Shown: positions 1 through 64,000 of the stretch, one piece after another
How positions within the stretch are numbered: position 1 is the stretch's first letter
Layout: each line of letters begins with the position of its first letter
Assembly: GCF_902501965.1 (NCBI RefSeq)
Contig: NZ_CABWID010000014.1
Span: 124,001-188,000, forward strand
Length of the DNA stretch: 64,000 nucleotides
Direction of reading: 5' to 3'
Source of the DNA: Collinsella sp. AK_207A
Lineage (GTDB): Bacteria > Actinomycetota > Coriobacteriia > Coriobacteriales > Coriobacteriaceae
The notes under the pieces: model-generated
Told to the model about the DNA's origin: nothing
Database searches by the model: none
What the model saw: the letters and a program-made list of their open reading frames with translations, nothing else
Made by a program: the position numbers and the translations under genes

Positions 1-125
1 GCGCGGTTGAGCGAATGCTCCTCGTCCACGCCCTCGAGCAGCTCCACGCATCCGGCTCCGAAGCCGCCCGGCAGCTCTGCCTCGGCGTTGCGTACCGTGA
101 TGCGCGTGCTCGCCTTGAGTGCCAT
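1..125 (-). CDS. ModE-like LysR/winged-HTH regulator, N-terminal part (partial)
   Basis: The reverse strand reads an open frame from an ATG at 125 down to the window edge, 41 residues. It begins MALKASTRITVRN and continues through GFGAGCVELLEGVDEEHSLNRA. This matches the start of the ModE-type winged-helix family, in which a short strand leads into a helix ending in 'D..GSL..A'. Those proteins usually sense molybdate or control oxyanion and redox genes. The rest of the gene lies outside the window, so neither the ligand domain nor its targets can be judged. It is divergent from guaB. The family call rests on a short stretch. Confidence 0.55.
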   Translation of the reverse strand, partial: MALKASTRITVRNAEAELPGGFGAGCVELLEGVDEEHSLNR

Positions 126-263
126 ACGTGCTTCCCCTTGCTTTTTTCGCCCGCCTGGGCGCTCCCGCGCGGCGTGCAGATGTACATTCGACGAGTCGCA
201 TTGTAGCAGCCCCGCGTGCGCTACAATAGCTGCACTTGTACCGCTGCGTAGAATAGGAGCATC
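126..263. promoter_or_regulatory. Divergent intergenic region with small inverted repeat upstream of guaB
   Basis: This 138-bp space separates the ModE-like gene from guaB. It contains the inverted repeat TTGTAGC (201-207) / GCTACAA (220-226). The right arm overlaps a -10-like TACAAT (222-227), and TTGTAG (201-206) could serve as a -35 with a short 15-bp spacer. A purine-rich AATAGGAG lies just before the guaB ATG and is the likely ribosome binding site. The promoter assignment is tentative. Confidence 0.35.
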
Positions 264-1775
264 ATGGCCACGATCTTCCCCGGTGAGTCGCATACCTTCT
301 CTGAGTACCTGCTCGTCCCCGGTTACTCATCCTCGGAAAACGTGCCCGCCAACGTGTCGCTCAAGACCCCGCTCGTGCGCTACCGCAAGGGCGAGGAGCC
401 TTCCATTACGCTGAACATCCCCATGGTTTCCGCCATCATGCAGTCCGTCTCCGGCGTCGACATGGGCGTGGCGCTCGCTACCGAGGGCGGCATCTCCTTC
501 ATCTACGGCTCGCAGAAGCCCGAGCAGGAGGCCGCCATGGTCAAGGCCGTGAAGGATCACAAGGCGGGCTTCGTCGAGTCCGATTCCACCCTCACGCCCG
601 ACATGACCATGGCCCAGGTCATGGAGCTTAAGGAGCGCACCGGGCACTCTACCATGCCCGTTACCGAGGACGGCACCTCGCGCGGCCGCCTGCTGGGCAT
701 CGTCACCTCGCGCGACTACCGCCCCTCGCGCGACGATCCCAAGATGCTCGTCGCCGACTTCATGACCCCGCGCGAGAAGCTCATCGTGGGCAGCTGCGAC
801 ATCACCCTCTCCGAGGCCAATAACATCATCTGGGACCGCAAGCTGAACGCGCTTCCCGTGGTGGACGAGAACGACCACCTCATGGGCATCGTCTTCCGCA
901 AGGACTACGACGCGCACAAGACCAACCCCAACGAGCTGCTCGACTCCGATAAGCGCTACATGGTGGGCGCGGGCATCAACACCCGCGACTACGCCGAGCG
1001 CGTGCCCCTGCTGCTCGAGGCCGGTGCCGACGTCCTCTGCATCGACTCCTCCGAGGGCTTCTCCGAGTGGCAGAAGCGCACTATCGAGTGGATCCGCGCC
1101 AACTACGGCGAGGACGTCAAGGTGGGCGCCGGCAACGTGGTGGACGCCGAGGGCTTCCGCTTCCTCGCCGACTGCGGCGCCGACTTCGTGAAGGTGGGCA
1201 TCGGCGGCGGCTCCATCTGCATCACCCGCGAGACCAAGGGCATCGGCCGTGGCCAGGCCTCCGCGCTGCTCGACGTGTGCGCCGCGCGCGACGAGTACTA
1301 CAAGGAGACGGGCGTCTACGTGCCCGTGTGCTCCGACGGCGGCATCGTCTACGACTACCACATGACGCTTGCGCTCGCCATGGGCGCCGACTTCCTCATG
1401 CTCGGCCGCTACTTCGCGCGCTTCGACGAGAGCCCCACCGAGCGTGTTAACGTGAACGGCCAGTACATGAAGGAGTACTGGGGCGAGGGTTCCGCCCGCG
1501 CCCGCAACTGGCAGCGCTACGACCTGGGCGGCGCGGCCAAGCTCTCCTTCGTGGAGGGCGTGGACTCCTATGTTCCCTACGCCGGCTCCCTCAAGGACGG
1601 CGTGGGCTCCACGCTCTACAAGGTCAAGTCCACCATGTGCAACTGCGGTGCCAACTCCATCAAGGAGCTCCAGGAGAAGGCCCGACTAACGCTCGTGTCC
1701 GCCACGTCCATCGTCGAGGGCGGCGCCCATGACGTCGTGGTCAAGGACTCCCAGCAGACGGTCGGTTTCAACTAA
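264..1775 (+). CDS. guaB: IMP dehydrogenase, Tritrichomonas-like form
   Basis: This enzyme oxidises IMP to XMP with NAD+, the committed step of guanine nucleotide synthesis in the cytosol. The product is 503 residues. The catalytic loop reads [12 protein letters not shown] with the nucleophilic Cys at residue 319, followed by KGIGRGQ. Two CBS motifs lie at roughly 100-215 inside the TIM barrel, and the C-terminal flap carries [17 protein letters not shown]. Family knowledge: the Tritrichomonas foetus enzyme is also 503 residues with catalytic Cys319 and the same [12 protein letters not shown] loop, whereas ordinary bacterial GuaB proteins have GIGPGSICTTR. The start is supported by an AGGAG-like site. 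leuS follows 29 bp downstream. Confidence 0.95.
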
Positions 1776-1804
1776 TCCTTAAGCAGTAAGAAGGACAAGC
1801 GTAT

Positions 1805-4369
1805 ATGAGCGACATCATCTCTCGCGAGGTGCCCACCTATGATGCGCGGGCCATCGAGTCCCGCTGGATGAAGACGTGGGACGAGGAGAACCTCTTTGCC
1901 GTGGACACGGACCCCGCCAAGCCCAAGAAGTACGTGCTCGAGATGTTCCCGTACCCCTCGGGCGACCTGCACATGGGACATGCGCGCAACTACACCATCG
2001 GCGACGCCATGGCGCGCCAGGCCCGCATGCGCGGCTTCGATGTGCTGCACCCCATCGGCTTCGACGCCTTCGGCCTGCCTGCCGAGAACGCGGCCATCAA
2101 GCACAACACCCAGGCTGCGGCCTGGACCTACAAGAACATGGACCAGGCGCTCGCCACCATGAAGCGCATGGGCTTCTCCTACGACCTCGACCGCATGGTG
2201 AAGACCTGCGAGCCCAACTACTACAAGTGGGGCCAGTGGATCTTCGAGAAGCTGTGGGAGCGCGGGCTCGTCTACCGCAAGAAGAACCCCGTCAACTGGT
2301 GCCCCAAGTGCCAGACCGTGCTCGCCAACGAGCAGGTGACCGAGGGCCACTGCTGGCGCTGCGACTCCGAGGTGGAGAAGCGCGACCTCGAGCAGTGGTA
2401 CATCAAGATTACCGCCTACTCGCAGGAGCTGCTTGACGACCTCGAGAAGCTGCCCGGCTGGCCCGAGCGCGTGAAGCAGATGCAGGCCAACTGGATCGGC
2501 CGCTCCGAGGGCGCCGAGGTGGACTTCACCCTCTGCGACGCCGCGGGCGAGCCGACGGACACCAAGATCACCGTCTTCACCACGCGCGCCGACACGCTCT
2601 TCGGCTGCTCGTTCTTCCTGCTCGCGCCCGAGTACAAGGGCCTTGCCGAGCTTGTGGCGGGCACCGAGTACGAGGCCGCCGTCATGAAGGTCGTGGAGGA
2701 TTCCAAGCACGTCTCTGCGGTGGAGCGCGCCCAGGGCGAGCTCGAGAAGCACGGTGCCTTCACGGGCCGCTACGTGGTGAACCCGATCAACGGCGAGAAG
2801 GTTCCCGTGTGGGTGGCCGACTACGTCATCTCCGACTACGGCACCGGTGCCGTCATGGCCGTCCCCTGCGGCGACCAGCGCGACTTCGAGTTCGCCAAGA
2901 AGTACGACCTGCCCATCATCCCCATCATCCTCGCGGACGACGACCCACTCTACGCTGAGCTGAAGAACGAGCAGGGCCGCAAGGTCACCTCCGTGGACTG
3001 GGACGCCGCCATGGTGGCCGAGGGCACGCTCGTGCAGTCCGGCAAGTACACCGGCATGGAGGGCGGCAAGCACTCCGCGGGCGAGGCGGCCATCGTGGCC
3101 GACCTGGAGGCGGCGGGCTCCGGTAAGCGCTCCGTGCAGTACCGCCTGCGCGACTGGCTCATCTCCCGCCAGCGCTACTGGGGTAACCCCATCCCGGCCA
3201 TCCATTGCCCGAAGTGCGGCATCGTGCCCGTGCCGGAGGAGGACCTGCCCGTCACGCTGCCCGAGGACCTGAACCTGGGTGCCGGCGAGACGCTTGCCGA
3301 GGACAAGGACTTCTACGAGTGCACCTGTCCCCAGTGCGGTGGCCCCGCGCGCCGCGAGACCGACACCATGGACACCTTCACGTGCTCCAGCTGGTACTAC
3401 ATCCGCTACACGGACCCGCACAACGATGAGCTGCCGTTCTCCCGCGAGGCCGCCGACCGCTGGATGCCCGTGGACAACTACATCGGCGGCATCGAGCACG
3501 CCATCCTGCACCTGCTCTACAGTCGCTTCTTCACCAAGGCGCTCCGCGACATGGGGCTGCTCGACGTGGACGAGCCGTTCACCAACCTGCTCTGCCAGGG
3601 CATGGTGAAGGACGAGAACGGTGACGTCATGAGCAAGTCCAAGGGCAACGTGGTGCCGCCGTCCTCCGTTATCGAGCCCTACGGCGCCGACACGATGCGC
3701 TTGACGATCCTGTTCATCGCCCCGCCCGAGAAGGACTTCGATTGGGATACGGACGCCGTGGCCGGCGCGAACCGCTTCATCAAGCGCGCTTGGCGCACCG
3801 TCTGGCAGCTCGTCGAGACGGGGACGGACGCGTCCGCCCTCGATAAGGCGGCGCTCTCCGAGGAGGGTCTGAAGCTCTACCGCGAGCGCCATCGCACGCT
3901 CGCCAAGTGCACCGAGGACTTCGACCGCCAGCAGTTCAACACCGCCATCTCCGCCATCATGGAGCTGGTGAACGCCGCGAACGCCTACCTCAACGCCGTG
4001 CCGGCGGGGGAGCGCGAGGCAGCCGACGCCGCCCTCGTCGCCCAGGTGGCCGAGGACATCGTCTGCACGCTTGCGCCCATCTGCCCGTTCGTCACCGAGG
4101 AGCTGTGGCATACGGCGCTCGGCCACACGGAGAGCGTCTACGTGGCGCCCTGGCCCACCTTCGACGCCGCGGAGGCCGCGGCCGACGAGGTCGAGATCGC
4201 CGTGCAGGTTCTCGGCAAGGTGCGCGGCCGCGCGATGGTGCCCGTCGTCGCGGATGCCGACGCCATGCGCGCCGCTGCCGAGCAGGTCGCTGCCAAGTGG
4301 CTCGAGGGCAAGACGGTCGTCAAGGCGATCTGCGTGCCCGGCAAGCTGGTGAACCTGGTCGTCAAATAG
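1805..4369 (+). CDS. leuS: Leucyl-tRNA synthetase
   Basis: This cytoplasmic class I aminoacyl-tRNA synthetase charges tRNA-Leu and is 854 residues long, normal for bacterial LeuRS. The HIGH-type signature appears as HMGH (residues 56-59) and the KMSKS loop as VMSKSKG (about 608-614). A zinc-type cluster WCPKCQ...CWRC lies near 165-190. The CP1 editing domain sits in the middle, with TTRADTLFG and the later GTGAVMAVP. The C-terminal anticodon-binding domain ends VNLVVK. It starts 29 bp after guaB. A large palindrome begins 11 bp after the stop codon. Confidence 0.97.
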
Positions 4370-4380
4370 GCGATCCCACG

Positions 4381-4603
4381 GGGGAACCACAGCGGCGCGG
4401 CCGTCGCGGTTCCCCTGTGGACCTGAAGAGCGAGCTGAGAAAACTTCGGCGTAAACCCCAGGAACGAACCGCGGTATCGTGTCCCCTTACAAGCGTGGGC
4501 GCGATGTCGTTCGGTTCGTTCCTGCGGTTTTGCCCCATAGTTTTCCAGTTTCGCGAATCGGTCCGTCAAGGGAACCGCGACGGCCGCGCCGCTGTGGTTC
4601 CCC
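4381..4603. repeat. Long imperfect palindrome A (223 bp) between leuS and rnj
   Basis: The outer arms at 4381-4414 and 4570-4603 are perfect 34-bp inverted copies. Each arm is itself a hairpin bounded by GGGGAACC and GGTTCCC. An inner perfect 13-bp pair, CAGGAACGAACCG (4459-4471) and its complement (4512-4524), and flanking partial matches (about 4439-4458 with 4525-4545) continue the fold inwards to a small loop. The whole intergenic segment can therefore form one long stem on either strand. No protein-coding frame is convincing here. It could be a degenerate MITE-like element, a structured RNA or a transcription barrier. Confidence 0.85.
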
Positions 4604-4732
4604 TGTAGGTTTTGAGCGGGCGTGGCTGCTCTTTCAGCAAACCTGATAAAGTGAAGTATCTCCGTGAATTGGTAGGCGGCATGATCCGCCTGTACATAGA
4701 TGTTGTCGACAAGAAAGGATTTCAGCTACAAC

Positions 4733-6418
4733 ATGGCAAAAGACAACAACGCTAAGAAGAAGGCGCCGGCCCTCAAGATCATCCCGCTCGGTGGCCTCGA
4801 CGGCATCGGCAAGAACATGACGGCCTTCGAGTACGGCGACGACATGATCCTGATTGACGCCGGCCTTATGTTCCCCGATGACTCCCAGCCCGGCATCGAT
4901 CTCGTGCTGCCCGATTACACCTACGTTCTCGAGAACGAGGAGAAGCTGCGCGGCATCCTCATCACGCACGGCCACGAGGACCACATCGGCGCCCTGCCGT
5001 ATCTGCTGCAGGATCTGAACAACCGTCCCGCGATCTACTCCAGCAAGCTCACGATCGGCATGATCCAGGGCAAGCTCGAGGAGTTCAAGCTCAAGAAGCA
5101 GAAGTACCACGACGTTCACGGCGGCAGCCATGTGAACCTGGGCGCCTTCGGCGTGGACTTCATCTCCACCACGCACTCCATCCCCGGCGCGCTCGCCATC
5201 CGCCTGAAGACGCCGGCGGGCACCGTGCTCCACACCGGCGACTTCAAGCTCGACAACACGCCCATCGACGGCGTGCGCCCCGACTACGCCACGTTCTCCA
5301 AGTTCGGCCGCGAGGGCATCGACCTACTGCTCGCCGACTCCACGAACGCTGTCAAGCCGGGCTACACGCTCTCCGAGGCAGCCGTGGGGCCGCAGCTCTA
5401 CGAGGCCATCAAGAACGCGAAGGGCCGCGTGTTCGTGGCCTCGTTCTCGAGCCATATCCATCGCCTGCAGCAGATCTGCGACGCGGCCAAGAAGTGCCAT
5501 CGCAAGATCGTGGTGACGGGCCGCTCCATGCTCACCAACACCCGCGTGGCGCGCGAGCTCGGCTACCTCAAGATCGACGAGTCCGACCTGATCGATGCCT
5601 TCGAGATCGGCAATATCCCCGAGAACCAGATCGTCGTCATGTGCACGGGCTCCCAGGGCGAGCCGCTCTCCGCGCTCTCCCGCATGTCCAACGGCGAGCA
5701 CAAGACGCTCTCCATCCACGAGGGCGACACCGTGATCATCTCCGCCACCCCCGTTCCGGGCAACGAGAAGGCCGTCCAGGGCGTCATCAACAGCCTGGCC
5801 AAGCTCGGCTGCGACGTGTACGACAAGAGCCGCTGCCTGGTGCACGTCTCCGGTCACGGCAGCCAGGAGGAGCTCAAGCTCATGCTGGCCATGACGAACC
5901 CGCGCTACTTCATGCCCGTGCACGGCGAGGCCGTGCACCTGCGCGCCCACGCCCGCCTGGGCGAGCAGATGGGCATCCCGCGTGATCGCATCTTCATCAT
6001 GGACAACGGCGACTCGCTCGAGATGCGCGACCACAAGGTCAAGCGCGGTCGCTCGGTTGAGTCCGGCGTGGTCTACGTGGACGGCCTGCGCATCGGCGAC
6101 ACCGATCCCATCGTACTGCGCGACCGCCAGAAGCTCGCCTCTGACGGCATGGTCACGGCGGTGGCCGTGGTCTCCATCAAGCGCAAGAAGATCGACGCGG
6201 TGGACTTCTCCGGTCGCGGCGTCTCGTTCCCCATCGACGAGGATTTCTCGGACGACGCCGCCGAGGCGATCATGCGCACCATCGAGCGCGGCAAGTTCAA
6301 CTTCACCTCGAGCGGCTCCGACGCACTGCGCAAGGCCGTGCGCGACTCGCTCTCCAACTTCATCTGGAACCGCACCAAGACGCGTCCGATGATCATCCCC
6401 GTGGTGATGGAGGTCTAG
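4733..6418 (+). CDS. rnj: Ribonuclease J
   Basis: A metallo-beta-lactamase/beta-CASP nuclease with 5' exonuclease and endonuclease activity on mRNA and rRNA precursors, acting in the cytoplasm. The product is 561 residues. The metal-binding HxHxDH motif is HGHEDH at residues 79-84, followed by the usual TTHSIPG and LHTGDFKLD segments. The C-terminal half has CTGSQGEP and PVHGEAVHLRAHA. An ATG at 4700 is also in frame but lacks a ribosome site. The ATG at 4733 begins MAKDNNAKKK with AAAGGA upstream, so it is preferred. The stop lies 1 bp before ftsK. RNase Y is also encoded in this window. Confidence 0.95.
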   Translation: MAKDNNAKKKAPALKIIPLGGLDGIGKNMTAFEYGDDMILIDAGLMFPDDSQPGIDLVLPDYTYVLENEEKLRGILITHGHEDHIGALPYLLQDLNNRPAIYSSKLTIGMIQGKLEEFKLKKQKYHDVHGGSHVNLGAFGVDFISTTHSIPGALAIRLKTPAGTVLHTGDFKLDNTPIDGVRPDYATFSKFGREGIDLLLADSTNAVKPGYTLSEAAVGPQLYEAIKNAKGRVFVASFSSHIHRLQQICDAAKKCHRKIVVTGRSMLTNTRVARELGYLKIDESDLIDAFEIGNIPENQIVVMCTGSQGEPLSALSRMSNGEHKTLSIHEGDTVIISATPVPGNEKAVQGVINSLAKLGCDVYDKSRCLVHVSGHGSQEELKLMLAMTNPRYFMPVHGEAVHLRAHARLGEQMGIPRDRIFIMDNGDSLEMRDHKVKRGRSVESGVVYVDGLRIGDTDPIVLRDRQKLASDGMVTAVAVVSIKRKKIDAVDFSGRGVSFPIDEDFSDDAAEAIMRTIERGKFNFTSSGSDALRKAVRDSLSNFIWNRTKTRPMIIPVVMEV

Positions 6419-6419
6419 C

Positions 6420-9146
6420 GTGGCCAAAGGGGGATCGGCGACAAAGGGGCGCGGCAAGGCCCGGGCGGCGAGCGCGCGCAAGCTGCGGGCCAACCAGGGC
6501 TGCGCCGTGGAGGTCGAGGCTGCTCCCGAGGAGCCCTTGATCGACCGCGACGCGGGGCGCGACATCGCCGGCGTGGTGCTCGCCATCGTCGCCGTGGTGT
6601 CGTTCTGCGCCGTGGTGATGCCCGCCTCCGCTCCCGTGGCGGCGGCGATTGCCGGCTTCTACCACCTGGGCTTCGGTTTGGGGGCCTATGTGCTGCCCAT
6701 CGCGCTCCTCGCCGTGGCGGTGCTCCTGTTCCTGCGCGGCGGGGTCCCCGTGCGCGCCCGCACGGTCGTGGGCGTGGCCCTCATCTTCACGGCCGTGTGC
6801 ACCTTCCTTTCCCTGCTCGTTCCCGGCACCGGTCAGTCCACGGACGCCATGTTCGCGCCGGAGAACCTCTCTGTCTCGGGTGGCTACCTGGGTGCCTTCG
6901 TGGCCTCCGCGCTGCAGGGCGCGCTCGGCAAGGTCATCGCCGTGGTGCTGGCGCTCGGCCTCGCCGTGCTGGGACTCGTGGTGATCGGGCTCTCCGTCTC
7001 GCAGATCGTGCAGGACGCCGCCGACCACGCTGCGGCCCTCTCGCGCCGGCGCCAGGTCGACGAGAACGCGAATCCCTGGGGCGAGGCCGTGCCCGCGCCC
7101 GTGACCGCGCAGGCCGCCGCGCCGCGCGCCCGCACCACCGGGTCCGCCGCACCGGCGCCCCAGCAGCAGCTCTTCGACGAGAGCGGCGCCGCTGCCACCA
7201 CCTTCCTCGGCAACCGCGAGACCACGGTGCTCGAGCCCGAGGACCAGCCGGACGAGGATCCTTTCGTGGACGTCTCGGACGAGCTCTCCGCCGAGCGCGC
7301 CAAGACCACGCTCATCCCCGTGAAAGAGCGTTTCGCCGAGCATATGGACGAGGTCGACGCCATGCCCGTCGCGTCCGATGCCACTCCCACCGTACCCGCC
7401 GGCGCGGTGGGGGTCATCGGACGCGCGCGCCGCAAGCTCGATGGTGCCGGGGCCGAAGGCTCCGTCGCCGTCCCTCCCATCCCCGACTTCCTGAAGCCGG
7501 CTGCCGCCAAGGCGCCGGCCGACGAGACTCCGACGGGGGAGGATGAGGCCTCCGAGCTGCCGTGGGACGCCAAGCTGCAGGAGGGCCCGAAGCCCGCATC
7601 CAAGCCGAAGTCGAAGGTCGCCGCCGCACCCGTGGTGCCCGCCGCCGAGGATGCCGAGGACGGCCGCGAGCTGCCCCCGGCCTCCATGCTTCGGCACAGC
7701 CCGAACTCGGCCAGGGCCGCCGCGACCTCCAAGGAGCTCGAGCAGACCGCTGCGGCCCTGCAGTCCACCCTGCAGGAGTTCGGCCTCCGCTCCTCCGTGG
7801 TGGGCTGGATCGCCGGCCCCACCGTCACCACGTTCAAGATCCAACCGGGCGAGGGCGAGCGCGTGAGCCGCATCACCAGCTTGGAAGACGACATCGCGCT
7901 CACGCTCGCCACCGACTCGGTGCGTATCTTCGCGCCTATCCCGGGCACCTCGCTTGTGGGTATTGAGATTCCCAACCGGAACCGCCAGACGGTCTCCTTC
8001 GGTGACATCCTGCCCTATGTGAAGGGCGGCCCGCTCGAGTTCGCGCTCGGCCGCGACGCCGAGGGAACGCCCATGGTGGCCGACCTCGCCAAGATGCCCC
8101 ACTTGCTCATCGCCGGTACCACCGGTTCCGGTAAGTCGGTGGTCATCAGCTCCATCGTCATGAGCTTGCTCATGCGCATCTTTCCCGAGGACGTGCGCCT
8201 GATCATGATCGACCCCAAGCGCGTGGAGTTCGCCCCCTACGACGGGCTGCCGCATCTTTACGTCCCCGTGGTGACCGAGCCCAAGCAGGCCGCCTCGGCG
8301 CTGCAGTGGGCCGTCTCCGAGATGGAGCGCCGCCTTAAGATCTTCGAGCGCATCGGCGTGCGCAAGATCTCGACCTTTAACGAGAAGCAGGCGGCCGGCG
8401 AGTTCGAGAAGTACGACAACCCGCCCGCCAAGCTGCCCTATCTGGTGATCGTGATCGATGAGCTCTCCGATCTCATGATGGTCGCCGGCAAGGACGTCGA
8501 GGCGAGCATCGTGCGCATCGCGCAGCTCGGCCGCGCGGCCGGTATCCACATGATCGTCGCCACGCAGCGGCCCAGCTCCAACGTGGTGACGGGCCTCATC
8601 AAGGCCAACATCACCAACCGGATTGGCCTCACGGTGGCCACGGGCATCGACTCCCGCGTCATCCTCGACCAGACGGGAGCCGAGAAGCTCACCGGTCAGG
8701 GCGACATGCTCTTCTCGCGCGTGGACTGGGGCAAGCCCAAGCGCATCCAGGGCTGCTACGTCTCGGACGAGGAGATTTTTTCTGTGGTGGAGTTCGTGAA
8801 GGAGCACTGCCACGCCGACTACCACGAGGAGATCCTCTCCGCCGTAGCGCCCGCCGCCATGGGCGGGGGAGCGGCGCCCGAGCCGCAGGAAGACGACCCG
8901 CTCCTCTGGGATGCCGCCCGTATCGTGGTCGATTCCCAGCTCGGTTCGACCTCTGGGCTGCAGCGGCGCCTCAAGGTTGGCTATGCGCGCGCCGGGCGCA
9001 TCATGGACATGCTTGAGGAAAAGGGCATCGTGGGGCCGCCCGATGGGTCCAAGCCGCGCGAGGTCCTGCTCGATATGGAGGCTCTCAAGGCCCTCGAGGC
9101 GCTGGAGAGCCCGTTGACCGAGGAAGAGATTCGAGGTGACAACTGA
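6420..9146 (+). CDS. ftsK: DNA translocase FtsK/SpoIIIE
   Basis: This is a septal DNA pump of 908 residues that clears chromosome ends during division. The first ~50 residues are basic, followed by about four membrane helices to residue ~205. A long Ala/Pro/Glu-rich linker runs to ~430. The RecA-like motor has Walker A GTTGSGKS at 566-573 and Walker B-like VIVIDELSDLMM. The C-terminus is a winged-helix gamma domain (about 838-890, GSTSGLQRRLKVGYARAGRIMD) that would read polarity sequences. The start is GTG with GGAGG six bases upstream, inside the end of rnj. It overlaps the next gene by 1 bp, so the cluster is a tight operon. Confidence 0.95.
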   Translation: MAKGGSATKGRGKARAASARKLRANQGCAVEVEAAPEEPLIDRDAGRDIAGVVLAIVAVVSFCAVVMPASAPVAAAIAGFYHLGFGLGAYVLPIALLAVAVLLFLRGGVPVRARTVVGVALIFTAVCTFLSLLVPGTGQSTDAMFAPENLSVSGGYLGAFVASALQGALGKVIAVVLALGLAVLGLVVIGLSVSQIVQDAADHAAALSRRRQVDENANPWGEAVPAPVTAQAAAPRARTTGSAAPAPQQQLFDESGAAATTFLGNRETTVLEPEDQPDEDPFVDVSDELSAERAKTTLIPVKERFAEHMDEVDAMPVASDATPTVPAGAVGVIGRARRKLDGAGAEGSVAVPPIPDFLKPAAAKAPADETPTGEDEASELPWDAKLQEGPKPASKPKSKVAAAPVVPAAEDAEDGRELPPASMLRHSPNSARAAATSKELEQTAAALQSTLQEFGLRSSVVGWIAGPTVTTFKIQPGEGERVSRITSLEDDIALTLATDSVRIFAPIPGTSLVGIEIPNRNRQTVSFGDILPYVKGGPLEFALGRDAEGTPMVADLAKMPHLLIAGTTGSGKSVVISSIVMSLLMRIFPEDVRLIMIDPKRVEFAPYDGLPHLYVPVVTEPKQAASALQWAVSEMERRLKIFERIGVRKISTFNEKQAAGEFEKYDNPPAKLPYLVIVIDELSDLMMVAGKDVEASIVRIAQLGRAAGIHMIVATQRPSSNVVTGLIKANITNRIGLTVATGIDSRVILDQTGAEKLTGQGDMLFSRVDWGKPKRIQGCYVSDEEIFSVVEFVKEHCHADYHEEILSAVAPAAMGGGAAPEPQEDDPLLWDAARIVVDSQLGSTSGLQRRLKVGYARAGRIMDMLEEKGIVGPPDGSKPREVLLDMEALKALEALESPLTEEEIRGDN

Positions 9147-10567
9147 TGGCCATGACCTTTGGTGAGATGCTGCTCAACCGCCGCCGCCAGATGGGCCTCT
9201 CCATCCAGCAGGTGGCGAATACCATCAAGATGCGCCCGCAGATCATCGAGTACTTCGAGACGGACAACTTCGCCGCCATGCCCCAGCGCGGCTACGCGCA
9301 GGGCATGATCTCGAGTTATGCGCGCTATCTCGGGCTGAACCCGCGCGAGGTGGTCGAGGCCTATTTTGACGGCCTGCATCGCTATGAGCGCGGGATCGGC
9401 GGCAAGGGTGGCACGCTGCTCACGCCGGCCATGAGCGCCAGTCCCCGGAGCGCGAACGCGAACGGGCGCTACCTGCTCGCGCCCACCCAGGGCTCACGCT
9501 TCGGCCAGCGCCCGCCGCAGGCCGGGTACGTGTCGGACGCCATGCCGATGTATGGCGACCCGTCCGTCCTGGACCCCGCGGCGACGGGGCGCTTGGACCT
9601 GCGCCGCCTGCCGCCGCAGAGTCCAAGCGGCTCCCGCGACCCTCGCATGGGAACTGCTCCGCGCGATGGCCGTCGCCCGATGTCCCGCGGCGCCGCCGGC
9701 GACGGCACCGATCGCTCCCCCCTCGCGCGCCGTGCCGGAACTGACGGGCGCGTCCCCGTTCGCCAGGGCGTGCCCCGCAACGGCGCCCCCCGCGGCGGAC
9801 GTCCCCAGGGCCGCGGTTCGGTACCCCCGCGGGGCGGCAACCGTCCCCGCTCCGGTGGTTCACGCGCCGCGCACGGCGGGCTCGACTTCTCGGCCCTTCA
9901 AGCCGACCCGCGTTTCGCCATGGGATGCCTCGGCGCTATCGGCGTGCTGCTCATCCTCGTGGTGGTGCTCGTGGTTCGCGGCTGCACGGGCGCGAACGCC
10001 CAGCCCTCGGCGGGTTCCGGTTCCGCTGGTTCCGCCCAGGGCACGGTGCCCCTGACCGATTTGGGGAGCACGACTGCCGGCTCCGGTTCCGCGGCGGCGG
10101 ACTCGGCTTCCGGCTCCTCCGCGACCAACGCGACGCCGACCGAGTACACGGTCGTCATCAAGTACACCGGCGATTCCACGGCGTGGCTCGAGGTGCGCCA
10201 GGACGGCCAGTACGACAAGGACGTGGGAACCGTCACCAAGGGCTTCTCCAAGACCTACACCGTGACGGGTACGCTCGAGATCAGCACGGACAAGCCCTCC
10301 GACATCGTGGTCACCCGCGATGGGACGCGCGTCCGCTACGACAGCAAGTCATCGGGCGTGGGGCGCATCACGATCTCGGTGCCCAAGCAGGACACCGCGA
10401 CGGACTCCTCCACGGACGGGACGGCGACGTCTGGCACGAGCTCCACGGACGGGACGGCGACCGGTACCACGGGCACCTCGACCTCGACGACGGCCACTGC
10501 CACGACGGGCGACGCCGCGAGTTCGACTACCGGAGCCACGGCCTCGTCGTCTCCCGCCACCGCGTAG
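9146..10567 (+). CDS. rodZ: RodZ-like helix-turn-helix membrane protein
   Basis: This protein of 473 residues has the RodZ/YmfM layout: an N-terminal HTH domain (FGEMLLNRRRQMGLSIQQVA onward, 1-80), a long Gly/Pro/Arg-rich linker (about 90-245), one membrane helix (GAIGVLLILVVVLVVRG, about 265-285), and an outer beta domain near 330-415. RodZ links the MreB cytoskeleton to the cell-wall machinery in rods. Whether MreB is present cannot be seen here. The C-terminal 60 residues are almost only Ser, Thr, Gly and Ala. The ATG overlaps the ftsK stop (TGATG). The low-complexity linker and tail are unusual in length. Confidence 0.85.
   Translation: MAMTFGEMLLNRRRQMGLSIQQVANTIKMRPQIIEYFETDNFAAMPQRGYAQGMISSYARYLGLNPREVVEAYFDGLHRYERGIGGKGGTLLTPAMSASPRSANANGRYLLAPTQGSRFGQRPPQAGYVSDAMPMYGDPSVLDPAATGRLDLRRLPPQSPSGSRDPRMGTAPRDGRRPMSRGAAGDGTDRSPLARRAGTDGRVPVRQGVPRNGAPRGGRPQGRGSVPPRGGNRPRSGGSRAAHGGLDFSALQADPRFAMGCLGAIGVLLILVVVLVVRGCTGANAQPSAGSGSAGSAQGTVPLTDLGSTTAGSGSAAADSASGSSATNATPTEYTVVIKYTGDSTAWLEVRQDGQYDKDVGTVTKGFSKTYTVTGTLEISTDKPSDIVVTRDGTRVRYDSKSSGVGRITISVPKQDTATDSSTDGTATSGTSSTDGTATGTTGTSTSTTATATTGDAASSTTGATASSSPATA
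10408..10461. repeat. 21-bp in-frame direct repeat in the rodZ tail
   Basis: The 21-bp unit at 10408-10428 (beginning CTCCACGGACGGGACGGCGA) recurs exactly at 10441-10461, a spacing of 33 bp or 11 codons. It encodes STDGTAT-type Ser/Thr-rich peptide. Such repeats can expand or contract without breaking the frame. Confidence 0.8.
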
Positions 10568-10631
10568 GTTCCTCACCGCACGATCGGGCGGGGTCCGGAC
10601 GGATCCCGCCCCTACCAGAAAGGAAGGTCCC

Positions 10632-11129
10632 ATGGCCAAGGATTCAAGCTTCGACGTCGTGAGCCAGGTCGATATGCAGGAAGTCGACAACGCATACCAG
10701 CAGACCGCCCGCGAACTCACGCAGCGCTACGACCTCAAGGGATCCGGCGCCACCATCGAGCTCTCCAAGGGGGAGAAGCTCATCACCATCGCCGCGCCCG
10801 CCGACTTCGTGGCCCGTCAGATCATGGACGTGCTGAACGGCAAGCTCATCAAGCGCAGCATCGACATCTCGGCCGTGCGCTGGGACGACCCCCAGGCCGC
10901 CTCGGGCGGGACCGTGCGCGTGCTCGGCCACGTGGTCGAGGGCATCGACCAGGCCACGGCTAAGAAGATCAACAAGGACATCAAGGACACCAAGGCCAAG
11001 GTGAAGGTCACCATCGACGGCGACAGCCTACGTGTGTCCTCCGCCTCCAAGGACGCGCTGCAGGGCGTGATCCAGTTCCTGAAGGGACAGGATTACGGCC
11101 AGCCGCTCCAGTTTACAAACTACCGATAA
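10632..11129 (+). CDS. YajQ-family nucleotide-binding protein
   Basis: This is a 165-residue cytosolic protein of the YajQ family (two ferredoxin-like domains), which begins characteristically with SSFDVVSQVD and contains RYDLKGSGATIEL and QVKVTIDGDSLRVSS-like segments. Some YajQ homologues bind cyclic di-GMP and act with transcription factors. Whether this one does is unknown. The ATG is preceded by GAAAGGAAGG. It sits between rodZ and rimO with short gaps, suggesting co-transcription. An upstream in-frame extension exists but is the reading frame through the rodZ tail and is not used. Confidence 0.9.
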   Translation: MAKDSSFDVVSQVDMQEVDNAYQQTARELTQRYDLKGSGATIELSKGEKLITIAAPADFVARQIMDVLNGKLIKRSIDISAVRWDDPQAASGGTVRVLGHVVEGIDQATAKKINKDIKDTKAKVKVTIDGDSLRVSSASKDALQGVIQFLKGQDYGQPLQFTNYR

Positions 11130-11145
11130 GGGGGACGCCCGCACC

Positions 11146-12489
11146 ATGTCCTTCGGCAAGCTCTTCTACATCACCCTCGGCTGCGCCAAGAACGAGGTGG
11201 ACACCGACCGCATGCGCTCGCTTCTGAACGCGGGTGGCTATGATGAGGTGGACGCCCCGGCAGGCGCCGACCTCGTGCTCGTGAACACATGCTCGTTCCT
11301 CGCCGCCGCCACCTCCGAGAGCATCGAGACCACGATTCAGCTGGCCGAGGAGACCGCCGCGGGCGCCCGTTCGGTGCCCATCGTCATGTGCGGCTGCGTG
11401 CCTTCGCGCTACGGCTCGGACCTCCCTGCTGAGCTCCCCGAGGTCGCGGCCTTCGTGCGGACCGACGAGGAGGACGGGATCGTCTCCGTTGTGGACGGGC
11501 TTCTTGGGGTGGAGCGTCAGGCGCCGAGCCATGTGCCCAGCGTCAAGCGTACTGTGGAGGGCGCGGTCGCCTACCTCAAGATCTCCGACGGCTGCGACCG
11601 GTTCTGCAGCTTCTGCGCGATTCCCTACATTCGCGGCGGGTACCGTTCGCGCTCTGCCGAGAGCATCATCGCCGAGGTGCGCGACCTGGTGGCCGGCGGT
11701 GTGCGCGAGCTCGTGCTCATCGGCCAGGACACCGGCATCTGGGGCGAGGACTTCGATGATGGGCAAGTGGGCGACGGCCCGCGGACGCTCGCGGGGCTCT
11801 TGCGCGCCGTGGCTTGGGCCGTGCGCCCCGAGCACGTGTGGATCCGCGTGCTCTACCTGCAGCCCGAGGGCATGACCGACGAGCTCATCGCCGCTATCCG
11901 CGATATCCCCGAGGTGCTGCCCTACATCGATATCCCGGTGCAGCACTGCAGCGCCCACGTGCTGCGCGACATGAACCGTTCCGGTTCAGAGGAGGAGCTC
12001 GACCGTCTGTTCGAGCACCTGCGCGCCGAGATTCCGGGCATGGTCATCCGCACCACCTACCTTGCGGGCTTTCCCGGCGAGACCGATGAGGATGCCGAGG
12101 CCATGCTCGCCTTCATGGACCGGACGGGCTTCGACTACACGAGCGTCTTCGAGTACTCCCAGGAGGAGGGCACCGCGGCTGCCGAGATGGAGCAGCTGCC
12201 CGAGGACGTCAAGGTCGAGCGCGCGCAGGCCGGCATGGACCTGGCCGAGTCCCTCGGCTTCGCCGCCACCGCCGCGCACGTGGGCGAGGTCGCCGAGGTC
12301 ATCGTGGACGGCATCGAGGAGGGCGACGAGGGCACCGAGCTCATCGGGCATGCCTGGTTCCAGGCGCCGGATTGCGACGGCGCCGTCCACCTGGACGCCT
12401 CGGAGGCTTCCGTGGGCGATATCCTGAAGGTCGAGTTCACCGACAGCTTCTGCTACGAGCTGGTCGGTCATGTTGTGGAAGGGGAGTAG
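11146..12489 (+). CDS. rimO: Ribosomal protein uS12 methylthiotransferase RimO
   Basis: This radical-SAM enzyme adds a methylthio group to the beta carbon of an aspartate in ribosomal protein S12. The product is 447 residues. The N-terminal MTTase domain (LGCAKNEVDTDRM) supplies three Cys for one iron-sulfur cluster. The radical-SAM CxxxCxxC is C150, C154 and C157 in CDRFCSFC. The C-terminal TRAM domain covers about 380-445. The sequence GCAKNEVD and the IPYIRGGYRSR loop favour RimO over MiaB, which is present separately at 21968. It starts 16 bp after the YajQ-family gene. Confidence 0.95.
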   Translation: MSFGKLFYITLGCAKNEVDTDRMRSLLNAGGYDEVDAPAGADLVLVNTCSFLAAATSESIETTIQLAEETAAGARSVPIVMCGCVPSRYGSDLPAELPEVAAFVRTDEEDGIVSVVDGLLGVERQAPSHVPSVKRTVEGAVAYLKISDGCDRFCSFCAIPYIRGGYRSRSAESIIAEVRDLVAGGVRELVLIGQDTGIWGEDFDDGQVGDGPRTLAGLLRAVAWAVRPEHVWIRVLYLQPEGMTDELIAAIRDIPEVLPYIDIPVQHCSAHVLRDMNRSGSEEELDRLFEHLRAEIPGMVIRTTYLAGFPGETDEDAEAMLAFMDRTGFDYTSVFEYSQEEGTAAAEMEQLPEDVKVERAQAGMDLAESLGFAATAAHVGEVAEVIVDGIEEGDEGTELIGHAWFQAPDCDGAVHLDASEASVGDILKVEFTDSFCYELVGHVVEGE

Positions 12490-12496
12490 TAAGCCA

Positions 12497-13105
12497 ATGG
12501 CCCAAGCTCAGCAAAAGGAAATCAGGAGCATCTGGACGCCCGCGAACATCGTCACCTGCGTGCGCATCATCTTCATTCCGGTATTCATGCTGTTCGCCAC
12601 CGATGCGTTCCTGGGCCTCGGCATGAGCTCCTATGCGCAGGCCGTCGTCGCATTCGTCCTCTACGTCATCTTGAGCCTCACGGACAAGGTCGACGGCACG
12701 CTGGCGCGCTCGCGCGGTGAGGTCACGGACTTCGGCAAGTTCCTCGACCCCATCGCCGACAAGCTGCTCGTGTTCTCCGCCCTTCTGGTGCTGCTCGCCC
12801 AAGGCGTGGTCAACGTGTGGCCGGTCTTCATCATCCTTTTCCGCGAGTTCCTCGTGAGCGCGCTTCGCATGGTGGCGAGCGCTAACGGCCAGGTCATCGC
12901 AGCCGACAAGCTCGGCAAGTGGAAGACGGCCACCACCATGATGGCGCTCTGCGGCTTCCTGCTCCTGCCTGTCGTGGCCGATTCGGGTATGCCCTTCGGG
13001 CTCTGGATGGTCTGCCAGGTTCTCTTCGGCATCGCCGTGGTCCTTACCATCGTTTCGGGCGTGCAGTACTTCTACAACGCGCGGCACATCGTGTTCCGCG
13101 TGTAG
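12497..13105 (+). CDS. pgsA: CDP-diacylglycerol-glycerol-3-phosphate 3-phosphatidyltransferase
   Basis: This membrane enzyme makes phosphatidylglycerol phosphate, the first step to phosphatidylglycerol. The product is 202 residues. The CDP-alcohol phosphotransferase signature is intact: DKVDGTLARSRG followed by G-x3-D-x3-D in FGKFLDPIAD. About five hydrophobic helices flank it. The chosen ATG (MAQAQQKE) has GGGGAG upstream. A frame-extending ATG at 12470 lies inside rimO and lacks a site. Position between rimO and cinA/recA matches the conserved ftsK-rodZ-pgsA-cinA-recA order of Gram-positive bacteria. Confidence 0.92.
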   Translation: MAQAQQKEIRSIWTPANIVTCVRIIFIPVFMLFATDAFLGLGMSSYAQAVVAFVLYVILSLTDKVDGTLARSRGEVTDFGKFLDPIADKLLVFSALLVLLAQGVVNVWPVFIILFREFLVSALRMVASANGQVIAADKLGKWKTATTMMALCGFLLLPVVADSGMPFGLWMVCQVLFGIAVVLTIVSGVQYFYNARHIVFRV

Positions 13106-13287
13106 GGGAACTTACCGCCGCTACCCGCCGCGCGGCACCTTCCTATCCTCCGTCTGAGCTGCTGATTTAATCGTTCCCATATAGAGCCTTGCGGTATCGT
13201 TACCGACACTTTTCAGAAGTCGGTCCCTTGTACGCCACACTGGTTCCCGGATTGTTTCCACCGAAACATGAAGGGAAGGAACCTGTC
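13106..13287. promoter_or_regulatory. Intergenic leader of the surface-protein gene
   Basis: This 182-bp space contains a short hairpin (ACCGAC at about 13202 with GTCGGT at about 13219) and the ribosome site GAAGGGAAGG before the ATG at 13288. No clear promoter hexamers or pgsA terminator are visible. Confidence 0.4.
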
Positions 13288-15978
13288 ATGAACAAGAAGC
13301 AACTGTTCGCGACGGCCATGTCAGCGGTGCTGCTGTTCAACTCAACGCCTACCTCAGCGCTTGCTGCCGAGCTCAATGCCCAGCAGCCCGCCGCCGTGAC
13401 CGCCGGGCTCGCCGGCGCAGCCCAGGGCACTCCGGCGAGGGACACGGCTTCGCAGGCTGAGGAGAAGCAGGCCGATACTGCCCAGACCGATGCCGTAGAC
13501 TCCGGTGCCGCGGCCGAGGACGGTCGGGCTGCGCAGGGTGATGCCTCCGCTGAACTCGCTCAGGCGGGTCAGGAGGCCGCAGCGCCCGGGGAGGTCCCCC
13601 AAGGTTACGAGCCGGCAGCGCCTGTGGCCGGCACGTCAGAAGGCGCCGCTGCCGCGGATGCCGCTGCAGCGCCGTCCGCGCCCGCGTTCAATGTGAACGA
13701 CTACCTGACCAATGTCGGCGCGGTCTCCTACCGGTTCGTTGACGAGAACGGTAAGCAGGTCTATGCGGACTCCGTCACGCTCCAGACCGCGGGCGGCGCC
13801 ACGCTCGTGTCCGGTCCGGCGGAGCAGGGCGGCAAGTGGGTCGCCCAGGTGACGCTCGACACCAGGAAGATCGACCCCGCGAACTTCGCGCCCAAATGGG
13901 CCGTGCCCGATCCATCCGACTACCAGCTCGACGCCGCTGGCTCCAAGCTCACCCTGGAGTACCGCACGAACGGCGTGAGTGCGGGATACAAGACGTACTA
14001 CGCGAGCGGCAGCGATCGCGCATCCCTCGTCTTTAAGAAGAAGGCCGCCGCGCAGCCTGAGCTCGCGGTGCGGGAGAGCGCCAACCTGTCCCAGGCCGAC
14101 CTTAAGGCCGCCTCAAGCATCTACGACCTCTTCAGGGTGACGGCCAAGGACGCCCAGGGCCAGGAGGTGGCGGACACCAAGGTCGACTACACGATCAAGG
14201 ACGCCGCCGGCAAGACGTACGTGGCGGCAGACTGGTTGAAAGACACCACGGCGGCGGGCACCTACACCATCACGTGGACCTATGCGGGCATCACCAAGGT
14301 CACCACGGTGACCGTGCGCGCCGCCTACACGCTCGAGGCTCCCGCCACGGCGACGGTGGGCAAGGACCAGACCGACAACTTCAAGGCGTTCAACAAGGAG
14401 CTGGCGCAGCTGCTGGTCACCAAGGCGGTCGACGACAAGGGCAACGACGTGGTCGACCAGGTGCAGGTCTCCTACGCTGACGCCAACGGTCGAAGCGTGA
14501 GCTATAAGGCCTTCAAGAACGCAACGGTGGGCAGCGTGTTCACCGTCATGTTCACGATCGGCTCCGTCTCCGCGTCTACGAAGGTGACCATCGCCAAGAC
14601 CTCCAAGCCGTCGGCGCCCGCATTCAACCTCGCCGACAAGATCAACACCTATGGTTCCGTGCGCGTTCGCGTCGACAGGGGTTCGGGCTACACCGACGCC
14701 ACCTTCACCTATGTGCCGGCCACCGCACTTTCCCAGCTCGTGACCGCTCAGAGCGAGCCCGTGCAGCGCGCGAACGGCACCTGGGAGGTCACGGTGACCA
14801 TCGATCCCTCGGTTGCCAAGCGGTACGTGAACCCCAAGATCGGCGACGACTACGCGCTCGACGCGGACGGCTCCCGTCTCACGGCGACCTTCGAGACCCT
14901 CAGCGCCACCGGTACCAGCTGGTATGTGAAGACGGGCTCCGGCGCCGAGCTGCTCTTCAAGAAGGCGCCCCAGAAGGCCGACCTGCACGTGTTCGGCAAC
15001 CCTGAGAACACCGGCGTCGCATCCGTGATCCTCTCCGCCCGCGTGGGCGATAAGCTCGGTGACGTCGAGGGCTTCGAGATGGTCCCGACCCGCGAGGGCT
15101 GGAAGTTCGACGGTTGGTTCCTCGATGCGGGCTACCAGCAGCCGGCGAGCGCCGACACGGTGGTGTCCTCGCCGTGGTTCGCGGTCTACGCCAAGTGGGA
15201 GCGCACCACGAAGTACGAGCTTTCCGCGGTCGGTTCCGCCACGTACACGCCCGAGAAGGCCAAGGGCCTCTTCGGCTACAAGGGCTCCTATAAGAACGGA
15301 GACGCCAACATCCGTCGGGCGCTGGTGACGAGCGCGACGGCCGACGGCACGGCCGTCGACCTCTCGTCGGATGACGTGAAGGTGACCGTCTGGAAGAACG
15401 GCTCAAACGGCTTCTTCGACCTCGTCGCGGGCAAGGAGGGCACCTACCGGGTGGACTTCACCCTCGGCGACAAGACCGCGAGCACAGTCGTGACCGTGCG
15501 TGCCGGACAGCCCGTGGCCAAGGAGCATACGGTCACCGTGTACATCGGGTTCGACCGGAACGGCGACGGCAACGACGCCGACGATACCGAGGTCGTGAAG
15601 GTGCCCGACGGCCAGCTACTCACGATTGAGGAGGCGCGGCGCGCCGGCTACACGTTCGCGGGCCTGTCCTTTGACAAGGAGGGGACGAAGCCGTACGACC
15701 TCAGCACGCCGGTGACCTCCGACCTCACGCTCTACGCGCAGTGGAAGAAGGATGAGACGCCCGAGCAGCAGGGCGGTGCAAACGAGGCCAAGCCGGGGAA
15801 CGAGAAGGCCCCGGGTACTAAGAAGGCCTCCGACGGCGAGGTGAAGGCGGCCTCCAAGAAAGCGGCGCTGCCCCAGACCGGGGATGCGTTCCCGGCGGCC
15901 ATCGGCGCCACGGCCCTGGCCGGTGCCGCCGCGATCGCGTTGGGCGCCGCGGTGTCCAAGCGCCGTCGCGCTGAGTAG
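13288..15978 (+). CDS. LPXTG-anchored surface protein with InlB-type repeats
   Basis: This is an 896-residue secreted protein. A signal peptide (MNKKQLFATAMSAVLLFNST...ALAAE) is followed by an Ala/Glu/Gln-rich spacer. A beta-rich domain occurs twice (about 135-254 and 452-561), each copy ending in LVFKKK or LLFKKA. Ig-like segments lie near 260-345, 346-440 and 640-741. Two InlB-type (Listeria-Bacteroides) repeats lie near 565-636 (FDGWFLDAGY...VYAKWE) and 747-822 (LYAQW). The C-terminus has LPQTG at 861, a hydrophobic helix and KRRR, so sortase should anchor it to the wall. It probably binds host or neighbouring surfaces. It interrupts the conserved pgsA-cinA pair. No sortase gene is in the window. 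Confidence 0.9.
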   Translation: MNKKQLFATAMSAVLLFNSTPTSALAAELNAQQPAAVTAGLAGAAQGTPARDTASQAEEKQADTAQTDAVDSGAAAEDGRAAQGDASAELAQAGQEAAAPGEVPQGYEPAAPVAGTSEGAAAADAAAAPSAPAFNVNDYLTNVGAVSYRFVDENGKQVYADSVTLQTAGGATLVSGPAEQGGKWVAQVTLDTRKIDPANFAPKWAVPDPSDYQLDAAGSKLTLEYRTNGVSAGYKTYYASGSDRASLVFKKKAAAQPELAVRESANLSQADLKAASSIYDLFRVTAKDAQGQEVADTKVDYTIKDAAGKTYVAADWLKDTTAAGTYTITWTYAGITKVTTVTVRAAYTLEAPATATVGKDQTDNFKAFNKELAQLLVTKAVDDKGNDVVDQVQVSYADANGRSVSYKAFKNATVGSVFTVMFTIGSVSASTKVTIAKTSKPSAPAFNLADKINTYGSVRVRVDRGSGYTDATFTYVPATALSQLVTAQSEPVQRANGTWEVTVTIDPSVAKRYVNPKIGDDYALDADGSRLTATFETLSATGTSWYVKTGSGAELLFKKAPQKADLHVFGNPENTGVASVILSARVGDKLGDVEGFEMVPTREGWKFDGWFLDAGYQQPASADTVVSSPWFAVYAKWERTTKYELSAVGSATYTPEKAKGLFGYKGSYKNGDANIRRALVTSATADGTAVDLSSDDVKVTVWKNGSNGFFDLVAGKEGTYRVDFTLGDKTASTVVTVRAGQPVAKEHTVTVYIGFDRNGDGNDADDTEVVKVPDGQLLTIEEARRAGYTFAGLSFDKEGTKPYDLSTPVTSDLTLYAQWKKDETPEQQGGANEAKPGNEKAPGTKKASDGEVKAASKKAALPQTGDAFPAAIGATALAGAAAIALGAAVSKRRRAE

Positions 15979-16026
15979 CGCGCTGCAGCGTCGACCTTTC
16001 GGGTCGCACGCGGTCATACGGTCTTA

Positions 16027-16061
16027 GGACGGCCGCACCGAGCGCATCGGTGCGGCCGTCC
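16027..16061 (+). terminator. Strong hairpin terminator after the surface-protein gene
   Basis: A perfect 14-bp stem, GGACGGCCGCACCG (16027-16040) and its complement (16048-16061), encloses a 7-base loop and is followed by CCGTTTCG. It isolates the surface-protein gene from cinA. The T-tract is weak. Confidence 0.75.
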
Positions 16062-16160
16062 CCGTTTCGTGCTATGTTCGGGTGCGGTACATGAATGCGC
16101 ACGGATGAAGCGCGACACCAGACGGCGCGGACGTCCACGCCCGTGAGGGGAGAGAAATCC

Positions 16161-16646
16161 ATGACGAGTCAATGCAGCGCTGATGATCTGGCAGCGGAGC
16201 TCGTGCACAGGGCATCTCAGGCGGGCCTGACCGTCGCCACGGCGGAATCCTGCACGGCGGGTATGGTCGCGTCCACGATCGCGGACATTCCCGGATCGTC
16301 TGCCGTGTTGCGCGGCGGGGCCGTTACCTATTGCGACGAGATCAAGCACCGCGTGCTCGGGGTGGCGAGTGAAACCTTGGTCGAGCATACAGCGGTGTCC
16401 CATGAGACGGCGGGGGAGATGGCCGCGGGCGCGCGCCGGCTGTTCGAATCCGACCTCGCCGTGAGCTTGACGGGATATGCGGGGCCCGGCGGGGGTACTC
16501 CCGAGGACCCGGCCGGGACGGTCTACATTGGACTTGCCTCCGCAGGGGGTGTTCAGACGCTTCGCTGCACGTTTCCGGGGGAGCGCAACGTCGTGCGGCG
16601 TGCCGCGGCGGCACGGGCACTCGAGCTCCTGCTCGAGTTGCTGTAG
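16161..16646 (+). CDS. pncC: CinA C-terminal domain protein, nicotinamide-nucleotide amidase
   Basis: This 161-residue protein consists only of the CinA C-terminal (PncC) domain, which hydrolyses NMN to nicotinate mononucleotide in the NAD salvage cycle. Signatures include ATAESCTAGMVASTI, GAVTYCDEIKHRVLGV and SLTGYAGPGGGT. The N-terminal molybdopterin-like domain of full CinA is absent. The ATG at 16161 is chosen because GGGGAGAG lies just upstream. Frame-extending codons before it are unsupported. It keeps the usual place before recA. Confidence 0.9.
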   Translation: MTSQCSADDLAAELVHRASQAGLTVATAESCTAGMVASTIADIPGSSAVLRGGAVTYCDEIKHRVLGVASETLVEHTAVSHETAGEMAAGARRLFESDLAVSLTGYAGPGGGTPEDPAGTVYIGLASAGGVQTLRCTFPGERNVVRRAAAARALELLLELL

Positions 16647-16656
16647 TGGGGAATCT

Positions 16657-16691
16657 GGCGGTTTCGTCGCCTTTTGATGGTGACGGCCGCC
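16657..16691 (+). terminator. Hairpin after pncC
   Basis: GGCGG...CGTCGCC (16657-16671) can pair with GGTGACG...CCGCC (16679-16691) around a T-rich loop, followed by GTTT. It probably ends pncC transcription before the separately controlled recA promoter. Confidence 0.5.
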
Positions 16692-16743
16692 GTTTAGGCT
16701 GGCTGGTTGGCCCTCTGAGCTGCGAGGTGTAGGTTGCCCCGGC

Positions 16744-16786
16744 ATCTGGTTCAGCAATGTGTCAGATCGCTCGTAATCTGGTTCAG
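16744..16786. repeat. 11-bp direct repeat upstream of recA
   Basis: ATCTGGTTCAG occurs at 16744-16754 and again at 16776-16786, 32 bp apart (about three helical turns). Its position upstream of the recA promoter could mean a second regulator, but no known site is recognised. Confidence 0.5.
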
Positions 16787-16815
16787 AACTTCCCTGATAC
16801 GATGTCCGCAAGGTC

Positions 16816-16844
16816 TTGCAACGAACAGCTGTTCGTTGTAAAAT
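16816..16844 (+). promoter_or_regulatory. recA promoter with embedded LexA box
   Basis: TTGCAA (16816-16821) and TAAAAT (16839-16844) are separated by exactly 17 bp. The spacer is occupied by the core CGAACAGCTGTTCG (16822-16835), inside the perfect 20-bp palindrome CAACGAACAGCTGTTCGTTG (16819-16838). This fits the Gram-positive LexA operator CGAAC-N4-GTTCG. LexA bound here would directly block RNA polymerase. Confidence 0.9.
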
Positions 16845-16876
16845 GCGCGGGACAGCAACGCGAGGAGGAGAGCCGC

Positions 16877-18022
16877 ATGGCCAAGAAGGACGCACCCGTT
16901 AAGGAGATCCACCAGCCCTCGACCGGCGAGGAGCGCGAGAAACGCATCGAGGATGCCAAGGCTGCCATCCTCAAGAAGTTCGGCGAAGGCTCCATCATGA
17001 AGTATGGGGACGACGATCCGCAGCTCGAGGTCGAGGCCATTCCCACCGGGGCCCTCGCGCTCGATTGCGCGCTCGGCATCGGCGGCGTGCCCCGTGGCCG
17101 TATCATCGAGATCTACGGACCCGAGTCCTCGGGTAAGACCACGCTCTCGCTCGAGATCCTGGCGGAGGCGCAGGCGCGCGACGGCGTCGTCGCCTTCATC
17201 GACGCCGAGCACGCGCTCGATCCCTCGTATGCGGCGCGCATCGGCGTGGATATCGACGAGGTACTGATCTCACAGCCGGATACGGGCGAGCAAGCGCTCG
17301 AGATCTGCGACATGCTCGTGCGCTCCGGTGCCATCGACGTCATCGTCATCGACTCCGTCGCCGCGCTCACCCCGCGCGCCGAGATCGAGGGCGAGATCGG
17401 AGACTCCAGCGTCGGCCTGCAGGCCCGTCTGATGAGTCAGGCCCTGCGCAAGCTCGCGGGCTCGCTGGCAAAATCCAAGACCACGTGCATCTTCATCAAC
17501 CAGCTGCGCGAGAAGATCGGCGTCATGTTCGGCAACCCCGAGACCACCACGGGCGGCCGCGCGCTCAAGTTCTTCTCTTCGGTCCGTATCGACATCCGTC
17601 GTATCGACAGCATCAAGAACGGCAACGAGATCATCGGCAACCGCGTGCGCTGCAAGGTCGTCAAGAACAAGGTTGCCGCGCCTTTCAAGACCGCTGAGTT
17701 CGACATCATGTACGGCACGGGCATTTCCAAGGAGGGCTCGGTCCTGGACATGGGCGTCGATTACGGCATCGTAACCAAATCCGGTGCCTGGTACACCTAC
17801 CGCCAGAATCCCGACGACGCTGAGGAGGCGCCGGAACGCCTGGGCCAGGGCCGCGAGGCCGCGAAGGAGACCCTGCGACAGAACCCCGAGCTCATGGACG
17901 AGATCGAGCACAAGGTCCGTGTCGCCTGCGGTCTCGACTTCGAGGATGAGCCGGTGGGTGTGGCCGTCGATGTGCCGGCGGATGCCGCGCTCGGCGACGT
18001 CTCCGACGCCCCGAAGGCATAG
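16877..18022 (+). CDS. recA: Recombinase RecA
   Basis: RecA forms filaments on single-stranded DNA, promotes strand exchange and triggers LexA self-cleavage. The product is 381 residues, slightly longer than the E. coli protein because of an acidic, Ala-rich tail. Walker A is GPESSGKT at 81-88, and the region [15 protein letters not shown]-like sequence and [19 protein letters not shown] are characteristic. The ATG follows GAGGAGGAG. The promoter carries a LexA box. recX follows after a hairpin. Upstream in-frame codons cover the operator and are not used. Confidence 0.98.
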
Positions 18023-18066
18023 CGACCCATGACACAAGCCGTCGGTATGGAGATCGCGCTCCCGAC

Positions 18067-18098
18067 GAAGGAGGAGCGGCGTGCCCGTTCCTCCTTCA
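18067..18098 (+). terminator. Attenuator-like hairpin between recA and recX
   Basis: GAAGGAGGA pairs perfectly with TCCTCCTTC around a GC-rich loop (18067-18098), just before the preferred recX start. There is no T-tract, so it may act as partial attenuator or mRNA stabiliser, keeping RecX lower than RecA. Confidence 0.5.
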
Positions 18099-18112
18099 GT
18101 CGGAGCAAACCC

Positions 18113-18703
18113 ATGGCCCAGGTCGCGGTCAAGCTCGATAACGGCGGCGTCTGCGACATCGTCGTCCCCGTACGGGCCGCACGGCTCCTCCGCGATGAGG
18201 GCCTGTCGTTCCCCCTTGACGTGGACGATGCCTTCGATGCCATTCACGCGCTCGAGGGTCGAGTCTGCCTCACCATGCTCGTCGAGCTCCTAGGGCGTCG
18301 GGACCACAGCGCCGCCGAGGCACGAGAGAAGCTCGCCGCGTACGGATTCCGCGACGAGGAGCTCGATGCCGCGATCGCGCGCGGTATCGAGCGCCGTTAC
18401 CTCGATGACGCTCGCTTCATGTCCTACTTCATCGAAGAGCGCAAGCGGCGCGGATGGGGGAGGAGAAAGATCGAGGTGGAGCTCAAACGGAAGGGAACCG
18501 ACCCTGCGGAGTTGCCCGGTTACCCCGATGCCTACTTCACGTCCGAGGACGATGGCGCCCGCGCCACGGCGTTGCTCGAGCACAAGCGCGTCCCCGAGAA
18601 CCGCGCTTTCGAAAAGCTCACGCGCTTTCTCATGACGAAGGGTTTTTCCTACGAGGTCGCTTCTGCCGCGGTGCGCGAGCGATTGGCCGATACCGCGTCG
18701 TGA
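18113..18703 (+). CDS. recX: Regulatory protein RecX
   Basis: RecX binds RecA filaments and limits their growth. This product is 196 residues from the ATG at 18113 (MAQVAVKLDN), which has GGAG seven bases upstream. A longer start at 18029 would add 28 residues but has no ribosome site and would place the preceding hairpin inside the gene. The tandem three-helix repeats are visible: LLGRRDHSAAEAREKLAAYGF, RYLDDARFMSYFIEERKRRG and FEKLTRFLMTKGFSYEVA. Its place just after recA supports the call. Confidence 0.9.
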   Translation: MAQVAVKLDNGGVCDIVVPVRAARLLRDEGLSFPLDVDDAFDAIHALEGRVCLTMLVELLGRRDHSAAEAREKLAAYGFRDEELDAAIARGIERRYLDDARFMSYFIEERKRRGWGRRKIEVELKRKGTDPAELPGYPDAYFTSEDDGARATALLEHKRVPENRAFEKLTRFLMTKGFSYEVASAAVRERLADTAS

Positions 18704-18746
18704 ACGGTCGCGCTGCTGGTACGGTCCCTGATCCAGTTCGCCTCGT

Positions 18747-18775
18747 TTGACATCGACCCTGCCACACCTTACGAT
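18747..18775 (+). promoter_or_regulatory. Promoter for rny
   Basis: TTGACA (18747-18752) and TACGAT (18770-18775) are separated by 17 bp, a good sigma-70-type match. It lies about 155 bp before the rny start, leaving a long leader that includes a small hairpin at 18869-18890. Confidence 0.65.
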
Positions 18776-18868
18776 GGGTACATCATTTGCAAGGCGTATG
18801 CGCTCATCACAGATGAGCTTGATGATACAAATCCGGTTCCCGGGGATGACCATATTCCGGCAGATGCA

Positions 18869-18895
18869 GCGCCCGTCGAGAGACGGGTGCGTTTT
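18869..18895 (+). terminator. Attenuator-like hairpin in the rny leader
   Basis: GCGCCCGTC and GACGGGTGC form a 9-bp stem with a GAGA loop, followed by GTTTT. It lies 40 bp before the rny ATG and could give conditional termination or protect the mRNA. A GNRA-type tetraloop makes the fold stable. Confidence 0.5.
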
Positions 18896-18929
18896 GGTAT
18901 GCACAGGAAGTCTTAAAGGAGTCACAACC

Positions 18930-20480
18930 ATGGAAATCATTATCGGCATCGTCTGCCTCGCGCTCGGGGTCGTCGTCGCCGTGGTTGCCATGCGCAGCTC
19001 GAAGGCCAGCAGCATCCGTGAGGCGGACAGCAAGGTGCAGTCCGCACACGCCGAGGCTGAGCAGGTCGTGAGCGATGCACGGCGGGCCGCGGAAACCCTG
19101 AAGAAGGAGGCGCTGCTCGAGGCCAAGGAAGAGATCCTCAAGAACCGCCAGGCGGCAGAGGCCGAGGACAAGCAGCGCAAGGCCGAGATCCGTACCCTCG
19201 AGAACCGCGTCATGCAGCGCGAGGAGTCCCTCGACCGCCGCAACGATGTTCTGGACAAGCGCGAGCACCAGCTCTCCAGCCAGCAGGGTCAGCTCGACCG
19301 TCGCTCCCGCGAGCTCGACGACCTCTACGAGCGCCAGACGGCGGAACTCGAGCGCATCGCCGACCTCTCCCGCGAGGACGCCCACCAGGAGCTGCTCGAC
19401 AACGTTCGCTCCGAGGTGACCCACGAGGCCGCGAGCATCATCCGCGAGTCCGAGCAGAACGTGCGCGCCGAGTGCCATAAGACCGCGCAGGAGATCATCT
19501 CCCTCGCTATCCAGCGCTGCGCGAGCGATCACACCGCCGAGGTCACCGTCACCTCCGTGCATATCCCCTCCGATGACCTCAAGGGCCGCATCATCGGTCG
19601 CGAGGGTCGCAACATCCGCACCTTCGAGCAGGTCTCAGGCGTGAACCTCGTCATCGACGACACTCCCGAGACCGTCGTGCTCTCGAGTTTCGACCCCGTC
19701 CGTCGCGAGACGGCGCGCGTGGCGCTTGAGAACCTCATCGCCGACGGCCGCATCCATCCCGCGCGCATCGAGGAGATGTACCAGAAGGCCGAGTCGCTCG
19801 TGAAGCAGCGCGTGCAGGAGGCGGGCGAGCAGGCCTGCTTCGATGCCGGCATCCACGACCTTCATCCAGAGCTCGTCAAGACGCTCGGCGCGCTCCGCTA
19901 CCGCACCTCGTTCGGCCAGAACGTGCTGCGCCACTCCATCGAGGTCGGCGAGCTCGCCGCCATCATGGCATCCGAGCTCGGCGCCGATGAGCGCACCGCC
20001 CGCCGCGCCGGCCTGCTGCACGATATCGGCAAGGCCGTCGACCATGAGGTCGAGGGCCCGCACGCCACGATCGGCGCCGACCTCGCCCGTCGCTACGGCG
20101 AGAAGCCGGTCATCGTCCACGCCATCGAGGCGCACCACGGCGATGTCGATCCCGAGACCGTGATCGACGTGCTCGTGCAGGCCGCCGACGCCATCTCCGC
20201 CTCCCGTCCCGGCGCTCGTCGCGAGTCCGCCGAGAACTACATCAAGCGCCTGGAGAAGCTCGAGGAGATCGCGAACTCCTACGACGGCGTCGAGCGCACC
20301 TATGCCATGCAGGCCGGCCGCGAGGTCCACGTCATGGTCCAGCCCGAGAAGATCTCCGATGCCCAGTCCACGGTCCTCGCGCACGACATCGCGCACCAGA
20401 TCGAGGAGGAGATGGAGTATCCCGGACAGGTTCGCGTCGTGGTGATCCGCGAGAGCCGCGCCGTCGATATCGCCAAGTAG
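18930..20480 (+). CDS. rny: Ribonuclease Y
   Basis: A membrane-anchored endoribonuclease that starts mRNA decay. The product is 516 residues: one N-terminal membrane helix ([21 protein letters not shown]), a coiled coil (about 30-190, rich in Ala/Glu/Arg), a KH domain ([19 protein letters not shown]) and an HD phosphohydrolase domain with H364 and D365 in LLHDIGKA. The ATG has AAAGGAG upstream. With RNase J this gives the RNase Y/RNase J decay pair found in many Gram-positive bacteria. The next gene begins within 6 bp. Confidence 0.96.
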
Positions 20481-20486
20481 GTGCCC

Positions 20487-21569
20487 ATGGCCGAGACGAA
20501 CGACCTCATCTCCTTCATCGCCTCCATGTCGGGTGAGGGAAACCTGCGCGTTGAGGAGAACCTCGGCGAGGGGTTCGTCCGCCTTCGCGTCTCCGAGGCC
20601 GAGCGTCGCCAGGCCAAGCACGATATCCAGCATGTTGAGGATATCGTCATCGAGATGCTGCGCAACGCCCGCGATGCGGGCGCGAGCAAGATCTATCTCG
20701 CCACGTCCAAGGAGGAGGGTGTTCGCACCCTCCTTTTCCTTGACGACGGGGCGGGTGTTCCCGCGGACATGCGGGAGCGCATCTTCGATGCGCGCGTGAC
20801 CTCCAAGCTCGAGTCGATGAAGATGGACCGGTGGGGCGTGCACGGGCGTGGCATGGCGCTCTTCTCCATCCGCCAGAACACGCGGGTGGCCCGCGTGGTC
20901 GCCTCCGCTCCCGGGCTGGGTTCGTCGTTTCTCGTGGTTGCCGACTGCGAGGTGCTTCCGGAGCGTGCCGATCAGTCCACCTGGCCGCAGGCCGCTCGCG
21001 ACGAGGAGGGTGCCTGGGCCTGTTCCCGCGGCCCCCATAACATCGCCCGTGCCGCCGCCGAGTTCTCGCTCGAGGAGCTGAACGGCTGCGACGTCTACCT
21101 CGGTACTCCCACCGAGATCGCCGCGACGCTCTACGACCACGCGCAGGGCAAGCTCGACGCGAGCCGTCTGCTTTTCATCGACGATGCCTCCGAGCTGCCC
21201 GTTATCGATCGCGTGGGTTCCGCAGCGGATGCCGAGGACCTCATGCGCATCGCGGGCTCCCTCGGCCTCACCATCTCCGAGCGCACCGCCCATCGGATCA
21301 TCGCGGGGCAGATCGCCCCGGTGAGAAGCGTTGCTGCGCGGCTTCTCCGGCAGCGCGACCGCTCCGCCACGCCCAGCGCCGTCGACCTTACGCGCGACCG
21401 GCGCGGACTCAAGATCTCGCGTGACGACCTCTCAACGTTCTCCCGGGCCGTGGAGCGCGATTTCTCGACTCTGGCCGAGCGCTACTACCTGAATCTTTCC
21501 GGTACGCCCCGCATCCGCGTCACGCGCGACCGCATCACCGTGACGTTCGACCTGGGTCAGGAGGAATAG
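20487..21569 (+). CDS. GHKL-type ATPase of unknown role (rny-spoVS interval)
   Basis: This 360-residue protein has the Bergerat ATP-binding fold of the GHKL superfamily: N box IEMLRNARDAGASKIYL, G1 box LFLDDGAGVPADMRERIFD and G2 box GVHGRGMALFSIR. It lacks a histidine-kinase phosphoacceptor domain, MutL C-terminus or gyrase transducer that I can recognise. The C-terminal 180 residues (including SLGLTISERTAHRIIAG) are unfamiliar. It starts 6 bp after rny (a GTG at 20481 is an alternative) and precedes spoVS, a slot occupied by ymdB in Bacillus. Co-expression with RNase Y is likely. Its function is unknown. Confidence 0.75.
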   Translation: MAETNDLISFIASMSGEGNLRVEENLGEGFVRLRVSEAERRQAKHDIQHVEDIVIEMLRNARDAGASKIYLATSKEEGVRTLLFLDDGAGVPADMRERIFDARVTSKLESMKMDRWGVHGRGMALFSIRQNTRVARVVASAPGLGSSFLVVADCEVLPERADQSTWPQAARDEEGAWACSRGPHNIARAAAEFSLEELNGCDVYLGTPTEIAATLYDHAQGKLDASRLLFIDDASELPVIDRVGSAADAEDLMRIAGSLGLTISERTAHRIIAGQIAPVRSVAARLLRQRDRSATPSAVDLTRDRRGLKISRDDLSTFSRAVERDFSTLAERYYLNLSGTPRIRVTRDRITVTFDLGQEE

Positions 21570-21643
21570 CCTGCTTGCCCGTCGGTCTCGCCGGTGATAG
21601 AGTTACCGCGTATGAAAAACGCAGCTTAAACGCAGGAGAACAC

Positions 21644-21964
21644 GTGGAGTTCCTCAAAGTCTCTTCAAAGTCATCCCCCGCATCCGTCGCCGGCGCCATC
21701 GCCGGCATGGTAAAGGACGGTGTCCCCGTCAACCTGCAGTGCGTGGGCGCTGGTGCCGTCAACCAGGCCATCAAGGCGATCGCCATCGCGCGCGGGTTCC
21801 TCATCCCCATGGGTCTCGACATCTCCTGCGCCCCCGTCTTCTCCGATATCCTCATCAACGGAGAATCCCGGACCGCGATCAGGTTGTCGATCTACGTGCA
21901 CCACCTTTCCGTCTCGAGCGTGGACCCCGATGCCTCCATCGGCGGCATGCGCGAGGTGGGGTAG
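21644..21964 (+). CDS. spoVS: Stage V sporulation protein S homologue
   Basis: This is a 106-residue Alba-like fold protein. Typical signatures are LKVSSKSSPASVAGAIAGM, GAGAVNQAIKAIAIARGFL and DILINGESRTAIRLSIYV. In sporulating Firmicutes it affects spore assembly, but homologues also occur in bacteria without spores and probably bind nucleic acid. The start is GTG, supported by AGGAG five bases upstream. A longer frame from 21575 is unlikely because SpoVS proteins begin right at this FLKVSSKS motif. The C-terminus is about 20 residues longer than usual. miaB follows 3 bp later. Confidence 0.92.
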   Translation: MEFLKVSSKSSPASVAGAIAGMVKDGVPVNLQCVGAGAVNQAIKAIAIARGFLIPMGLDISCAPVFSDILINGESRTAIRLSIYVHHLSVSSVDPDASIGGMREVG

Positions 21965-21967
21965 GAG

Positions 21968-23326
21968 ATGACGACGTCCACTCTTCGCGGCAAGACCTAC
22001 TTCATCCGCACCTTCGGCTGCCAGATGAATCTGCACGACTCCGAGCGCGTGAGCGGGCTCTTCGATTCGCTCGGCGCCCTCGAGGTCGCGGAACCCGCTC
22101 AAGCCGATATCGTCGTCTTCATGACCTGCTGCGTGCGCGAGGCCGCCGACACGCGCCTCTACGGTCAGTGCAACTCCTGCAAGAGCCTGCCGCCCGCGCC
22201 ATCCGGCACGCGTGTGATCGCGGTGGGCGGTTGCATTGCGCAGCGCGATGGCGAGGGGTTGCTCACGAACGTTGATAACGTCGACGTCATCTTCGGCACG
22301 CATTCCATCGCGCATGTGGGGGAGCTGATCGCGGACGCCTTCGAGCAGGGCGGCCGCCAGGTGCGCACCGAGGAGCACGAGGCCGTCGATGCCACCAGCA
22401 TGCCCTGGCACCGTGCGACGAGCTACCATGCGTGGGTTCCCATCATGACGGGCTGCAACAACTTCTGCACCTACTGCATTGTCCCCTACGTGCGCGGGCG
22501 CGAGAAGAGCCGGCCCATGGAGCAGGTAGTCGACGAGGTGACGGGGCTCGTGCGACAGGGCGTGCGCGAGGTCACGCTGCTCGGTCAGAACGTCAACTCC
22601 TACGGGCGCGACCTCTTCGGCGAGCCGCGCTTCGCTGAGCTGCTGCGGCGCGTTGGCGATACCGGCGTGGAACGCATCACCTTCACCTCCTCGCACCCAA
22701 AGGATCTCCTGCCTGAGACCATCGACGCCATGGCCGAGCTTCCGGCTGTCATGCCCCATTTGCACCTGGCGGTCCAGTCCGGCTCCACGCGCGTGCTCAA
22801 GGCCATGAACCGACGTTACACGAGGGAGTATTACCTCGAGCTCGTAGACGCCGTGCGGGAGAAGGTCCCCGGCATCGCGCTCACCACCGACATCATCGTG
22901 GGCTTCCCCGGTGAGACCGAGGAGGATTTCGAGGAGACGCTCAGTCTGGCCGAGCAGGTCCGCTATGCCCAGGCTTTCACCTTCATCTACTCCAAGCGCG
23001 ACGGCACGCCTGCCGCCAAAATCGACGATCCCACGCCGCGCGAGGTGATTCTCGGTCGCTTCGATCGCTTGGTGAAGGTCATCGAGTCCACGGCGTACGA
23101 CTTCAACCAGGGTGCCCTGCACACCCGCGTGCCCGCGCTCATCGAGGGCTCCTCCAAGAAGAACGATCGCGTCCTCCAGGGCAAGAGCCCGTGGAACCAG
23201 ACGGTCCACTGCCCGCTGCCCGAAGGCGCGCAGGTGGAGGACTATGTGGGCAGGATCGTTGACGTGGACGTCGACCTCGCGCGCACCTGGTACCTTTCAG
23301 GTCAGCTCGTCGGTGGGCCTCGATGA
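21968..23326 (+). CDS. miaB: tRNA-2-methylthio-N6-dimethylallyladenosine synthase MiaB
   Basis: A radical-SAM methylthiotransferase that adds the ms2 group to i6A37 in tRNAs reading UNN codons. The product is 452 residues. The N-terminal domain begins RTFGCQMNLHDSERVSGL. The radical-SAM cysteines are C163, C167 and C170 (CNNFCTYC) followed by IVPYVRGREKSRP. A TRAM domain closes the protein. It overlaps miaA by 4 bp, so the two successive enzymes of the same modification are translationally coupled. Confidence 0.97.
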   Translation: MTTSTLRGKTYFIRTFGCQMNLHDSERVSGLFDSLGALEVAEPAQADIVVFMTCCVREAADTRLYGQCNSCKSLPPAPSGTRVIAVGGCIAQRDGEGLLTNVDNVDVIFGTHSIAHVGELIADAFEQGGRQVRTEEHEAVDATSMPWHRATSYHAWVPIMTGCNNFCTYCIVPYVRGREKSRPMEQVVDEVTGLVRQGVREVTLLGQNVNSYGRDLFGEPRFAELLRRVGDTGVERITFTSSHPKDLLPETIDAMAELPAVMPHLHLAVQSGSTRVLKAMNRRYTREYYLELVDAVREKVPGIALTTDIIVGFPGETEEDFEETLSLAEQVRYAQAFTFIYSKRDGTPAAKIDDPTPREVILGRFDRLVKVIESTAYDFNQGALHTRVPALIEGSSKKNDRVLQGKSPWNQTVHCPLPEGAQVEDYVGRIVDVDVDLARTWYLSGQLVGGPR

Positions 23327-24264
23327 CCGCTGGGGATTCGGATCCTCGCCCCTCGGTGCTGGCTGTCGTTGGTCCAACGGCGGTAGGGAAGAGCGCCGTC
23401 GCCGATGAGGTTGCCTGCCGTCTGGGCACCTCTGTGATCTCTGCCGACGCCATGCAGGTGTACCGCGGCATGGATATCGGCACGGCGAAGACGTCCGAAG
23501 CCGAGCGTCGGGCGCCCCTGTTGCTTGTGGATGTGGTGGAGCCTCGCGAATCCTATTCCGCCGCCTTGTACCAGCGGGATGCCCGTGCGGCCATCGATGC
23601 CCTGCTCGATCGGGGCGAGATACCGGTGCTCTGCGGCGGCACAGGGCTCTACGTACGCGCTGCCTTGGATGAGATGGCGTTCCCGGCAGGCGATGTTGAG
23701 GGGGCTGCGCGCGGTCGCTACCAGGAGCTTGCCGAGGAGCTTGGCCCCGCGGGCCTCCATGAGCTGCTCGCCCGGCGCGATGCCGCGAGTGCTGAGGCCA
23801 TCCATCCCAACAATGTGCGGCGCGTGGTGCGCGCCCTCGAGATGCTCGATGAGGGGAAGAGCTACGCTGAGCAGAAGGTGGGGTTTTCCACGCCCGTGGC
23901 CCATTACCCGTATCGGCTTTTCGCCCTTACCCGCGATCGTGATCGGCTCTATCGGCGGATCGACGCACGCGTTGACGCCATGATGGCCGCGGGCCTTCTC
24001 GACGAGGTGCGCGGTTTGGTCGCCGAAGGGGTTGGTGAGGCGATTACCTCTCGCCAGGCGATCGGTTACAAGGAGATCATGGGTGCCCTTGCAGGCTCCT
24101 GCAGTCTGGACGACGCCGTGGAGGCCATCAAACAGCGCTCTCGGCGCTATGCCAAGCGGCAGCTTTCCTGGTGGCGGCGCGATTCGCGGACGATCTGGCT
24201 CGATATGGACGAGCTGGGCGTGGCGGGCGCTGCGGATGCGATTCTCGAGGGGTTGATGGGTTAG
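23323..24264 (+). CDS. miaA: tRNA dimethylallyltransferase
   Basis: This enzyme transfers the dimethylallyl group to A37 of tRNA, making the substrate for MiaB. The product is 313 residues with P-loop GPTAVGKS at 17-24, the DAMQVYRGMDIGTAK segment and GTGLYVRAALD. The ATG overlaps the miaB stop (ATGA). hflX begins 3 bp after its stop, as in the miaA-hflX pair of many bacteria. Confidence 0.97.
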   Translation: MTAGDSDPRPSVLAVVGPTAVGKSAVADEVACRLGTSVISADAMQVYRGMDIGTAKTSEAERRAPLLLVDVVEPRESYSAALYQRDARAAIDALLDRGEIPVLCGGTGLYVRAALDEMAFPAGDVEGAARGRYQELAEELGPAGLHELLARRDAASAEAIHPNNVRRVVRALEMLDEGKSYAEQKVGFSTPVAHYPYRLFALTRDRDRLYRRIDARVDAMMAAGLLDEVRGLVAEGVGEAITSRQAIGYKEIMGALAGSCSLDDAVEAIKQRSRRYAKRQLSWWRRDSRTIWLDMDELGVAGAADAILEGLMG

Positions 24265-24267
24265 CTC

Positions 24268-25557
24268 ATGGGTAGGTTCTCCTACATCGAGACCGCGCCC
24301 GTGCCCGAGCGCGCGCTGCTTCTTGGAATCGATCGCGCCTCATCGCCCTGGCCCGTCGACCGCTCGCTCGATGAGCTCGAGCGATTGGCGTATACGGCGG
24401 GAGCCGAGGTCGTCGCCCGCTTGACGCAGCGTCTGGACCGACCGGTGCCACGCACCTTCATCGGTTCCGGAAAGGTCGAGGAGCTGGTCGGCATGGTGCG
24501 CCGGCTCTCGATCGACGTCGTGATCTTCGACGACGAGCTGACTCCCTCGCAGCAATCGAACCTTGAGCACGCCGTGGGCGAACCGGTGAAGATCATCGAC
24601 CGCACGGCGCTCATTCTCGATATCTTCGGGCGGCACGCAAAGACGCGCGAGGGCCGCCTGCAGGTCCAGTTGGCGCAGCTGCAGTATCTGCTTCCCCGGT
24701 TGCGGGGCATGTGGACCCATCTCGCCAAGGAGCAGACCCGCGGCGGTATCGGCAGCCGGTTCGGGCAGGGCGAGAGCCAGCTTGAGGTTGACCGCCGTAT
24801 GGTCCGTAACCGAATCGCGGCGCTCCGCCGGCAGCTGGAGACGCTGGAACGACGCCGCGAGGTGCAATCCCGGGCCCGCGTGGAATCCCCGGCGTTCCGC
24901 ATCGCGCTCGCAGGCTATACCAATGCGGGGAAGTCCTCGTTGCTGAACCGTTTAACGGGCTCGAGCGTGCTCGCGCAGGACAAGCTCTTCGCCACCTTGG
25001 ATCCGACGACGCGCTCCCTTGCCCTGCCCGGTGGCCGGGTCGTTACCGTCACCGATACGGTCGGTTTCATCCAGAAGCTGCCGACCTCGCTCGTCGAATC
25101 GTTCAAGTCAACCCTCTCCGAGGTTCTGACCGCCGATCTGATCTGCAAGGTCGTGGATGTTTCTGATGATGACTGGAAGCGCCATCTTGCAGCGGTGGAA
25201 TCCGTGCTCGCCGACATCGGCGCCGACGAACGCCGTGCGATCACCGTTTTCAACAAGGTCGATCTGCTTGAGCCCTCCGAGCGAATGGGGCTTGCGAGGA
25301 GCCACCCCGATGCCGTGGTGGTTTCTGCAAGCTCGGGTTTCGGCATCGACGAGCTCATGGAGCGATTATCTCGCGAGGCGTCGTCGGCGGACAGATTGCT
25401 CACGGCGGTCATACCGTATCGTGAGGGCGCGCTCCTTCAGACATTGCATGAGCAAGCGCTCGTTTTGAACGAGGAGTACCTGCCCGAGGGAACGCGCCTC
25501 GTCGTTAAGGCGGCCCCCCGGCTCGCAGCAGAGCTTGAGCGCTATCGGGTTCTGTAG
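24268..25557 (+). CDS. hflX: Ribosome-splitting GTPase HflX
   Basis: A GTPase of 429 residues that binds the 50S subunit and splits stalled ribosomes under stress. The N-terminal nucleotide-binding and helical domains include FIGSGKVEEL, LVQLAQLQYLLPRL-type sequence and GGIGSRFGQGESQLE. The G domain has GYTNAGKS at 216-223, DTVGFIQKLP and NKVD. The gene closes the rny-spoVS-miaB-miaA-hflX run. No terminator is visible before the pseudogene region that follows on the opposite strand. Confidence 0.96.
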   Translation: MGRFSYIETAPVPERALLLGIDRASSPWPVDRSLDELERLAYTAGAEVVARLTQRLDRPVPRTFIGSGKVEELVGMVRRLSIDVVIFDDELTPSQQSNLEHAVGEPVKIIDRTALILDIFGRHAKTREGRLQVQLAQLQYLLPRLRGMWTHLAKEQTRGGIGSRFGQGESQLEVDRRMVRNRIAALRRQLETLERRREVQSRARVESPAFRIALAGYTNAGKSSLLNRLTGSSVLAQDKLFATLDPTTRSLALPGGRVVTVTDTVGFIQKLPTSLVESFKSTLSEVLTADLICKVVDVSDDDWKRHLAAVESVLADIGADERRAITVFNKVDLLEPSERMGLARSHPDAVVVSASSGFGIDELMERLSREASSADRLLTAVIPYREGALLQTLHEQALVLNEEYLPEGTRLVVKAAPRLAAELERYRVL

Positions 25558-25782
25558 GGTCGCAAGGCCTCGAATACGTCTTGGCACGCCTGGAGGGTTC
25601 GGTCGGTGCAGGTTCCTTACGAGGAAGTCGACGTCGAGCGTACGGATAGTGGGGACGAACCCGGGCAGGATCCCTGCTTCCCGGTAGGCGAATTCGGCCC
25701 AGGAGCCTACGAGAATCACGTGGTTCAGGCATCCAGCCTCTTTCAGGAGCGAGGTGATGCGCTCGAACGCGCGTTGCTTCAT
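25558..25782 (-). pseudogene. Truncated nucleotidyltransferase-fold gene (copy B)
   Basis: From an ATG at 25782 the reverse strand encodes about 60 residues typical of the N-terminus of a nucleotidyltransferase-fold family: ITSLLKEAGC, VILVGSWAEFAYREAG and TIRTLDVDFLVRNLHRPNPP. The similarity then ends. A few codons later a different frame reads LQACQDVFEALRPY, which resembles a C-terminal end. Most of the middle, including the rest of the catalytic domain, is gone, and the frame runs on into antisense hflX sequence. I read it as a gene that lost its centre by deletion. The family assignment is from memory of the motif. Confidence 0.6.
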
Positions 25783-25795
25783 TCATCATGAAGCT

Positions 25796-25836
25796 TCACC
25801 TGAGTTGGGCGAGCGCGTTGAGAACGTCTTGGCGCC
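25796..25836 (-). pseudogene. C-terminal remnant of a second nucleotidyltransferase gene (copy A)
   Basis: Immediately upstream of copy B on the same strand, an open stretch ends RRQDVLNALAQLR followed by TGA at 25798-25796. The end resembles the C-terminal-like fragment of copy B (QDV-hydrophobic-x-AL), so it may be all that is left of a tandem neighbour. At about 13 codons the evidence is thin. Confidence 0.35.
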
Positions 25837-25842
25837 GAACGG

Positions 25843-26586
25843 CTAGGAGCCGAACACGATGTTCAGCGCCAAGAGGGCGAGCGGTTGATGTGCAAGGTAG
25901 ATGAGCAGACTATGCCGCCCGATTGCTTCGAGCGGTGACACACGGCGGGCATACATCCATGCGGGGGCTCCTGTTCCGAAGTGCCTCTTGAAAAGGTTCG
26001 CGGCATATGACCCGGCAAGATACATGAACGTGAAGGGTACGAGCGGGTAGTAGTCGCCCGAGGCGAAGGTGGGGCTCGGGAATCCGAGCCAGCTGAGTCC
26101 CCAGACCTCATAGGCTCGATGCGGTACCTGCCAGGTGAGGGCAAAGAGCGCGAGCAACACGATAAGGGCCGGAAGGGGAGGGACGCGTTTCAGGACCGGT
26201 TCCGCAAGCGCGAAGATGAGCGTGCTCGCCGCCATGCAGAAGAGGATGCCGAAGTTCACCGGCGTATCCACGGCTGCGACCGTGGTGGCTATGTAGACCG
26301 TGAGCGCCGAGAGCCCGTAAACGCCGGCACGCTTGAAGTTGTCCCGTGAGTAGATCGTCATCCATCCCGCGAGGGCGAGGAATGTCCAGCTGATACTCGA
26401 GCGCCAGATCTCCTGGAACGGTCCCACCGTGAACCACGGCATGCTTATGCCGTAGAGATACGCGAGGTCGTAGGATGCGTGGAATGCCACCATGGAACAG
26501 ATGGTGAGACCGCGTAGCGCATCGAAGAAGGGTATGCGGCGGTGCGCGGTCTCGGGCGTTGCCTGGTGTTCAGGGGCGTGCGACAT
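25843..26586 (-). CDS. DUF1624 / heparan-alpha-glucosaminide N-acetyltransferase-like membrane protein
   Basis: This is a 247-residue integral membrane protein with about seven helices. It starts with a short polar tail and then RIPFFDALRGLTICSMVAFHASYDLAY, the hallmark of the DUF1624/HGSNAT catalytic-type domain, and ends GRHSLLIYLAHQPLALLALN. Relatives transfer acetyl groups across membranes to sugars. The substrate here is unknown. It lies directly downstream of lexA on the same strand (12 bp gap), so some SOS-linked read-through is possible. Confidence 0.75.
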   Translation of the reverse strand: MSHAPEHQATPETAHRRIPFFDALRGLTICSMVAFHASYDLAYLYGISMPWFTVGPFQEIWRSSISWTFLALAGWMTIYSRDNFKRAGVYGLSALTVYIATTVAAVDTPVNFGILFCMAASTLIFALAEPVLKRVPPLPALIVLLALFALTWQVPHRAYEVWGLSWLGFPSPTFASGDYYPLVPFTFMYLAGSYAANLFKRHFGTGAPAWMYARRVSPLEAIGRHSLLIYLAHQPLALLALNIVFGS

Positions 26587-26598
26587 TGCGAGAACCCG

Positions 26599-27237
26599 CT
26601 AGAACCGGCGCATGAGCGCGACGACCTTGCCGAGGATGGTCGGGTTGTCCGCGTAGATGGGCTCCATCGCGTCGTTCTCCGGCTGGAGGCGAACGCGGCC
26701 GCGCTCCTTGTAGAACGTCTTCACCGTGGCGTCACCGTCGATCATCGCCACGACGATCTCGCCGTTCATGGCGGTCTTCTGCTCGCGTACGACGATGTAG
26801 TCGCCGTTGAGGATGCCTGCGTTGACCATCGAGTTGCCGTGGACCTCGAGGACGAACGAGCTCGCATCCGTGGCGATCTCGGTGGGAAGCGTGAAGGTGT
26901 CCTCGATGTTCTGCTCGGCCAGGATGGGAAGACCTGCCGCGACGCGGCCGACGAGCGGGAGCGCCACGGTGCCGTGCGGGGTCGCGTTCGCCGACTCCGT
27001 GGGCTTGGTGGAGGTGCCGTCCTCGTTAAAGACCTCCAGCGCGCGCGGCTTGGAGGCGTCGCGCTTGATGAGTCCGCGCTCCTCGAGAGCAGAGAGGTGC
27101 GCGTGCACCGTGGAGGGGGAGGAGAGGCCGACGGCGCTCGCCATCTCGCGGACGCTCGGCGGGTACCCGTTCTCCTTCTGATACTCCTTGATGTACTCGT
27201 AGATCTGCCGTTGGCGCTTCGTGACCTTGCGCGTCAT
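26599..27237 (-). CDS. lexA: SOS repressor LexA
   Basis: LexA represses DNA-damage genes and cleaves itself when RecA filaments form. The product is 212 residues from the ATG at 27237. The N-terminal winged-helix is VTKRQRQIYEYIKEYQKENG through STVHAHLSALEERGLI. The cleavage site is Ala101-Gly102 (VAAGLP), and the Ser-Lys dyad is Ser136 (HGNSMVNAG) and Lys173 (ATVKTFYK). An in-frame upstream extension covers the operators and is rejected. Three LexA boxes lie in its divergent promoter region. Confidence 0.97.
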   Translation of the reverse strand: MTRKVTKRQRQIYEYIKEYQKENGYPPSVREMASAVGLSSPSTVHAHLSALEERGLIKRDASKPRALEVFNEDGTSTKPTESANATPHGTVALPLVGRVAAGLPILAEQNIEDTFTLPTEIATDASSFVLEVHGNSMVNAGILNGDYIVVREQKTAMNGEIVVAMIDGDATVKTFYKERGRVRLQPENDAMEPIYADNPTILGKVVALMRRF

Positions 27238-27268
27238 GGTCGCTCCCTTCAAGCGTTGACGGACTATG

Positions 27269-27338
27269 CAAACAATTGTTCGAAATCTGATTGACAGGAA
27301 CAACTGTTCGAAGATAATGATACACGAACACTCGTTCC
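27269..27338. promoter_or_regulatory. Divergent SOS control region with three LexA boxes
   Basis: CAAACAATTGTTCG (27269-27282), GGAACAACTGTTCG (27297-27310) and CGAACACTCGTTCC (27325-27338) all fit the Gram-positive LexA box CGAAC-N4-GTTCG with one or two changes. They are spaced 28 bp apart. A + strand promoter, TTGACA (27291-27296) with GATAAT (27313-27318), straddles the middle box, so LexA would shut off the LysM gene. The boxes also cover the likely lexA promoter. Confidence 0.9.
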
Positions 27339-27409
27339 GGCGCTAGAGAAATATGTCCGCGCCGCATCGTACGCTTTCACCGTCTAAACGTTTGGAGAGG
27401 AGTAAGAAC

Positions 27410-27850
27410 ATGAACGCTTCATATGCCATCGAGGGAAACCTCGCACTTGCCCTGCCTGCGGCTCAGCCTGCATCCGATCCCAAGCCGCATTTCGTCGTTG
27501 TTTCTGTAGGGAAGACCCAGCCTGCCTTCCTTCGGGTACACCAGGGCGGTTTCGTCCAGCATGCCCGGATCCGGCACGTTCTCATGTTCGGCATCGTGTT
27601 TGCCGTTCTCGCGGCAACCTGCGTCACGCTCGCCCTCCGCTTTGAATTTCATGCAGCTGCCATCGCGAACGCTACCTACGAACGTATCGAGGTGCACTCG
27701 GGTGATTCCCTCTGGGGTATTGCCGAGGATCACGGTATCGACGGGTTGACCACCGCCGATGTCGTTGAGGCCATACGGCAGCGGAACGACCTTTCTTCGG
27801 GTTCTCTGAATCCAGGGCAGATGCTCTCGGTTCCCGCCGTCGCGCGCTGA
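27410..27850 (+). CDS. SOS-controlled LysM membrane protein, YneA-like division inhibitor candidate
   Basis: A 146-residue protein with one membrane helix (about 56-76, HVLMFGIVFAVLAATCVTLAL) and an extracytoplasmic LysM domain (about 90-142: YERIEVHSGDSLWGIA ... LNPGQMLSVP). This is the architecture of YneA, the Gram-positive SOS inhibitor of cell division, although the cytosolic N-terminus here (about 55 residues) is longer. It is divergent from lexA behind strong LexA boxes and is followed by nrdR, exactly the context seen for yneA-type genes in actinobacteria and Firmicutes. The ATG has GGAGAGGAG upstream. Function is inferred, not shown. Confidence 0.8.
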   Translation: MNASYAIEGNLALALPAAQPASDPKPHFVVVSVGKTQPAFLRVHQGGFVQHARIRHVLMFGIVFAVLAATCVTLALRFEFHAAAIANATYERIEVHSGDSLWGIAEDHGIDGLTTADVVEAIRQRNDLSSGSLNPGQMLSVPAVAR

Positions 27851-27925
27851 GTTCCGCGGTTTTGCCGCTCTACTCACTCGCGTGGTATTCTTGCCACGTT
27901 GCGAGCGGCTAGATGAGGAGGATGC

Positions 27926-28369
27926 GTGTACTGCCCTCAATGTGGAAGGGAGAACACCCGTGTGGTCGACTCCCGTATGCAGGAATCTTCGAACGCTATC
28001 AAGCGTCGTCGCGAGTGCCGGGATTGCGGGTATCGGTTCACCACCTTCGAGCGCTGCGAAGATCCGATCGAGGTGCTGAAGAGCTCGGGTGCCACCCAGC
28101 CCTTTGACCGGGGAAAGCTTCTCGCCGGTTTGATGCGCGCAACGTCGAAGCGCGATATCGACGTCAAGAGCTTGAATGAGCTCATTGACGATATCGAGCG
28201 CGAGCTGCGCTCCCGCACCCGTACCACGGTCACGTCCCACGAGATCGGCGACATGGTGCTCAAACGACTCGAGTCCCTCGACAAGGTCGCCTACATCCGC
28301 TTCGCATCCGTGTACCGTGACTTCAAAGATATCGATGAGTTCGTGAACGAGCTCGATAAGCTGAGGTGA
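27926..28369 (+). CDS. nrdR: Transcriptional repressor NrdR
   Basis: This 147-residue regulator represses ribonucleotide reductase genes when dATP is high. The N-terminal zinc ribbon has CPQCGRENTRVVDSR and CRDCGYRFTTFE. The ATP-cone domain covers about 48-138 (RGKLLAGLMRATSKRDID, AYIRFASVYRDFKDIDEF). The start is GTG with GAGGAGG upstream. dut follows 6 bp later, so two dNTP-control functions are co-transcribed next to the SOS locus. Confidence 0.96.
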   Translation: MYCPQCGRENTRVVDSRMQESSNAIKRRRECRDCGYRFTTFERCEDPIEVLKSSGATQPFDRGKLLAGLMRATSKRDIDVKSLNELIDDIERELRSRTRTTVTSHEIGDMVLKRLESLDKVAYIRFASVYRDFKDIDEFVNELDKLR

Positions 28370-28375
28370 TCCATC

Positions 28376-28819
28376 GTGTCCCAGGTGAACGTCAACATCA
28401 AGCGCCTCGATCCCGAGGTTGAGCTTCCGCGCTACGCCTACGAGGGCGATGCCGGGCTCGATATCCGCGCGAACGAGTCGGTGGATATTCCGCCCCACGA
28501 GCGCGCGCTCATCTCAACCGGGCTGGCAATAGCTCTACCCGATGGCTATGCCGGCTTCATGCAGCCCCGCAGCGGCATGGCGCTCAAGCGCGGCCTCTCC
28601 ATCGCCAACACCCCCGGTCTGATCGATGCGCACTATCGCGGCGAGCTCAAGGTCATCGCGGTCAACCTCGATCCACGCGAGACCGTCCATATCGAGCGCG
28701 GCGAGCGGATCGCACAGCTCGTGATCCAGGAAGTGCCCCTGGTGAAGCTCATCGAGGTCGACGAGCTCGATGAGACGGACCGTGGCGAGGGCGGCTTTGG
28801 CTCCTCGGGTACGCGATAG
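28376..28819 (+). CDS. dut: dUTP pyrophosphatase
   Basis: This homotrimeric enzyme cleaves dUTP to dUMP and pyrophosphate, keeping uracil out of DNA. The product is 147 residues. The five conserved motifs are visible: AGLDIRAN, PRSGMALKRG, NTPGLIDAHYRGE, GERIAQLV and RGEGGFGSSGT. The start is GTG, 6 bp after nrdR. The next gene is convergent. Confidence 0.96.
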   Translation: MSQVNVNIKRLDPEVELPRYAYEGDAGLDIRANESVDIPPHERALISTGLAIALPDGYAGFMQPRSGMALKRGLSIANTPGLIDAHYRGELKVIAVNLDPRETVHIERGERIAQLVIQEVPLVKLIEVDELDETDRGEGGFGSSGTR

Positions 28820-28942
28820 GAGCCGAACTCACTTGTAGGGCCGTTCACCCCATCTGTTCGATGCGATGGGCGGCACGTGTTCGGAAGCGTGCGGATTCAT
28901 CGGTCGCGCATGGAGCCGTCTCCCTCATGAGGCCGCATCCGC

Positions 28943-30190
28943 CTACCGAATATGCGCAGGCTTTCCGCCCCAATAGAATTCGGCGAAGTGGCGCTCGCGC
29001 TCGCGCGGCACCCCCACGAGCTTCATCGTCGCCTCCACGATGTCCTCTGAGGCGCGGGGGCGGCGCAGTCCGTCGGCGTTCACGAGCAGCGCGTGGAGCG
29101 CTTCGGGGTTGCCGTGCAGGTGATCGAGCGTCGAGACGAGCTCGCGCGCCGTGGTGGCGTGCATGCTCGCGCCGAACGAGGTCAGCATGGTGGTGTTGGC
29201 CTTCTCCTGTCCGTATGATTTGCCCAGGAGCACCATCGGCAGGCGGGCGCAGAGGCATTCCGTCACCGTGAGACCTCCCGACTTCAGGATCGCCAGGTCG
29301 GAGGCGTGCATGAGCGCCGCCATGTCGTTCACGTAGTCGAAGACCGATACGTTGCCGAGCTTCATGCCGGCGAAGAGAGCCTTGAGGTTGTCGGAGTACT
29401 CGGTGTCGCGCCCCGGCAGGAACACGAAGTGCATGTCGTCGAAACGCCTGAGGAAGGGGATGGCCTGCTCGATTTCGGCTCGAAAGCGCACGTAGGGTTG
29501 GGGAAGGCTCGCGCCGGCGAAGATGAGCACGATGCGTTTGTCGGCGGGGAGGTTGAACTCCCGGCGCGCTTCTTGACGGTCCGCGGCCAGTTCGAATCCG
29601 TGTCGCACGGGGATGCCGGTGATGGCGATATGGTCCTCGGGCACCTTGCGCGGGCGGAGCGTCTCGGCCATGAACTCGGTGCCCACGCAGAAGAGGTCGC
29701 ATTCGAGGTGCGGCCACCAGCCCTCGATCTCGTAGTCCGTGGGCACGCAGACGATGGGGTACTCGATGCCTGTGATCATGCGGGCGCCCACGGCTACGTT
29801 GGCTGCGGTGATGTGTGTGCAGATGATCGCGAGAGGGCGCTTCTCGGCCACATAGCGGTTGAAGGAGGGGAACATCACCTTGGACCAACCGGTACCGCCG
29901 CCCCAGAGCAGGCGTCCGGTGAGCACGTAGCGCCATGTCCAGTCGTAGATGGGGCGCGTGGCGCCGGTGAAGGACGCCGCGGTCTTGTTGCCGTCGATGC
30001 GCACCCGGCCGAAGTCGAGGATGTCGAGGACCTCGACATCCGCATCTTCGGGGACGCCGGCCTGCCCGCGCATGCGCTCGACCGCGCTCGCGATGGCCAT
30101 CGCGGCAGCGCGGTGGCCGGAGCCCACGGACGCGTGCATGACGGTGATGAGGGGTGCCGGACGCGAGGAATCGCTGCGGCTTGTTGCCAT
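28943..30190 (-). CDS. MGDG synthase/UgtP-like UDP-sugar:diacylglycerol glycosyltransferase
   Basis: This 415-residue peripheral membrane enzyme has the MGDG-synthase architecture: an N-terminal domain starting ITVMHASVGSGHRAAAMAI and a GT-B C-terminal domain with LIFAGASLPQPY, VFDYVNDMAALMHASDLAI and KSGGLTVTECL at the nucleotide-sugar site. Family members add glucose or galactose to diacylglycerol, giving glycolipids and lipoteichoic-acid anchors. It is convergent to dut and divergent from trxB. The start at 30190 has GGGAGC upstream. The donor sugar cannot be told. Confidence 0.85.
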   Translation of the reverse strand: MATSRSDSSRPAPLITVMHASVGSGHRAAAMAIASAVERMRGQAGVPEDADVEVLDILDFGRVRIDGNKTAASFTGATRPIYDWTWRYVLTGRLLWGGGTGWSKVMFPSFNRYVAEKRPLAIICTHITAANVAVGARMITGIEYPIVCVPTDYEIEGWWPHLECDLFCVGTEFMAETLRPRKVPEDHIAITGIPVRHGFELAADRQEARREFNLPADKRIVLIFAGASLPQPYVRFRAEIEQAIPFLRRFDDMHFVFLPGRDTEYSDNLKALFAGMKLGNVSVFDYVNDMAALMHASDLAILKSGGLTVTECLCARLPMVLLGKSYGQEKANTTMLTSFGASMHATTARELVSTLDHLHGNPEALHALLVNADGLRRPRASEDIVEATMKLVGVPRERERHFAEFYWGGKPAHIR

Positions 30191-30302
30191 CGGTAGCTCC
30201 CTGGCGAATCGACGGACGAATCAAGTATAGGATTATAGTACTCAACGGTTGGATGGTTGGGTACCAAGGGTGTGATTGAATCTATCGAGAAGGAGATGAA
30301 CC
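30191..30302. promoter_or_regulatory. Divergent promoter region, glycosyltransferase/trxB
   Basis: This 112-bp region contains an AT-rich block (TATAGGATTATAGTA, about 30225-30240) that can supply -10 elements in both directions. A strong AAGGAG lies just before the trxB ATG. No known operator is recognised. Confidence 0.45.
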
Positions 30303-31241
30303 ATGGAACAAGGAAACGAGTGCGAGCTGCTCATCGTCGGCGGAGGCCCGGCCGGATACGCCGCCGCTCTCTACGGTGCGCGCGCGAGTCTCGACACGGT
30401 CGTGCTCGAGCAGGGCATGCCCGGAGGTCAGATCGCCACGTCGGACGAGATCGATAACTATCCCGGCATCCCGCATATCGGCGGGGCCGAGATCGGCCAG
30501 CGCATGCAGGAGCATGCCGAGGAGGCCGGCGCGCGGACGGTCTACGGCATGGCCACGGCCATCAGTCCCGCGGAGATTGGGTTCTCCGTGCAGCTCGGGG
30601 ACCGAAGCATCACCGCTGGCGCCGTCGTTGCCGCCATGGGTGCCACGCCCCGCCCGGGAGGTTTCGAGGGCGAGGACGCCTTCCGGGGCCGCGGCGTCTC
30701 CTACTGCGCCACCTGCGACGGCATGTTCTATCGCGGCAAGCGCGTCTTCGTGATCGGCGGCGGCAACACCGCCGTGGAGGAGGCGCTCTACCTCTCGCGC
30801 ATCGCAGATCGCGTGACCATGGTCGTCCGTCGCGATGAGTTCCGCGCCTCACGGGGCGCCGTCCAGCGCCTGGGGGAGCGGGGTAACATCGATGTGAGAC
30901 TCCTCACGAGCATCGTCCGCATCGAGGGGCAGACCTTCATCGAGCGCATCGCCTTTCGCGACAACCGTACGGGGGAGGTTTCCGTTGAGGCCTTCGACCC
31001 CGGCTCGGTGGGCATCTTCGTCGCGACCGGCCAGGTCCCCCAGACGGAGCTGGTGAGCGGGCTCGTGGACCTCGCTCCGGACGGCGGCATCGTCACCGAT
31101 GATGCCATGGCCACGCGCACCCCCGGCCTCTTCGCCGCGGGCGATATCCGCTCCAAGGGGCTTCGCCAGGTGGTGACCGCCGCCGCGGACGGCGCCATCG
31201 CCGCCACTTCCGCGTACCGCTATCTCGAGGGTCGTCTTTAA
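30303..31241 (+). CDS. trxB: Thioredoxin reductase
   Basis: This NADPH-dependent flavoprotein reduces thioredoxin. The product is 312 residues. FAD binding is shown by GGGPAGYAAALYGARA, the redox-active pair is C135-C138 in CATCDGMFY, NADPH binding by GGGNTAVEEALYL, and the C-terminal FAD motif by TPGLFAAGDIRSKG. This is the standard low-molecular-weight type. No thioredoxin gene is adjacent. A single gene is likely, transcribed away from the glycosyltransferase. Confidence 0.95.
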   Translation: MEQGNECELLIVGGGPAGYAAALYGARASLDTVVLEQGMPGGQIATSDEIDNYPGIPHIGGAEIGQRMQEHAEEAGARTVYGMATAISPAEIGFSVQLGDRSITAGAVVAAMGATPRPGGFEGEDAFRGRGVSYCATCDGMFYRGKRVFVIGGGNTAVEEALYLSRIADRVTMVVRRDEFRASRGAVQRLGERGNIDVRLLTSIVRIEGQTFIERIAFRDNRTGEVSVEAFDPGSVGIFVATGQVPQTELVSGLVDLAPDGGIVTDDAMATRTPGLFAAGDIRSKGLRQVVTAAADGAIAATSAYRYLEGRL

Positions 31242-31308
31242 CTGGCCGTCCAGGCCGGCAATCCGAGAACCGCCCTCTCTGAGTCCCTCTTCTGCAAATT
31301 CACTGGAA

Positions 31309-31349
31309 TGGCCCCTCGCGTCGTCGTGAACGGCGCGGGGGCTTATACT
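31309..31349 (+). promoter_or_regulatory. Hairpin and -10 element upstream of alaS
   Basis: GCCCCTCGCG and CGCGGGGGC can pair around CGTCGTGAA (about 31310-31341), followed by TTATACT, which resembles a -10 box at 31343-31349. This may be a trxB terminator next to an alaS promoter. No T-box features such as the GGGTGGNACCGCG antiterminator are present. Confidence 0.4.
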
Positions 31350-31390
31350 GTTCGGGTTCAAAATCACGATTCGCATCCAGGGAGAAGCGC

Positions 31391-34051
31391 ATGCCTGCTG
31401 ACTTTCCTTCCATGACCACCGCCGAGATCCGCTCGGCCTACCTCAAGTTCTTCGAGGACCGCGGCTGCAAGCTGTACCCCAGCTCCAGCCTCGTGCCCGA
31501 CGATCCCTCGCTGCTCCTCGCCAACGCCGGCATGAACCAGTTCAAGGAGTACTATCAGGGTAAGAAGACCATGAAGGAGATCGGCGCGTGCTCCTGCCAG
31601 AAGTGCGTGCGCACGAACGACATCGACGTCATCGGTTCCGATGGCCGCCACCTCTCCTTCTTCGAGATGCTCGGTAACTTCTCCTTCGGCGGCGTCTCCA
31701 AGGAGCAGGCGTGCTCCTGGGCCTTCGAGCTCATCACCAAGGTCTTCAAGCTGCCGGTGGAGCGCCTCTACTTCACCGTCTTCACGGAGGATGACGAGAC
31801 GCACGACATCTGGCGCTCCCTCGGCGTGGAGGAGGACCACATCTCACGCCTGGGCGAGGACGACAACTTCTGGGCCGCCGGCCCCACCGGCCCCTGCGGC
31901 CCCTGCTCCGAGATCTACTTCGACCAGGGCGAGGAGTTCGGCTGCGGGAGTCCCGATTGCGCTCCCGGCTGCGACTGCGACCGCTTCCTCGAGTTCTGGA
32001 ACCTCGTGTTCACCCAGTACGACCGCCAGGAGGACGGCTCCATGCCCGAGCTGCCCCACCGCAACCTCGATACGGGCATGGGCCTGGAGCGCATGGCGGC
32101 CATCATGCAGCACGCGAGCTCCAACTACGACGGCGACCTCATGCAGGGCCTCATCGCCCTCGGCGTGAAGATCTCCGGCAAGGCCTACGACCGCACGAGC
32201 TACACCGGCGCCTCGCGCAGCCTGCGCATCATCGCCGACGCCGCCCGTGCGGTGGACTTCCTCATCGCCGACGGCGTCCTGCCCGGCAACGAGGGCCGCG
32301 GCTACGTGCTGCGCCGCCTGCTTCGCCGCGCGGTGTTCCACGGCCGCCTGCTCGGCATCGAGGGCGCGTTCCTCGGCCAGTTCATCGACGAGGTCAACGA
32401 GCTCATGGGCGACGCCTACCCCGAGCTCCGCGCGAACAGCGCGCTCGTGCACGGCATCGTGAACGCCGAGGAGGAGCGCTTCTCCGCCACCCTCGAGCAG
32501 GGTCGCGCCACGCTCGACGAGGCCCTCGCCGCGCTCGCCGAGGGCGCCGTGCTCGACGGCGGCACCGCCTTCAAGCTGCACGACACCTTCGGCTTCCCGA
32601 TCGACCTCACGGTCGAGATCGCCGGTGCCGCCGGCCACGAGGTCGACATGGACGGCTTCAACGAAGCCATGGCCGAGCAGAAGGCCCGTGCCCGCGCCGC
32701 CGCCGAGGGCGACGCCTGGGGCTCGTTCAACGACGTGTGGACCGAGCTCTCCGACAAGCTGCCCGCAACCGTCTTCGACGGCTACGACAACGATTCGCTC
32801 GATGGCGCAAAGGTCCTCGCCATCGTGCGCGAGGGTGTTTCCGTCGAGCGCGCCGCGGAGGGCGAGGAGGTCGAGGTCGTGCTTGACCGCACGCCGTTCT
32901 ACGCCGAGATGGGCGGCCAGGTGGGCGACACCGGCGAGCTCGTCTCCGCCGGAGCCCGCCTCGCGGTGACCGACACCAAGGGCCATAACGGCCTCTACGC
33001 GCACGTGGCCCGCGTCGACTCCGGCGAGCTCTCCGTCGGCGACGAGGTGAGCGCCTCGATCGACGCCCATCGTCGCGAGCTCATCCGTCGCAACCACACG
33101 GCGACCCACCTGCTCGACGCCGCGCTGAAGCACGTGCTCGGTGAGCATGTGAACCAGGCTGGCTCGCTCCTCGACGACGAGCGCCTGCGCTTCGACTTCA
33201 CGCACTTCGAGGCCTGCACCTCCGAGCAGCTCGAGACCATCGAGCGCCTTGTGAACGACGAGATCTTCGCCGCGAAGCCCGTCGTCACGAGCGTGATGGG
33301 TATCGAGGAGGCCAAGGCCTCCGGCGCCACCGCGCTCTTCGGCGAGAAGTACGGCGACGTGGTGCGCGTGGTCTCCGCCGGTACCGAGGACCAGCCGTTC
33401 TCCCGTGAGCTCTGCGGCGGCACGCACGCCCGCAACACCGCCGAGCTCGGCCTGTTCAAGATCGTCTCCGAGTCCTCCACGGGCTCCAACGTACGCCGCA
33501 TCGAGGCAGTGACGAGCCTGGGCGCCGTGCGCTTCCTCGAGGAGAAGGGGCGCGTGCTCGCCGAGGCGGCCGCGACCCTCAAGTGCCGCGACGAGGAGCT
33601 CCCCGCGCGCATCGAGGGCCTCAAGGGCGAGGTCCGTGAGCTCAACCAGAAGCTCAAGGCCGCGCTCGTGGGCGGAAGCTCCGACAAGATCCAGTCCGCC
33701 GTCTCCGATGCCATCGACCTCGGTGCCTACCGCGCGGTCATCGCTCGCATGGACGGCCTTGCTGGCGGCGAGCTGCGCGACGCGTGGGACGCCATCCGCA
33801 ACAAGCTGCAGGGCGCCGACGCCGCCTGCGTGCTCGCTTCCGCCACGCCTGATGGCAAGGTGGCGCTCGTCGCCGCCGCGACCGACGGCGCCGTGAAGGC
33901 CGGTTTCAAGGCGGGCGACGTGATTCGCCAGGTTGCTGCGTACGTGGGCGGTCGCGGTGGCGGCAAGCCCGCCATGGCCCAGGCCGGCGGCAAGGACGCT
34001 GCCGGTATCGACCGTGCGCTCGACGCGGCCCGCGAGCTGCTGCGGGCCTAG
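31391..34051 (+). CDS. alaS: Alanyl-tRNA synthetase
   Basis: A class II synthetase of 886 residues that charges tRNA-Ala. The catalytic core includes LANAGMNQFKEYYQGKK and DGRHLSFFEMLGNFSFGG. The editing domain has HTATHLLDAALKHVLG and CGGTHARNTAELGLFKI, giving the zinc-binding His and Cys residues. A C-terminal DHHA1-type domain (GGRGGGKPAMAQAGG) completes the usual length. ruvX follows 23 bp later, the conserved alaS-ruvX-mltG order. Confidence 0.98.
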   Translation: MPADFPSMTTAEIRSAYLKFFEDRGCKLYPSSSLVPDDPSLLLANAGMNQFKEYYQGKKTMKEIGACSCQKCVRTNDIDVIGSDGRHLSFFEMLGNFSFGGVSKEQACSWAFELITKVFKLPVERLYFTVFTEDDETHDIWRSLGVEEDHISRLGEDDNFWAAGPTGPCGPCSEIYFDQGEEFGCGSPDCAPGCDCDRFLEFWNLVFTQYDRQEDGSMPELPHRNLDTGMGLERMAAIMQHASSNYDGDLMQGLIALGVKISGKAYDRTSYTGASRSLRIIADAARAVDFLIADGVLPGNEGRGYVLRRLLRRAVFHGRLLGIEGAFLGQFIDEVNELMGDAYPELRANSALVHGIVNAEEERFSATLEQGRATLDEALAALAEGAVLDGGTAFKLHDTFGFPIDLTVEIAGAAGHEVDMDGFNEAMAEQKARARAAAEGDAWGSFNDVWTELSDKLPATVFDGYDNDSLDGAKVLAIVREGVSVERAAEGEEVEVVLDRTPFYAEMGGQVGDTGELVSAGARLAVTDTKGHNGLYAHVARVDSGELSVGDEVSASIDAHRRELIRRNHTATHLLDAALKHVLGEHVNQAGSLLDDERLRFDFTHFEACTSEQLETIERLVNDEIFAAKPVVTSVMGIEEAKASGATALFGEKYGDVVRVVSAGTEDQPFSRELCGGTHARNTAELGLFKIVSESSTGSNVRRIEAVTSLGAVRFLEEKGRVLAEAAATLKCRDEELPARIEGLKGEVRELNQKLKAALVGGSSDKIQSAVSDAIDLGAYRAVIARMDGLAGGELRDAWDAIRNKLQGADAACVLASATPDGKVALVAAATDGAVKAGFKAGDVIRQVAAYVGGRGGGKPAMAQAGGKDAAGIDRALDAARELLRA

Positions 34052-34074
34052 CCGGCTCGGCCCGCTCCCAGGAC

Positions 34075-34560
34075 ATGGTCGCGCTCGCGCTCGACATAGG
34101 GGAGGTCCGCATCGGAATCGCGGCCTCCGATCGCTCCGGCCGCGTCGCGGCGCCGGTGAAGGTGTTGCCTGCGGCCGAGGTTGAGGCTGTGTCCCGTAGC
34201 TTCCGGACCATCCTCGAGGACTATGAACCCGATATCCTCGTCTGCGGGCTTCCGCGCACGCTCGCCGGCGAGGAGGGGCCCCAGGCCGCTCGCGTGCGCG
34301 ACGTCGCCCGGCGGGTGGCGGAGCAGACGGGGATTCCCATCGCGTTCACCGACGAGCGCCTGTCCTCAGCCGAAGCCAAGCGTATCCTGCGTGCCGAGGG
34401 TTTGTCCGAGCGCAAGATGCGCGGTAAAGTCGATATGATCGCCGCGTCGCTCTTCCTGCAATCGTGGCTCGACGCTCGAGCGGAGCGGAGCGGAACGGCT
34501 GACGGCCGTCCCTGTCCCTCCCTTCACGAAAGGACCGACCGTGGCGAACGGATACCGTAA
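34075..34560 (+). CDS. ruvX: YqgF/RuvX RNase H-fold nuclease
   Basis: This small RNase H-like protein is linked to pre-16S rRNA 5' processing and proposed as a Holliday-junction resolvase. The product is 161 residues. The motif ALDIGEVRIGIAASD begins the fold, with ILVCGLPRTLAGEEGPQA and FTDERLSSAEAKR supplying further conserved acidic residues, and KVDMIAASLFLQSWL at the end. The C-terminal 20 residues are encoded in the overlap with mltG and probably have no function. Confidence 0.93.
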   Translation: MVALALDIGEVRIGIAASDRSGRVAAPVKVLPAAEVEAVSRSFRTILEDYEPDILVCGLPRTLAGEEGPQAARVRDVARRVAEQTGIPIAFTDERLSSAEAKRILRAEGLSERKMRGKVDMIAASLFLQSWLDARAERSGTADGRPCPSLHERTDRGERIP

Positions 34561-35773
34561 AGATGAAGGCCGGGTAGCCGGTCGAAGTAGTCGCCCCGCG
34601 GGCGCCCGGCGCGCTGCCGGCGCGCGCTCGCGTATCGGCTCACACAGCGCCGTGCCTATGAAACGTGCCCGTCGCACGCCTACCGGTGCCCCGGTGGCGC
34701 GAAGGAACGCCACGCGCAGAAGGCCCACGCGCCCCGCCGCCCCCGCCGCCATCATCATCAGCTCCGTGCTCGTCCTCGTTCTGGCGGGTATCGCCATCTT
34801 CGTGGTGCCGCCGATCCATCGCGCGGTCTTTGGCTCCGGCGTCGCCTCCGGCCAGGAGGTGAGGGTGACCATCCCCGACGGTTCCGGCGGAGACACCATC
34901 GCCGGCATCCTCGTCGGCGCTCACGTGATCGAGGACCCCAAGGATTACTACGCTGCCGTCACCGCGCTCGGGGCGGAGCAGTCCATCAAATCCGGTTCGT
35001 ACCAGTTCACGACCGGCCAGGATGCCGAGTCGGTGGTGCGTCAGCTCATGGAGGGGCCGAACGTCAGCGGCCTCAAGGTCACCGTTCCCGAGGGGCTCAC
35101 CGTCTCCGAGACTGCCGCGAAGGTCCAAGATGCCCTGGGCGTGTCCGCGGACGATTTCATCGCCCAGGCCAAGGCCTCCACGTACGCCGCCGATTATCCC
35201 TTCCTCGACGGTGTGGCGCATGACGGCTACGACACGCTCGAGGGCTTCCTCTGCCCCAAGACCTACACCTTCGAGAAAACGCCCACGGTCGATACCGTCA
35301 TCCGCGCCATGCTCGACCAGTACGCCAAGGAGTACGCCGCCCTCGACTTCTCGGGTGCGGAGAGCCTGATCAAGAGCCGCTACGGTCTGGACATGAGCGA
35401 CTACCAGATCCTCATCATGGCCTCGATCGTGGAGCGCGAGGGGCTTACCGACGAGCAGCGCTTGAACGTCGCCTCGACCTTCTACAACCGTATGCGCGAC
35501 GGCATGGCGCTCCAGAGCGACGCCACCCTCATGTACGAGACCGGCGGCGAGGTCACGGCATCCGACATCCAGACCATCGAGAGCCCCTACAACACGTACA
35601 AGAACTCCGGGCTCACGCCCACGCCCGTGTGCTCGCCTTCCAAGAACTCCCTCAAGGCGGCGCTCGCACCCGCCGACACCAACTACCTGTACTTCTACAT
35701 CACCTCGGATAAGGCCGTCTTCTCCGAGACCTACGACGGCCACCTGGCCGCCATCGGGGAGAACAGCCAATGA
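34541..35773 (+). CDS. mltG: Endolytic peptidoglycan transglycosylase MltG
   Basis: MltG cuts nascent glycan strands and so ends their polymerisation. The product is 410 residues: a basic Arg/Ala-rich cytosolic tail of about 65 residues, one membrane helix (AIIISSVLVLVLAGIAIFVV) and the YceG domain with the catalytic Glu in ASIVEREGLTDEQRLNVASTFYNRM and a YNTYKNSGLTPTPVCSPS segment. The start is GTG with GAAAGGA upstream, overlapping ruvX by 20 bp. It overlaps the YqeG gene by 4 bp. Confidence 0.94.
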   Translation: MANGYRKDEGRVAGRSSRPAGARRAAGARSRIGSHSAVPMKRARRTPTGAPVARRNATRRRPTRPAAPAAIIISSVLVLVLAGIAIFVVPPIHRAVFGSGVASGQEVRVTIPDGSGGDTIAGILVGAHVIEDPKDYYAAVTALGAEQSIKSGSYQFTTGQDAESVVRQLMEGPNVSGLKVTVPEGLTVSETAAKVQDALGVSADDFIAQAKASTYAADYPFLDGVAHDGYDTLEGFLCPKTYTFEKTPTVDTVIRAMLDQYAKEYAALDFSGAESLIKSRYGLDMSDYQILIMASIVEREGLTDEQRLNVASTFYNRMRDGMALQSDATLMYETGGEVTASDIQTIESPYNTYKNSGLTPTPVCSPSKNSLKAALAPADTNYLYFYITSDKAVFSETYDGHLAAIGENSQ

Positions 35774-36267
35774 GCCTTCTGAGTCCTACCCGCTACGTCG
35801 CCCGCGTCGAGCTGATCGACCTCGACGCGCTCTTCGCCTCCGGTAAGCGTGCCATCCTCCTCGATCGCGATAACACGCTCGTGCCGCGCGACCGCACTAC
35901 CGCACCCGATACCGTCGCCGCATGGCTCGACCACGCCCGCGAACTCGGCTTCGAGCTCATCATGGTCTCCAACAACATGCACCGCGACGAGGTGGCGTGC
36001 TCCGCGGGCGAGCTCGGCATGGACTACATCTGCGGTGCCATGAAGCCGGCGCCCTTCGCCATCCGCTCCGGCATGCGGCGCCTGGGTGCCGAACCCGCTG
36101 AGTCCGTGCTCATCGGCGACCAGCTCTACACCGATGTCTGGGGCGGCAACCTGGCGGGCATCGATACCATACTCGTGCGCCCGCAGACCACTGTGGACCT
36201 GTGGTACACGCAGATCTTCCGTATCTTCGAGCGCCGCGCGCTCAGGAACCTGCCGTGCGAGGAGTGA
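35770..36267 (+). CDS. YqeG-family HAD-IIIA phosphatase
   Basis: This 165-residue cytosolic protein has the HAD motif LLDRDNTLVPRD near residue 35 and a C-terminal IGDQLYTDVWGGNLAGIDTILV loop. The family acts on phosphorylated small molecules, but the substrate here is unknown. The ATG overlaps the mltG stop (ATGA). A shikimate kinase gene overlaps or abuts its end. Confidence 0.88.
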   Translation: MSLLSPTRYVARVELIDLDALFASGKRAILLDRDNTLVPRDRTTAPDTVAAWLDHARELGFELIMVSNNMHRDEVACSAGELGMDYICGAMKPAPFAIRSGMRRLGAEPAESVLIGDQLYTDVWGGNLAGIDTILVRPQTTVDLWYTQIFRIFERRALRNLPCEE

Positions 36268-36272
36268 GCGCG

Positions 36273-36839
36273 GTGGCCGAGGGTACCCTTGAGGATCCAT
36301 CCGTCCCCGACCGGGTGGAGAAGCGCGGACGCGATCACATCTTCTTCGTCGGGTTCCACGGGGCGGGTAAATCCACGTTGGCGAGAAACCTGGGCGGGAT
36401 GTTCAACCGCCGTTACGTGGATACCGACCGCCTGGTCGAGCGCCGGGCGGGGATGTCCGTGGCGATGATCTTCGAGTCCCAGGGAGAAGCGCGCTTTCGG
36501 GAGTTCGAGACGGCGGCGCTCGCCTCGCTCCGCGTCGAGCGGAGCCTGCTCGTCTCCTGCGGGGGCGGGATCGTCGAGACGCCGCGGAACATCACCCTGA
36601 TGCGCGAGATGGGCTACTGCGTCTACCTCGACGGGGACCTCGACGACAGCCTTCGCCAGATCAGGCGCAGCGATACACGGCCCGACCTCGTGTCCGAGTC
36701 GCACGCTGCCCGCCTGCTCGAACGCCGCCGCCCGCTCTACCGACGCGCGGCCGATTACGTAGTGGATATCCGCGGCAAGAGCTTCACCGAGGTCTCGTAC
36801 GCCGTGGCCGAGTTGCTATTGGAGCGTGGTCTTCTATGA
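36273..36839 (+). CDS. aroK: Shikimate kinase (stand-alone copy)
   Basis: This 188-residue P-loop kinase phosphorylates shikimate at O3. The P-loop is GFHGAGKST, with DTDRLVERRAG, FREFE, SCGGGIVE and the ERRRPLYR lid also present, so it looks active. A GTG at 36273 with GAGGAG eight bases upstream is preferred. GTG at 36264 overlaps the previous stop but leaves no spacing. A second shikimate kinase domain is fused to AroE at 47454-48707. This copy sits where actinobacteria keep aroK-aroB between mltG and pepQ. Confidence 0.85.
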   Translation: MAEGTLEDPSVPDRVEKRGRDHIFFVGFHGAGKSTLARNLGGMFNRRYVDTDRLVERRAGMSVAMIFESQGEARFREFETAALASLRVERSLLVSCGGGIVETPRNITLMREMGYCVYLDGDLDDSLRQIRRSDTRPDLVSESHAARLLERRRPLYRRAADYVVDIRGKSFTEVSYAVAELLLERGLL

Positions 36840-37930
36840 TCAGACGCAAGCTCATCAACTATGCGCAGGGTAGCTGCGACTTCCGTATCGGCGACGGCGC
36901 CTTGGAGGACCTCTCCAAGTTCGCTAAGTCGCTCGTCGCCGTGCCCCGCAGCGCCGTTCTCGTCACGCGGGCCGACCTGGCCGCCGGTCCCGCCGTCGCG
37001 GTCTCGCGCGGCCTGGCCGACGCCGGCTTCACGGTCCGGGACCTCTCGCTTCCCGCCGGGGAGGACGTCTGCACCGCCGCGTATGCCTTCCAGCTGCTCG
37101 AATTCCTCGAGGGCATGGCGCTGACCGCCGACGACCTGGTGGTTGCCGTGGGCGACGCGGAGGTCCTCGGCGTCGCCCAGTTCTGCGCCGGCATCTGGTG
37201 CGGGGGCACCGCCTCTCTGCTCGTGCCCACGACGCTCGATGCCATGGTCACCTGCGCCACCGCCTCGCGCGGGCTCGCCGTGGGCCCCTCCGAGCAGATG
37301 GCCTGGCTGCCCGCCCGTCCCGGCATGACGGTCTGTGACCTCTCCTTCGTGCGCGAGGCTAGCGCCGAGGAGAACCGTTTGGGTTACGTTCAGCTCATCG
37401 CCTCCGCCATGATGCAGAGCCGCCGCTCGTGGGAGCAGCTCGCCGAGAAGCTGTCCGACATCCTAGCCTCCGACGAGCTCTCGCTCATCGAGGCGGTGAA
37501 CGACGCCCAGACCTCCCGCCTCTCCGTCGTCAAGGCTCCGAGCCTCTCCGGTAAGAGCGCGCTGCTCTACGGCGAGACCACGGCCCGCGCCCTGCGCTCC
37601 CTTCTCGGCCCCGAGGCTCCCTGGTGGCACCTCCTCGCCGAGGGCATGCGCTTCGAGGCGCGCCTGGGCGTGGAGGCCGGCAAGCTCGATGCGGACGACA
37701 TGTTCGACCAAGACGACCTCCTGGACGAGGTCGGCGCCGAGGAGCTTCCCTTCGACGTGGCCCCCGAGGCGTTCATCGAGGCGCTCCGCGCCGCCCGCTT
37801 CAAGCGGTCCAACCGCTTCATGCTCGCCATCCCCCAGAGCGTGGGCACCGTGCGCCTGACCGTGCTCGAGGAGGACGTGCTCGAGCGCCACGCCCGTGCG
37901 TACGTGGCCAGCAGGGCGGAGCTCCTGTAG
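36836..37930 (+). CDS. Dehydroquinate-synthase-like protein lacking catalytic residues
   Basis: This 364-residue protein has the length and overall pattern of 3-dehydroquinate synthase and follows a shikimate kinase with a 4-bp overlap, the aroK-aroB arrangement. The key motifs are missing, however. The NAD-binding GGGVVGDLAGF is replaced by VGDAEVLGVAQF. The Lys of SSVGGKTAID is absent. No zinc-binding H-x3-H appears where LYGETTARALRS stands. A true AroB exists at 52432-53529. It is therefore probably a pseudoenzyme, perhaps regulatory or structural. It is an intact frame with normal codon use, which argues for retained function. Confidence 0.7.
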   Translation: MIRRKLINYAQGSCDFRIGDGALEDLSKFAKSLVAVPRSAVLVTRADLAAGPAVAVSRGLADAGFTVRDLSLPAGEDVCTAAYAFQLLEFLEGMALTADDLVVAVGDAEVLGVAQFCAGIWCGGTASLLVPTTLDAMVTCATASRGLAVGPSEQMAWLPARPGMTVCDLSFVREASAEENRLGYVQLIASAMMQSRRSWEQLAEKLSDILASDELSLIEAVNDAQTSRLSVVKAPSLSGKSALLYGETTARALRSLLGPEAPWWHLLAEGMRFEARLGVEAGKLDADDMFDQDDLLDEVGAEELPFDVAPEAFIEALRAARFKRSNRFMLAIPQSVGTVRLTVLEEDVLERHARAYVASRAELL

Positions 37931-37934
37931 CGTT

Positions 37935-38130
37935 CCGCCGCGGTCCCCGGACGACCTCTCCGCCTTCTTGCGAGACCGGAAATCCCTCCAGCGAACCCGC
38001 AGGAAACGTATGAGCGAACACGTGCCCGGCTCTCCCAGCGAGCACCGGGCCGCGTTCGTTTCCTGGAGTTCGCCGGAGGGATTTCTCAGTTCGGTCGAAA
38101 GGCTCCGCGGCCGTCCAGGGTCCGCGGCGG
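37935..38130. repeat. Long imperfect palindrome B (196 bp)
   Basis: The outer arms at 37935-37953 (CCGCCGCGGTCCCCGGACG) and 38112-38130 pair at 17 of 19 positions. A middle pair, AAATCCCTCCAGCGAAC (from about 37980) with its near-complement ending near 38085, and AGGAAACG with CGTTTCCT, continue the stem. A central CGAACACGTGCCCGG/CCGGGCCGCGTTCG closes the loop. It lies between the DHQS-like gene and the peptidase and has no convincing coding frame. Architecture resembles palindrome A, and both have GTTCGTT(T)CCTG near the right centre. Confidence 0.8.
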
Positions 38131-38189
38131 CACCTCCGGGAAACTCGTATTAGAATCGTGGACGTCATTGTCGTGGAAAGGACTTTACG

Positions 38190-39320
38190 ATGACCGATCA
38201 ACTCGTAGGACCTGCCGGCCGCATCGCTCGCGTGCGCGCCCTCATGGAGAAGCGCGGCTACGACGCCGTCTGCGTGCGCGACGAGGCCAACCTGCGCTGG
38301 CTCACGGGCGCCCAGGGCGTCTTCGACTACACGGGCGAGTTCCCGCACGCGGCGCTCATCACAGCCGATGCGTGCCTGCTGCACACCGATTCCCGCTACT
38401 TCAACTCGTTCATCGAAAAGCTGCCCGAGGGTACGCCCTGGAAGGTGGACATGGATGAGATGGAGATCCCCAAGTGGGTCGCCAAGCACGCGGCTACCGC
38501 CCGCGTTCGCGTGCTCGCCGTCGAGGACGACATGCAGGTAGCCTTCTACCGCGGCATCGAGCGCGCGGCCGAGGACCTCTCCGTCGCGCTGGCGCTGCCG
38601 CTTATGCACCACGATATCCAGCTCATGCGCGCCGTGAAGGACGCCGAGGAGATCGAGCTCATGAAGCACGCGCAGTCTATCACGGACGCGGCGTTCCAGC
38701 ACATGCTCGGCTTCATCAAGCCCGGTCTCACCGAGAAGGAGATTCGCCTCGAGCTCGAGAACTACATGTTCAGCCACGGCGCCGACGCGCTTGCCTTCGG
38801 CTCCATCGTGGCCGCGGGGGCGAACGCCGCCAACCCGCACGCGGTGCCGAGCGACTACGTGGTGCAAAAGGGCGACTTCGTGCTCATGGACTACGGCGCG
38901 GGCTATCACGACTACCGCTCCGACATGACGCGTACCGTCTGCCTGGGTGAGCCGAGCGCCAAGCAGCGCGAGATCTACGACCTCGTGCGTCGCACCCACG
39001 AGGAGTGCGCAGCCGCCGTGCACGCGGGCGTGGACGGCCATGACATCCACCTGCTCAGCAAGAAGATCATCGGCGACGCCGGTTACGGTGCCTTCTACGG
39101 TCACGGCCTCGGGCATGGCGTGGGCATCGACATTCATGAGAAGCCCATGTTCGGCCGTGTCTCCAACGAGGTGAAGGCCGGTGCCGTCATCACGGTGGAG
39201 CCAGGCGTGTACCTGCCGGGCGAGTTCGGCGTGCGCCTGGAGGACTTCGGCCTTGTCACCGAGGACGGTTACGAGCCCTTCACGCAGTCCCCGCACGAGC
39301 TGCAGATCATCGACTGTTAG
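38190..39320 (+). CDS. Xaa-Pro aminopeptidase/dipeptidase, M24 family
   Basis: This is a 376-residue pita-bread metallopeptidase that removes residues next to proline. After an N-terminal creatinase-like domain, the metal ligands are visible in LMDYGAGYHDYRSDMTRTV (two Asp), GHGLGHGVGIDIHE (His), TVEPGVY (Glu) and GVRLEDFGLV (Glu). GGAAAGGAC precedes the ATG. In related genomes pepP/pepQ lies just before efp. Here a regulator pair is inserted between them. A terminator follows. Confidence 0.92.
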   Translation: MTDQLVGPAGRIARVRALMEKRGYDAVCVRDEANLRWLTGAQGVFDYTGEFPHAALITADACLLHTDSRYFNSFIEKLPEGTPWKVDMDEMEIPKWVAKHAATARVRVLAVEDDMQVAFYRGIERAAEDLSVALALPLMHHDIQLMRAVKDAEEIELMKHAQSITDAAFQHMLGFIKPGLTEKEIRLELENYMFSHGADALAFGSIVAAGANAANPHAVPSDYVVQKGDFVLMDYGAGYHDYRSDMTRTVCLGEPSAKQREIYDLVRRTHEECAAAVHAGVDGHDIHLLSKKIIGDAGYGAFYGHGLGHGVGIDIHEKPMFGRVSNEVKAGAVITVEPGVYLPGEFGVRLEDFGLVTEDGYEPFTQSPHELQIIDC

Positions 39321-39342
39321 GATCTTCGCTTTTCTACCTCGG

Positions 39343-39372
39343 GCCGCTCACCATCCGGTGGGCGGCTTTTTT
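39343..39372 (+). terminator. Rho-independent terminator after the M24 peptidase gene
   Basis: GCCGCTCACC (39343-39352) pairs with GGTGGGCGGC (39357-39366) with one wobble, around ATCC, and is followed directly by TTTTTT. This is the clearest intrinsic terminator in the window. Confidence 0.92.
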
Positions 39373-39542
39373 ATATGCAAAGTTGCAGGTAGATGCTTGT
39401 AGACAGGTTTGGTTGACAACTCTGTCGGCCTTGTTGACAGACGTATCGTACGCGTATTCACATACTCGAGGTGACTGAAGGCCGAATAGCTGAAAGGAGG
39501 CAATGGATTAGTACGTAAGACATCGATAGTTTGGAGATCGAA
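39373..39542 (+). promoter_or_regulatory. Control region of the double-HTH regulator
   Basis: This AT-richer stretch has two TTGACA hexamers (39413-39418 and 39434-39439). Neither has a good -10 at standard distance. A strong GAAAGGAGG at about 39494-39502 precedes ATGGATTAG, a frame of only two codons, so it may be part of an untranslated control signal or a minimal ORF. A third ribosome-like GGAG precedes the leader ORF at 39543. Confidence 0.4.
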
Positions 39543-39692
39543 ATGTCGATGAGTAGGAAGCCATTCTCACGCGAACGGCAAGAGCAAGGTGTATCGGAAA
39601 ATGGTCAGTTCCGTTGTTTATCGGAACGCATTCCGAGCAGTTCGCGCCTAGGTCATCTCAATGTAGTTTTGGAGGCAGCCGCATGTCTTTGA
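39543..39692 (+). CDS. 49-residue leader ORF overlapping the double-HTH regulator
   Basis: ATG at 39543, six bases after GGAG, opens a 49-codon frame (begins MSMSRKPFSRERQEQGVSEN) that stops at 39690-39692, after the ATG of the regulator at 39683. The 10-bp overlap would couple translation of the regulator to this peptide. The peptide is polar and basic, with no membrane helix or family I recognise. It may be a true small protein, a regulatory leader, or chance. Support is the ribosome site and the overlap. Confidence 0.45.
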   Translation: MSMSRKPFSRERQEQGVSENGQFRCLSERIPSSSRLGHLNVVLEAAACL

Positions 39693-41020
39693 TTCCTTGG
39701 ATACAGGGTGTTTCACGGAATCGTCTTGAGGGCTGTTCCATTGAGGATTCCCTCGCTCAGCGTCTAGCTCAGGATTACTCCCTTCCCGCTCGCGAGGCCG
39801 AGTGCTTGGCGTGTGCGCTGCGTGGGGAGCCGTCTTCATCGATTGCGAAGCGGCTTGGCATTTCTCCCTCGACGGTCCGTACCTACCTCGTTCGGTCCTA
39901 CGGTCATGTGGGTGTTTCGTCTTTGGAAGGGGCCAAATCGCTGTTTTTACCCGAGCTCATGGTCGAGCCGGGCAAACTGCCCGAAGATGCTCGTTCATGG
40001 AGCTCGGTTTCCATCCGTATGGTGCGCCGGCTCTCAGAAGCGCCCTTTCAACGAGTAGTTTGCTCCATCGTATCCATTGCTGTTGTCGTTGCCATTTTCT
40101 GCCGGACCTCTTTTACCGCCCAGCTCACTTTCGTCATGGTTATATGGGGTTTCTTCGTTGCTGCATTGGTGCTCGCTCGCATGCTGCGGCCGCCTGCATC
40201 CTCTCGTTCTTCAACGTGCTCAGGTACCGTTTCAACAGTCCTTGTAGGGTTGGTCTTTGCCTGGGTCTTCCTCGACATGAACTCTGGTTATCCGCTCATG
40301 GGATTCGAATTCGTCGCTGTGCCCCCGCTCATCGCCTGCCTGACCTGTTCCGTGCTCGTCCCATTGTTTCGGTGCGAGCTGCACGACATGTCCTGGGTCG
40401 ACATCGTACTCATCGTCGCCTGCCACATGCTCTTCTTCTGTGCCAGCGTGCTTCTTGACCAGGTATACGTCCTGTTCTTCGCTGCACTTGCCGCATTGCT
40501 CGCGTTTGGTGCAAGAGGGGCTGGGGAATACGTTGATGCTCCAGCGCCATTCAAACCTCTGATGCTGCTGGTCGGGTTCGTCGCCGGACTTCTCGCATAT
40601 CACGTGTTCCAAGGGCTTTCTGCGTTGTTCCTTCCGCTTCTGTCCGAGGTGGAGATGTCTCAGGCCTTGGTAACCGCTGCGTTTGGCATCTACGGTGTCG
40701 GCGGCATGATGTTGGTCTCGATGTCGTTCTTTCTCTGGCCCATCATAGCCGCCGCTGTTTCCGGCACGCGCTCCTTGGACGATGACCTCGCCGGTCATTA
40801 CTTGCGCGGAAGAGGTCTTAACGAGCTTGAGGCGGCAACGGCGCTCGGTTTGCTGCAGGGCCGAACGCTCGCCCAGCTCTCCGACGAGCTCGGGTATTCG
40901 GTGAGTTCAATCGGGGCCGCGCGGACCTCGTTGTTCAGGAAGCTCTCCGTGGCGTCTCGATGGGAGTTGGGGGGGCTCGTGGCGCGAGAAGTCCCCGGCA
41001 TTCGCCCCGATCAAGTTTGA
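39683..41020 (+). CDS. Membrane transcription regulator with LuxR-like HTH at both ends
   Basis: This is a 445-residue protein. Residues 32-86 form a LuxR-type HTH (LPAREAECLACALRGEPSSSIAKRLGISPSTVRTYLVRSYGHVGV). About eight hydrophobic helices follow between 124 and 360. Residues 376-436 form a second HTH-like unit (LNELEAATALGLLQGRTLAQLSDELGYSVSSIGAARTSLFRKL). Coriobacteriia have many regulators with a membrane part and a single C-terminal LuxR HTH. Two, one at each end, is unusual. An even helix count would place both HTHs in the cytosol. GGAGGC lies before the ATG. Base composition is lower in GC than its neighbours. Signal and targets are unknown. Confidence 0.8.
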   Translation: MSLIPWIQGVSRNRLEGCSIEDSLAQRLAQDYSLPAREAECLACALRGEPSSSIAKRLGISPSTVRTYLVRSYGHVGVSSLEGAKSLFLPELMVEPGKLPEDARSWSSVSIRMVRRLSEAPFQRVVCSIVSIAVVVAIFCRTSFTAQLTFVMVIWGFFVAALVLARMLRPPASSRSSTCSGTVSTVLVGLVFAWVFLDMNSGYPLMGFEFVAVPPLIACLTCSVLVPLFRCELHDMSWVDIVLIVACHMLFFCASVLLDQVYVLFFAALAALLAFGARGAGEYVDAPAPFKPLMLLVGFVAGLLAYHVFQGLSALFLPLLSEVEMSQALVTAAFGIYGVGGMMLVSMSFFLWPIIAAAVSGTRSLDDDLAGHYLRGRGLNELEAATALGLLQGRTLAQLSDELGYSVSSIGAARTSLFRKLSVASRWELGGLVAREVPGIRPDQV

Positions 41021-41034
41021 AAGTGAGGGACACT

Positions 41035-41505
41035 GTGACTGTGAAATCTAAGTTGAGCGTCATTCTCGCCGTCTTCCTCGGGATGATCGTCCTGGAAACG
41101 TCGATGTTCGCGCTCAATCTCTACCAAGAAAGCCGCTCCGTTGAACGGGGCGCGGAGCGTGGCTTCGACCTGGCGGGCACCTACGGGTATGGCGGCGCAT
41201 CCCAAGAGAACGATGAGGACGGCTCCATTCGCTCGGCATCCTTCGTGCCGGGCACCTCGAACGATGGCCAGGGCTCGTACCAGCTTATTGGCGAATTCGA
41301 CGGTGATCTCGGGTACCGGAACGGCACCTTCCGCAGGACCTTCGATCCCAACGTATTCGATCTCTATAGCGAGGACGGTTCCCACATGGGGTCGGCGCAC
41401 CTGGCGTACGCGCGTCCCGATGGCTCGGGATTGATCTATCTCTCCGTGGACGGCCTGGACTGTTCGCTGTCCAAATGGAGTGCGACGCCCGGATTCGTCG
41501 AATGA
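41035..41505 (+). CDS. Small membrane-anchored protein of unknown function
   Basis: This 156-residue protein has one N-terminal helix (LSVILAVFLGMIVLETSMFAL, about residues 8-28) and a polar domain with FDGDLGYRNGTFRRTFDPN and GLIYLSVDGLDCSLSKW. I do not recognise the family. The start is GTG with GAGGG five bases upstream. A second GTG two codons later is possible. It begins 14 bp after the double-HTH regulator and is probably in the same operon, so it may be a sensor partner or target. The soluble part would lie outside the membrane. Confidence 0.65.
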   Translation: MTVKSKLSVILAVFLGMIVLETSMFALNLYQESRSVERGAERGFDLAGTYGYGGASQENDEDGSIRSASFVPGTSNDGQGSYQLIGEFDGDLGYRNGTFRRTFDPNVFDLYSEDGSHMGSAHLAYARPDGSGLIYLSVDGLDCSLSKWSATPGFVE

Positions 41506-41545
41506 CGCCGCAGCGCATCGGAATCGACCAAGCGTGCAGCTTCTA

Positions 41546-41573
41546 AGGAAGGCCCCTGCGGGGGCCTTTCCTC
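41546..41573 (+). terminator. Terminator hairpin upstream of efp
   Basis: AAGGAAGGCCCC (41546-41557) pairs almost fully with GGGGCCTTTCCT around TGCG. The T-tract is poor (CGTTGT). A perfect TATAAT follows at 41578-41583 and is probably the efp promoter -10, though its -35 is weak. Confidence 0.75.
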
Positions 41574-41641
41574 GTTGTATAATTCACGGGTTTATGAATC
41601 ATGCGGGTCGTCTTCCCGCAGTTAAGAGGAGAGGTAGTTCC

Positions 41642-42205
41642 ATGGCAGCCATCACCACCGCCGACTTCAAGAACGGCATGGGTCTCAAGATCAAGGACAA
41701 GATCTACACCATCGTCGAGTTCCAGCACGTCAAGCCCGGCAAGGGTGGCGCCTTCGTGCGCTACAAGACCAAGGATCTGAAGACCGGCCGCGTGGTCGAG
41801 AATACCTGCAACGCCGGTTCCAAGTTCGAGAGCGTCCAGCTCATCACCAAGGAGATGCAGTACCTCTACCACGACGGCGTCTCCTACATCTTCATGGACA
41901 ACGAGACCTACGAGCAGGTGCCCGTGCCCGACGATATGGTGGGCGACAACGCAAAGTGGCTGCGTGAGAACGACGTCTGCCAGCTGCTCTACGCGGACGA
42001 TGACCTCATCGGCGTGCAGCCTCCGATGTTCATCATCGCCACGGTGACCGAGACCGTACCGGGCGCCAAGGGCGACACCGTTCAGGGCGCCTACAAGCCC
42101 GCCACCATCGACACGGGCGCCGAGGTCCAGGTCCCCATGTACCTCAACGAGGGCGAGCAGATCAAGGTCGACACGCGTACCGGCGAGTTCGTCTCCCGCG
42201 CGTAG
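41642..42205 (+). CDS. efp: Elongation factor P
   Basis: EF-P binds ribosomes stalled at polyproline and helps peptide-bond formation. The product is 187 residues with the KOW-like N-terminal domain (ITTADFKNGMGLKIKDKIYTIVEFQHVKPGKGGAFVRYKTKDL) and two OB domains. The tip of the first loop has Lys in KPGKGGAFV, the residue modified in many species. GAGAGG precedes the ATG. It starts the efp-Asp23-nusB-xseB-tlyA-nadK-recN cluster. Confidence 0.97.
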   Translation: MAAITTADFKNGMGLKIKDKIYTIVEFQHVKPGKGGAFVRYKTKDLKTGRVVENTCNAGSKFESVQLITKEMQYLYHDGVSYIFMDNETYEQVPVPDDMVGDNAKWLRENDVCQLLYADDDLIGVQPPMFIIATVTETVPGAKGDTVQGAYKPATIDTGAEVQVPMYLNEGEQIKVDTRTGEFVSRA

Positions 42206-42253
42206 GTCTGCCCGGACCGTCCGTTCCCATTTGTTTCGAACCGAGGAGCTAGC

Positions 42254-42613
42254 ATGCCAGAGATCAAGATCGCGGGCATCGGCATCGCGCCCGAAGTCAT
42301 CCAGGCCATCGTCTCCCGCGCCGCCGAGGGCGTCGAGGGCGTCGCCTCCGTGGGGTCCAAGGACCTCGCCCAGAACCTCGTCCAGATGTTCACCGCGCGC
42401 ACCGCGGCGCCTGCCGGCCCCTCCGTCGAGGCCGAGGTCGAGGACGACCGGCTCGTCCTGACCGTGCACCTCACGGTCTTCTACGGTTATCCCTTCAAGC
42501 AACTGGCCGAAGCGGTCCGCGAGGCGGTTGCCGCCCACATCGACGCCCAGGTCGGCGTGGACGTGGCGCGCATCGACGTCTGTATCGACGGCCTCGTCTT
42601 TCCGAAGGAGTAG
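42254..42613 (+). CDS. Asp23/Gls24-family envelope stress protein
   Basis: This 119-residue protein has the DUF322/Asp23 pattern IAPEVIQAIVSRAAEGVEGV and VHLTVFYGYPFKQLAEAVREAVAAHID. Members associate with the membrane through partners and are linked to alkaline or cell-envelope stress. It lies between efp and nusB, where a single Asp23 gene is commonly found in Gram-positive genomes. Ribosome site GAGGAG. It ends 3 bp before nusB. Confidence 0.9.
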   Translation: MPEIKIAGIGIAPEVIQAIVSRAAEGVEGVASVGSKDLAQNLVQMFTARTAAPAGPSVEAEVEDDRLVLTVHLTVFYGYPFKQLAEAVREAVAAHIDAQVGVDVARIDVCIDGLVFPKE

Positions 42614-42616
42614 CGG

Positions 42617-43294
42617 GTGGGTGTCACTGAGACGGTCATCAAGGGTGACCAACTTGCCAGCTATCCTTCTCTGCGCGCGCTTATCAAGGGGGAGACGCCC
42701 GATGAGGTTCGCGTTGAGAGCTACGACCGCGCCGGCCGCACGGCTCGTGGCCGCACTCGTGCCCGCGCGCAGGCACTTCAGCTGCTCTTCCAGGCCGAGG
42801 CACTCGGTGTGAGTGTGGATTCCCTGCTCGATTCCCGCACGGAGCTCCTCTCCCAGCCGCCGCTCGACCCGTTCGCGGCCGAGCTCGCGCGTGGTTGCTT
42901 CGCCTCCATCGCTGCCATCGACCTCGCACTGCGCGACGCCGCCGACAACTGGACCCTCGACCGCATGCCGGCGATGGACCGGAGCCTGCTCCGCCTTGCC
43001 ATCTACGAGATGCGCGTCATGCCCGGTGATGACGTTCCCGCGGACGCCGTGGTGATCGATGAAGCCGTGGAGATCGCCAAGGCGTACGGTACCGAGGAGA
43101 GCCCCAAGTTCGTGAACGGCGCGCTCGGGCGCATCGCCCGCGAGGTGCCGAGCGACCCTGACGCCCAAGGCGGTGTGATGGACCGCTTCCGCGCGAGCAT
43201 CGTCGCCGCCGCGGCCGCCGAAGCTGCCGTGGCTGCCGGCGACGAGGCTGCCGAAAGCAACGAGGCCCTCGCATCCGACGAGTCCGGTGAGTAG
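42617..43294 (+). CDS. nusB: Transcription antitermination factor NusB
   Basis: NusB joins NusE in antitermination of rRNA transcription. The product is 225 residues. The core is RTRARAQALQLLFQAEALG ... RSLLRLAIYEMRVMPGDDVPADAVVIDEAVEIAKAYGTEESPKFVNGALGRIA. There is an extra N-terminal stretch of about 45 residues and an acidic/Ala-rich C-terminal tail of about 40, both absent from minimal NusB. The GTG start has AAGGAG six bases before it. The tail overlaps the start region of xseB. Confidence 0.9.
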   Translation: MGVTETVIKGDQLASYPSLRALIKGETPDEVRVESYDRAGRTARGRTRARAQALQLLFQAEALGVSVDSLLDSRTELLSQPPLDPFAAELARGCFASIAAIDLALRDAADNWTLDRMPAMDRSLLRLAIYEMRVMPGDDVPADAVVIDEAVEIAKAYGTEESPKFVNGALGRIAREVPSDPDAQGGVMDRFRASIVAAAAAEAAVAAGDEAAESNEALASDESGE

Positions 43295-43295
43295 C

Positions 43296-43580
43296 ATGGC
43301 CGAGACCGGCGGCCGCACCTTCGACGACATCACGGCGCGCTTGGACGAGATCGTGTCCGCCGTGAAGTCCAAGGATACCTCGCTCGAGCGTACGCTCGAC
43401 CTATTAGACGAGGCGATCGAGCTCGGGTCCAAGGCAGTGGAGATGGTCGATCGCGTGGAACTCTCCCCGCGCGAGGCCGACCTCCTCGACGCCAAGGAGG
43501 CCGAGGCGCGCGCCGCGTCCGGCGAGGATGCGGACGCCGTCCCAGTGAACGGCCCGCAAGATCCGCCGGCGGGGGAGTGA
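43296..43580 (+). CDS. xseB: Exodeoxyribonuclease VII small subunit
   Basis: This subunit of ExoVII degrades single-stranded DNA together with XseA. The product is 94 residues: a helical core TFDDITARLDEIVSAVKSKDTSLERTLDLLDEAIELGSKAVEM, then a disordered acidic tail. A GTG at 43287 would add three residues. The large subunit gene xseA, usually next door, is not in this window. It overlaps the tlyA region. Confidence 0.9.
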   Translation: MAETGGRTFDDITARLDEIVSAVKSKDTSLERTLDLLDEAIELGSKAVEMVDRVELSPREADLLDAKEAEARAASGEDADAVPVNGPQDPPAGE

Positions 43581-43582
43581 CG

Positions 43583-44386
43583 ATGAAACGCGTTCGTCTG
43601 GATGACGAGCTCGTGGCGCAGGGCATCTGCCAGGACAAGGCGGATGCCCTGCGCACCCTTATGGCGGGCCTGGTTTCCGCCCGGGGCGAGCGCCTGACCT
43701 CGCCCGGTCAGCTCGTCGTCCCCGGCATCGAGCTGCATGTGAAGGGTCGCTCCGCCTACGTGGGGCGGGGCGGGCTCAAGCTCGCCGGCGCGCTCGACTC
43801 GTTTCAGGTTGATCCCGCGGACCTCTCATGCCTGGATGTGGGATGTTCCACCGGCGGGTTCACCGACTGCCTGTTGCAACGCGGCGCGGCGCGCGTCCTC
43901 TCCGTCGATGTGGGCCGGGCGCAGTTTGCCTGGAGCCTGCGCAACGACGGTCGCGTCACCCTGCTCGAGCGCACGAACATCGCGGACTTGCCCGCGCTCG
44001 GATATACCGGATGCTGTGACCTTGCGGTCTGCGATGTCTCCTTCACGAGCGTGGAGCATGTGCTGCCGGCCGTGCTCGCCGCCCTGAACGGGGAGGGCCG
44101 CTTCCTCACCCTCGTGAAGCCCCAGTTCGAGGCAGCGCCCGAGGACGTGGGGGCCGGCGGCGTGGTCAGCGATCCCGCGGTCTGGGCTCGGGTGCTCCAA
44201 CGAAACATCCACCTGTTCGCCGAGAACGGCCTGTTTCCCGTGGACATCTGCACCTCGCCCATCAAGGGCGCCAAGGGCAACCATGAGTTCTTCCTTCTGG
44301 GCGATCGCGCGCGGTTCGCCGCCACGCAGCCCCAGGAGCTCTCCGCGCATATACGAACGCTCGAGGAGAAAGCGGGTCGTCTATGA
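43583..44386 (+). CDS. TlyA-family rRNA 2'-O-methyltransferase
   Basis: This 267-residue protein has an N-terminal S4 RNA-binding domain (RVRLDDELVAQGICQDKADALRTLMAGLV) and an FtsJ-like methyltransferase domain with LDVGCSTGGFTDCLLQRGAARVLSVDVG. TlyA enzymes methylate 16S and/or 23S rRNA and affect capreomycin sensitivity in mycobacteria. It is sometimes annotated as hemolysin, which is misleading. The ATG is five bases after GGGGGAG. GTG at 43577 is an alternative. nadK overlaps by 4 bp. Confidence 0.92.
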   Translation: MKRVRLDDELVAQGICQDKADALRTLMAGLVSARGERLTSPGQLVVPGIELHVKGRSAYVGRGGLKLAGALDSFQVDPADLSCLDVGCSTGGFTDCLLQRGAARVLSVDVGRAQFAWSLRNDGRVTLLERTNIADLPALGYTGCCDLAVCDVSFTSVEHVLPAVLAALNGEGRFLTLVKPQFEAAPEDVGAGGVVSDPAVWARVLQRNIHLFAENGLFPVDICTSPIKGAKGNHEFFLLGDRARFAATQPQELSAHIRTLEEKAGRL

Positions 44387-45261
44387 AGGTCTTCCTGGTT
44401 CCCAACTTCTACAGCAACGAGGCCGTCCAGAGCGGTCTCACCCTCGAGCTGTGGCTGACGCGTCAGGGCTACGAGGTCGCATGGGCCTCGGACCAGCGCT
44501 CGGGTATCCTGACGCCGCCCGAGGCGACGGAAGGGGCAGATCTCGTCATCAGTCTGGGCGGGGACGGCACCCTCTTGCGCGCGGTCCGCATCCTCGCCGG
44601 TCGCGAGGTGCCGGTGCTCGGCCTCTCGTACGGCCACCTGGGCTTCCTCACTGCCGCGAGCCCCGAGGAGCAAGACGTGCTCCAGGTGGTCTCCGACGCG
44701 CTCACCGGCGAGATGCACGTCAGCCGGCGCGCCATGCTCTCGTGCGAGGTCTTCTCCACGCGGGCGGGCGGCAGCGAGTCGGTGGTCACCGCCACGGGCC
44801 TGAACGACATCGCCCTCACGCGCGGGCCCCTCTCTGATATCGTCGAGTACGACATCACCGTCTCGGGCCACCACATCGACCGGCTGCGGGCCGACGGCGT
44901 GGTTGTCTCGACCGCCACGGGTTCCACCGGCTACGCCCTCTCTGCGGGCGGGCCCATCGTGAGTCCCGACTACAAGGGTTTCGTCTGCGTGCCCATCGCC
45001 CCGCATACCATCCAGGCGCGCGCCTTCCTCACATCCCCCTCCGACGTGGTGGAGGTCGCGCTCTCTAAGGATCGCCCCTCGGTGCCAGCGATCGCGGTGG
45101 ACGGCCAGCATCTGGAGACCGGGGGCACGGTGGAGCGGCTTCTGGTGCGCCGCAGCGCCTCGGACGCGCTCTTGCTCGACTACGGCCCCGAAACCTTCTA
45201 CGCGAGCGTCAGCCGGGTCTTCTACGGGGTGCGTCGGGGAGGTGTCGCGGATGATCGATGA
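44383..45261 (+). CDS. nadK: NAD kinase
   Basis: This enzyme phosphorylates NAD to NADP and is the source of cellular NADP. The product is 292 residues with the GGDG motif at 59-62 (SLGGDGTLLRAVR), NDIALTRG and TATGSTGYALSAGGPI. It lies in the tlyA-nadK-recN order conserved across Gram-positive bacteria. It overlaps tlyA by 4 bp and recN by about 11 bp. Confidence 0.97.
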   Translation: MKVFLVPNFYSNEAVQSGLTLELWLTRQGYEVAWASDQRSGILTPPEATEGADLVISLGGDGTLLRAVRILAGREVPVLGLSYGHLGFLTAASPEEQDVLQVVSDALTGEMHVSRRAMLSCEVFSTRAGGSESVVTATGLNDIALTRGPLSDIVEYDITVSGHHIDRLRADGVVVSTATGSTGYALSAGGPIVSPDYKGFVCVPIAPHTIQARAFLTSPSDVVEVALSKDRPSVPAIAVDGQHLETGGTVERLLVRRSASDALLLDYGPETFYASVSRVFYGVRRGGVADDR

Positions 45262-46882
45262 GATCCACGTCGAGAACCTCGCGCTCATTCGCGAAGCGGC
45301 GCTGGCACCCTGCGCCGGGCTCACCGTGCTCACCGGCGAGACGGGAACGGGTAAGACGGCGTTGCTCAGCGCGCTCAAGCTGCTCATGGGCGAGCGTGCG
45401 GACGCCTCGCAGGTGCGCGAGGGCACCAAGCGAGCCATCGTCGAGGGGCGCGTGTTCAACGGCGCGCACGACTTAGAGGGTTTCACGGTCGCGCGGAGCG
45501 TCGGCGCGGACGGCCGCAGCAGGGTGAAGATCGACGGCTCGATCGCCGGCGTGCGCGAGCTCGCCGACCGCATGCGGCCGCTCATCGACCTCTGCGGCCA
45601 GCACGAGCACCAGCGCCTGCTCGATGCCCAGAGCCACGTTGACATGGTGGATGCCTGGGGCGCCGCGACCATCACGCCCGCACTCGAGGCGTATCGATCC
45701 GCGCTGCATGATGCCCGTGCCGCGGCCGCCGAGCTCGCGCGCATCGAGTCGGCGGCGCGTACCCAGGGATCGCGCGTTGAGGAGGCCCGGTTCGTCGTGG
45801 AGCGCGTGGGCGAGGTGGATCCCAAGCCCGGTGAGCTCGAGGAGCTCGAGGAGTCCCTTCCCCGTGCCGAGCACGCGGAATCGCTGGCCAGAACCGCCAA
45901 CGACGCCCAGGAAGCCGTCTTGGGCGAGGGCGGTGCGCTCGATGCGCTGAACGGTGCCATCTTCGACCTGCAGCGTATGGGGCGCGTGGACCCCAAGCTC
46001 TCCGAGTTCGCCGACACCCTTTCCAATGCCGCCATCATCATGGAGGATGCCGCCTCCGACCTGCGCCGTTACCGCGACGAGGTGGACTACGACCCTGCTG
46101 AGCTCGCGCAGGCACAGGAGCGTTTCGGGGCGCTGCGCGGCCTTCAACGCAGCTTCGGGCCGACCATGGACGACGTCTTCCGCCGACGCGATGAGGCGAC
46201 TGAGCTGCTCTCACTCGTAGATGACGGCGAGGAGCGGGTGCGCCGCGCCCGCGCTGCCGGAGATGCCGCCGAGCAGGCGCTCGCCACCGCCGCCCGCAAG
46301 CTCAAGAAGGCCCGTGCCGCCGTGGCGCCCCGGTTCTGCCGCGAAGTCGGTAAGCAGATGGCCCGGCTTGAGATGTCGCGCGCCGAGCTCGTGTGGGAGA
46401 GCCGTCCGCTCCCGCGCGCCCAGTGGACCGAGCAGGGAACCGAGAGCTCGGAGCTCCTCTACCGGAGTGGCGCCGGCCTCACGCCGCGCCCGCTCAGGAA
46501 GATCGCGTCGGGCGGCGAGCTCTCGCGCGTCATGCTCGCGTGCAAGGTCGTGCTCGGTGAGGCGGATGCCGTGGACACGCTCGTCTTCGACGAGGTGGAT
46601 GCCGGTGTGGGCGGTGCCGTGGCGCGCTCGCTCGCCGCCGTGCTCGCGGATCTGGCACGCACGCACCAGGTCATCGTCGTCACGCACCTGGCCCAGGTGG
46701 CCGTGCTCGCCGAGACGCACTACGTTGTCTCACGCCTCGACGGCGACCTTCCGGAGACCCAGCTCACCTCGGTGACCGGTGATCAGCGCGTGCGAGAGGT
46801 CGCCCGCATGCTCTCGGGTGACGCCTCCGAGGAGTCGCTCGCCCATGCCGAGCAGATGCTTCGCGAGGCCGGGCGGCTGTAA
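45251..46882 (+). CDS. recN: DNA repair protein RecN
   Basis: RecN is an SMC-like ATPase recruited to double-strand breaks. The product is 543 residues with Walker A GETGTGKT at 29-36, DLCGQHEHQRLLD, a coiled-coil middle, and the C-terminal signature ASGGELSRVMLACKVVL followed by LVFDEVDAGVGGAVA. GGGGAGG precedes the ATG. No LexA box is visible at its start, so SOS control, if any, must act from an upstream promoter. Confidence 0.96.
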   Translation: MIDEIHVENLALIREAALAPCAGLTVLTGETGTGKTALLSALKLLMGERADASQVREGTKRAIVEGRVFNGAHDLEGFTVARSVGADGRSRVKIDGSIAGVRELADRMRPLIDLCGQHEHQRLLDAQSHVDMVDAWGAATITPALEAYRSALHDARAAAAELARIESAARTQGSRVEEARFVVERVGEVDPKPGELEELEESLPRAEHAESLARTANDAQEAVLGEGGALDALNGAIFDLQRMGRVDPKLSEFADTLSNAAIIMEDAASDLRRYRDEVDYDPAELAQAQERFGALRGLQRSFGPTMDDVFRRRDEATELLSLVDDGEERVRRARAAGDAAEQALATAARKLKKARAAVAPRFCREVGKQMARLEMSRAELVWESRPLPRAQWTEQGTESSELLYRSGAGLTPRPLRKIASGGELSRVMLACKVVLGEADAVDTLVFDEVDAGVGGAVARSLAAVLADLARTHQVIVVTHLAQVAVLAETHYVVSRLDGDLPETQLTSVTGDQRVREVARMLSGDASEESLAHAEQMLREAGRL

Positions 46883-46937
46883 GCGGAATGGGCTGTAAGC
46901 GGAATCCCATCGAATCTGTTTGAAAAGGGGGGAGGCC

Positions 46938-47384
46938 ATGAAGGCGCTCGTCATCAACGGTCCCAACATCAACTTCGTGGGCATCCGAGAGCCGGGCATC
47001 TACGGCTCCGATTCCTACGACGACATCGTGGCGCTCTGCCAGCGCACCGGTCTTGAACTGGGCTTCGAGTCCGTAGAGTGCTTCCAGTCGAACCACGAGG
47101 GCGATATCGTGGACAAGATTCAGGAAGCGTACGGTGCAATCGACGGCATCGTCATCAATCCCGCGGCGTACACGCATACGAGCGTGGCGATTCTGGATGC
47201 GCTCAAGGCCGTGAGCATCCCCGCCGTGGAGGTGCACATCTCCGCCGTGGAGAGCCGTGAGGACTTTCGCCAGGTGAGCTTTGCCGGCATGGCGTGCTTC
47301 GCCAAGGTGACGGGCGAGGGCATCCAGGGTTACGCGCACGCGCTCAGGCTGCTCGCCGAGAAGCTTGACGAGCCGGCGGCGTAA
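46938..47384 (+). CDS. aroQ: Type II 3-dehydroquinate dehydratase
   Basis: This enzyme converts 3-dehydroquinate to 3-dehydroshikimate, the third step of the shikimate pathway. The product is 148 residues. The signature is VINGPNINFVGIREPGIYG, in which Phe replaces the usual Leu. FQSNHEGDIVDKIQEA, INPAAYTHTSVAI and EVHISAVESREDFR supply the catalytic Asn, His and Arg. It is separate from the large aro operon, convergent with it, and completes the pathway. GGGGGGAGG precedes the ATG. Confidence 0.94.
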   Translation: MKALVINGPNINFVGIREPGIYGSDSYDDIVALCQRTGLELGFESVECFQSNHEGDIVDKIQEAYGAIDGIVINPAAYTHTSVAILDALKAVSIPAVEVHISAVESREDFRQVSFAGMACFAKVTGEGIQGYAHALRLLAEKLDEPAA

Positions 47385-47396
47385 CCCGGGTGTTTC

Positions 47397-47443
47397 GAGC
47401 AGGTGAGCGGGCGGGTCCGGCGGGCATGCCCTCCCACCTGCTC
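47397..47443. terminator. Bidirectional hairpin between aroQ and aroE-aroK
   Basis: GAGCAGGT (47397-47404) pairs with ACCTGCTC (47436-47443) and the inner GGGCGGG with CCCTCCC, with a four-base bulge. It stands between two convergent genes and may end both transcripts. Neither side has a long T-tract. Confidence 0.55.
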
Positions 47444-47453
47444 ACCTCATCAT

Positions 47454-48707
47454 CTAAAGCATGGGTGGGAGCATGGCCGCCAGGTTCTCCGCGGTGTGCT
47501 CAGCGCGATCGGTGGAGCTGACTACCAAGTCCGCCCAGGCGCGGTAGAGCGGCATACGGCGCTCGGCGAGGGCCTCCACGCCATCGCGGGCGGTGATGGG
47601 GCGGTTCTTGCGGGCGAGTTCGCCGATCGGCCGGTCGATCATGCAGATGAGGCCGTTCTGGTGCAGCAGCGCGTAGTTCTCCGAGCGCTGGACCACGCCT
47701 CCGCCGCAGGAGATCACGCGTCCCGAGCGGGCAGCCACGTCGGAGAGCACCCCGGTCTCCACACGCCGGAAGTCGTCCTCGCCGTGCTCGCCGATGTACT
47801 CCGGGCAGCTTTTGCCGGTTCGTGCTTCCAGCTCGTGGTCGATATCCACGTGATCGCGGTTGAGCAGCCGTGCGAGACAATGTCCCACGTGCGTCTTTCC
47901 CGAACCTGGCATACCGATGAGCACGATGTTCTGCTCGGTTGCGGAGAGGCGTTCCGTGAGCTCCGTGACCTGCGCGAGGTCCACGGGCTGGCCCGTGTAG
48001 CGCTCCACCGCCTGTGCCGCCTGCGCCACGAGCATGAGGAGCCCGCCGGCGTGGGGGATCCCCCGCTCCTCGGCCTGCATCATGAGACCGGTGCGGGCCG
48101 GGTTGTACACGATGTCGATGAGGCCTTCGAGCGCCGGGAACGGATCGAGCGTGCAAGGGCTCGCGGGGCATTTCGGCCACATGCCCACCGGCGTGCAGTT
48201 GACCACGAGCGCCACGTCGTCTGCGCGTCCGGGCAGCTCGTCGTAGGTGAGCGCGGATGGGCCTCCCGCATGGTGCTCGCGTCCGACGAAGCCCGCCTGC
48301 AGTCCTAAGTCCCGGAGCACCATGGCGCAGGTGGAGCCGGCGCCGCCATGCCCGAGCACGAGGGCGCGCTTGCCGGAGAGCTCGAGGCCGAGGGATTCGG
48401 CGAGTACCTTGAAGCCGAAGTAGTCGGTATTGTCGCCGCGCAGGCGTCCGTCGGGCAGGCGGGTGATGGTGTTGACGTTGCCCATGCGCTCGGCCACGGG
48501 CGAGAGCTCGTCCAGATAGGGGAGGACGGCCTGTTTGTACGGGATGGTGACGTTCACACCCTCCCACTCCGCGCCGGTGATGAAGCTCTCGAGCTCGCCG
48601 GGCTCGCGCTCGAACCGCACATACTCAAGGCCCGCGAGCTCGCGGTAGATGGTGGGCGTGTAGCTATGACCCAGTACGCGTCCGAGCACACCGTACGGTC
48701 GGTCCAT
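47454..48707 (-). CDS. Shikimate dehydrogenase-shikimate kinase fusion
   Basis: This 417-residue bifunctional enzyme performs two successive shikimate-pathway steps. The AroE part (1-250) has NVTIPYKQA with the catalytic Lys58, GDNTDYFGF with Asp95, a GHGGAGSTCA NADP loop and NCTPVGMWP. The AroK part (260-417) has P-loop GMPGSGKT at 265-272, DIDHELE, FRRVE, SCGGGVV and RPIT. Substrate could be channelled between the domains. GAAAGGAG precedes the ATG at 48707. It is the last gene of the operon, after a small hairpin (about 48728-48758). Confidence 0.93.
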   Translation of the reverse strand: MDRPYGVLGRVLGHSYTPTIYRELAGLEYVRFEREPGELESFITGAEWEGVNVTIPYKQAVLPYLDELSPVAERMGNVNTITRLPDGRLRGDNTDYFGFKVLAESLGLELSGKRALVLGHGGAGSTCAMVLRDLGLQAGFVGREHHAGGPSALTYDELPGRADDVALVVNCTPVGMWPKCPASPCTLDPFPALEGLIDIVYNPARTGLMMQAEERGIPHAGGLLMLVAQAAQAVERYTGQPVDLAQVTELTERLSATEQNIVLIGMPGSGKTHVGHCLARLLNRDHVDIDHELEARTGKSCPEYIGEHGEDDFRRVETGVLSDVAARSGRVISCGGGVVQRSENYALLHQNGLICMIDRPIGELARKNRPITARDGVEALAERRMPLYRAWADLVVSSTDRAEHTAENLAAMLPPML

Positions 48708-48772
48708 GTCGTCTCCTTTCGGGAACGTGGCGAAGCGGGACCTTCCCCCGCGCCACTGAGCCGGAACTATGA

Positions 48773-49918
48773 CTAGAGCAGCTCCTGGTAGCTGCCAAGG
48801 TATTGGCAGCTGGCGCACACGCTCGGCAGCGAGTCAATGAGCTCCAGGAAAGCGGTGCTCCCCACCGGGCTCTCCACGTCGAAGTAGAAGCTGAACTCGA
48901 AGTCGCGCCCGGGGATGGGACGGCTCTCGAGCTTCACCAGGTTGATGTCGAGCGCGTAGAAGCGCTCGAGCACGTGGTAGAGCGAGCCCGGCTCGTGCTT
49001 CAGCGTGAGCATGAGCGAGGTTCGGTTGGCGCCGGGGTAGATCTTCGGGATGGCGGAGATGACGACGAAGCGCGTGTAGTTGTTGTCGGAGTCCTGCACG
49101 TCCTCGTCCAGGATCTGCAGGTCGTAGAGCTTGGCCGCGCTGCGCGAGGCGAGCGCCGCCCAGTCGCCGCGCCCGGAGGTGGCGACCATCTCGGCTGCCA
49201 TGGCGGTGTTCTCGCACACGTTGGCGTGCAACCCGAGCCCCTCCAGATAGCCCGTGCACTGGCCGAGCGCCTGCTCGTGGCTGAACACCTCGCGGATGTC
49301 CTCGAGGCGGGCGCCGGGGATCGCCATGAGGTTGTGGTCGATCTTAAGGCGGAGGCTGCGCACGATGATGAAGCCGTACTCCGCGAGCAGGTCGTACACG
49401 GCGTTCACGGAGCCGGCGGTGGAGTTCTCGATCGGCAGCACGCCGTACTCGCAGAAGCCGTCGCGCACCGCGCGGAAGACCCCTTCGAAGGTGGTGAAGA
49501 AGCTGATGGCGGGCACGCTGAACAGGCGCGTGGCGGCGATCTGGCTGTAGGCGCCCTCCACGCCCTGGCACGCGACCGTCGCGGCGGCGGGGAAGGGCGC
49601 GTCCACCTGCTCGAAGGCGGCGCGCACGGAGTGCGAGGGGCTTGCCGGGTCGTTCCGGGAGAGAAGACGAGCCTGCTCGGCCTTGCTCATGCTCATGAGC
49701 AACGAGAAGAACGAGACCGTCTGGGCCTGGCGCGTATCCTCGGCAGCCTGGGCCAGCCCGTAGAGCTTCTGGCGCTCGCGGGCGGGGTCGTAGATCGCCT
49801 TGCCCATGGCGCGCTTGGCGGCGGCGACGTCGGCGGCAAGGTCGAGTCGCTCGTTGAAGAGGGCGAGCAGCTGGGCGTCCACGGCGTCGATGCGCTCGCG
49901 CGTTTCCTCAAGCGTCAT
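48773..49918 (-). CDS. pheA: Chorismate mutase-prephenate dehydratase (P-protein)
   Basis: This 381-residue enzyme converts chorismate to prephenate and then phenylpyruvate. The N-terminal chorismate mutase helix bundle is TLEETRERIDAVDAQLLALFNERLDLA. The dehydratase has VACQGVEGAYSQIAA, ENSTAGSVNAVYD and NNYTRFVVIS. The ACT domain (about 295-375) carries LKHEPGSLYHVLERF and LVKLESRPIPGRDFEFSFY, which binds phenylalanine for feedback inhibition. The ATG at 49918 has GGAG eight bases upstream. An earlier ATG at 49936 overlaps the aroC stop. Confidence 0.95.
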   Translation of the reverse strand: MTLEETRERIDAVDAQLLALFNERLDLAADVAAAKRAMGKAIYDPARERQKLYGLAQAAEDTRQAQTVSFFSLLMSMSKAEQARLLSRNDPASPSHSVRAAFEQVDAPFPAAATVACQGVEGAYSQIAATRLFSVPAISFFTTFEGVFRAVRDGFCEYGVLPIENSTAGSVNAVYDLLAEYGFIIVRSLRLKIDHNLMAIPGARLEDIREVFSHEQALGQCTGYLEGLGLHANVCENTAMAAEMVATSGRGDWAALASRSAAKLYDLQILDEDVQDSDNNYTRFVVISAIPKIYPGANRTSLMLTLKHEPGSLYHVLERFYALDINLVKLESRPIPGRDFEFSFYFDVESPVGSTAFLELIDSLPSVCASCQYLGSYQELL

Positions 49919-49932
49919 GCGGATGGCTCCAA

Positions 49933-51105
49933 TCATTCGCCGGCCGGCGCGGGCTCGGCGAGGGGTCGAGGGTCGGGTGTGGGATAGCGTCCGTCTTCGA
50001 GCAGGGCGTCCAGGAGGGCGAGGGCGCAGGCGGCCTCCACCACGGGAACCGCGCGCGGCACGATGCACGGGTCGTGGCGGCCACGGACCGTGAGCTCGGC
50101 GTCCTCGCCGCGGGCGAGGTCGACCGTGTGCTGCGCCTGCCCGATCGAGGGCGTGGGCTTGACGGCACAGCGCCACACGAGCGGGGCGCCCGTGCTGATG
50201 CCGCCCAGGATGCCGCCCGCGTTGTTGGTAACGGGCCGGGCGGCGCCGTTCGGGGCCGCGGCGTAGGGGTCGTTGTCCTCGCTGCCGTAGAGGCCGGCTG
50301 CAGTGAACCCGATGCCGAACTCCACGCCCTTCACCGCGGGAATGCCGAAGGCGATGTGCGCAATGCGGTTCTCCAGGCCGTCGAACATGGGGTCGCCCAC
50401 GCCGGCAGGCAGTCCCCACACGCCGCACTCCACGATGCCGCCCACGGAGTCGAGGTCGTCTTTCGCCTCGAGGATAAGCTCGCGGGCACGGTCGGCGGCG
50501 TCCCCGTCCACCATGGGGATGCCGCAGCGCTCGAAGGTGTTGTCGCGGCGGGAGATCTCGTCTACCGGGGCCGCGGAACCGGATAGCGCGAGGAAGCTCG
50601 GCTCGGAGACGCCGGCCTTCGCGGGGCCGAGTACCTGGATGTGCGCGGCGATGGTGATGCCCGCCCGCTCGAGGGCCTGCAGCGCCACGCCGCCGGCGGC
50701 GCAGAGGGGGGCGGTCAGGCGTCCGGAGAAGTGGCCGCCGCCCGCCACGTCGTGCCAGTTGCCGTAGCGCTCGAAGGCGGGCCAGTCGGCATGTCCGGGG
50801 CGCGGCTTCCGGCGCAGCTCAGCGTAGTCACGGCTGCGGGTGTTGGTGTTCTGGATGATCGCGGCGAGCGGCGCCCCGCAGGTGTGCCCGTCGGCCACGC
50901 CCGCGATCAGGTGGACGGCATCGGCCTCGCCACGCTCCGTGGAGGTGTCGCGCGCACCGGGCGCGCGGCGGTCCATGAAGCGCTGCAGCCGCTCAGCGTC
51001 CACGGGAATGCCGGCGGGCAGGCCGTCGAGCGAGCAGCCGATCGCCGCGGAGTGGGACTGTCCGAAGATGGAAAGCCGGAGCACGTTTCCTATGCACGAG
51101 GACAT
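49933..51105 (-). CDS. aroC: Chorismate synthase
   Basis: This FMN-dependent enzyme makes chorismate from EPSP. The product is 390 residues beginning GNVLRLSIFGQSHSAAIGCSLDGLPAGIP, with RRAPGARDTSTERGEAD, GHADWPAFERYG and ISTGAPLVWRCAVKPTPSI motifs. It overlaps aroA by 16 bp and is followed closely by pheA, so the enzymes are likely made together. The GCSLDGLPAGIP form is typical. Confidence 0.96.
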   Translation of the reverse strand: MSSCIGNVLRLSIFGQSHSAAIGCSLDGLPAGIPVDAERLQRFMDRRAPGARDTSTERGEADAVHLIAGVADGHTCGAPLAAIIQNTNTRSRDYAELRRKPRPGHADWPAFERYGNWHDVAGGGHFSGRLTAPLCAAGGVALQALERAGITIAAHIQVLGPAKAGVSEPSFLALSGSAAPVDEISRRDNTFERCGIPMVDGDAADRARELILEAKDDLDSVGGIVECGVWGLPAGVGDPMFDGLENRIAHIAFGIPAVKGVEFGIGFTAAGLYGSEDNDPYAAAPNGAARPVTNNAGGILGGISTGAPLVWRCAVKPTPSIGQAQHTVDLARGEDAELTVRGRHDPCIVPRAVPVVEAACALALLDALLEDGRYPTPDPRPLAEPAPAGE

Positions 51106-52430
51106 GGGCCGACCTCCTCGTCTCGCTTGAGCACGACGTCGCCGCCGAGCAGCTTGTAGTGGTCGAAGAAGGCCGGATAGCTCTTGTTCACGGCCTCGGC
51201 GCCGAGGATCTCAACCGGACCGGCGCACCGGCTCGCGGCAACGGCGGCCATCATGGCGATGCGATGGTCGTTGTGCGAGCTCACCGTGCCGCCGGACAGT
51301 TCGGGCACGCCCGTGACCACAAGGTCATCGCCCTCGATCCGCACGTCCGCGCCCAGGTTCGAGAGCTCGGCGCGTACCGTCTCCAGGCGGTCGGACTCCT
51401 TGATGCGCAGGCGCGCGCAATCGCGGATGCGTGTGGTCCCCTCGGCCACGCTCGCCACGGCGGCCACCACGGGCACGAGGTCGGGGATGTCGGCTGCGCT
51501 TATGTCGAAGCCCCGGAGCTTGTCAGGGCGCACGGTGGCAGATTCCGGGTCGCGCCCGATGCGCGCGCCGAAGCGGGAGAGCACGGCGAGGATGGTCCGG
51601 TCGCCCTGGGCGGAGTTCATGAGCACGCCACGCACGGTGATGGGATGGCGCGCGAGCGCGCCCGCGCAGAGCCAGAAGGCAGCGTTGGACCAATCACCCT
51701 CCACCGAGACGGAACCGGGCGTGCGGTAGTCGCCAAGGGGGCGGAAGGTGGTCGTCTCCACTCCGGCCTCGGTGGCCCCGTGCTCGATCGCGACCTCGAT
51801 GCCGAAGCTCGCGAGGGCCTGGATGGTGAGGTTCACGTAGGGCCGGCTCTCCAGGCGGCCGATCACCACCACTTCAGAGTCGCCCTCGAGGAGCGGGGCG
51901 GCCATGAGGAGGCCGGTGATGTACTGGGAGGATACGTTGCCGGGGATCTGGAAGCGCCCGGCACGCAGCCGCCCGCTGGTGCGGAGCGGGAAGCCGCCGA
52001 GCCCCGCGAGGTCGCAACCGCCGGCGATGAGCTCGTCGGAGAGCGGTGCGAGCGGGCGGGCGCCCAGGCGCCCCTGGCCGGTAAAGGTGGCGTCGGCGCC
52101 GAGCGCGCAGGCGATGGGCAGCATGAAGCGGAGGGTGGAGCCGGACTCGCCGCAGTCGAGCGTCTGGCCGCAGCACGCCTTCAGGATGCCGAGCGCGCGG
52201 CTCTTGGGGATGGGATGGATCTCGAGTCCGCCGTCCACGGGGTCCACGCGGGCACCCAGGGCCTCGAGGCAGCGCACGGTGGCCTCGATGTCGGCGCAGG
52301 TGGTGTTCAGCGCCACGTGCGTGACGCCGTTCGCGAGCGCCGCAGCGATGATCAGGCGGTGGGCCACCGACTTGGACGCGATGGCGGGGACAATGCCCGC
52401 GAGCGGGCGGGGGGTGATGACGGCACGCAT
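51090..52430 (-). CDS. aroA: 3-phosphoshikimate 1-carboxyvinyltransferase (EPSP synthase)
   Basis: This 446-residue enzyme joins PEP and shikimate 3-phosphate. Signatures are IVPAIASKSVAHRLIIAAALA at the N-terminus, CGESGSTLRFMLPIA, GRLRAGRFQIPGNVSSQYITGLLMA and RIKESDRLETVRAELSNLGADV. The N-terminal substrate Lys is present as SKSVAHR and the RPLAGIVPA region is normal, although the usual LPGSKS is replaced by IASKS, so a kinetic or inhibitor difference is possible. It lies immediately downstream of aroB. Confidence 0.95.
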   Translation of the reverse strand: MRAVITPRPLAGIVPAIASKSVAHRLIIAAALANGVTHVALNTTCADIEATVRCLEALGARVDPVDGGLEIHPIPKSRALGILKACCGQTLDCGESGSTLRFMLPIACALGADATFTGQGRLGARPLAPLSDELIAGGCDLAGLGGFPLRTSGRLRAGRFQIPGNVSSQYITGLLMAAPLLEGDSEVVVIGRLESRPYVNLTIQALASFGIEVAIEHGATEAGVETTTFRPLGDYRTPGSVSVEGDWSNAAFWLCAGALARHPITVRGVLMNSAQGDRTILAVLSRFGARIGRDPESATVRPDKLRGFDISAADIPDLVPVVAAVASVAEGTTRIRDCARLRIKESDRLETVRAELSNLGADVRIEGDDLVVTGVPELSGGTVSSHNDHRIAMMAAVAASRCAGPVEILGAEAVNKSYPAFFDHYKLLGGDVVLKRDEEVGPCPRA

Positions 52431-52431
52431 G

Positions 52432-53529
52432 TTAGCGGTCCTTTCCCGCGGAGACGCCCGCGCGGATGAGCTCGTGGAAGCGGGGGAGCGGCGTGCGTTC
52501 GATGACGCAGTCGCCCACGGCGTGGGGGATGACGAGATCGATGGCGTCGCCCGCACGCTTCTTGTCGTGGAGGGCGGCCTCGAAGAGTTCGTCGGCGTCC
52601 CAGGTGCAGGCCGTGGAGAGCCCGTGTGCGCGGCAGACGGCGTCGATGCGTTCGGCGAGGCCCGGCTCGCAGCCGCCCTCGGCCTCCACGGCGCGCGTGA
52701 TGGCGACCATGCCGGCGGCCACGCACTCGCCGTGTCCGCGCTGGAAGTGCTCGCAGAGCTCGATGGCGTGGCCGATGCTGTGGCCGAAGTTCAGGAGCTT
52801 GCGCATGCCGTGCTCGTGCTCGTCGGCATCCACCACGTCGCGCTTGATGGCGACGTTGCGCGCCACGATGGTCTCCACGGCCGGCACGTTGGCCATGAGG
52901 AGGTCGAGCGTGAGCGGGGTGCCCTCGAGCACGGCGAAGAGCTCAGGGTCGGCGATCACGCCGTGCTTGATGACCTCGCCGCAGCCGTCGGCGAACTGGG
53001 CGGACTCGAGCGTGGCCAGGCAGCCCACGTCTGCGAGCACCGCGCGGGGCTGCCAGAAGGCCCCCGCCAGGTTCTTGCCGGCCTCGAGGTCGATGGCGGT
53101 CTTGCCGCCCACGGAGGAGTCCACCATGGCGAGCAGGCTCGTCGGCACCTGGACGTACGCGATTCCGCGCAGGTAGCTCGCCGCGGCAAAGCCCGCGAGG
53201 TCGCCCACCACGCCGCCGCCGAGGGCCACCACCGCGTCGCCGCGGGAGAGCTCGCTCTCGGCCAGGAACTCCAGGCAGTCCACGAGCGTGGCGGCGCGCT
53301 TTCGCTTCTCGCCCGCCTCGAAGGTGAAGGTATGGGGCTCGAGCCCGGCTTGCGTGAGGGAGGTGCGGACCACCTCGGCGTAGAGGGGGCCGACGTTCGT
53401 GTCGGTCACGATCGTGGTGCGCGTGGCGCCGGGACACGTCTCGCGCACGGTCTGGCCCACGCGCTCGAGTAGGAACGTGCCCACGTGGACGTCGTAGGGA
53501 GTGTCGGTATGTACGGGAATCAGCTGCAT
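52432..53529 (-). CDS. aroB: 3-dehydroquinate synthase
   Basis: This NAD- and zinc-dependent enzyme cyclises DAHP to dehydroquinate. The product is 365 residues. It retains all the features lost by the paralogue at 36836: GGGVVGDLAGFAAASYLRG, VPTSLLAMVDSSVGGKTAID, GCGEVIKHGVI and LNFGHSIGHAIE with its zinc-binding His. GAGAAACC precedes the ATG at 53529. This is therefore the functional AroB. Confidence 0.96.
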   Translation of the reverse strand: MQLIPVHTDTPYDVHVGTFLLERVGQTVRETCPGATRTTIVTDTNVGPLYAEVVRTSLTQAGLEPHTFTFEAGEKRKRAATLVDCLEFLAESELSRGDAVVALGGGVVGDLAGFAAASYLRGIAYVQVPTSLLAMVDSSVGGKTAIDLEAGKNLAGAFWQPRAVLADVGCLATLESAQFADGCGEVIKHGVIADPELFAVLEGTPLTLDLLMANVPAVETIVARNVAIKRDVVDADEHEHGMRKLLNFGHSIGHAIELCEHFQRGHGECVAAGMVAITRAVEAEGGCEPGLAERIDAVCRAHGLSTACTWDADELFEAALHDKKRAGDAIDLVIPHAVGDCVIERTPLPRFHELIRAGVSAGKDR

Positions 53530-53569
53530 GGTTTCTCCTTGTATCGGGCGCCGCCGAGCGTCCGCGGGC

Positions 53570-54481
53570 CTATTCGTCGTCGAGCGCGCGCTTGATCCGA
53601 TCTCCCTCGGCCAGGAGTTCCCGCAGGCGGTCGCGGTCGCCTGCGGCGAGGGCCTCGCGGTAGGCGGTGAGTGCACCGATGATCTGGTCGAGCTCGTACC
53701 CGAGCGGGCCGGCGTCGTCCATCATGAGCTCCGCCCACATGCCCGGGTTGAGGTGCGCCACGCGGGTGAGGTCCTTGTAGCTGCCTGCCGAGAAGCCGGC
53801 GTGGACCTGCGCGGTCGGACTCTTCACGTAGGCGTTCGAGACCACGTGGCAGAGCTGGCTGGTGAAGGCGATGACCCGGTCGTGCTCGGCGGGCGTGGTG
53901 ACCGAGAAGCTGCCGAAGCCACAGGGCGCGAGGAGGCCGTGCACGCGGTCGAGCAGGTCCAGGCGCTCGGAGTCGGTGAGGTCCTCGGGGGGCACCAGCA
54001 CCATGGGCGCCCCCCGGAAGAGGTCGGCGCGGGCGTGGGCGAAGCCGGAGAACTGCGTGCCCGCCATGGGGTGCGCACCGCAGAACGAGAAGCCGTGATC
54101 GCGCGCGAGCGGGAAGGCGGCGTCGCAGACGCGCTGCTTCACGCCGGCGGTGTCGATGACGACCGGGTGCGGGCCCAGGTCGTCGGCGCGCGCGACGAGC
54201 CAGTCGCAGCAGGCCCCGGGGTACGCCGCCAAGACGATGAGATCGCAGGTGGCAGCGGTCTCGGCTTCGAGGACGCCGGAGACCGTCTCCACGCGGGCCA
54301 CGTCCATGACGTCGTCGCTCACGTCGTAGGCGAGGACGCGCCAGCCGGCGCGGGCGTACGCGCGGGCGAAGGAGCCGCCGATGAGGCCCAGGCCGAGGAT
54401 CCCGACGGTGCCGGGCGCCGTTGTATCGGGCACCGCTGCGTTGCCGTCCGGCGTGTCCAGGGGACGCTCGGGGATGCCCAT
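53570..54481 (-). CDS. tyrA: Prephenate dehydrogenase
   Basis: This enzyme oxidises prephenate to 4-hydroxyphenylpyruvate for tyrosine synthesis. The product is 303 residues. The N-terminal Rossmann motif is VGILGLGLIGGSFARAYARAGW, and the active-site segments DTAGVKQRV, FCGAHPMAGTQFSGFAHARADLF and FTSQLCHVVSNAYVKS are conserved. No ACT domain is seen, so tyrosine feedback may rely on other enzymes. It starts 1 bp after aroF ends. Confidence 0.95.
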   Translation of the reverse strand: MGIPERPLDTPDGNAAVPDTTAPGTVGILGLGLIGGSFARAYARAGWRVLAYDVSDDVMDVARVETVSGVLEAETAATCDLIVLAAYPGACCDWLVARADDLGPHPVVIDTAGVKQRVCDAAFPLARDHGFSFCGAHPMAGTQFSGFAHARADLFRGAPMVLVPPEDLTDSERLDLLDRVHGLLAPCGFGSFSVTTPAEHDRVIAFTSQLCHVVSNAYVKSPTAQVHAGFSAGSYKDLTRVAHLNPGMWAELMMDDAGPLGYELDQIIGALTAYREALAAGDRDRLRELLAEGDRIKRALDDE

Positions 54482-54482
54482 G

Positions 54483-55502
54483 CTACTCGGCCTCCGGGGT
54501 CACGACGGAGCGGATGTCGCGGATGCGCTCCATGGTCTCGTCGAACTGGTCGGGCGTTAGGGCCTGGGCACCGTCCGACCAGGCATGGCTCGGATCGTCG
54601 TGGACCTCGATCTCCAAGCCGTCGGCGCCGGCGGCGGTGGCGGCGAGCGCCATGGGCTCCACGTAGCGGGTGTAGCCGGTGGCGTGGCTCGGGTCCGCGA
54701 TGATCGGCAGGTGCGAGAGGTAGTGGACCACGGGGATGGCGTTCAGGTCGAAGGTGTTGCGGGTGCGCGTCTCGTACGTGCGGATGCCGCGTTCGCAGAG
54801 TATGACGTTATCGTTGCCCTCGCTCATGATGTACTCGGCCGCCATGAGGAGTTCGTCCACCGTGCCTGAGAGCCCGCGCTTCAGGAGGATGGGGGTCTTG
54901 GTGCGGCCGACTTCCTTGAGCAGCGGGAAGTTCTGGGCGTTGCGGGCGCCGATCTGCATGACCTCGATCTTCTTGTCCAGGAAGAGCTGGACGTCGCGCG
55001 GATCCATGATCTCGGTGACGATGGGCATGTCCAGCTCGTCGGCCGCCTCGCGGAGCAGGTCGAGACCGTGCTCGCCCATGCCCTGGAAGGCGTAGGGGCT
55101 GGTACGGGGCTTGTAAGCGCCGCCTCGGAGCATGGTGGCGCCGGCGGCCTTCACGCGGCGAGCGATGCGGATGAGGTTCTCGCCCTCCACCGAGCAGGGT
55201 CCGGCGATGACCTGGAAGTGGCCGCCGCCGAGCAGCACGCCGTGCCCGCAGTCCACCACGGTGTCGGCGGGATGGAATTTGCGGTTCGCCTTCTTGAAGG
55301 GCTCGGAGACGCGCTGCACGCGCTCCACGATGTCCATGGACTCGAGCAGGAACGGGTCGATCTTGGTGGTGTCTCCCACGAGGCCGATGATGGTCTCGTT
55401 CTCGCCGTGGCTCACGTGGGTCTGTAGACCCTTCTTGTGGATCCAGGCGATCAGGTGCTCCTCGGCCTCGGGAGCGGCGTTCTTCTTCAGGATTGCGATC
55501 AT
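54483..55502 (-). CDS. aroF: DAHP synthase (type I-beta with N-terminal regulatory domain)
   Basis: This is the first enzyme of the shikimate pathway, condensing PEP and erythrose 4-phosphate. The product is 339 residues: a ferredoxin-like N-terminal domain (1-70), as in the Thermotoga-type enzyme where it gives feedback control by tyrosine or phenylalanine, then the barrel with VIAGPCSVEGENLIRIARRVK, GGAYKPRTSPYAFQG, TPILLKRG and PIIADPSHATG. It leads the operon. GGAGG precedes the ATG. Palindrome cluster C lies about 120 bp further upstream. Confidence 0.95.
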   Translation of the reverse strand: MIAILKKNAAPEAEEHLIAWIHKKGLQTHVSHGENETIIGLVGDTTKIDPFLLESMDIVERVQRVSEPFKKANRKFHPADTVVDCGHGVLLGGGHFQVIAGPCSVEGENLIRIARRVKAAGATMLRGGAYKPRTSPYAFQGMGEHGLDLLREAADELDMPIVTEIMDPRDVQLFLDKKIEVMQIGARNAQNFPLLKEVGRTKTPILLKRGLSGTVDELLMAAEYIMSEGNDNVILCERGIRTYETRTRNTFDLNAIPVVHYLSHLPIIADPSHATGYTRYVEPMALAATAAGADGLEIEVHDDPSHAWSDGAQALTPDQFDETMERIRDIRSVVTPEAE

Positions 55503-55640
55503 ATGTGCGGTCCTCCGTGCGGATTCGTTCTACAAAAGTCTCGTTAGTTTACTCCATCGCGATGGAGGGCGAGAGGTGGCGCGCGGAACGACGAGAGGCC
55601 GTCACATGCGGCGGGGGTGCGCAGGTGCGGAGCAAAACCA
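55503..55640 (-). promoter_or_regulatory. aro operon leader region
   Basis: This stretch upstream of aroF holds the ribosome site CGGAGGACC. No good -35/-10 pair, tryptophan or tyrosine leader peptide, or T-box is visible. The nearby palindromes at 55643 onward may be operators. Confidence 0.3.
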
Positions 55641-55870
55641 CGCGATACTTTATCGGTTTATTGCGGCGCGGAAGAAAGCAGGCCGATACTTTATCGGTTT
55701 TCGATGGGCGCACCGGGTATCGCTCACTCTGACGCGCGTCTAACCTGATGTTTTATCTCCGAGCATCGTGTTCCTACTCATCGGGAGCCCGAAAACCGAT
55801 AAAGTATCGGCCTGCTTTTTCTTGTTACGCGTTGAACCAATAAACTATCGTCGAGTTTTCGGCTAAGCAG
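55625..55870. repeat. Long imperfect palindrome C with iterated CCGATA-CTT-TATCGG units
   Basis: A perfect 29-bp inverted repeat lies at 55675-55703 and 55790-55818. Its core is CCGATACTTTATCGG, itself a palindrome. Outside it, a second pair (about 55633-55672 and 55821-55862) matches at most positions and carries another copy, GCGATACTTTATCGG, and a degenerate one, CCAATAAACTATCG. Thus four related 15-bp palindromes are placed symmetrically in one large palindrome upstream of the aro operon. It could be an operator array, structured RNA or mobile-element remnant. No coding frame is convincing. Confidence 0.8.
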
Positions 55871-56048
55871 CATGCGCCATCGAGTCTAGCCTGCTTGCTC
55901 CGGTTCCGCGGGCCGTTGCCAAGCGGATGTGCCGCCACGAGGGCTGCGTCCCGAACTTTGGTGTATGAGCACCGCGCGATGTAGCGCGGCCGCCCCCTTT
56001 GGAATCGTCATCACCACAACAACCGGTTCTGAAGAAAGGACAGCCGCT

Positions 56049-56431
56049 ATGGACAATTTAACTGAAAACACCGCAGCGAACCGCGTCGTTCTCAGGGAGG
56101 ACGGTACCATCGACCCGAACGCCGCCGCGCTCCTCGAGGGCGCGCTGAACGCGGTGATGGACGAGCGGGCCTCCGAGCTGGGCGCCGTGCGCGCCGGCTA
56201 CCGCGAGCGCGCCGGCTGCACCTGCGTCGGAAGGATCGCGCCGCGCCGTTCGTGCTCGCCTACCTCGACTTCCCGCGCGAGCACGGCAGGTGCGTGTTTG
56301 TTAACGTCGTGATTGCGGGAAGGGAAGGTCGCGTGGACTGGACCACGATCGACGGGCCCGAAGGGGGATGTACGCCACTTTTCGCCGCACGCCTCTGGAA
56401 CCGCATCTACCGCACAAAAGACGTCATATGA
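56049..56431 (+). pseudogene. Frameshifted gene of unknown function
   Basis: An ATG at 56049 after GAAAGGA opens a frame (MDNLTENTAANRVVLREDGTID ... YRERA). Near 56205-56216 the coding signal shifts frame. The other frame continues LHLRRKDRAAPFVLAYLDFPREHG, then VFVNVVIAGREGRVDWTTIDG, to a TGA at 56429-56431. Joined, the two parts make about 127 residues, consistent with a single gene broken by a one-base indel. The original frame ends at 56312. I do not recognise the family. Sequencing error is possible. Confidence 0.65.
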
Positions 56432-56570
56432 ACCCTAAAACGTTGCGTACCCGTCGCAGCCATACCCAGCGACACGCCAGGTAAACCCCATCAAATTGTT
56501 GCTCAACGGATTCAGACTTCGCGCTCGTAGACTGTAGTCGCCATTCCTGCAATGAGAAAGGAACACAGCT
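56432..56570. other. Intergenic spacer, no clear feature
   Basis: AT-richer 139-bp spacer between the frameshifted gene and the zinc-ribbon gene. Only the ribosome site GAAAGGA near its end is recognisable. Confidence 0.4.
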
Positions 56571-57101
56571 ATGGCCATGACTACCTGCCTCGAATGTGGC
56601 AAGCCTGTATCCGATAGCGCCCAGACCTGCCCGAGCTGCGGATACGCGCTCCACCCGCATGACACAAACCACATAAGGCGTGCTGCCTTCCGATCGGGCG
56701 GCATCACCGGTTTCATCGGCGGTATGGGATACATCGTGCTCTTAGCGCTTCTCTCTGCTGGCATCTTCAACAATCCTGCGAATGACACCACAACGAGCGA
56801 TGTCAGCGTCAGCGTGGAGTCCGGTCAGAATCCGCTCATGTTCGAAGTCGGACTCATTGCCGTCGTCGCTGTTACCGCTCTGTTCCTTGCGGGCATCATC
56901 CTTGGTAACCGGCTTCACAAGCGCCCCGCCATCATCCTTGCCTCCATCACCCTCGTTATATCGGTCATCGGCATGCTCGGCACCTTTTTCTTCTTCGGCA
57001 TGCTCGCCCTCTGCGGTGGTTGGCTTTTCATGTGGCAGCCGGCCCTGGAAGTTATCGGTGCGTACAAAATGCTATCAAGCGCGTTGAAATATGAAGCGTG
57101 A
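56571..57101 (+). CDS. Zinc-ribbon membrane protein
   Basis: This 176-residue protein begins with a short zinc ribbon (CLECGKPVSDSAQTCPSCG) and continues with four hydrophobic helices (about 47-65, 92-112, 122-142 and 143-160). Such ribbon-plus-membrane proteins are common in Gram-positive genomes, but their role is usually unknown. GAAAGGA precedes the ATG. GC content is lower than in the neighbouring core genes. The next gene overlaps by 11 bp. Confidence 0.75.
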   Translation: MAMTTCLECGKPVSDSAQTCPSCGYALHPHDTNHIRRAAFRSGGITGFIGGMGYIVLLALLSAGIFNNPANDTTTSDVSVSVESGQNPLMFEVGLIAVVAVTALFLAGIILGNRLHKRPAIILASITLVISVIGMLGTFFFFGMLALCGGWLFMWQPALEVIGAYKMLSSALKYEA

Positions 57102-57453
57102 TACCCGGAGCAACAGGGTGTTGCCCAATAGAATCTGCGTGATATGGTTCGACCCCGCTTTCACGGGCGCCCGCACGACCACGTATACCGTCATCCTTGC
57201 CCTGTCCATGTTCATGATGGTCGCGCACGTGCATTATGCCTATTCAATGAGCGGTGAACCGTGCCTCGGTTGTGGGTTCAGGACTGCCGTGCGCCTTCTC
57301 TTGCAGGGCGATATAGCAGGATCGGTGATCTTGAACCAGCTCATCCTCCCTGCCGTTGTGTTCACCTGCTTCGCCCTCATCGATACGCTGGCAATCTTCC
57401 GAGACCGTCGCAGCAAAGTCCAACGAACGACCTCTGTGGAGCTCCAAAAGTAA
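57091..57453 (+). CDS. DUF2752-like small membrane protein
   Basis: This 120-residue protein has two membrane helices and the motif GEPCLGCGFRTAVRLLLQGDIAGSVILNQLIL, which resembles the C-x2-CG-x-R ... L-x-GD ... N pattern of DUF2752. Function is unknown. It overlaps the zinc-ribbon gene by 11 bp, so the two are probably co-translated and may form a membrane complex. Confidence 0.65.
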   Translation: MKRDTRSNRVLPNRICVIWFDPAFTGARTTTYTVILALSMFMMVAHVHYAYSMSGEPCLGCGFRTAVRLLLQGDIAGSVILNQLILPAVVFTCFALIDTLAIFRDRRSKVQRTTSVELQK

Positions 57454-57528
57454 GCCGAACGATACGGTTGGTTGGCTCAGGTTAGGTTGACTCACTCGCG
57501 GCAAAACCACGTCCATGCCAGAAGTGGA

Positions 57529-57656
57529 GGCATCTGAATGAAAATCGTCGGTGGAAATGCCAGATGCCGGGGGGATGTGAACGCTTGAGCCGCCTCGTAT
57601 CGTTCACACCCCAAGCAACCTGGCATCCACGGTTCCTGTGCGGTAACCAACCGTGG
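57529..57656. repeat. Palindrome cluster D upstream of tRNA-Arg
   Basis: Three hairpins follow each other. GGCATCTG (57529-57536) pairs perfectly with CAGATGCC (57561-57568). ATGCCAG...GATGTGAACG (57557-57583) pairs with CGTTCACACC...CTGGCAT (57601-57626) imperfectly. CCACGGTT (57627-57634) pairs with AACCGTGG (57649-57656). The first two are mutually exclusive. This is the fourth intergenic palindrome in the window, in a 283-bp gap with no convincing gene. Confidence 0.65.
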
Positions 57657-57736
57657 CAACCAACCCACCGCCACCGCACCGGCTCCACACTCTAATTTGC
57701 GCTCATCCCCGATTGCCGTATAATGATTTCCGTCGT

Positions 57737-57813
57737 GCCCCGTTAGCTCAGTGGATTAGAGCGTCTGCCTCCGGAGCAGAAGGCCGTAGGTTCGAACCCT
57801 ATACGGGGCACCA
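57737..57813 (+). tRNA. tRNA-Arg (anticodon CCG)
   Basis: The acceptor stem GCCCCGT (57737-57743) pairs with ACGGGGC (57803-57809), followed by A and an encoded CCA. The D arm reads TAGCTCAGTGGATTAGAG. The anticodon stem TCTGC/GCAGA encloses CTCCGGA with anticodon CCG (reads CGG, Arg). The T arm contains GTTCGAACC. All parts are canonical. Confidence 0.95.
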
Positions 57814-57896
57814 GCGTCGCACGTCCGCGCCCGTACCGGCCCCCGGTCCGGGCGCTTTTACTATCGCGGCTCCGGGACCGCGCCATCGGAGGACCC

Positions 57897-60620
57897 ATGT
57901 CTGAACCGGTAGGGGAAGCGCGCGGTCTCACCTCCGCAGAGGTCGAGCAACGCATCGCCACGGGCAAGGTCAACGTCAACACGGGCATCAAGACCAAATC
58001 GGTCCGGGAGCTCTTCGCTGAGAACCTCTTCACCATCTTTAACCTCATCAACCTCGTCCTCGCCCTCTTGGTGCTTGCCACGGGCTCGTGGAAGAACATC
58101 GGCTTTTTGGGCATCGTGGTGCTGAACACGGGCATCGGCGTCGTGCAGGCGCTTCGTTCCAAGCGCATGGTGGACAAGCTCACGCTCCTCGCTACCAAGA
58201 AGGCCGTGGTCGTCCGCGACGGCGTCGAGGTCGAGCTCGACCTCGAGCAGATCGTGCAGGACGACCTCGTGAAGCTCGGCCGCGGCGACCAGATCCCCGC
58301 CGACGCCGTGGTGGTCTCGGGCGAGGCGAGCGTGAACGAGAGCCTCCTCACCGGCGAGAGCGACCTCATCCGCAAACAGCCGGGCGACCATCTCATGTCG
58401 GGCAGCTTCCTCGACTCCGGCCTGGTCTTCGCTCGCGTTGAGCACGTGGGCGCCGAGAACTACGTGGCCAAGATCAACGCCCAGGCCAAGTACGTCAAGA
58501 AGGTCAACTCCGAGATCATGAACTCGCTGAACGGCATCGTGCGGTTCGCGGGCGTGCTCATGATCCCCATCGGCATCGGGCTGTTCTGGGCGAGCGCGTC
58601 CGAGCTCCAGCGCCGTGCGGGGGACACGGGCGGGCTCCTGCCGTGGCTCGCCGCGGAGGTGCTCGCCGGCCGCGTGCCGAGCTCGGCCATCCTCTCCACG
58701 GTGGGGGCTCTTCTGGGCATGATCCCCCAGGGCCTGGTGCTCCTCACCTCCTCGGTCCTCGCGATCGCCACCGTCCGCCTCGCCCGCAAGAAGGTGCTCG
58801 CGCAGCAGCTCTACTGCATCGAGACGCTCGCCCGCGTGGACGTGCTCTGCCTGGACAAGACGGGCACCATCACCTCGGGCCACATGGAGGTCGCCGGTAC
58901 CTACACGCTGGACGAGGTCGGCGACGCCGCCCCCGCCGCCGATGACGCGGCGTCCCGTCGGCTCGCCCTCGCCCTCTCCGGCGTGGCCCGGGCCACGGCG
59001 GAGGACGCCAACGAGACCTGCCAGGCCATTCTTGCGCATTACGCCAGCACGGACCTGCACGAGCCCTGCGTGGAGCGCGTGGTGCCCTTCTCCTCCGCCA
59101 AGAAGTGGAGCGGCGCCAGCTTCGACGGGACGAGCTTCGTCATGGGCGCCGCGCAGTTCGTGCTGGCGCCCGAGGCCTTCGCACGCATCGAGGGCGCGGT
59201 GTCCGAGCTTGCCCAGAGCTGCCGCGTGCTCGTGGTGGCCGAGGTGGACGGCTTCACCGAGGAGGGCGACCTGGTGGGGGAGGCCCGCCCGCTCGGTCTC
59301 GTGACCATCCGCGACGAGATTCGTTCCTCCGCGGCCGAGACCATCGGCTACTTCAAGGACCAGGGCGTCACCCTGAACGTCATCTCGGGCGACGATCCGC
59401 GTACGGTCTCGGGCATCGCCGCCACGGTGGGCATCCCCGGCGCCTGCGCCTACGTGGACGCCACCAAGCTCGACACGCCCGCCAAGATCGACGCCGCCGT
59501 CGACCGCTACCACGTCTTCGGCCGCGTGACTCCCGAGCAGAAGCGCGAGCTCGTGTGCGCGCTCAAGCGGCGCGGCCACACCGTGGCCATGACGGGCGAC
59601 GGCGTGAACGACGTGCTCGCGCTGAAGGAGGCCGACTGCTCCGTGGCCATGGCCGCAGGCTCGGACGCCGCGCGCAACGTGGCCGAGATCGTGCTCGTTG
59701 ACAACGACTTCGCAAGCATGCCGGCCGTGGTTGCCGAGGGCCGGCGCTCCATCAACAACCTGCAGCGCTCCGCGGCGCTCTTCCTCACCAAGACGCTCTT
59801 CTCCATGATGCTCGCTGTGATCTGCATCGCATTTCCGCCGTACCCCTTCGAGCCCATCCAGATGACGCTCATCAACTTCTTCTGCATCGGAATGCCGGGC
59901 TTTGTACTGGGCCTCGAGCCCAACCGCGCCCGGGTGGAGGGCAAGTTCATCCTGAACGTGGTGCGCCGCGCGCTGCCGGCGTCCGCGGGCGTGGTGGCCG
60001 CCGCGCTCCTCTGCATGGCATCCGCCTCGTTCTTCGGCTACTCCGACCTGCAGCTCTCCACCATGTGCCTGGTGACCACGAGCGCCGTGGCGACCTGCCT
60101 CATCTGGCGTATCTCGCAGCCCTTCACGCCACTGCGCCGGGCGCTGCTGGTCGTCGTGGTTGCGGGGCTCGCCGCGGGCGTGCTCGGGTTCCCCGGCATC
60201 TTCAGCATCGCGCGGCTCTCCGGGGGGATGGTCGGGCTCATGGCGGTGAACGCCACCGTGGGATGCGTCGTCTTCAAGTACTTCGCCGACTTCATGTCGC
60301 GTCAGACCGACCACGGCCGGCGCGTCCCCGCCACGGGATTCGGCCGCGGCGTGCAGGTGCGCATGGGGAAGCGGAGCCGTCGCACGGTCTCGAGCACCGG
60401 CTCGAGCATGCGCCGCTGGGCCAAGAAGGTTCGCTCCACGGTCCAGCGTCGACGCGAGGAAACGGCGAGCGCGCGCGCCCAGGAGCGGGCCGAGGAGTCT
60501 GCCGAGCGGGGCTTGGAGCAGGCTCGTCCCCAGGAGCCGCGGCGCGTCGCCAAGCGCGTCTCGCGCGCCTCGGATGGTATCCGCGTGAAGATGCCGCGCA
60601 AGAAGAAAACGGACAAGTAG
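57897..60620 (+). CDS. Cation-transporting P-type ATPase, CtpE-like, with basic C-terminal extension
   Basis: This is a 907-residue membrane pump. It shows the actuator LTGES, the phosphorylation motif DKTGT with Asp320, TGDGVNDVLALKEAD in the hinge, and about eight to ten membrane helices. A GMIPQGLVLLTSSV segment lies in the ion-binding helix before the phosphorylation domain. The sequence is closest in style to actinobacterial CtpE-type pumps, for which calcium has been proposed. The ion is not certain. The last ~100 residues are strongly basic (Arg/Lys-rich), unusual for the family. The tRNA ends 83 bp upstream. Confidence 0.88.
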   Translation: MSEPVGEARGLTSAEVEQRIATGKVNVNTGIKTKSVRELFAENLFTIFNLINLVLALLVLATGSWKNIGFLGIVVLNTGIGVVQALRSKRMVDKLTLLATKKAVVVRDGVEVELDLEQIVQDDLVKLGRGDQIPADAVVVSGEASVNESLLTGESDLIRKQPGDHLMSGSFLDSGLVFARVEHVGAENYVAKINAQAKYVKKVNSEIMNSLNGIVRFAGVLMIPIGIGLFWASASELQRRAGDTGGLLPWLAAEVLAGRVPSSAILSTVGALLGMIPQGLVLLTSSVLAIATVRLARKKVLAQQLYCIETLARVDVLCLDKTGTITSGHMEVAGTYTLDEVGDAAPAADDAASRRLALALSGVARATAEDANETCQAILAHYASTDLHEPCVERVVPFSSAKKWSGASFDGTSFVMGAAQFVLAPEAFARIEGAVSELAQSCRVLVVAEVDGFTEEGDLVGEARPLGLVTIRDEIRSSAAETIGYFKDQGVTLNVISGDDPRTVSGIAATVGIPGACAYVDATKLDTPAKIDAAVDRYHVFGRVTPEQKRELVCALKRRGHTVAMTGDGVNDVLALKEADCSVAMAAGSDAARNVAEIVLVDNDFASMPAVVAEGRRSINNLQRSAALFLTKTLFSMMLAVICIAFPPYPFEPIQMTLINFFCIGMPGFVLGLEPNRARVEGKFILNVVRRALPASAGVVAAALLCMASASFFGYSDLQLSTMCLVTTSAVATCLIWRISQPFTPLRRALLVVVVAGLAAGVLGFPGIFSIARLSGGMVGLMAVNATVGCVVFKYFADFMSRQTDHGRRVPATGFGRGVQVRMGKRSRRTVSSTGSSMRRWAKKVRSTVQRRREETASARAQERAEESAERGLEQARPQEPRRVAKRVSRASDGIRVKMPRKKKTDK

Positions 60621-60678
60621 GGCGCGTACAACAGATACACTGATAGCGCTTTAGCAAACAAAAGCAGGGGAGATCGAT

Positions 60679-63342
60679 ATGTCCGAGGAACGCTTCGCCG
60701 AACATGAGCTGGTCGCGGGTGGCTGCGCGTACACCTACTATGCTGTGCACGATATTCCCGGCGCGGACCGGCTGCCCGTGTCGCTGCAGGTCCTCGTGGA
60801 GAACGTGCTCCGCTGCGTGGCCGACCCGGTCGAGGCGCGCGCCCAGGCCGAGGCCATCGTGCGCGCGGGCCTTGCCGGCGAGGCGGGTCCCGAGATCGAG
60901 TTCATGCCGGCGCGCGTGCTCTTCCAGGATTTCACCGGCGTGCCCGTCTTCGTCGACTTCGCCGCTATGCGCGATGCCGCTGCGGCGCGCGGGGGAGACC
61001 CCGAGCGCGTGAACCCGCAGATTCCCTGCACGCTCGTCGTGGACCATTCCGTTGCCGCCGACGTGGTCTCCTGCGCCTGCGCCGCCGCCGAGAACGCGCG
61101 GATCGAGGCCGAGCGCAACGCCGAGCGCTTCGCCTTCCTCAAGTGGAGCCAGGTGTCCTTTGAGAACGTCAAGATCGTTCCGCCCGGACAGGGCATCTGC
61201 CACCAGCTGAACATCGAGCGCTTCTGCCGGGTGGCCATGGAGGGGCCCGCCGCGCACCGCGTCGCGGACGCCCCCGCGCTCGCGTTCGACACGCTCGTGG
61301 GCACCGATTCCCACACCACCACGGCCAACGGCATGGGTGTGCTCGGCTGGGGCGTGGGAGGTATCGAGGCCGAGGCTGCGGCGCTTGGCCAGCCCATCAC
61401 CATGCTCGTGCCCGAGGTCGTGGGCGTTCGCCTGGTGGGCGAGCTCGGCCATGCGGCCTCGGCCATGGACGTCGCGCTCACCTTCGCCGAGCGCTTGCGC
61501 GCGCTGGGCGTGGTGGGCAAACTCGTGGAGTGCTTCGGCCCCGGCGTCTCGGCGCTCACGGCCACGCAGCGCGCCACCATCTCCAACATGACCCCCGAGT
61601 ACGGCGCCACCGCCACGCTTTTCCCCGCGGACGCGGCCGTCCTCGCGCAGCTCGAGCTCTCCGGCCGCGCGCCGGAGCAGCTCGCCATCACGCGCGCCTA
61701 CCTCGCCGCGCAGGGCCTGGACGACGCCGCGCCCCAACCCGAGCGCGTGTTCTCGCAGGTGGTCGAGATCGACCTCTCGGCCATCCGTCCCACGCTCGCC
61801 GGCCCCTCTCGTCCGCACAACCGGGTGGACGTGGCCGCCCTTCCCGCGCGCTTCGAGGACGCGCTCGCGGGGCACGGCCGCACGCCGGGCGGCAGCTTCC
61901 CGGTCGCCTTCGATGGGGAAACCTACGAGCTTCGCCATGGTGCCATCGCCATCGCCGCGGTGACCAGCTGCACCACCGCCACCGACCCGGCCATGATGGT
62001 GGCCGCCGGCCTCGTGGCGAAGCGCGCCTGCGAGCTCGGCGCCGAGCCCCTGCCTTGGGTGAAGAAGGTGCTCGCTCCCGGCTCCCATGCCACCACGGAG
62101 CTACTCGAGCGCGCGGGCCTGCTCGAGTCGCTCGCACGTCAGGGTTTCGCCACCTGCGGCTACGGCTGCATGAGCTGCATCGGCAACTCCGGCCCCGTCT
62201 TCGCCCCGATGCACGAGATCGCCGGCGACTGCGAGCTCACGAGCGTGCTTTCGGGCAACCGCAACTTCGACGGGCGCATCTCGCCCGACGTCGCCCAGAA
62301 CTACCTGGCCGCTCCGGCGCTCGTGGTCGCCTACGCCCTCGCCGGGACCGTCGAGGTAGACCTTGAGCACCAGCCCGTCTGCCAGGGCACCGACGGTCCG
62401 GTCTTCCTTGCCGACCTGCTGCCTTCCGACGAGGAAGTCGCCGACGTTCTTTCTCGCGTGCTCGACCCGAGCCTCTATGAGGGCGCCGACGCCGCGCTTT
62501 ACCAGGGCGACGAGCACTGGCGCGCGCTCGCCGCGGAACCCAGCCCCACGTTCTCATGGGACCCCGCCTCCACCTACGTGCGCCGTCCCTCGTACTTCGA
62601 GGACGCGCGCCCCGGTACCTCGTTCTCGCTCGAGGGCGCGCGCTGCCTGGCGCTCTTGCCCGACTTCGTGACCACCGACCACATCTCACCCGCCGGCGCC
62701 ATCGCCCCCGATTCGCCCGCCGCGGCCTACCTGCGCGAGCGCGGCATCGCCGACGCCGATTTCAACACCTACGGCAGCCGTCGCGGCAACCACGAGGTCA
62801 TGATGCGCGGCACCTTCGCTAACGTGAAGCTTGAGAACGCGCTGGCCAGTGGCCGCGTGGGCGGTTGGACGCGCGATCCCTTCTCGGGCGAGATCGTGAG
62901 CATCTTCGACGCCGCCGAGAGCGCCCGCGCCCACGGTGCCCCGCTCGTGGTCGTCGCCGGCAAGATGTACGGATCCGGCAGCTCGCGCGACTGGGCCGCC
63001 AAGGGTCCGGGCCTGCTCGGCGTGCGCGCCGTCATCGCCCAGAGCTTCGAGCGCATCCACCGCTCCAACCTGGTCGGCATGGGCATCCTGCCCCTCCAGT
63101 TCCTGGAGGGCGAGAGCGCGCAGTCGCTCGGCCTCACCGGGCGCGAGGTGTTCGGCATCGACGACGTCTCGTTCCCGCCCGCGGGCCCGCTTCCCATGCT
63201 CGCCCAAGTGCACGCGGTGCGCGAGGACGGTTCCGAGGTGGCATTCCAGGCGCGGGTGCGCGTGGACACGGCAACGGAGGCGGCGTATCTCCGCGCCGGT
63301 GGCATCCTGCCCTTCGTGCTGAATAGCCTGCTCGATCGATAG
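60679..63342 (+). CDS. acnA: Aconitate hydratase
   Basis: This 887-residue iron-sulfur enzyme isomerises citrate and isocitrate. The 4Fe-4S ligands are C431 (TSCTTATDP), C497 and C500 (GYGCMSC). GTDSHTTTANGMGVLGWGVGGIEAEAA and GSSRDWAAKGPGLLG are typical AcnA segments. In an anaerobic Coriobacteriia cell it probably serves glutamate synthesis rather than a full TCA cycle. No citrate synthase or isocitrate dehydrogenase is in the window. GCAGGGGAG precedes the ATG. Confidence 0.95.
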   Translation: MSEERFAEHELVAGGCAYTYYAVHDIPGADRLPVSLQVLVENVLRCVADPVEARAQAEAIVRAGLAGEAGPEIEFMPARVLFQDFTGVPVFVDFAAMRDAAAARGGDPERVNPQIPCTLVVDHSVAADVVSCACAAAENARIEAERNAERFAFLKWSQVSFENVKIVPPGQGICHQLNIERFCRVAMEGPAAHRVADAPALAFDTLVGTDSHTTTANGMGVLGWGVGGIEAEAAALGQPITMLVPEVVGVRLVGELGHAASAMDVALTFAERLRALGVVGKLVECFGPGVSALTATQRATISNMTPEYGATATLFPADAAVLAQLELSGRAPEQLAITRAYLAAQGLDDAAPQPERVFSQVVEIDLSAIRPTLAGPSRPHNRVDVAALPARFEDALAGHGRTPGGSFPVAFDGETYELRHGAIAIAAVTSCTTATDPAMMVAAGLVAKRACELGAEPLPWVKKVLAPGSHATTELLERAGLLESLARQGFATCGYGCMSCIGNSGPVFAPMHEIAGDCELTSVLSGNRNFDGRISPDVAQNYLAAPALVVAYALAGTVEVDLEHQPVCQGTDGPVFLADLLPSDEEVADVLSRVLDPSLYEGADAALYQGDEHWRALAAEPSPTFSWDPASTYVRRPSYFEDARPGTSFSLEGARCLALLPDFVTTDHISPAGAIAPDSPAAAYLRERGIADADFNTYGSRRGNHEVMMRGTFANVKLENALASGRVGGWTRDPFSGEIVSIFDAAESARAHGAPLVVVAGKMYGSGSSRDWAAKGPGLLGVRAVIAQSFERIHRSNLVGMGILPLQFLEGESAQSLGLTGREVFGIDDVSFPPAGPLPMLAQVHAVREDGSEVAFQARVRVDTATEAAYLRAGGILPFVLNSLLDR

Positions 63343-63361
63343 GGATTCCGAAAGGTGGGAC

Positions 63362-64000
63362 ATGATCTGCCCCCATTGCCTGAAAAGCGTTGACGACGAC
63401 GTGTCGTTCTGTCCGCATTGCCATTCGTACCTGGGTTCTGGCGCTTCGAGCCATTCCGAGTTCGTCTTCTGCGAGGGCTGCGGCGCGCGCCTCCACCCGA
63501 AGGACCGCACCTGTCCCAAGTGCGGGCGTCCGGCCCCCGGCATCCTCTCCGCGGATTCGGCCTCCTCTGACCTGGCGGCTGGACGGACGGCGAGCTTCCC
63601 GCGTCTTTCGCACCAGATGATCGAATCGGAGCTTCCCGACCTCAAGCACGATGCCATGACCGCGTCCCGGACCGTCCATGAGGAGGTTGACCCGTTCGCC
63701 ACGAGCGTGCTCGACGCCGGCGACATCGCCGCCGCCGAGCGTTCCGGGGAGAGCCGCGTGGCTCCCGCGGCGACGTCGGACGACGAGACGGCCGACCCGT
63801 ACCACAAGCCCCGCCGCCGGTGGGTCCGGCGCCTCCTTGCCTGCCTGGTCCTGGTGGCGCTCGTGGGCGGCGGCGTGTGGTTCGTCCGCGAGGACCCACT
63901 GGGAGTCATGCCCACCGCCGTCTCGCGGCTCAAGAGCTCGGCGAGCCAGATGTTCCCCAGCCGCCAGCGGGCCGAGGCGGGCTCGGCGGGCGGGGCCGCG
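63362..64000 (+). CDS. Double zinc-ribbon membrane protein (partial)
   Basis: The frame opens MICPHCLKSVDDDVSFCPHC and continues with a second ribbon, FCEGCGARLHPKDRTCPKCG, then an acidic disordered linker and one membrane helix (LLACLVLVALVGGGVWFV). 213 codons are visible and the frame is open at the window edge, so the C-terminal, extracytoplasmic part is missing. It starts 19 bp after aconitase with GGTGGG upstream. Function unknown. Confidence 0.75.
   Translation, partial: MICPHCLKSVDDDVSFCPHCHSYLGSGASSHSEFVFCEGCGARLHPKDRTCPKCGRPAPGILSADSASSDLAAGRTASFPRLSHQMIESELPDLKHDAMTASRTVHEEVDPFATSVLDAGDIAAAERSGESRVAPAATSDDETADPYHKPRRRWVRRLLACLVLVALVGGGVWFVREDPLGVMPTAVSRLKSSASQMFPSRQRAEAGSAGGAA

What the first reader, a model, noticed from the sequence alone, without database searches (positions are those of the whole stretch)
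4381..4603. A 223-bp nested palindrome fills the leuS-rnj gap
Seen: two 34-bp arms are perfect inverted copies and each arm is also a hairpin of its own. A 13-bp inner pair continues the fold. Perfect arms over 150 bp apart in non-coding DNA imply either recent origin or selection for base-pairing. It sits just before RNase J, whose product is a plausible processor of long structured RNA, so autoregulation is one possibility.
Basis: partly seen in the sequence, partly recalled or inferred. Interest (0 to 1): 0.7.

Follow-up and report, generated by a model that had tools for sequence, protein, structure and literature searches.

The report
Nested palindrome family at gene ends
The palindrome between leuS and rnj is one of about 41 nested palindromes that sit just after stop codons across this genome, each with its own private but almost perfectly matched arms, which suggests that one arm is repeatedly recopied from the other at the DNA level.

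Summary
The 34-bp arms (4381-4414, 4570-4603) are perfect, and the whole segment folds as one hairpin (z -17). It is not unique. Covariance and pattern searches found 41 related elements in this genome: 21 with a long core of nearly fixed length (134-138 nt) and 20 with a 41-nt core. All share a basal motif (sense strand GTCCTCGCGAGACTGG...CAGTTCGCTGCGGA), while outer arms are private to each locus yet self-complementary (1007 Watson-Crick pairs, 12 G-U, 12 A-C, 10 other). Thirty-nine lie within 110 nt downstream of a stop codon. Neither subfamily turned up in 44 sister species, but a related class occurs in 41 of 45 species of the genus and mainly in this family. At the groEL terminator position, species share the basal motif but carry completely different self-complementary arms; close species show paired substitutions and a paired one-base indel. 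Best reading: a REP-like, terminator-position nested palindrome whose arms are kept perfect by DNA-level recopying (template switching), probably serving as an mRNA 3'-end hairpin. RNase J autoregulation has no support. Mobility by the genome's single RAYT-type transposase is possible but not shown.

The parts
4375..4609 (.). whole nested palindrome (one hairpin of about 235 nt), directly after leuS
4381..4414 (+). outer left arm, 34 bp, private to this locus
   Evidence: 34/34 complementary to 4570-4603; no unambiguous relative among the other long arms
4570..4603 (+). outer right arm, exact inverted copy of 4381-4414
4426..4560 (+). long core, fixed length 134-138 nt in the full-length family members
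   Evidence: CM R1 hit C14:128426-128560; alignment A1; pair counts
4430..4444 (+). conserved basal motif, left (GCGAGCTGAGAAAAC)
   Evidence: invariant columns in A1, also in the short subfamily
4541..4556 (+). conserved basal motif, right (TTTTCCAGTTTCGCGA)
   Evidence: pattern search of own genome, 39 places with up to 2 mismatches against 5 for the reversed control
4459..4471 (+). inner stem, left (CAGGAACGAACCG)
4512..4524 (+). inner stem, right (CGGTTCGTTCCTG)
1805..4369 (+). leuS; its stop codon lies 11 nt before the arm
4733..6418 (+). rnj (RNase J), starts about 125 nt after the palindrome (an in-frame ATG at 4700 is also possible)
37919..38146 (-). second member of the long subfamily in the window (core 37964-38098), partly decayed arms
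   Evidence: CM R1 hit C14:161964-162098; folds

Best explanation
It is one copy of a multi-copy, REP-like nested palindrome that occupies the transcription-terminator position directly behind a stop codon (here leuS). SHOWN: a conserved basal motif and a core of fixed length are surrounded by outer arms whose sequence is private to each locus but almost perfectly self-complementary; a related class is spread over the genus; at groEL the arms have been completely replaced between species while staying palindromic. INFERRED: when the palindrome is single-stranded or extruded during replication, the nascent strand switches template from one arm to the other, so mutations (including indels) in one arm are copied into the other and the palindrome can grow outwards into flanking DNA, up to and sometimes over the stop codon. 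INFERRED: the transcript of the gene ends in or carries this very stable hairpin, which acts as terminator and/or 3'-end protector. The basal motif must be kept by selection or recognised by a protein, because template switching alone would erase its asymmetry.
For: 41 elements: 21 with long cores and 20 with a 41-nt core. Long-core pairing 95.9% of cells and 22 of 49 pairs with changes on both sides, 0 of 500 shuffles as high. Outer stems of 36 elements: 1007 Watson-Crick, 12 G-U, 12 A-C, 10 other, so no wobble signature of RNA drift. Thirty-nine of 41 lie within 110 nt of a stop codon, median 13 nt from stop to arm. groEL 3' ends of 40 species: simple intrinsic terminators with TTTTTGCGTT in some, long palindromes with ACGTCCTCG...CTGCGGAATGT and the tail CCTGCGTTTACG in others, arms unrelated between clades. 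In 16 close species five pairs change on both sides, none on one side only, and a 1-nt indel is present or absent in both arms together (7 and 9 species). Arms run into the neighbouring reading frame in L038 (18 nt), L058 (10 nt) and L042 (6 nt on both sides). L058 has lost the motif asymmetry: 84 of 85 bp paired, right motif replaced by the complement of the left, as a template switch through the core would produce. Template switching is documented to create and maintain stems (PMC8794818).
Against: No RNA data. Most copies in this genome lack a T-tract after the stem (the first base is T in 61%, then TGCG), so intrinsic termination is unproved. Template switching should also erase the conserved bulges, which persist in nearly all copies, so selection or a binding protein has to be added. 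How the core reached 41 loci in this lineage is not explained by template switching. The clade in A3 may recombine between species, so independent events cannot be counted well.
Confidence: 0.55

Rival explanations
1. Selection on RNA structure alone: each palindrome is a structured 3' UTR or terminator and ordinary compensatory substitution keeps the arms paired, without DNA recopying.
For: Position behind stop codons; orientation bias of the motif relative to the adjacent gene (27 against 7 outside convergent pairs); conserved internal loops; a few G-U pairs in the conserved motif on one strand (columns 15-119 and 16-118 of A1).
Against: G-U equals A-C in the arms (12 and 12); double changes and a paired indel without one-sided intermediates among species whose groEL is about 98-99% identical; 30-50 bp of near-perfect pairing is far more than a terminator needs.
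Confidence: 0.25
2. A REP/REPIN-type non-autonomous mobile element, mobilised by the single RAYT-like Y1 transposase of the genome, the basal bulged motif being its recognition hairpin.
For: Multi-copy, intergenic, lineage-specific expansion (about 41 copies here, 0-17 matches to the general class in sister species); exactly one Y1_Tnp protein in G000 (E 7e-11, 248-296 aa); conserved asymmetric bulged motif.
Against: The RAYT gene is not flanked by the elements; the nearest is about 5 kb away. No GTAG or CGTC tag at an end; the ends are not conserved. Long cores are about 59% identical, so no recent copying. The general class also occurs in species without a Y1 match (G017, G019, G025, G040).
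Confidence: 0.2
3. A conserved core inserts into pre-existing long palindromic terminators, so the outer arms are native terminator stems.
For: groEL and leuS have intrinsic terminators at this position in relatives; the element lies in the terminator position.
Against: Native terminator stems there are mostly 11-16 bp, not 30-50; in the 64-kb window no bare hairpin of that length was found except one unrelated AT-rich one; arms and inner arms vary in the same way.
Confidence: 0.12
4. cis-regulation of rnj: RNase J processes the hairpin and so controls its own expression.
For: Adjacency only.
Against: Related elements follow the stops of at least 38 other genes; rnj starts about 125 nt further on.
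Confidence: 0.03

Closest known systems
REP / REPIN / BIME repeats (GTAG and CGTC super-families, PMC3733652, PMC3116915)
   Same: intergenic palindromic repeats, mostly downstream of genes, imperfect conserved hairpin, lineage-specific amplification, possible RAYT connection
   Different: REPs are 20-40 bp with conserved sequence and an unpaired tag at one end; here the conserved part is internal, the element is about 100-250 bp, and the outer arms are private to each locus
Intrinsic (Rho-independent) terminators
   Same: same position behind the stop codon; orthologous groEL sites in sister species are plain terminators with T-tracts
   Different: stems many times longer, nested, with a repeated core, and mostly no T-tract in this genome
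ERIC and similar 100-130-bp intergenic imperfect palindromes
   Same: size of the core (126-127 nt between the motifs), intergenic, multi-copy
   Different: ERIC copies share their sequence throughout; here most paired positions differ between copies and covary (recalled from general knowledge, not tested)
Quasipalindrome template-switch mutagenesis (PMC8794818, PMC7202029)
   Same: homogenises arms of imperfect inverted repeats, gives multi-base compensatory changes
   Different: known as a mutational mechanism; not described in the papers I read as shaping one repeat family of long palindromes

Membership tests
REP (GTAG or CGTC tagged) | unpaired GTAG or CGTC tetranucleotide at one end | tested here: not met
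   ends not conserved among 36 elements; CGTC occurs only inside the paired basal motif in some copies
REP (GTAG or CGTC tagged) | short stem of 5-13 bp, unit of 20-40 bp | tested here: not met
   outer stems median 27.5 bp, spans 101-256 nt
REP (GTAG or CGTC tagged) | RAYT gene flanked by the repeat | tested here: not met
   single RAYT-like gene of G000, nearest element about 5 kb away
REP (GTAG or CGTC tagged) | downstream of coding regions | tested here: met
   39 of 41 within 110 nt of a stop codon
MITE with terminal inverted repeats (DDE type) | conserved terminal sequences shared by copies | tested here: not met
   outer arms private to each locus
MITE with terminal inverted repeats (DDE type) | target-site duplication | not tested
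   no near-identical empty site available: sister species are too distant at these sites
Intrinsic terminator | GC-rich hairpin directly behind a gene | tested here: met
Intrinsic terminator | T-tract after the stem | tested here: not met
   no T-tract in the average tail; no terminator call in 4200-4800; single copies such as L084 have TTTTT
Intrinsic terminator | terminates transcription | not testable with these tools
   needs RNA 3'-end data
Known Rfam RNA family | match above gathering score | tested here: not met
   none to the hairpins; the MIR8622 hit at 70 bits against a gathering score of 197 is a chance long-hairpin match

The most novel reading that the evidence does not exclude
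A repeat family whose arms evolve in concert by DNA recopying: the outer sequence of a palindrome is overwritten at each locus while a short basal motif is kept, so that 'covarying' stems arise largely from mutation mechanism rather than from selection on RNA, and palindromes grow out of ordinary terminators into 100-250-bp structures. This would be a natural multi-locus record of template switching in a bacterial family.
Probability: 0.45. Interest if true: 0.72.

Novelty: new variant of a known kind. Interest (0 to 1): 0.58.

Why it matters
Covariation is widely used as proof of functional RNA structure. Here there are many palindromes, and an orthologous groEL series over some 40 species, in which pairing is kept through double substitutions and a paired indel with no wobble excess, so the question how far template switching alone can produce 'RNA covariation' becomes testable. 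It also shows that gene ends in this gut-bacterial family carry very long hairpins that may set mRNA 3' ends.

Tried and rejected
Rfam: nothing. Long-core pattern in 85k species and in viral contigs: one hit in a Verrucomicrobiales contig, not a palindrome, and none in viral contigs; the short pattern gave four viral hits, not palindromes. Recent insertion of a TIR element: rejected, ends are not conserved and no two copies are close. RAYT flanked by the elements: not the case in G000. Weak CM hits in G002 and G042 are other long hairpins without the motif. The uvrC C-terminus as proof of which arm was the template: the tail is variable in relatives, so not decisive. Literature: no description found for Collinsella or Coriobacteriaceae in the held papers.

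Full report
Observation. The two 34-bp arms (4381-4414, 4570-4603) are perfect inverted copies and the 13-bp inner pair is real. As RNA, 4371-4613 folds into one hairpin of -178 kcal/mol (z -17.4). Each arm can also fold alone, but weakly. The element starts 11 nt after the leuS stop and ends about 125 nt before the likely rnj start.

A family. A search of the window's own genome with the segment gave further copies that match only the inside. Reading them showed the same architecture with different outer arms. A covariance model of six cores (A1, R1) found 21 loci in this genome and only two weak, motif-free long hairpins in 44 sister species. The core is 134-138 nt in the full-length members (128 in the decayed L057), and one member (L066, groEL) has a 74-nt core. 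A pattern search for the conserved half-site led to a second, short subfamily with a 41-nt core; model R2 and the fetched stretches give 20 loci not counted among the long ones. Total 41; two lie in the window (4375-4609 and about 37919-38146). The long-core pattern is absent from about 85,000 other species except for one chance hit that is not a palindrome.

Anatomy. Written in the sense of the adjacent gene for most copies: stop codon, outer arm, GTCCTCGCGAGACTGG, inner part, CAGTTCGCTGCGGA, inverted outer arm. The basal motif pairs imperfectly, with the same unpaired bases in nearly every copy. All other paired stretches differ between loci and covary: for the six cores 95.9% of cells pair and 22 of 49 pairs have changes on both sides, none of 500 shuffles reaching that. 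The outer stems of 36 elements hold 1007 Watson-Crick pairs, 12 G-U, 12 A-C and 10 other mismatches. Under RNA-level drift G-U should exceed A-C; it does not. Long arms are unrelated between loci, with weak GC-rich matches only; short arms are alike only near the core. Long cores are about 59% identical on average, so copying was not recent.

Position. With a codon-usage gene finder trained on four window genes (not curated annotation), 39 of 41 elements lie within 110 nt of a stop codon. Outside five convergent gene pairs the motif faces the stop in one orientation 27 times and in the other 7 times; the leuS copy belongs to the minority. The arm begins a median of 13 nt after the stop. In L038, L058 and L042 the arm runs 18, 10 and 6 nt into the reading frame, so the other arm carries an inverted copy of the gene end.

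Relatives. leuS is conserved in the genus but is followed by other genes in several sister species and in many by a short terminator. The 3' ends of groEL, fba, ilvC and rpoD carry hairpins of many kinds in sister species. One of them, used as a query, revealed a genus-wide class with the related basal motif GTCCTCGC...GCTGCGGGA. Model R3 of that class matches 41 of 45 genomes of the genus, 0-17 copies each, and in the order it is found in 64 of 249 genomes, nearly all of the same family. R3 does not match this genome's own subfamilies; the link rests on the shared motif and on the groEL site. At groEL (40 species) some species have a plain terminator with TTTTTGCGTT, others a long palindrome with ACGTCCTCG...CTGCGGAATGT and the tail CCTGCGTTTACG; this genome's groEL copy shares the motif and most of the tail (CCCTGCGTTCACG), but its arms are unrelated. 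This is the best evidence that arms are replaced in place while staying palindromic.

In close species. In 16 species whose groEL is about 98-99% identical, five pairs of the 67-pair hairpin change on both sides, none only on one side, and 7 of 16 lack one G in the left arm and one C in the right arm together. A paired indel is hard to get by stepwise compensation and natural for copying one arm from the other. Template switching as a source and keeper of stems is published (PMC8794818). One element here, L058, has lost its asymmetry: 84 of 85 bp paired, its right motif replaced by the complement of the left.

Mechanism and function. I think it most likely that these are terminator-position palindromes kept perfect and enlarged by intra-palindrome template switching, with the basal motif kept for a function or by a binding protein. 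That they end or protect transcripts is inferred from position only; in this genome most tails lack a T-tract. Spread of the core to 41 loci needs a further process. The genome has exactly one RAYT-like Y1 protein, a candidate, but no copy flanks it, and the general class also occurs in species without a Y1 match.

RNase J autoregulation rests on adjacency to one of 41 gene neighbours and is unlikely.

Limits. Gene positions around copies are predictions. No transcript data exist here. Species in the close set may recombine, so the number of independent paired events is uncertain.

Noticed in passing
window 55643-55818: A second kind of long palindrome: perfect 29-bp arms (AAAGCAGGCCGATACTTTATCGGTTTTCG) around 86 nt, with an extra direct copy of CGATACTTTATCGGTTT upstream; AT-rich, without the family motif.
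   Followed up: no
L175, L182, L174 (G031, G042, G043): RAYT-like genes in sister species have strong hairpins nearby: a perfect 38-bp palindrome (L182) and a 30/32-bp one (L174) directly downstream, a perfect 37-bp one about 1.4 kb downstream (L175). Similar TTTNGGGACGG-type palindromes follow fba in G038 (42 bp), groEL in G016 (43 bp) and uvrC in G016: a separate class of very long REP-like repeats.
   Followed up: partly
L068 (C15:60156-60467): Two short elements face each other about 170 bp apart and together form a larger inverted repeat (68 of 79 bp).
   Followed up: no
L171 (C16:12714-13007, minus strand): The only Y1/HUH transposase-like gene of this genome, RAYT-type, open frame, without flanking palindromes of the family.
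   Followed up: partly
L217 and L209 (G008, G010 groEL 3' ends): In two sister species the right arm of the groEL palindrome is missing: sequence after GCGTCCTG is replaced by unrelated DNA, so the palindrome is broken there.
   Followed up: no
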